Shown here: piece after piece, positions 1-20,710 of the stretch
How the letters are laid out: each line of letters starts with the position of its first letter
How positions within the stretch are numbered: the stretch's first letter is position 1
Virus record (IMG/VR): IMGVR_UViG_3300025264_000145
Coordinates: 1 to 20,710 of that record
Source: a virus
Strand: one strand, 5' to 3'
Length of the DNA: 20,710 nt
The notes under the pieces: model-generated
What the model saw: only the letters and a program-made list of their open reading frames with translations
The model's database searches: none
What the model was told of the DNA's origin: nothing
Program-made: the position numbers and the translations under genes

Positions 1-1
1 T

Positions 2-1525
2 CTTTCAACGAAACTTGGCGGCTGGATTCAGCGGAGCTGGGAAGTGAACGAAGAAGGGTATCTGGATTTTAAGTACGATGTATTGAATAATTTCCGTGTG
101 TATGTAGACCCGGAGACACGGGCAAATGACTATGATTTGAAACACTGCCGCTGGCTGGTCAAGGAAGGCTGGGAGCCGCTGGATGTTATATCAGAAAAAT
201 ACAGCATTGACCCCTACGATGTGAAAGTGGAACGGTCAAAGGCGTGGTATCAGACACTCTCTGAAACAATCCGTCGCATGACCGATAAGACCTACTCATC
301 CAATCTGGAGAACTATGACAAGATAAATGACCGCTATCGGGTGCTTGAGATGCAGGAACGGGTCACGACCAAGATGGTGAATGTATTCGATGGTAATGAT
401 TACATGATTCTGCCGAGAAACGAGTACCGTAAGCTGAGAAAAGAGAATCCCAGCCTGATGATGGTCAATGAGTTCAATAAAGACCAGATTCATGTGACAA
501 CAATCATACCCTATTTCAAGAACCTTATCGTCAAGGACGACGATATGGAACAGCCCACATCAAATTTTGACTGCTTCCCGGTCTGGAGTTACAACTACAA
601 TGTCCAGATAAACGAACAAACGTCGCTTGTTGACCACCTGCTTGACATTCAGGACGATGTCAATAAGGCTAAATCTCAGGTCAGGGACTATGTGACCCAG
701 ATACTCTCAGGCGGTGTATTTATTGATAAGCGTGAGAAAGAAACAATAAAAGCTCTCAAGGAGAAAGGCAATCAGCCTAACATGGTTTATGAACTGAATA
801 ACCCTTCCATTTTACCCCAGAGACTTTCTCCTTCTTCGCTGCCGCCAGATATCATGCTAAATGCTGAGAACAGCGTTGCATTCGCACAGCGTGTTTCGCT
901 TATTTCTGAAGCTATGAAAGGTGAGACTGCACGCAGTGGAGAGTCTGGGGTTCTTTTCGAACAGAAAGTACAGCGTGCTGCTGCAGCCATTAATCCCTAC
1001 TTTAAAAATTTAAGCCGACTGAGAAAGGTGCTTGCCAAGGATTTTGTAGACAATTTCAGCCATGTATACTCCGAGATGGACAGGGTTATACGGGTCAAGG
1101 AAAACGATGTATTTGCTGAAACGATTATGAATTTAAGCGTTGGCGCACAGGTCTTTAACGATGTGAGGAACCCATCACTCTATGTAGAGCTTGATGAAGG
1201 TGAAAGCAATATCACCCAGAAGGAAGAGAACTTCAACCGTATGGTAGCCCTCGCTAATTTGATAGGCTCCATCAACCCGCAGCTCGTGGATATCAGGACG
1301 CTTGTGGAGAATGCACCCATCTCAGGCTCAGAGAAATTTGTGGAATATATTGACCAGACTATGCAAATGCAGTCAGAAGCTGCACAGCGTCAGTCAGAGC
1401 TGGATTCAACAAAACAGACATTGGACAACATGAAAACCGAGCGTGGCATGGTGACCGATGAAGAGAAACTAAGGCTGGAAGCCCAGAAGATTGGGCAGGA
1501 CAGGGCAAAACAGGGAGCTGAATAA
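2..1525 (+). CDS. Portal protein, P22-type (5' partial)
   Basis: Forms the dodecameric ring at the capsid vertex through which DNA is packaged and ejected. The frame is open to the first base of the window (codons from position 2 read LSTKLGGWIQRSWEV), so the GTG at 44 is an internal codon and the true start lies upstream. About 507 residues are visible. P22-like portals are usually 600-750 residues, so roughly the N-terminal fifth to quarter is missing. Recognised by the overall pattern of P22-like portals: a mixed alpha/beta wing, the helical stretch around 'SLVDHLLDIQDDVNKAKSQ', then 'SGESGVLFEQKVQRAAAA' and a long charged coiled-coil C-terminus (from about residue 440, rich in Gln/Glu/Lys), which resembles the P22 barrel. 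First gene of the head module and coupled by TAATG to the next gene. The family call is from memory of the pattern, not from a search. Confidence 0.85.
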   Translation, partial: LSTKLGGWIQRSWEVNEEGYLDFKYDVLNNFRVYVDPETRANDYDLKHCRWLVKEGWEPLDVISEKYSIDPYDVKVERSKAWYQTLSETIRRMTDKTYSSNLENYDKINDRYRVLEMQERVTTKMVNVFDGNDYMILPRNEYRKLRKENPSLMMVNEFNKDQIHVTTIIPYFKNLIVKDDDMEQPTSNFDCFPVWSYNYNVQINEQTSLVDHLLDIQDDVNKAKSQVRDYVTQILSGGVFIDKREKETIKALKEKGNQPNMVYELNNPSILPQRLSPSSLPPDIMLNAENSVAFAQRVSLISEAMKGETARSGESGVLFEQKVQRAAAAINPYFKNLSRLRKVLAKDFVDNFSHVYSEMDRVIRVKENDVFAETIMNLSVGAQVFNDVRNPSLYVELDEGESNITQKEENFNRMVALANLIGSINPQLVDIRTLVENAPISGSEKFVEYIDQTMQMQSEAAQRQSELDSTKQTLDNMKTERGMVTDEEKLRLEAQKIGQDRAKQGAE

Positions 1526-1695
1526 TGGCTGGTAGATACGAAAAGTACGCCAAGAAAAAGAAAAAGAAAAAACAGACCGCAAGAGAAAGTATGCCGCATG
1601 GTATGTATAAGGTTAAAGTAAAAAAGACAAGAGAAGAAAAATCCCCTAAATACAAAAAATATAAAAAAGTAAAATTACTTAGAAAAAAATCATAA
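1525..1695 (+). CDS. Small Lys-rich basic protein (56 aa)
   Basis: Unrecognised. The ATG overlaps the portal stop by one base (TAATG), which suggests translational coupling. The frame is open for 56 codons and ends at TAA 1693-1695. More than a third of the residues are Lys or Arg, with a run of seven Lys near residue 10 and a second Lys/Tyr-rich cluster near the C-terminus. There is no Cys and no hydrophobic segment. The charge would suit binding DNA, RNA or the acidic scaffold or portal, but that is inference. It could be a minor virion protein or a packaging accessory. The A-rich DNA makes chance openness of the frame more likely, but the exact coupling, the tight fit before the next gene and the absence of a competing frame support a real gene. 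Confidence 0.6.
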   Translation: MAGRYEKYAKKKKKKKQTARESMPHGMYKVKVKKTREEKSPKYKKYKKVKLLRKKS

Positions 1696-1700
1696 GTGAA

Positions 1701-2024
1701 GTGGGTGAAAAAGTTAAAACAGCACGAAGTTATAATAGCACTATTATTGACGATAATGCTGTTATTAGCCTTAACCTCAAATGGCTGGGGCAGTTATGTG
1801 TTTTGGTCGGTATGCTTGTGTATGGTTATTGGCGTGTGGAAAGCAGGTTGGGGGAACTTGAAGATAAAATGCTTGCTGCAAATGAGCAGATTGGGGATTT
1901 ACTTGATAAACACATCGTGGACGAGAGGATTGAGAGAGAAGAGCTGGCAGAGAAAGTCTCCTTCTACGAAAAAGAATTTAATATTAACCCCCTTTCTTGG
2001 GGTAAACGGAAGAAAAAGAAATAA
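1701..2024 (+). CDS. Small membrane protein with coiled coil (107 aa)
   Basis: Unrecognised as a named family. A GTG start is used: the frame has a TAG at 1680-1682, and GTG at 1701 is the first usual start codon after it. The protein has a polar N-terminus, one predicted transmembrane segment at about residues 29-46 (WLGQLCVLVGMLVYGYW), then a heptad-like charged helix (RLGELEDKMLAANEQIGDLL and onward) to about residue 95, and a basic tail ending KRKKKK. The layout resembles small anchored coiled-coil proteins of phages (holin accessory, spanin-like or virion-associated), but it sits between portal and scaffold, away from the lysis cassette, so a head-assembly role is equally possible. The stop overlaps the next ATG (TAATG). 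An overlapping frame from GTG 1696 was rejected because its C-terminal half is not protein-like. Confidence 0.7.
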   Translation: MGEKVKTARSYNSTIIDDNAVISLNLKWLGQLCVLVGMLVYGYWRVESRLGELEDKMLAANEQIGDLLDKHIVDERIEREELAEKVSFYEKEFNINPLSWGKRKKKK

Positions 2025-2197
2025 TGCCTTTTAATGATATTATAGATATACCTATTATTCGACCTGAAAAAGTTGTTGAAAATGAATACGAGGGTAGAAT
2101 ACCGTATACAAAGAAAGATGCATTGCGAAATGTATTCAGAGCAAAGAGAAGTAATATAATCAACAAAGGAAAACAAAATGGCAGAAAACCAAAATAG
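2024..2197 (+). CDS. Small hypothetical protein (57 aa)
   Basis: Unrecognised. The ATG overlaps the previous stop (TAATG), and the 57-codon frame ends at TAG 2195-2197, overlapping the start of the scaffold gene by 20 nt. The protein begins MPFNDIIDIPIIRPEKVV and turns basic towards the C-terminus (Arg/Lys/Asn-rich after residue 40). It has no membrane segment and no Cys. Support is positional: same TAATG coupling as its two upstream neighbours, and it fills the space between them and the scaffold with an uninterrupted frame. The start of the scaffold and its ribosome site lie inside this frame, so part of its C-terminus could be an artefact of those signals. Confidence 0.5.
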   Translation: MPFNDIIDIPIIRPEKVVENEYEGRIPYTKKDALRNVFRAKRSNIINKGKQNGRKPK

Positions 2198-3149
2198 CGA
2201 AGTGCAGACAGATACTGCTCTTACACAAGAGCTTCAGCAACTTGAAAATAAATTTGAACCGAAGACAGAAGAACAGGAAGCTAAAGAGCCTACTGTAAAT
2301 CTTATTGAAAAAGACGGTGAGCTGTATATAAACAGCGAATCGGATGAAGCGGTAGCCGACGCAGACCATGAAAGTGGAGAATCGAGTCAGGAAACTGCAG
2401 AGTCAGATGAGTACACCACCGATGGAAATGAACCATCACCGTTCCACGACAAGTCGAAGGATGACCTTGTCAATATGGTTGTTGATGCCCAAAAAATGAT
2501 TGGGGAACAGTCCAACGAAATTGGCGAACTTCGCAAGCTAACGGCAGAAGACGAGGATTTGTCTGAAACCGAGCTTTTGGAACGACTCTCTGCGAACGAT
2601 GTTCAGGAAGCCCTTTCTACGGAAAAGGCTAAATTGGATGAAATCGACCCTTATGATGCTGATGCTGTTTCTGAACAGCGCAGCCTTATTCGGGAGATGG
2701 AAAACGACCTGATTAACAAACGGACGCAGGAACATCTCGAATCACGGCTGAATGGTCGTGATAATGAAGCGTTTGTTTCTACAATGAAGCAACGCTTTAA
2801 CGACGATGGAATTGAGGTATCTGATGATGAGTTCAATGCTGTCAATGAGCGAGCGAAGGAATACACTGAAAATGGGCTGTTAACCGAGAGAGCCTACCAC
2901 AAAGCCATGATTGATGAATTTGGGGTAGACAAGGTAGCAAAAAACTACCAGATGTCAGGAGAGCGTAAAGCCAGACAAGACATTCAAAATGCTTCAGCCA
3001 AGCAAGTTGAAAAGGTCGATGTTCGTGGTACAGGCAAGAACGCTAAACTGGTAAGGGTCGCTGACCTGAGCCAGAAAGAACTCCGCAGCACTCTCGATAA
3101 TCTTTCAGTGGATGAACTTCAGAAGCTCTATGGACAGCTTAACAGTTAA
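2178..3149 (+). CDS. Scaffold protein (putative)
   Basis: A 323-residue, very hydrophilic, mostly helical protein placed directly before the major capsid gene, the standard position of a scaffold in short-tailed phages. Residues 1-100 are strongly acidic (Glu/Asp/Ser-rich, disordered-looking). The middle is charged helix (for example 'SLIREMENDLINKRTQEHL'). A basic stretch around residues 260-295 (RKARQDIQNASAKQVEK and onward) precedes the final helix 'LSVDELQKLYGQLNS'. In P22 the coat-binding part of the scaffold is a basic C-terminal helix, which fits this layout. It has no Cys and no enzymatic motif. The start is chosen by AAAGGA at 2165-2170, seven bases before ATG. The call rests on context and composition more than on a recognised family signature. 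Confidence 0.75.
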   Translation: MAENQNSEVQTDTALTQELQQLENKFEPKTEEQEAKEPTVNLIEKDGELYINSESDEAVADADHESGESSQETAESDEYTTDGNEPSPFHDKSKDDLVNMVVDAQKMIGEQSNEIGELRKLTAEDEDLSETELLERLSANDVQEALSTEKAKLDEIDPYDADAVSEQRSLIREMENDLINKRTQEHLESRLNGRDNEAFVSTMKQRFNDDGIEVSDDEFNAVNERAKEYTENGLLTERAYHKAMIDEFGVDKVAKNYQMSGERKARQDIQNASAKQVEKVDVRGTGKNAKLVRVADLSQKELRSTLDNLSVDELQKLYGQLNS

Positions 3150-3172
3150 CTAAAAACACAGGAGATTAACAA

Positions 3173-4456
3173 ATGGAATCCTCACAAACTTGGATTGCAA
3201 ATGTTGAAATTCTAAACTCTCTGCTCCGCAAAGAAAGTTGGTTCAATACTTTCTGGGCTAAGTTCTCCGGTAATGTGGACATCTCACAGGACGATAACGG
3301 CAACCCCGTTTACACTCCTTCTGGGAATCCCATTGAAGTTCTGAACGACTATGTCGCTCAGGGTCGGGATAATATGCTCATTCCTTTCCTTTCTGAATTA
3401 TCTGGTTCACCCGTATATGGTGATACAGTTCTGAAAGGCACTGGTGAAGACCAAGCTATGAAGTGGCTGCGTGCGTACTGTAATCAGTCTCGTAAAGCGG
3501 TTATGAAAAAGTCTGGTTCTATGAGCGAACAACGCCAGAAAGTCTTTAAACTGATGGACGAAGCGAGACCACAACTTGCACGATGGTTCACCAAGTGGGA
3601 AAATCAGGCTGTATTTCAATCCTTCTATGAAGGTGTATCGCCTAACCTTTCCACCGGTACGGCATCCGATGGGCTTGGTCTCCCTTACAGATATCACCCG
3701 AACTGGTACATTAACGACGGTGCTGTTTTAACTACTGTTGGTACAGCAAAGACACTCAAAACCAATGCACAGCTTGATGCTGCTGTTGGCACGACTGCCG
3801 CTACTGCACCTACTTGTGATACTGGTTTAACCGCTGCAATTTTAAGGGATTTGCGTACTAAATGTATGGCATTAAAAATTCCGCAAATGGAAACTGCTGA
3901 TGGTCACAGGTTTTGGTGTATGGTAGTTCATCCTGCACAACTTGCTGGATTACAGGCAGATAGCGACTATAAAAATGCCCAACGCTACGGTTTTATGGGT
4001 TCTGGTGGTGCTAAAATGCCAGAACTTCATGGAATGGCTGGGTATTATTCTGGTTTTGCTATTTATGAAGATATCGTTGGAGTCCGTGAATGGGACGAAG
4101 CTGGCTACTTTTTTGGAGCCACTACATCCGCACGATTCGACGCTTCTGAAGTTACACTTCACTCTGATGCTGGTGGTGTACGGGTATACAATGCAGTTGT
4201 GTTCGGTAAGAATGCAATGGGCAAAGCTGTTGCTAATGACCTTCACTTCACTTCTGAAGTGGATGACCATGCCAACACCATCGAACTCGGTGGTGCGGTA
4301 ATCAACGGCTATAACCGTGCAGACTTTTTTGCTGAAGATGATGGTGGTGAAGCAAGTGGCGATGCGTTCTATAAGAACCAATCCGCTGCTCATGTTGCCG
4401 CTGAGTTGTCTTGTGTTAATCAAAGTTCGTTGATTTTTTCAACGACCGATGAGTAA
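3173..4456 (+). CDS. Major capsid protein, N4 gp56-like family
   Basis: Main subunit of the icosahedral shell. The 427-residue protein shows the pattern of N4 gp56/DUF4043-type coat proteins: 'MLIPFLSELSG' then GDTVLKG (about residue 83), an Arg- and Gly-rich helix leading to GSMSEQR (about 114-121), a helical 'DEARPQLARWFTKW', and later 'FWCMVVHPAQLAGLQAD' (from about 247) followed by 'YKNAQRYGFMGSGG' and 'FAIYEDIVGV'. Length is typical for the family. It has a strong ribosome site (AGGAGA about 8 nt before ATG). It lies between scaffold and a small beta-rich protein, the expected capsid block. The acidic, flexible C-terminal tail (DDGGEASGDAF and onward) looks variable. The fold is expected to be HK97-like, from knowledge of the family. 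Confidence 0.88.
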   Translation: MESSQTWIANVEILNSLLRKESWFNTFWAKFSGNVDISQDDNGNPVYTPSGNPIEVLNDYVAQGRDNMLIPFLSELSGSPVYGDTVLKGTGEDQAMKWLRAYCNQSRKAVMKKSGSMSEQRQKVFKLMDEARPQLARWFTKWENQAVFQSFYEGVSPNLSTGTASDGLGLPYRYHPNWYINDGAVLTTVGTAKTLKTNAQLDAAVGTTAATAPTCDTGLTAAILRDLRTKCMALKIPQMETADGHRFWCMVVHPAQLAGLQADSDYKNAQRYGFMGSGGAKMPELHGMAGYYSGFAIYEDIVGVREWDEAGYFFGATTSARFDASEVTLHSDAGGVRVYNAVVFGKNAMGKAVANDLHFTSEVDDHANTIELGGAVINGYNRADFFAEDDGGEASGDAFYKNQSAAHVAAELSCVNQSSLIFSTTDE

Positions 4457-4469
4457 CAGGAGATAAGTA

Positions 4470-4898
4470 ATGGCATTTAAAAAGCAAAAGTCGAGCAATT
4501 GGTGGAGAACTCAAGGTGGTGCAACAGAACTGACATTGACTCAGGCTGGTGCAGGCACGGGAACGGCTGTAATTCAAGGCAATCAAATTATATTTGATGT
4601 TGCTGATGTTGCGGTCAATGACCCTGCCATGACCATCACTACACCCATTTCATTTAGAGTAGTAGATGTATATGCTATATCAACGGCAGGAACTGCTGCA
4701 GTATTAGATATTGATAATGGTAGTTCATCTGTACTTGGTGGTGCAACATTAACTATGGCTGGTGATACTGATGTTATCAGAGCAACCGAAATAGATGATG
4801 CGAACTGGGAGTTCACTGCTGGCGACGATGACTTAAAAGTTCATGTTGCTACTGCTGTATTCGCAGGGATGATAGTAATCGACATTTTACCATTGTAA
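4470..4898 (+). CDS. Putative capsid decoration / head protein
   Basis: A 142-residue protein immediately after the major capsid gene, with ribosome site AGGAG before ATG. After a basic N-terminus (KKQKSSNWWRTQGG) it is almost entirely short beta strands rich in Ala, Thr, Val and Gly, such as 'PISFRVVDVYAISTAGTAAV' and 'FAGMIVIDILPL', with Asp-rich turns. No enzyme motif, no membrane segment. Small beta-sandwich proteins in this position are usually capsid cement or decoration proteins, or short head fibers. I recognise the 'VVDVYAISTAGTAAVL' style from phage structural proteins but cannot name the family. A single-domain surface protein is the most likely reading. It is the last gene before the hairpin-rich gap. 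Confidence 0.6.
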   Translation: MAFKKQKSSNWWRTQGGATELTLTQAGAGTGTAVIQGNQIIFDVADVAVNDPAMTITTPISFRVVDVYAISTAGTAAVLDIDNGSSSVLGGATLTMAGDTDVIRATEIDDANWEFTAGDDDLKVHVATAVFAGMIVIDILPL

Positions 4899-4915
4899 AA
4901 ACTAAAATCTAAAAC

Positions 4916-4934
4916 TGGGGAGGTAATAGCCCCA
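4916..4934 (+). other. Small hairpin after the decoration gene
   Basis: TGGGG (4916-4920) can pair with CCCCA (4930-4934) around a nine-base loop. It lies 18 nt after the stop of the upstream gene and is the first of three consecutive inverted repeats in the 162-nt gap. It is short and could be chance. Confidence 0.3.
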
Positions 4935-4942
4935 TATAAGGA

Positions 4943-4972
4943 TTGACTCAAACATTTTGTGTTGAGTATGTT
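4943..4972 (+). promoter_or_regulatory. Possible sigma70-like promoter overlapping an inverted repeat
   Basis: TTGACT (4943-4948) and TATGTT (4967-4972) are separated by 18 nt and match the -35 and -10 consensus at five and four of six positions. An inverted repeat, ACTCAAACA (4946-4954) and TGTTGAGT (4960-4967), eight pairs with one bulged A and a TTTTG loop, covers the spacer and touches both boxes. This could be an operator, or simply an RNA hairpin. Transcription from here would serve the small beta-rich gene and fiber gene downstream. A match of this quality can arise by chance in AT-rich DNA. Confidence 0.25.
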
Positions 4973-4997
4973 AAGGGGGGCTTTTTAGCCCCCCTAA
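4971..4997 (+). terminator. Strong GC hairpin, terminator-like but without U-tract
   Basis: GGGGGGC (4975-4981) pairs perfectly with GCCCCCC (4988-4994) around the loop TTTTTA, and flanking TTA/TAA can extend the stem past one bulged A. It is the strongest hairpin in the window and sits between the capsid block and the fiber block. The bases after it (TAATCATTTAAC) are not a proper U-tract, so intrinsic termination would be inefficient. Alternatives are a partial terminator, an RNA-stability element that protects the capsid transcript's 3' end, or a 5' stem-loop on transcripts starting nearby. Confidence 0.45.
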
Positions 4998-5010
4998 TCA
5001 TTTAACAGGG

Positions 5011-5059
5011 TATTCACGGTCTCGCCCGACCTTTAAGCCCGACTTCAAAGGAGTGAATA
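5011..5059 (+). promoter_or_regulatory. Inverted repeat enclosing a ribosome binding site
   Basis: TATTCAC (5011-5017) is the exact reverse complement of GTGAATA (5053-5059), which lies between the AAAGGAG ribosome site (5047-5053) and the ATG at 5061. Pairing would place the spacer and the last G of the ribosome site in a stem. Inside lie two near copies of GCCCGAC (5024-5030 and 5037-5043) and a small GGTC/GACC hairpin (5019-5022 with 5028-5031). This looks like a leader that could modulate translation of the downstream gene. No regulator is evident. Confidence 0.35.
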
Positions 5060-5060
5060 A

Positions 5061-5396
5061 ATGGCTGATATGAACAAATCCCCCAAACTACATAGATATT
5101 CCGTCCAAGAAAACCTTTCTCCAGCGTTTAAGGTAGAATACGTTACATCGGCAGATGCAACACCTTCTGGTACATTTGCAACAGGGGCTAATGGTGTCCC
5201 AAGAGGTGTGGTTGTTGCTGCAGAAATCGGTGGTAGTGGAGACCTTACGTTAACATTCGGTGACGATGTTACATCAACAATGACAAACGCTCAGGCAAAA
5301 AATATTTTTTTAAAAGGTGCAATTCTTCCATTGGCAATCAAAAAGTGGCAGTTTGATTCTGCTGAGACTGCCTTTGCTTTAATGGCAATGTTCTAA
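5061..5396 (+). CDS. Small beta-rich structural protein (111 aa)
   Basis: Unrecognised. A 111-residue protein with a strong ribosome site (AAAGGAG) and a likely folded leader. The sequence reads as short strands and Gly/Asp/Ala turns: 'AFKVEYVTSADATPSGTFAT', 'RGVVVAAEIGGSGDLTLTFG', then a helix-like 'AQAKNIFLKGAILPLAIKKW' and a hydrophobic end. No Cys, no signal peptide, no enzymatic motif. Together with the preceding 142-residue gene it resembles the small capsid-surface proteins that follow the coat gene in many phages, so a second decoration or fiber-anchoring protein is the best guess. Its stop is overlapped by the ribosome site of the fiber gene (AAGGAG at 5395-5400), so the two are probably translated in step. 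Confidence 0.55.
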   Translation: MADMNKSPKLHRYSVQENLSPAFKVEYVTSADATPSGTFATGANGVPRGVVVAAEIGGSGDLTLTFGDDVTSTMTNAQAKNIFLKGAILPLAIKKWQFDSAETAFALMAMF

Positions 5397-5406
5397 GGAG
5401 TAGATT

Positions 5407-8046
5407 ATGAAATTCGTAAGTGCGGCACATTTAACTGGTGGCGGTACAATAGGTGGCGACCTGACCATTTCAGGTGATTTAACTGTAAGTGGTGAAGGTG
5501 GATTTGCATATTCAGAAGTATTAGAAGGCAATTTATCTATTACTCAAACTGCTGACCAAGCTACAGGTATTGGTCTTTATGTTAGTAGAGACTTAGCATC
5601 TTCAGCGACCAATGCTCCGCTTGTAAAAATTGTTAATGACAATTCTGGAGACGACCAAACGGCTTTATGGATACAGCAAGATGGTGCTTCGTATGGCGTA
5701 TATATAGATACGAATGCATCGTCTAATCATAGTATGATTTTTGACCAACCAGCGACAACAGATGCGGCTGTTATAAGAATAGATGGTGCTGGTGCTTTAA
5801 CAACTGGAGCCATATTTAATGCAAATATAACATCTGCAAACCTTGAAACGGGGGGAAATACAGGTGCTTTCAGAATTATTCATAGTGCTAATAGTGGAAG
5901 TAAAATAGCCAATATAATGCACTTACATAATGACCATGCAAGTTCTGTTGCGGTGGTTCCATTAAAGATTCAGCAAGATAGTACAGGCAGTGCCCTTGAA
6001 CTTAATGGGTCTACATCTGATGATTTTGCGGCGTTCAAACTGGTAAACTCTAAATCACAAAGTAATTCGACTGCTTTTGGCACTTATATTGATTTTGAAT
6101 TTGAAAATAGTGTAGGAACAAGCACATCAAGATTCGGTGTTATTGAAGATGGTGTTGATGATTGGGGTGCGTTTTATTTTTCTACTAAAGCATCCGCAGG
6201 CACACCAACAGAGAGAATGCGGATTAACCATGATGGCAATGTGGGAATTGGAACTACGCCACAAAGCCCACTCCATTTACATCAAGCGACATCTGGTGCA
6301 ACTTATATGCAGTTCACAAATAGCACAACTGGAAATAGCGATGCATCTTCTGGGACAAGGATAGGTTTAGACTTAAATGAGAAATTTGTTATTTATCATC
6401 AAGAAGACACAGATATTAATTTTTTCACAGGAGCAACTCCCACGCAAAAAATGACCATCTTATCTGGTGGCAATGTGGGAATTGGAATTGCGACACCAGC
6501 AGCAGCACTTGAAATTAATTCTGACGGTGCGGCGTTTGAGGTCGCAAGTGCGTCTGGGACAAATCGGTTTTCAGTGGATGGTGGTGGGACAATAGCAACT
6601 AATGCGAACTTTACTATCGGAACAAACAAGACATTTACAGGCGGCAACTGTACTTTGAATTTAAATGCTTCAGGAAGTAATAATTCAACTACAATTCAAA
6701 ATTCTGATGATATAATATTGCAACCAACCTCAGGCAATGTGGGAATTGGCGAATCGGTTCCATTAGGTAAGCTCCATATTAAAACCGCTGATAGTGGTGC
6801 ATCTGTCACTGCCCACGGAGATGAATTAGTAGTAGAAGGGTCAGCACGTTCAGGAATTAGCATATTGTCAGGAAATACTTCAAAGGGAGGACTTTATTTT
6901 GCGGATGATGGTTCAAATGATATAGGTTCTATTAGGTATGACCATAATGATAATTCCTTAGAGTTTATAACGAAGGGTACAGCAGATAGAATACGTATCA
7001 CTTCAGCAGGCAATGTGGGAATTGGAATTGCGGCTCCCACAGCAATGCTTGAAGTTAATAATATTACCATTAATTCTGATGATTATACTACTTCTGATGA
7101 CTTTATTGGTATTCGTGGGTTGTTTAAATACACAGGAGCATCAGGTAAAGATTTTGATAGTGGTGAGGATTTATATGGTGCAATAATTGCAGTTGAATTT
7201 GACGATTCTCAAAGTGCTGGTGCATTTCGGAATCTAATTGCAGTAAACGGAGATAGTACTGCAACTGATTGTGCTGATTCTGGAGAGGTTGTAGGTGGAC
7301 AATTTAGGGGTAAGGTTGGTCACGCAGATGCTGATGTAAATAATGTTATTGGTGTAGAAGCTACTGCTTTAATTACTGATGGTACAGTAGATACCAATAC
7401 TTATGGTGTAAAGGTATTGGTAGATGGTGATGATGGTGCTGTAGCTGGAGATGTTTTTGGAGTTGATATAGATGTAGATATAGAATCCCCGTTAGAAGTT
7501 GCTGGTGATGTTATCGGGATGAAAATATCAGTAGACGATGACGATGCTTCTGCTGGTGATTGTTATGGTATGCAAATTAATTGTGCTTCTAATGTAGATG
7601 CCGCTATTGATTTAGTAGGTGGTGGTATAAAATTCCCAGCAACTCAGGCGGCAAGTGCAGATGGAAACACTCTTGACGATTATGAAGAAGGCACTTGGAC
7701 ACCTACACTTACCAATATGACTATTGGGAATGGTGCTGTAGTGGCAACATATACAAAGATTGGTCGGTTGGTTCATCTTAATTGTAAAGTCACCCTTGGC
7801 GGAACTTCAAGCGTTGATGGTGCTTGGACTTTTACAAATCTACCGTTTGCTGTTCCAAACAATTCCGTTCCAATTCAATGTATGTTCGAGGATAGCGGAA
7901 CGGCTACTTTTCCTGCTTGGGGTTTTGTCGTATCAAATGTCGTATATCTGAGAGGGATTGCTGGTAATGCGGCGATTAACGCAACGACACCGTTTACTTG
8001 GGCAACCGGTGATGTAATCTACTGGTCTGTTGTATATGAAGATTAA
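5407..8046 (+). CDS. Tail or head fiber protein with GNVGIG repeats
   Basis: An 879-residue fibrous protein. Residues 1-35 contain 'GGGTIGGDLTISGDLTVSGE', the repeated beta pattern typical of phage fiber shafts. Residues 35-540 are beta-rich with four GNVGIG motifs (starting about 277, 355, 443 and 535), each after a strand ending in 'RMRINHD'- or 'KMTILSG'-like sequence, as in many phage fibers and adhesins. Residues about 545-735 are Asp-rich, with an 18-residue periodic motif (see repeat entry). From about 755 a final domain begins 'LDDYEEGTWTPTL' and runs to the end, a module I know as the tip of many aquatic phage fibers and probably the receptor-binding part. No S74 self-cleaving chaperone is seen at the end. 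Expected to be a trimer. Placement after the capsid genes leaves open a head-fiber role. Confidence 0.78.
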   Translation: MKFVSAAHLTGGGTIGGDLTISGDLTVSGEGGFAYSEVLEGNLSITQTADQATGIGLYVSRDLASSATNAPLVKIVNDNSGDDQTALWIQQDGASYGVYIDTNASSNHSMIFDQPATTDAAVIRIDGAGALTTGAIFNANITSANLETGGNTGAFRIIHSANSGSKIANIMHLHNDHASSVAVVPLKIQQDSTGSALELNGSTSDDFAAFKLVNSKSQSNSTAFGTYIDFEFENSVGTSTSRFGVIEDGVDDWGAFYFSTKASAGTPTERMRINHDGNVGIGTTPQSPLHLHQATSGATYMQFTNSTTGNSDASSGTRIGLDLNEKFVIYHQEDTDINFFTGATPTQKMTILSGGNVGIGIATPAAALEINSDGAAFEVASASGTNRFSVDGGGTIATNANFTIGTNKTFTGGNCTLNLNASGSNNSTTIQNSDDIILQPTSGNVGIGESVPLGKLHIKTADSGASVTAHGDELVVEGSARSGISILSGNTSKGGLYFADDGSNDIGSIRYDHNDNSLEFITKGTADRIRITSAGNVGIGIAAPTAMLEVNNITINSDDYTTSDDFIGIRGLFKYTGASGKDFDSGEDLYGAIIAVEFDDSQSAGAFRNLIAVNGDSTATDCADSGEVVGGQFRGKVGHADADVNNVIGVEATALITDGTVDTNTYGVKVLVDGDDGAVAGDVFGVDIDVDIESPLEVAGDVIGMKISVDDDDASAGDCYGMQINCASNVDAAIDLVGGGIKFPATQAASADGNTLDDYEEGTWTPTLTNMTIGNGAVVATYTKIGRLVHLNCKVTLGGTSSVDGAWTFTNLPFAVPNNSVPIQCMFEDSGTATFPAWGFVVSNVVYLRGIAGNAAINATTPFTWATGDVIYWSVVYED
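6235..7025 (+). repeat. Four exact 17-nt repeats in the fiber gene
   Basis: GGCAATGTGGGAATTGG occurs exactly at 6235-6251, 6469-6485, 6733-6749 and 7009-7025. Spacings of 234, 264 and 276 nt are all multiples of three, so recombination between copies would keep the frame and change shaft length. Each encodes GNVGI plus the first two bases of a Gly codon. DNA identity exceeds what the protein motif alone needs, since Gly, Val and Ile have several codons. Confidence 0.85.
7345..7578 (+). repeat. Five-fold 18-residue protein repeat in the fiber shaft
   Basis: A motif of the form [V/T/C]-[I/Y/F]-G-[V/M]-x-[V/I/A] recurs with its Gly codon at 7351, 7405, 7459, 7516 and 7567 (residues 649, 667, 685, 704 and 721), that is every 17-19 residues. 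The units read VIGVEA, TYGVKV, VFGVDI, VIGMKI and CYGMQI, with Asp-rich turns between. Looser copies (FIGIRG near 7102, LYGAII near 7171) may precede. The period suggests a beta-helical or stacked-strand shaft just before the tip domain. Confidence 0.6.
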
Positions 8047-8059
8047 AATGATAAATATT

Positions 8060-8077
8060 CTTAACTGGATAGTTAAG
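8060..8077 (+). other. Perfect 7-bp inverted repeat between genes
   Basis: CTTAACT (8060-8066) and AGTTAAG (8071-8077) flank the four-base loop GGAT, 14 nt after the fiber stop and before the ribosome site of the next gene. It is AT-rich and has no U-tract, so it is a weak RNA hairpin or a small protein-binding palindrome. Confidence 0.35.
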
Positions 8078-8102
8078 TGGAACAAATAACAAGGAGTCAA
8101 TA

Positions 8103-8345
8103 ATGGCTTTAGAAAAGAAAGTAACATACGATTATGAGGTTCGTGGCGAATATAAATGTATTCAAGAAAGAAAACGAACTGCCGTTGAGGAAGATGGTAA
8201 GGAACTATCGTATTCATATAGCAGACGGGTATTATCACCCGATGCAGATGTATCGTCTGAATCAGATGAAATAAAAGGTATGGCATCTGCACTATGGACT
8301 GATGAAGTGAAAGCGGCATGGGCGGCTAAACAGGCACCAGAATAA
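8103..8345 (+). CDS. Small fiber-associated hypothetical protein (80 aa)
   Basis: An 80-residue soluble protein with strong ribosome site AGGAG. It reads MALEKKVTYDYEVRGEYKCI, then 'EDGKELSYSYSRRVLSPDAD', an acidic linker and a C-terminal helix 'ALWTDEVKAAWAAKQAPE'. I recognise this pattern (strand 'YEVRGEYK', 'R-x-V-x-x-P-D-x-D', 'W-T-D-E-V-K-A') as a small protein often found next to fiber genes in aquatic phages. To my knowledge its function is unknown. A role as fiber partner or assembly factor is inference from position. Its initiation region (8092-8108) is identical over 17 nt to that of the next gene. Confidence 0.65.
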   Translation: MALEKKVTYDYEVRGEYKCIQERKRTAVEEDGKELSYSYSRRVLSPDADVSSESDEIKGMASALWTDEVKAAWAAKQAPE

Positions 8346-8369
8346 TTAACTAACAAACAGGAGTCAATA

Positions 8370-8645
8370 ATGGCTAAAGACAAAAAAGAAAAGCCAGTCT
8401 TGAATCTCGATGGAGAAAAGTATTTCATTGATGATATGACTGATTCACAAAAAGAACTTGCAGGTCGAGTGGCATTAGACCAAGACCATGTAGGTGATAT
8501 ACAGAATAAGCTGAGAACAAATGCTTTCGTTAGGCAACAATTAGTTGAGTGCGAAAAGGTGTTTGTAGAGAAGTTTCAAAAAGGTCATGCAGAACTCAAG
8601 AAAGTCTTAGAACCTGAAGCTGAAGAGGTAGAAGCAGAAGCATGA
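8370..8645 (+). CDS. Small hypothetical protein (91 aa), DUF6447-like pattern
   Basis: A 91-residue protein with Lys-rich start, then 'PVLNLDGEKYFIDDMTDSQK', a run of helix ('LDQDHVGDIQNKLRTNAF') and a Glu-rich tail (EPEAEEVEAEA). The order 'I/L-x-x-D-G-x-x-Y-x-x-D-D-[LM]-[ST]-x-x' followed by a coiled helix resembles small phage proteins that I recall being annotated as DUF6447, common beside fiber genes. The assignment is from memory and uncertain. It shares its ribosome-site context with the preceding gene and overlaps the next one by four bases (ATGA), so the three are likely co-translated. Confidence 0.62.
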   Translation: MAKDKKEKPVLNLDGEKYFIDDMTDSQKELAGRVALDQDHVGDIQNKLRTNAFVRQQLVECEKVFVEKFQKGHAELKKVLEPEAEEVEAEA

Positions 8646-9085
8646 TTGTAAGAAGGTGTAGTCAGGGTCATCGAGTTAGGATTCATAGAAATACAACTCC
8701 GGGTGCAATACGCACAAAAACTTATGCGGATGGGTCTACAGAGACTCTGACTTACCCTTCGTCTTATACATACTTTGTTGATGTAGATGGTGATATAGAA
8801 AAGAGAAGTAACAGTTTTAAGACCATTGAAAATTTTTATGTGGCTGAGTGTGCCAAGAAACATGGTGATGGACATGGTAGACTGCTTGTTGGAAAGCATA
8901 ATCTTGTTAATGGTGTTGCCACCACACAAGCAGAATATCCAACATCATCGAATACTAAATCACAAATAAAAGATTTTTACGATAAGCGTGGCATTGTTTA
9001 TAAAAACAGTGAAACTAAAAATGAATTGCTGTCAAGAATCGTTATTAATATCGAAGCCAGCAAAACAAAACATTATAGGAATTAA
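8642..9085 (+). CDS. Hypothetical protein with C-terminal HeH/SAP-like motif
   Basis: 147 residues, ATGA overlap with the upstream gene. The N-terminus is basic (MIVRRCSQGHRVRIHRN) and followed by Thr/Tyr-rich strand-like sequence. The C-terminal part, about residues 107-135, reads 'SQIKDFYDKRGIVYKNSETK' then 'NELLSRI'. This is the helix-extended loop-helix pattern of HeH/LEM/SAP/Rho-N motifs, where 'I-x-x-[FL]-L-x-x-R-G-I-x-Y-x-x-x-x-x-K-x-E-L-L' is typical. Those motifs bind nucleic acid or protein, and in phages they occur as C-terminal tags of structural or joining proteins. The rest is unrecognised. Cys 6 and other His/Cys residues do not make a clear zinc site. Confidence 0.68.
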   Translation: MIVRRCSQGHRVRIHRNTTPGAIRTKTYADGSTETLTYPSSYTYFVDVDGDIEKRSNSFKTIENFYVAECAKKHGDGHGRLLVGKHNLVNGVATTQAEYPTSSNTKSQIKDFYDKRGIVYKNSETKNELLSRIVINIEASKTKHYRN

Positions 9086-9086
9086 T

Positions 9087-9200
9087 ATGGAAACATTAAA
9101 AGAACATTTAGATAAAATCTTTGGATTTGTCCTTGGATTTACTATTGGATTTTTAGTAGCTGGAGTTGCTTCAGCACATGGTTGGCTGACGGGCTTCTAA
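9087..9200 (+). CDS. Small single-pass membrane protein (37 aa)
   Basis: First gene of the lysis cassette. The frame from ATG 9087 encodes 37 residues: a short charged start (METLKEHLDK) and one transmembrane segment of about 20 residues (FGFVLGFTIGFLVAGVASAH), ending GWLTGF. AGGA lies at 9077-9080, seven bases before the ATG. A longer reading from ATG 8988 is rejected because it runs through the preceding gene with non-protein-like sequence. Tiny single-pass proteins in this position can act as holin, antiholin or pinholin-like partners. That role is inferred from context. Confidence 0.6.
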   Translation: METLKEHLDKIFGFVLGFTIGFLVAGVASAHGWLTGF

Positions 9201-9201
9201 C

Positions 9202-9495
9202 ATGAAAAGCCCAATTGCTAAGTTTGTTAATTGGCAACTATCTACTGGTCAGCTTGACCATTGGACATCTTATCATTTAGCAGCAGGAGTATTTTTATGC
9301 AAGATATTCCAGTGGCTGCACTGGTCAGACTTCTGGTGTGTGGCTGGAGTATTCATTATTGGCGTTTTATGGGAGGTATTTGAGTGGTTTATTGAGGGAG
9401 ATGAGGAAACCTATGGCTCAAAGAAAAGATGGGCATATAACTCATTTGCTGATGTGTTTGTTGAAACTGGTGTAGCGTGGTGGATGGTACTGTAA
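9202..9495 (+). CDS. Trp-rich integral membrane protein (97 aa)
   Basis: Starts one base after the previous stop. It has about three hydrophobic segments (residues about 24-38, 43-60 and 82-97). Ten of 97 residues are Trp. Polar residues lie at positions that look conserved in type: H25 and G29 in the first segment, W57-E58 and E61 at the end of the second, and N80-S81 and D84 before the third. A 'His ... Trp-Glu-x-x-Glu ... Asn-x-x-x-Asp' order is reminiscent of small integral membrane families such as YjdF/DUF2238, but the match is loose. Within a run of small membrane genes before a lysozyme, a holin or lysis-accessory role is plausible. An inserted membrane function unrelated to lysis is the alternative. 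Confidence 0.65.
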   Translation: MKSPIAKFVNWQLSTGQLDHWTSYHLAAGVFLCKIFQWLHWSDFWCVAGVFIIGVLWEVFEWFIEGDEETYGSKKRWAYNSFADVFVETGVAWWMVL

Positions 9496-9810
9496 ATGGA
9501 ATTCATAAAAATATACGCTGAGTATGGCGCAGTTGGGATACTTGTAATTTTATTTGTTATCACTTTCATAAAGCAAAGTAAAACAACAGATATTCAGGCA
9601 AAATCATTAGAAGCGTTAAAAGTTGAAAATGAGGGTCAATCTAAAAATATTGAGAATATCGAGGCTATCGTGCTGAAATTCTTGGACAGGTGGAATCGTT
9701 CAGATGAGATTAGAGACAGGCGGCACGAAGATATGGTAGGGGAATTGAATGATTTGAGTGATGTGATGATGGAAGTCAAAGGCTCTGTATCAAGGATAAA
9801 CGGGAAATGA
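9496..9810 (+). CDS. Holin-like protein, N-terminal TM plus coiled coil (104 aa)
   Basis: Starts directly after the previous stop. One membrane segment at residues about 10-26 (YGAVGILVILFVITFIK) is followed by a long charged helix with heptad-like spacing ('IENIEAIVLKFLDRWNRSDE' and on to residue 100). The short N-terminus (MEFIKIYAEYG) plus membrane segment plus charged helix resembles BhlA/UviB-type holin-like proteins, though the helix here is longer than usual. If the helix faced outwards, it could act as an inner-membrane spanin. Its stop overlaps the next ATG (ATGA), and the next protein has the mirror topology. Confidence 0.6.
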   Translation: MEFIKIYAEYGAVGILVILFVITFIKQSKTTDIQAKSLEALKVENEGQSKNIENIEAIVLKFLDRWNRSDEIRDRRHEDMVGELNDLSDVMMEVKGSVSRINGK

Positions 9811-10031
9811 GTGTAGAAAGATACCGGGAAGAAGTTACTGCAAGGCTTGTTAAATTAGATGAGCGACAAATTAGTATATTTAAGGCATTGCAAAGGGTGG
9901 ACAAACAATTGAGCAATATGAATGGTAAAGTAGAAAAACACTCGATAGATATCGAGAGAATCAAGACATATGGTTCATTTGCAGTGTTGATAGTTCCAAT
10001 CATTGCATCAATAATAATAAAAGTAATATAG
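9807..10031 (+). CDS. XhlA-like holin partner (74 aa)
   Basis: Starts at ATGA overlapping the previous stop. Residues 1-52 form a charged amphipathic helix with heptad spacing ('ARLVKLDERQISIFKALQRV' then 'KQLSNMNGKVEKHSIDIERI'). Residues 55-74 are a single C-terminal membrane segment (GSFAVLIVPIIASIIIKVI). Soluble coiled coil followed by one C-terminal membrane span is the layout of XhlA (haemolysin XhlA/holin accessory) proteins of about 70-90 residues, which act with a holin and an endolysin. Length and layout fit well; the sequence match is from memory. Confidence 0.65.
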   Translation: MSVERYREEVTARLVKLDERQISIFKALQRVDKQLSNMNGKVEKHSIDIERIKTYGSFAVLIVPIIASIIIKVI

Positions 10032-10044
10032 AAACGGAGAAATA

Positions 10045-10293
10045 ATGGATACTGTAGTACAATTCTGTAAAGATAATTGGATGGTTGTTGGCGGCACTGT
10101 TGGTGTTTTAGTCGGTGCTGGCTACGTTCCATTTGTAAGAACGCTTATTTTCAAGGGTCTCAAGACCTGTATGAGTGAAGCATTCTTAAAGGAAGTCTTT
10201 CTTGGTTTGGCAGAAAAGTATGTTAAATCGACCAAGACCAGATTAGATGATGTATGGTTCAGCCAGTTGAAAAAAAGCATAGATGAATCATAA
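10045..10293 (+). CDS. Small membrane protein, holin-like (82 aa)
   Basis: An 82-residue protein with GGAG ribosome site. A Gly/Val-rich membrane segment at about residues 12-30 (WMVVGGTVGVLVGAGYVPF) is followed by an amphipathic, basic C-terminal helix ending 'TRLDDVWFSQLKKSIDES'. I know the ending 'DD-x-W-F-x-x-L-K' from small phage proteins next to lysozymes, function unproven. It overlaps the lysozyme gene by 11 nt, a typical holin-endolysin arrangement, which makes it the best holin candidate of the cassette. Confidence 0.6.
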   Translation: MDTVVQFCKDNWMVVGGTVGVLVGAGYVPFVRTLIFKGLKTCMSEAFLKEVFLGLAEKYVKSTKTRLDDVWFSQLKKSIDES

Positions 10294-10765
10294 GCAAATC
10301 AAAAAGCTGATTGATACCACATTGAAAAAAATGCATATGTGGTCTGAAGAAGCGGTAGAGCTTGTATTCTTGACAGGGCTTGTAGAGTCTGGTTATGATT
10401 ATATATACCAGATAGGTTCAGGAATAGCACGCTCGTTCTGGCAGGTGGAATCATTTACAGCAAAAGATTGTGTTGATAACTACCTTGTTTTCAGGAACAG
10501 GACATTTTCCGATGTTGCATCTGCGCTCCAGAGGGATGTCGATGAAGTAAAGAAGATGTCTCAGGACGATTTACATGAATTGCTGTGGCATGATATTGTT
10601 GCTGGTATAGTCTTTTGCAGGCTTAAATATCGTAGAGTACCAACACCGATACCGAATGACATAGAAGGTCTTGCCCGTTACTGGAAAGACCACTACAATA
10701 CGGAATCTGGAGCTGGAACAATTAGTCACTTTTTAGAGATGTCAGAGACAAGGAAAGACAAATGA
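10283..10765 (+). CDS. Lysozyme-like peptidoglycan hydrolase
   Basis: A 160-residue protein of the goose-lysozyme/lytic-transglycosylase-like type seen in many phages. 'LTGLVESGYDYIYQ' contains the probable catalytic Glu at position 35, followed by 'FWQVESFTAKD' (Gln 54) and, near the end, 'LARYWKDHYNTESGAGT', the 'YWK-x-H-Y-N-T-x-x-G-x-G-T' signature I associate with this phage family. No signal peptide or membrane span is seen, so as an endolysin it would need a holin, which the upstream genes could supply. The loop that usually reads like GPALGxxQ is here GSGIARSFWQ. An alternative is a virion-associated enzyme that opens the wall during DNA entry; the overlap with holin-like genes favours lysis. 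Overlaps its neighbours on both sides (11 nt and ATGA). Confidence 0.78.
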   Translation: MNHKQIKKLIDTTLKKMHMWSEEAVELVFLTGLVESGYDYIYQIGSGIARSFWQVESFTAKDCVDNYLVFRNRTFSDVASALQRDVDEVKKMSQDDLHELLWHDIVAGIVFCRLKYRRVPTPIPNDIEGLARYWKDHYNTESGAGTISHFLEMSETRKDK

Positions 10766-11097
10766 AAGTAGGATTATTAGATTTAGAAACAGTGCCACAC
10801 GCACCTACATCAAAGTTTTTAACAAAAGCAGAGATGCGAAAGATAGATTCTGAATGGATATGGAATCGCCAGAGCTTTATATTCAAACACAAAATTCCGC
10901 TGATGGTTGAACGAAAGCAGGCAGATATGCTTGTTGATAAGTATAATTCGGTTCAATATCACGATAAAAAGGAAGACCTTAGAAAAATGAAGTACAACGA
11001 TTTGAAAAGAATGGGTAGAACCAAGGGTATGTCAAATCAGGATACATTCGTAAAAAAAGAATTATTGATACAGGCAATAGAAGAATTAGATGGCTGA
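10762..11097 (+). CDS. Small protein with C-terminal SAP/Rho-N-like motif (111 aa)
   Basis: 111 residues, ATGA overlap with the lysozyme gene and 8-nt overlap with the next. Residues 1-65 are mixed ('FLTKAEMRKIDSEWIW', 'FIFKHKIPLMVERKQADMLV') and unrecognised. Residues about 73-109 read 'LRKMKYNDLKRMGRTKGM' then 'KKELLIQAIEEL', which fits a SAP/Rho-N/HeH fold: helix, short loop with Gly, helix with K-K-x-E-L-[LI]. A similar motif ends the protein at 8642-9085. Placement just before the adaptor genes suggests a virion joining or head-completion role, but this is inference. Confidence 0.65.
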   Translation: MKVGLLDLETVPHAPTSKFLTKAEMRKIDSEWIWNRQSFIFKHKIPLMVERKQADMLVDKYNSVQYHDKKEDLRKMKYNDLKRMGRTKGMSNQDTFVKKELLIQAIEELDG

Positions 11098-11707
11098 CAA
11101 GACAATAACATACTACGATGTGGTGCAGGAAATCCTCAAGCGGGTGAATGATGCCGATGGTGATATCTATCTTGACAGGGCGAAAGAATTGGTGTATGAA
11201 GGTATATCATCGTTAGCAGTCAGTGAAGGTGTGACCAAAGATGATATTGTAGGAATCTTGAAATCGGAAGTAGTTGATGTTTCAAACCTTGGAGGTAAGT
11301 TACAGATTAAAGGTGATGATAAAGATTTAGAGAATAACCCAGCTAAAATTATCAGTATTGTTGACGACCTTACAGCACCAGACGAGGTTATAATTGGTGG
11401 AATCACAGAACATCGGTATATAGAATTATCATTGGCTGAAGTTAATCGTCTTAATGACCCTGATTATAGCCCGTTCAATGATGAAATATTCTATTACCAA
11501 AGGGGTGATTATATTTATTTTTATCCACAAGAAAGAATGGTTAGTCAAAAATTAGTTATTACTTATATTGCAGAACCAGATAGTTATGCTTATACAGACA
11601 ATCTTTTTGCTGCGTCTTTTTTTGAAAAGTTATATTCCTTTAATTTTATATATAAAGTAATTGATTACGGTGTAGGCAGGATAAGGGAGCAGCAAAGCGG
11701 GGAATAA
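11090..11707 (+). CDS. Head-tail adaptor-like protein, paralog 1
   Basis: 205 residues. An N-terminal helical part ('TITYYDVVQEILKRVNDADG' and 'AKELVYEGISSLAVSEG') is followed by a beta part with 'DEIFYYQRGDYIYFYPQE' (residues 131-148) and 'LVITYIAEPDSY', then a final helix 'FNFIYKVIDYGVGRI'. Closely comparable to the next gene product in all three parts, so the two are duplicates. The layout (helical bundle plus small beta domain) and the position between lysozyme and fiber/hub genes fit adaptor or tail-completion proteins that dock on the portal. The specific function is inferred, as no experimentally known family is clearly matched. Confidence 0.65.
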   Translation: MADKTITYYDVVQEILKRVNDADGDIYLDRAKELVYEGISSLAVSEGVTKDDIVGILKSEVVDVSNLGGKLQIKGDDKDLENNPAKIISIVDDLTAPDEVIIGGITEHRYIELSLAEVNRLNDPDYSPFNDEIFYYQRGDYIYFYPQERMVSQKLVITYIAEPDSYAYTDNLFAASFFEKLYSFNFIYKVIDYGVGRIREQQSGE

Positions 11708-12331
11708 ATGGTTTACAGGGACATACAGCGAGAAATCGGAAAAAGGCTTGGTGACCCAGACCTTAGAAGATTTCGTGGTCTTATAAGCCAGTGCTTTGTT
11801 GATAGTATGTGTTCTGTTCTTGCCAAGGAAGAAGGTTATAATATGGTTGAGATACCAGACTTGATTCAGGAAATAGACCATACCTTAAATCTTGAGAATT
11901 CACAATATACTGTCTCTTTGCCATCACTGGCAGCGTCTGGAAGTGTGATAAGGCTTTTGGATGTATTCCAGAGACCAGATGAGAATTTCACATCTTCCCT
12001 TACCTTAAAAGAAATACCGAAAGAAGAATATAAGCGCATGGCTCTTGAAGTTGCGTTTAGACCCACATCTGAAGAAGTATTCTATTTCAGGCGTGGGAAC
12101 AATATTTATTTTGTCTCTGGTCAGATAGCTGATGATGAGGTCGGAATTAGTGTTGTATTCCAGTTTATTGAGAATCCGAATCCAGATGATTGGGGTATAT
12201 CTACAGATTTAATTACTGACCTGAATTACTCAAGGAACTTCATATATAGAATCATTTCTGAGACAGTGGTTAATATATCGAATCTTCCAGCATTCACGGG
12301 TCAGCCAGCTCAGGAAGGAGCATATAGCTAA
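11708..12331 (+). CDS. Head-tail adaptor-like protein, paralog 2
   Basis: 207 residues, starting directly after the previous stop. N-terminal helices 'VYRDIQREIGKRLGDPDLRR' and 'FVDSMCSVLAKEEGYNM', then a beta part containing 'EEVFYFRRGNNIYF' (residues 122-135) and 'GISVVFQFIENPNPDDW', and a closing 'RNFIYRIISETVVNI'. The 14-residue beta motif matches paralog 1 at eight positions, with mostly conservative changes at the rest. DNA identity is low, so the duplication is old or the pair came from related phages. Likely a ring component between portal and tail hub. The stop overlaps the next start (TAATG). Confidence 0.65.
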   Translation: MVYRDIQREIGKRLGDPDLRRFRGLISQCFVDSMCSVLAKEEGYNMVEIPDLIQEIDHTLNLENSQYTVSLPSLAASGSVIRLLDVFQRPDENFTSSLTLKEIPKEEYKRMALEVAFRPTSEEVFYFRRGNNIYFVSGQIADDEVGISVVFQFIENPNPDDWGISTDLITDLNYSRNFIYRIISETVVNISNLPAFTGQPAQEGAYS

Positions 12332-13140
12332 TGGGTTTATTTCCCGAACAACCGACACAGGAACAGACTCCTTCCGCAAACCAAGCACCTTATTTAAGTA
12401 AAATTGAGGAAGGTTCTGCTACACAATTATTTCCACTATTGTTTTATGATGTATATCAGGACATAGCTCTTGAGTTGCCTGAACAGCCGAATATTTCGAT
12501 TGTCAAGGCAGAAGTAAACAAGGTCATCAGAAGGGTCAATGATGAGATAGGATTATGGAGACAATTGGTTACAGTCTCACCATCAACTATTTCAACGTCC
12601 ATTGATTTGATGTCAACGACTGTGATTCAATCTGAAACAACTGATGAAATAGAAGATTATGGTAGATTCAATCATGGTTGGGACTATTTTTCTACTGATA
12701 ATAGACTACGCCTTGATGACACAGTTATAGAAGTTGATGAAGTTTATCTTGATGATGAAGAGTGGGAACAGGTAACGTATGCGAAGGTAAAAGATAGTAA
12801 TAATTCAACTGAAAATTATTGGGCGCAGGTAGGCAGATTCATATACTTCCCAAAAGACTTATCTACTTCATCAGAAATTCTTAGATTAAGATGTAAGAAA
12901 TCGTATTCTTTTCTTGATAATGTTGTAGGTAAGGATGCGATAATAGATTTGCCTGAAAGTTACAGGCAGTTGTTGATATCTGGAGTCTTATATGCTTTGA
13001 CAGCGAGACCCAAATACAAAGACCCTGATATTTTTAAGGTCAATAAAGAAATATTTGATATGGAACTATTTTCATTACAGAGGCAATATGCAAATCTTGA
13101 AGCAACATATATGTCACGGGATGTGACATACAAATATTAG
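12331..13140 (+). CDS. Adaptor/tail-completion-like protein (269 aa)
   Basis: 269 residues. A Pro/Gln-rich, probably flexible N-terminus (residues 1-30) is followed by 'DVYQDIALELPEQPNISIVK' and a helix 'AEVNKVIRRVNDEIGLWRQL'. A beta part has a short match to the two upstream proteins ('NYWAQVGRFIYFPKD', residues 162-176, then 'LRLRCKKSYSF'). A helical C-terminus reads 'PESYRQLLISGVLYALTARP' and 'MELFSLQRQYANLEATYMSR'. The 'DLPESYRQLLI' and 'LQRQYANLE' elements are of the kind I know from tail-completion/adaptor proteins of short-tailed phages. A third, more diverged relative of the two upstream genes, or a protein sharing only the beta module. Followed by a fiber gene 12 nt later. Confidence 0.6.
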   Translation: MGLFPEQPTQEQTPSANQAPYLSKIEEGSATQLFPLLFYDVYQDIALELPEQPNISIVKAEVNKVIRRVNDEIGLWRQLVTVSPSTISTSIDLMSTTVIQSETTDEIEDYGRFNHGWDYFSTDNRLRLDDTVIEVDEVYLDDEEWEQVTYAKVKDSNNSTENYWAQVGRFIYFPKDLSTSSEILRLRCKKSYSFLDNVVGKDAIIDLPESYRQLLISGVLYALTARPKYKDPDIFKVNKEIFDMELFSLQRQYANLEATYMSRDVTYKY

Positions 13141-13152
13141 CAGGGGTTCAAC

Positions 13153-15831
13153 ATGACTGATTTTCTAAAAGGTAACACACCAGCGACAATCTACCAACAA
13201 TTATTGGGTGTAGGGGGAGCAGCAGACCATGCTGGGTTAACAGCATCGTTAAAATCTGTATTCACAGATGATGGTTCTGGAGCCAGTAATGCTTCTTCAT
13301 TTAAATTATCTACATCAGCTTTAAGGATTGAATCATCAAACCAACTAAGATTCCGTGATGATGCTATTTATATATATAGCTCTGGAGATACAATTATGAA
13401 TCTTGTTGCTGACGGAGAGATTGATTTAGCGACAGCAACTGTTGATATAAATGCTACTACCGCCTGTACTATTGACAATACCAATACTTCAAATGGTGTT
13501 CAAATTGGTGCTGGTGTCAGTGGGATGCCTATTACACTTGGTCATTCAACTTCAGAAACTACAGTAGCGGATAATTTAACTGTCACCGGGACAACTGCAC
13601 ACACGGGTGTTGTAACTGTTGCAACTGGGGTCAAGTTACAATTTGTTGATGGAAATGAATATTTATCTGGAGATAGTACAAATTTAACTCTTGGTGCTTC
13701 TGCCGATATTAATTTAACGGCAACTACGGATATTAATATCCCCGCAAATGTTGGTCTTACTTTTGGTGATGATGGTGAAAAGATTGAAGGTAATGGTACA
13801 AAATTAGATATTATGAGTAGTGGGGCGTTGGAACTTACTGGTGCAGCAAATTCAACTTGGAAAACAACATCTGGTAGTATAAACATAGATTCTGAAGCCT
13901 CTACAGTAGAAGTAGATGGTCATAGTGGTGTTACAATACAGGGTAACGCAGCGGAAATTGATATTGTAACTTCAGGTGCAGTAGACATTGATTCTGCTGG
14001 ATTCACATTAGATGGAACAACCTTATCTATAGATGGTACGGATGATTCAAATGTAACTGTTACTGGTTCTGGTAAAGATTTAACTCTATCAGTTGCAGGT
14101 GGTGGAACACAACAACTGGTAATGTCATCTGCTGGGACTGCGGCTAATGCTGTAGTCTTGGAATCTAAGGCTGGTGGTATAGATATTTTAGCTTCAGGGG
14201 CAGCGTCAAGTGAAGATATTGACATTGTAGCAACAGGTTCGTCTGTAAATATTTCCTCATCTGAGAATGCTGCGGATGCGATTGTATTAAGTGCGAGTGC
14301 TGGTGGTATAGACATTACATCATCTGGTAGTGCAGGAGAAGATATTGATATATCAACATCTTCATCTGTTAATGTAACATCAACAGAAAATGCTGCAAAC
14401 GCCATTTACTTGAGGGCAAATGGTGGAACAAGTGAAACAATTAAGGTTCATGCAGACCAAGGGACTGGAGATGATTCAATTTATGTATTATCTGATGTTG
14501 GTGGTATAAGTATTGAATCTGGGAAAACTGGTGCGATTACCAATATGGCATCGGATAGTGCTTCAAGTATTACAAATGCGGTTATTAGAATAGGGACGGA
14601 TACTGCAAATTGTGACATAGCAATTGGTAATGGTACATCAGATGTATTGATTCAGGATAATTTAAAAGTTGGTGGTGACCTTTATGTTGTAGGAACACAA
14701 ACATATACTGCATTAGCTGTATCAGCGGGTACAATATCAAGAATAACATTAAGTAATACTGATGAAGAAAATGGTGGTGGTGGTCGTGATACTGAATTAT
14801 TATTTAAAGGGGAAACTGGAGCTTCAACAGTACATGAATTAGCAGCTATTACTGTATCTCACCAAGGTAGTTCTGCTGATATGCATGGTCAGATGCATTT
14901 TAGGCTTAATGACTCAATCTCAGGAGCATCCTTAGCTTCCATAGATGGGGCAGATGATGTGTTAACTCTTACCTACGATAAAACAGCTACGTTTGGTGGT
15001 GCAATAGCCGCTGGGACAAATGTAATTACTGGTGGACAGGTCAATGCAGATAATCTAAGGCTTGATGGTAATGTACTAAGTTCAACAGATAGTAATGGGG
15101 ACATTACTTTAACTGCCAATGGGACTGGTGGGATTATGATGTTGAACACCAACGCCCCCGGTGAGGACTCTGTTTCAATTGGTAATAATGCGAATGCTGA
15201 TGGAGACAAGGCACTGGCACTTGGACGAGCTGCAAGGGCAAGCGCAACTGATAGTGTTTCTATCGGTGATACAAATACGGCTTCCGGTGCTAATAGTGTG
15301 GCGATTGGTGATACAAATACTGCTTCTGCTGCAGGTAGTATTGCAATTGGTGCTGCCAATGTTTCATCAGGTTCATTCTCTACCGCACTCGGATATAGAG
15401 GAAAGGCAGATAGGAGGGGAGAAGTATCGTTCTCTGCTAATTATTTTGCCGCTGTTGGTGATACAAGATGTTGTATGTTCCACGAACTTGACACTCTCAC
15501 CATGTCTGGAAGTTGGCAAAGTATTAATGGTGGAACTGGCGGTATAACCTTTGATAGTGATACAGTGGCTTGCGGTCAAGTGATGATTGTCGGTTCTACA
15601 TCAGGTGCTGCTCTTACAATAGGGTTCGTAATAGATTTCCTTGCTGAGAATGATGGTGGTACATATTCAGTTATCCAGACAAATGTAACTTCTTTAGATA
15701 CTTCGGATACCAGTTTCAATGCACAAGTAGCGATTGACTCTAATACAGTAGTTGCCCAAGTAACAGATGATTCTGTGACATCCAGCATGAAATGGAGTGC
15801 ATTCTGGAAATTAGTACAGCATACATTTTAA
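13153..15831 (+). CDS. Tail fiber protein with YadA-type head repeats
   Basis: 892 residues. The start 'MTDFLKGNTPATIYQQLLGV' is an anchor-like segment seen in phage fibers. Residues 30-330 are beta-rich (for example 'DIDSAGFTLDGTTLSIDGT'). Residues 331-460 are tandem units ending 'SSENA', 'STENA' (see repeat entry). Residues about 672-750 carry the 14-residue 'SVSIG/SVAIG/SIAIG' repeat of YadA-like trimeric adhesin heads, which forms a left-handed parallel beta-roll. The last 140 residues, starting near 'GDTRCCMFHELDTLTM', form a beta-sandwich-like C-terminal domain of a type I have seen at the ends of aquatic phage fibers. Expected to be trimeric and to contact the host. Coupled to neighbours by 12-13 nt gaps and preceded by AGGGG. 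No enzyme motif. Confidence 0.75.
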   Translation: MTDFLKGNTPATIYQQLLGVGGAADHAGLTASLKSVFTDDGSGASNASSFKLSTSALRIESSNQLRFRDDAIYIYSSGDTIMNLVADGEIDLATATVDINATTACTIDNTNTSNGVQIGAGVSGMPITLGHSTSETTVADNLTVTGTTAHTGVVTVATGVKLQFVDGNEYLSGDSTNLTLGASADINLTATTDINIPANVGLTFGDDGEKIEGNGTKLDIMSSGALELTGAANSTWKTTSGSINIDSEASTVEVDGHSGVTIQGNAAEIDIVTSGAVDIDSAGFTLDGTTLSIDGTDDSNVTVTGSGKDLTLSVAGGGTQQLVMSSAGTAANAVVLESKAGGIDILASGAASSEDIDIVATGSSVNISSSENAADAIVLSASAGGIDITSSGSAGEDIDISTSSSVNVTSTENAANAIYLRANGGTSETIKVHADQGTGDDSIYVLSDVGGISIESGKTGAITNMASDSASSITNAVIRIGTDTANCDIAIGNGTSDVLIQDNLKVGGDLYVVGTQTYTALAVSAGTISRITLSNTDEENGGGGRDTELLFKGETGASTVHELAAITVSHQGSSADMHGQMHFRLNDSISGASLASIDGADDVLTLTYDKTATFGGAIAAGTNVITGGQVNADNLRLDGNVLSSTDSNGDITLTANGTGGIMMLNTNAPGEDSVSIGNNANADGDKALALGRAARASATDSVSIGDTNTASGANSVAIGDTNTASAAGSIAIGAANVSSGSFSTALGYRGKADRRGEVSFSANYFAAVGDTRCCMFHELDTLTMSGSWQSINGGTGGITFDSDTVACGQVMIVGSTSGAALTIGFVIDFLAENDGGTYSVIQTNVTSLDTSDTSFNAQVAIDSNTVVAQVTDDSVTSSMKWSAFWKLVQHTF
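14143..14520 (+). repeat. Tandem 41-43-residue repeats in fiber 2
   Basis: Protein units start at codons 14143 (ANAVVLESKAGGIDI), 14272 (ADAIVLSASAGGIDI) and 14395 (ANAIYLRANGG). The first two are 43 and 41 residues and align throughout, both ending in SSENA or STENA; the third is diverged, with 'VGGISIES' further on. DNA identity is partial, so these are older duplications within the shaft. Confidence 0.65.
15166..15400 (+). repeat. YadA-head-type 14-residue repeats
   Basis: Recurring units of about 14 residues: DSVSIGNNANADGD, KALALGRAARASAT, DSVSIGDTNTASGA, NSVAIGDTNTASAA, GSIAIGAANVSSGS, FSTALGYRG. Two adjacent units also share near-identical DNA ('ATTGGTGATACAAATAC' at 15305-15321, one base different at 15263-15279). 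This is the Hep_Hag/YadA head pattern known from trimeric autotransporter adhesins, which phage fibers also use. Confidence 0.8.
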
Positions 15832-15844
15832 CAGGAGTTGGTAA

Positions 15845-18800
15845 ATGGCTAAAAGGGCATTACCTCTCCTTACGGGTGGGCTAAACGACGTAGCCCGTTC
15901 TGACCTAATAGACGATAGTCAGCTTCAGGAATGCCTAAATTACGAGATTACTGGTGATGGGGTACTGAAACGAAGGACAGAACAAGACACATTTGATAGC
16001 GTTTTAAATACTAAACTTTCTGAGTTATTCAATACTGTAAAAGTTATTTCAGAGCCGTATTATTTTGTAACAGATATTGACCTTACTAATTCTAACGGAT
16101 ACACATTAAACTCTGATTTTATTTTACTTGCATTTGGTATTACAGATAGTGGTACATACGAGATGCATACATTGTATAAGGTCAATGAAACATGGACTAA
16201 TGCAGCTCAATATGCTGTAGGCGGGGCAGAAACAACATTAAATACTTTATTGACCGATTCTGGTGTTGTGTATACTGCTGAGTCTGATGTCCAATTCGTC
16301 GTGTCAGATGACAGGATTATTGTTACTGACAATGTTAATCCAGCCCATTTTGTCACTATTGACGTAGATGGGTTTTTCAGGGCTGGGAAATTAGGGATGC
16401 CAGCCCCGACAAATAAGGCAAGGGTCGAACATATCACCGAGTGGGACGATTCTTTATTTGAAGAAACATCCACGAATACGAGATTATCACAGATTGGTCT
16501 ATTCCAATGCACATATACAGCGGTTACGAAATCAGGGGATGAAAGTAATCCTGCCCCACTATCTGATACACTGGATATGCAGTTCTTTAAGATTGATGCG
16601 AATGGTGCAGATGAAAGGTGGATTGATAAGGTCTTTATTACTGATTTATCTGTTCCAGACATATCTAAAAATGATTTAGAAGATGTAAAATATTTCAAGG
16701 TTTATATGCGTGTTATGCGTTATTCTGAGGGAGAAACACTTCAGACATTAGACTTGACAGAACAGTTTGAGATAATAGATAAATCAAATACAACTGGGAC
16801 TACTGGTAATAATTATCCATTGACAGTGGAAGTCACTGCAGGCGATACGGCAGATTATGAAAATGATGTTGCTCCAATATCAAAGACCGCAGCATCTCTG
16901 GGCGGCATCACGATGGTCGGAAATGTACAGACAAAAATTAATTTCCCCCATGAGTTCAAATACTATCATCCAATAACTATTAGTAATAAAGATAATAAAC
17001 ATTATGTAGATGCTGTTGTTAAGATACGCCTATACGATGAAGATTCAGGGAATGATGATGCGATTGAACATTTCAGTGTTGGTGATTTTTTTGAATCAGG
17101 GACTCCGGGTAATGATATGACAAAAAATGCACAGCATTTGAGGTTATACGATGAAGATTCAACTACCCCAATAATGGTTGCTTGGAAACAGGGAGAATCA
17201 GTTGCTGGTGGTTATGTTGATTTATATGTAAAGGTTCCGTTATCAGTCGCTGGTTCTTCTCATGTGGTCTATCTATGTTGGACAGATGAAGCCAATATGG
17301 ATTATTACGATGGTGTGCCAGATGTATACAATAATTTAGTTAATAATGATATTTCTTGGGATGGGAATATTGGAATCCACTATGGTCTGGTTATGCAATT
17401 AGGATACCAGAATTTTAATAGACAACAAGTGTGGAACAATAGCCGAGTCAGAAATACATCATCATTAATTATTACTCCACAGGAATTTTCGATATCGGGG
17501 CAGGGTTCTTTAAATAAAGCTAATACTAATGTAGATGGCACACTAACTGACATTTTATCAAGCACTGATTATAGGTCATCTATACCACAATTTGAGTCCT
17601 TTAGTGAATTTAAGATGGGAAGCCTTAGTTATAAAGCAACAACTGATAGTAGTAGTAGGATAACATATAAAATGTTATATACTGATGGTTCTGGAGTTAC
17701 AGCAAGTGAGATAAATCTGAGTAGAGGTTTTGTTTCTGCAACAATCACATTTGATTTAAGTGAATTATCTAATCTTGCGACAGACGCTAATGGTAACAAA
17801 AAAGGAATATTTTTTGTTTTGGCTGTTAGTGATTCAACTTATATTGATTCCATAAATAGAGTCACACTGGGGTTAAATGGCGATGGTGCGTCTACTGAAG
17901 TATTCACATGGGGAATGTCAAGACAAACAAGAGAAGGTGACCATGCAATATCTGGGGATAATAATTTCATAGATATGCCTACCTATAGTGAAAGTGATGC
18001 TGCAATAAAAACATACAATGTATTTTGGAGTTGGGATTTTGATTTACTAAAGTCAACTCTTGTATTATATGATACAGGCAGAACCTTTTCCAGAGTTGGT
18101 TTAAATTATGGTATTTATGCAAGCGAGATTGATGATTTACAGGAGGGAAGATACCAGAATAGTGTTGAGAATGATTATCTTGTTGATTATAGAGAGGCTG
18201 TAATAACAGATTTTAGATTTGGGAAAAGTCAATATGGCTCAACAAATAGGGCTGAAGTCCCAAGTAATACATATGTTGATAATCTTGTTGTCTATAAAGG
18301 TGAATATGTTAACAATCTTCATAGGATATATCAGTTGTGGAATTTCCAACCCATGTATGAGAATGCCATAGGGTATGATTGGGATGTGACATATAACAAT
18401 AATATTGATTTTGACGAAACAAAGGAAATCAAATACAAGTCTAACAGGAACATGGTCAAGTGGACAAACGTAAACGGCAAGTCGTTTCCTGATTTATATT
18501 TCAAGAAGGTTAGAGAACCAGTCATTAAAATAATGCCAGCACCTTCTTTTCTACAATTTGAGTATCAGAACACATTCATTATCTTCACAAGGAACAGCAT
18601 CAACAGGTTTGTATTGCAAGGTTCTGCAAGTGGTTGGGGTGGTTCATCGAGTTCACTCATAGAAGAGAAGCAGCAGTATGGTCTATTGGCTGAGAAGTCA
18701 TTAGTCAGGGCTGGAGATGCTTTATTCTGGTTAAGTGAAGTAGGTGTTGTAAAATGGGACAGAGAAGGACTTGGTTTAATAACTAAGAACATAATCGATG

Positions 18801-19333
18801 TTCCAATAAAGTCGTCGTTGATAGGTTATTATATGCCTTTAAACAACCAATATGTACTACATGATACTTTGAATCAGGGTACAAGTTATGTTTATCATAT
18901 CGAAAGGAACGCATGGACTAAGTTCAGCGGTCTGGATGTAAAGCAGGCTATAACTCTTACTGGCGGGTCGCAATTGGAGAATATCAATTTGTTTTTGAAT
19001 GAAAATTCACCTGCAATAGATTCTTACCCGACTGATACCTATACACCAGATGATTCAAACATTAAAACAAAAAGTATGTTTTTTGAAAAGGGAACTCTAA
19101 AAAGGATTAAAGTTGATTATAGTGGTGATGATGATAATAAAAATATTCAATCAATCGTAGGGAATATGGTGGGAACAGAAATAATACATGAAGTCGAGGC
19201 AGAGTCAAATGAATGGAGAGGTGTTCCACTTGGAAAAAATAGGGGTAGGTCTGTAGAATTTATAGTTAACAACGCAGATACTATTTCATCAATCATGTAT
19301 GACTTAGATATTGAAGCAGAGGTAAAAGTATAA
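15845..19333 (+). CDS. Tail-hub/stabilisation-like protein with DUF2341-like insertion
   Basis: 1162 residues. The N-terminus 'ALPLLTGGLNDVARSDLIDD' and residues to about 365 look like the start of tail hub (P22 gp10-like) beta-propeller proteins. The C-terminal part from about 860 continues this core: 'FPDLYFKKVREPVIKI', 'NTFIIFTRNSINRFVL' (about 909), 'AGDALFWLSEVGVVKW' (about 955-970) and 'YVYHIERNAWTKFSG' (about 1017-1031). Between them, about residues 365-835 form an apparent insertion: first a DUF2341-like domain ('YYHPITISNKDNK', 'LRLYDEDSTTPIMVAW', 'GYVDLYVKVPL', 'HVVYLCW', 'YYDGVPDVYN'), then a long beta-rich, possibly lectin-like domain ending 'YVDNLVVYKGEYVNNLHRIY'. The hub closes the portal-adaptor channel, and the insertion could bind surface sugars. 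Ribosome site AGGAG. Core call moderate; insertion call by pattern only. Confidence 0.7.
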   Translation: MAKRALPLLTGGLNDVARSDLIDDSQLQECLNYEITGDGVLKRRTEQDTFDSVLNTKLSELFNTVKVISEPYYFVTDIDLTNSNGYTLNSDFILLAFGITDSGTYEMHTLYKVNETWTNAAQYAVGGAETTLNTLLTDSGVVYTAESDVQFVVSDDRIIVTDNVNPAHFVTIDVDGFFRAGKLGMPAPTNKARVEHITEWDDSLFEETSTNTRLSQIGLFQCTYTAVTKSGDESNPAPLSDTLDMQFFKIDANGADERWIDKVFITDLSVPDISKNDLEDVKYFKVYMRVMRYSEGETLQTLDLTEQFEIIDKSNTTGTTGNNYPLTVEVTAGDTADYENDVAPISKTAASLGGITMVGNVQTKINFPHEFKYYHPITISNKDNKHYVDAVVKIRLYDEDSGNDDAIEHFSVGDFFESGTPGNDMTKNAQHLRLYDEDSTTPIMVAWKQGESVAGGYVDLYVKVPLSVAGSSHVVYLCWTDEANMDYYDGVPDVYNNLVNNDISWDGNIGIHYGLVMQLGYQNFNRQQVWNNSRVRNTSSLIITPQEFSISGQGSLNKANTNVDGTLTDILSSTDYRSSIPQFESFSEFKMGSLSYKATTDSSSRITYKMLYTDGSGVTASEINLSRGFVSATITFDLSELSNLATDANGNKKGIFFVLAVSDSTYIDSINRVTLGLNGDGASTEVFTWGMSRQTREGDHAISGDNNFIDMPTYSESDAAIKTYNVFWSWDFDLLKSTLVLYDTGRTFSRVGLNYGIYASEIDDLQEGRYQNSVENDYLVDYREAVITDFRFGKSQYGSTNRAEVPSNTYVDNLVVYKGEYVNNLHRIYQLWNFQPMYENAIGYDWDVTYNNNIDFDETKEIKYKSNRNMVKWTNVNGKSFPDLYFKKVREPVIKIMPAPSFLQFEYQNTFIIFTRNSINRFVLQGSASGWGGSSSSLIEEKQQYGLLAEKSLVRAGDALFWLSEVGVVKWDREGLGLITKNIIDVPIKSSLIGYYMPLNNQYVLHDTLNQGTSYVYHIERNAWTKFSGLDVKQAITLTGGSQLENINLFLNENSPAIDSYPTDTYTPDDSNIKTKSMFFEKGTLKRIKVDYSGDDDNKNIQSIVGNMVGTEIIHEVEAESNEWRGVPLGKNRGRSVEFIVNNADTISSIMYDLDIEAEVKV
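17031..17161 (+). repeat. 17-nt direct repeat inside the hub insertion
   Basis: TATACGATGAAGATTCA occurs at 17031-17047 and 17145-17161, 114 nt (38 codons) apart in the same frame, both encoding LYDEDS when the preceding codon is included. It lies within the DUF2341-like region. It may be convergent codon use in two equivalent strands or a small internal copy event. Confidence 0.6.
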
Positions 19334-20710
19334 TGGCTTGGCAATTATTGGCAGCGGCATTACCAGCGGCAGCAAAGGTGGCTGGTACTGCATTATCCAA
19401 ACCAAAACAAGAAGATTTTGCTCCCAAAACCGATTATATGAAGAAATATTTATCATATCTTCGTGGTCGAACATCGGATAGGGAAGTAATGCACTTGGCA
19501 ATGCAGCCAGCGTTAAGGGTCGCAGGAAAACAAGGACGACAAATGCAACGTCAGGTTGGCTATGACGTAGCTAAATCTGGTCTTGGTGGCAGTGGTATAG
19601 AAGCTCAAATGAGGTTATCCGCTGGTCAGCAGACACAGGAAGCACTTGCTACAGCGACTGATAAGGCGGTGGCTGCCCAAGCTGCAGAGACAGCCCGTGT
19701 AGGTGAGAGGGCAGCAGGCATAACGGCACAAATAGGAGCAGAAGAAGCACGGGCAGACCAAGCATTTAAAACGGCTGAATCCCAATGGAAACGTCAACTT
19801 ACATCGGATGTTATTGGAGGTGTTGCTTCTGTAGCATCGGCTGGAATAGCTCAATACGGACAGAATATCGCTGGATTCAGGCAAGCAGTAATGGATGAAA
19901 GCATTCCAGCAGGAACTACTTACAGTCAATTCAAGGAAATGGCTAAGGGTGGTGTTATAGAGGGCGCACCAGAGCTTGGTGTACCAAAAGCTGAATTAGG
20001 TCGTATGACACCTGCTGAATATGCTCAACATACTGGAGCTTCAAAAGCAAAGATATCTGGTTTACGGTTGGCAGAAAGAATTTATGGAAGTTCAGAAGCA
20101 GTACAGCAGAGGAGGGAACAGGGAATCAGTGATGCTGATATTATTTCTGAAGCGAAAAGAATGCAGGCAATGTATGTATCAATGGTTGGTTCTGGAGCAG
20201 ACCCAGCAGATATAAACGAAGCCATGAGAACACTGGGGTTTGGGAATGTTACTGCTCCATATGTTGCTGAAACAGATGTTGAAACAGATATTGTTTCTAC
20301 AACAGATGAGCCTCCAGTGGTTAAAGCAACAGAGGAAGCAAAGGTAATTGAAAAACCAGTGGTTAAAGAAGAACTTGTAGTTGAAGACGAACCAGTAGAA
20401 TTACCAGAAGGATTTGTAAAGGGTGATTATAGCACATATCCTGTGAAAGAAATAGATGGTGTTACATATCATGTTGACCCTGAAACTAATGAACCAGTTA
20501 TGTCTATTGTTCCTGAAAAACCAAAAAGGAAAACGGGTTATGATTGGTATGCTGAAAGTATGCGTAAATCTAATAGAGAGCCACTATCCAAAGAAGAGTG
20601 GATGTCGATTGGTAAAAAACATAGAGAAAAGCGCAATAAGAAAATAGAAGAGGCACAGATTGCCGAAACGAAAAAATACTTAGCAGAAGAAGCCGAACTC
20701 GATGTAATAG
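19333..20710 (+). CDS. Putative internal virion/DNA-ejection protein (3' partial)
   Basis: The frame from ATG 19333 (TAATG overlap with the hub stop) stays open to the window end, giving about 459 residues with no stop. The N-terminus is hydrophobic and Ala-rich (WQLLAAALPAAAKVAGTAL). Residues about 65-155 are Gln/Ala/Glu-rich helix ('GQQTQEALATATDKAVAAQA' and onward). A Gly/Ala/Val segment lies near 158-175 ('VIGGVASVASAGIAQYG'). Then comes a helical domain, and from about 315 a Pro/Val/Glu-rich flexible linker with a repeated PPVVK/KPVVKEE motif, and a Lys/Glu-rich helix at the end. Ala/Gln-rich helices with membrane-like segments right after the hub gene fit the ejection proteins of short-tailed phages (roles like P22 gp7/gp20 or T7 gp14), which leave the capsid with the DNA. 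No sequence-level family match is claimed. Confidence 0.65.
   Translation, partial: MAWQLLAAALPAAAKVAGTALSKPKQEDFAPKTDYMKKYLSYLRGRTSDREVMHLAMQPALRVAGKQGRQMQRQVGYDVAKSGLGGSGIEAQMRLSAGQQTQEALATATDKAVAAQAAETARVGERAAGITAQIGAEEARADQAFKTAESQWKRQLTSDVIGGVASVASAGIAQYGQNIAGFRQAVMDESIPAGTTYSQFKEMAKGGVIEGAPELGVPKAELGRMTPAEYAQHTGASKAKISGLRLAERIYGSSEAVQQRREQGISDADIISEAKRMQAMYVSMVGSGADPADINEAMRTLGFGNVTAPYVAETDVETDIVSTTDEPPVVKATEEAKVIEKPVVKEELVVEDEPVELPEGFVKGDYSTYPVKEIDGVTYHVDPETNEPVMSIVPEKPKRKTGYDWYAESMRKSNREPLSKEEWMSIGKKHREKRNKKIEEAQIAETKKYLAEEAELDVI

Follow-up and report, generated by a model that had tools for sequence, protein, structure and literature searches.

A putative tail protein of an uncultured phage carries, between two conserved flanks, a module made up of a DUF2341-like domain and a second domain of concanavalin-type jelly-roll fold. 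The module is kept in all full-length relatives of the protein, and its second half is the fastest-diverging part. We think it reasonably likely that this ORF closes the tail of a short-tailed phage and that the module, at its nozzle or muzzle tip, makes contact with the host surface, probably with glycans.

The window, that is, the whole stretch of DNA analysed, is the 20,710-base virus record IMGVR_UViG_3300025264_000145 (positions 1 to 20,710), and by its sequence the genome is of short-tailed-phage-like type. The features discussed below are as follows (all on the + strand).

11090..11707, +, SU10-type adaptor relative (matches of the family to PF24175, SU10_adaptor)
13153..15831, +, fibre gene with YadA-head repeats (PF05658, E 3.2e-10), directly upstream of the hub gene
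15845..19333, +, putative tail nozzle/muzzle (hub) protein, 1162 aa (single ORF, relatives, gene order)
15845..16942, +, conserved N-terminal core, residues 1–366 (42–86% identity to relatives)
16400..16879, +, probable Ig/Fn3-like segment, residues ~186–345 (boundaries approximate), counterpart of the crAss001 muzzle IG1
16943..17299, +, DUF2341-like domain, residues 367–485 (hhalign 97–97.6%, E 1e-10 to 4e-12)
17300..17599, +, linker, residues 486–585 (low model confidence, pLDDT under 50 over much of its length)
17600..18334, +, ConA/LamG-type jelly-roll (lectin-fold) domain, residues 586–830 (fold matches; fast-diverging)
18341..19330, +, conserved C-terminal core, residues 833–1162 (50–85% identity to relatives)

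The hub gene follows the adaptor relative and a fibre gene, one of two in the window, and the portal and major capsid protein genes are recognized by matches to phrog_156 and phrog_334, respectively. The order portal, capsid, adaptor, fibre, nozzle that marks nozzle/muzzle systems is thus found in the window. Five of six members of the adaptor family match PF24175 at E ≤ 1 (best 1.2e-5), the window's own copy only at E 0.04. The fibre gene directly upstream shares 46–77% identity with its relatives. Its C-terminal end varies between clades, with a Peptidase_S74 chaperone domain in the copy of L013 (359–3436) that is not seen in that of the window. Three relatives also have an extra fibre-like gene between the hub and the ejection-type genes (L013, 7011–8936; L014, 7011–7901; L015, 7035–8951), and the window has none there.

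Ten relatives of the hub protein were collected, all from viral metagenome contigs. Nine are full-length or nearly so (L001, L002, L003, L004, L007, L013, L014, L015, and L155), and L005 is truncated; in an additional contig, L159, the match is limited to residues 1–61. The start codon of the hub ORF is TTG in L007 (position 6001) and L155 (position 8001) and ATG in the window. No relatives of the hub were found in genome contigs or in eight whole genomes, and cultured phages, searched by tblastn, yielded no relative for the whole hub, its C-terminal part, the portal, or the capsid protein; with a fragment as query and a limit of E ≤ 10, the few matches there were weak and chance-like.

The preliminary description had proposed that residues 365–835 (residue 366 begins at 16940) split a hub-like core. 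Conservation is indeed high in residues 1–366 and 833–1162 and drops in the module between them (residues 367–830). The module is present in nine of the nine full-length relatives, and none of these, all from viral metagenomes, is free of the insert, so that the insertion event itself is not observed. Presence in all relatives, as part of a continuous propeller, had been named in advance as speaking against an insertion, and this is half borne out, the module being carried by all relatives found. That the two flanks form one continuous propeller is suggested by gene order and layout.

Compared with the window, the relatives average identities of 0.58 and 0.63 across the flanks, 0.47 across the DUF2341-like domain (residues 367–485), and 0.38 across the linker; the lectin-like part (residues 586–826) is the least conserved stretch of the protein, at 0.19. 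In the distant relatives, the lectin-like half retains 11–18% identity against 42–56% in the flanks. The dN/dS ratio in three diverged pairs is also highest in the lectin-like part (0.31–0.73, compared with 0.09–0.26 in the flanks); being below 1, these values do not demonstrate positive selection. The lectin-like part (19% mean identity against 58–63%) diverges in the manner of a receptor-contact module, as would suit the putative host-binding role first suggested for the insertion, and it is less well conserved than the adjacent fibre.

DUF2341 is a widespread domain of unknown function. HMMER with PF10102 gave no match above the Pfam gathering cut-off in the window or the relatives, and HMMER searches of Pfam, NCBIfam, PHROGs, and PDB sequences returned nothing for the module. 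The domain assignment of the preliminary description thus fails in a direct domain search and holds in profile–profile comparison. The query profile was an alignment of eight rows covering residues 367–560. A DNA-pattern scan of genome contigs for the DUF2341 hallmark, WVKVP and then YYGN, supplied the first comparison set of 77 usable domains. Against this set, hhalign gave a probability of 97.1% (E 1.4e-10), and other parts of the hub protein reached 0.1% or less. The top score among 100 column shuffles was 18.7 against the real 68.1, and all decoys (the shuffles and the reversed profile) remained at or below 1.6%. Against a second set of 26 domains, 26/26 confirmed as PF10102 by Pfam, the probability was 97.6% (E 3.9e-12). 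The alignment reveals a common pattern of F/W-x-Y...ITI.N, R-F/L..D, V-K-V-P, and I-Y-L, and the domain is modelled mostly at pLDDT 70–90. By profile–profile comparison, residues 367–485 are homologous to DUF2341.

Although DUF2341 had been described as usual in bacterial secreted proteins, it also occurs in other viral proteins, namely in 25 viral contigs (L160–L184). There, it often begins within the first 20 residues of the ORF, a signal peptide is not evident, and LamG or F5/8C domains sometimes accompany it. In three of these proteins (L168, L176, and L184), DUF2341 is followed by Laminin_G_3, the same order as in the hub, which makes it probable that the module is such a DUF2341–Laminin_G_3 tandem in diverged form.

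For the second domain, the preliminary description had read a LamG-like segment from the sequence. A search of the hub with LamG/Laminin_G_3 (PF13385) sequence profiles found no match and hhalign gave at most 1.3%, so this claim was rejected at the level of sequence; it is the predicted structure that bears it out as a fold of the ConA type. Other large ORFs in the records of L013, L014, and L015 (G007–G009) do contain Laminin_G_3 domains, five per record, so in these relatives LamG domains may also serve at other places; the search found none in the window record.

The structural model of the module has a mean pLDDT of 67.3, with block means over ten residues ranging from 52 to 91 in model residues 261–464. 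The DUF2341 sequences added to its alignment end before any LamG region, and the lectin-fold domain was therefore folded from hub relatives only. In Foldseek, the module model matches legume lectins with E values of about 1e-4; in VIA-align, jelly rolls of LamG, CBM40, and pentraxin type score Z up to 12.5, the superposition having an rmsd of 3.7 over 172 residues of a moderate-confidence model. Matches among viral models include ConA-like proteins from phages and a DUF2341 protein from an archaeal virus. According to the model, model residues ~221–464 (protein residues ~587–830) form a jelly roll of the concanavalin/LamG/CBM40 type. CBMs of sialidases and parts of animal toxins that bind receptors are among the top matches; these reflect the common jelly roll and are uninformative on function. 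Proteins that are not lectins also have this fold, and neither a ligand nor a catalytic motif or metal site could be assigned to the domain.

The core is more difficult to place. The full-length hub model (pLDDT 44) is too poor for a propeller test or a fold search, and hhalign found no significant match of the hub core to the SU10-type, T7, or crass nozzle proteins; in the same comparison, the SU10-type and T7 proteins likewise fail to match the muzzle. The assignment of the core to the nozzle/muzzle proteins rests for this reason on layout and gene order. The best hhalign match of the N-terminal core is muzzle IG1, which none of 100 shuffles equalled, at a probability of only 27%. The probable Ig/Fn3-like segment is also backed by matches to phrog_511 in five of nine family members (best E 2.6e-7), the window's own copy not among them. 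A likeness of the junction strands seen by eye was discarded as evidence, as 16 of 100 shuffles scored equally high.

From these data, we infer the following arrangement. The hub would be a nozzle/muzzle-type protein that closes the tail, its N-terminal third contributing a platform strand, the first blades, and an Ig-like domain to the conduit and its C-terminal third the remaining blades and platform. The tandem of DUF2341 and LamG type (~465 residues) would enter where crAss001 gp44 has IG2 and the crass domain and SU10 gp17 has its Ig nozzle domains. Probably present in six copies, it would project from the tip of the tail and, after the fibres bind, would meet the host surface there, with a glycan as its likeliest target, a contact that may help to trigger channel opening. 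Low conservation of the lectin-like part, its higher dN/dS, and the better-kept neighbouring fibre all point to host contact, as does a similar proposal by the crAss001 authors, in which the domain at the muzzle tip makes the contact with the cell and owes its variation to insertions (PMC10172136). The module is thus probably a fast-evolving part that contacts the host surface.

The main rival to this reading gives the module a structural role, as an extension that lengthens or gates the nozzle channel and binds no receptor, as the Ig-like nozzle domains of SU10 might suggest, which straighten and extend the tail by about 28 nm (PMC9509320). Retention of the module in all relatives and the lack of a known ligand for DUF2341 agree with such a role; on the other hand, the lectin-like half has diverged far beyond the flanks, unlike a channel-forming part, and ConA folds often bind ligands, so that we regard a purely structural role as possible, though unlikely. 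Docking of a fibre, with the fibres rather than the module contacting the host, has a precedent in the same phage, where the short fibre is docked by a loop of the nozzle and is in contact with nozzle domain 4 (PMC9509320), and would suit the relatives with an extra fibre-like gene directly after the hub gene. However, the window and its nearest relatives carry the module without that gene, and the lectin-like part is less well conserved than the adjacent fibre; this makes docking improbable. Least of all do we expect an enzyme, such as a laminarinase or other depolymerase clearing surface polysaccharide. GH16-type glucanases are among the Foldseek matches, but non-enzymatic lectins and CBMs match better, and inspection of the sequence by eye shows no obvious GH16 E-x-D-x-x-E motif; the string that comes closest reads EIDDLQE in the window and EITDLPE in L001.

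If host contact by the module is correct, the nozzle/muzzle tip would be a general slot for exchangeable domains, lectin-type ones included, DUF2341 would gain a testable role, and tail conduits, beside fibres, would be flagged as places to look for host-range determinants. More tentatively, and with some doubt, this lineage may have taken a DUF2341–LamG surface module into the tip of the tail conduit as a third, ring-like, glycan-reading layer besides the two fibres, which would be the first concrete role of DUF2341. A literature search of partial coverage found no paper linking DUF2341 to a phage tail.

Compared with the DUF2341 (PF10102)–Laminin_G_3 proteins of bacteria, archaea, and viruses, the module has the two domain types in identical order, but it has diverged below the Pfam cut-off, has a linker of about 100 residues, and forms part of a tail hub, whereas those proteins are secreted or stand alone. 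The preliminary description knew of no such arrangement in hub proteins; with regard to position, it has precedents in three. In the T7 gp12 nozzle, a platform and seven-bladed propeller are interrupted by a tip domain (PMC6702177), as we propose for the hub, although the T7 tip is a small beta-barrel and shares no sequence match with it. In SU10 gp17, blades 2 and 3 are separated by four Ig-like domains (PMC9509320). The window resembles SU10 in its adaptor–fibre–nozzle–ejection gene order, its adaptor relative, and beta-rich domains inserted near what would be blades 2–3, whereas gp17 lacks DUF2341 and ConA domains and its core does not match in sequence.

The layout agrees with that of the crAss001 gp44 muzzle, in which IG1 lies between blades 2 and 3 and IG2 and the crass domain lie inside blade 3 (PMC10172136). 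The order of parts proposed for the hub, with an N-terminal conduit part, a probable Ig-like domain, a short strand, a large insertion, and a C-terminal conduit part of ~340 residues, is that of gp44 (366, 464, and 330 aa for N-terminal part, insert, and C-terminal part in the hub against 317, 704, and 350 aa in gp44), with a weak in-register match at IG1. Overall sequence similarity is not significant, and the gp44 insert has IG2 and the crass fold in place of the DUF2341-like and ConA-type domains. Since distal domains between or within propeller blades are standard in the described nozzle and muzzle proteins, the placement of the module is not new; what appears to be new is the pair of domains inserted into this slot at the tip.
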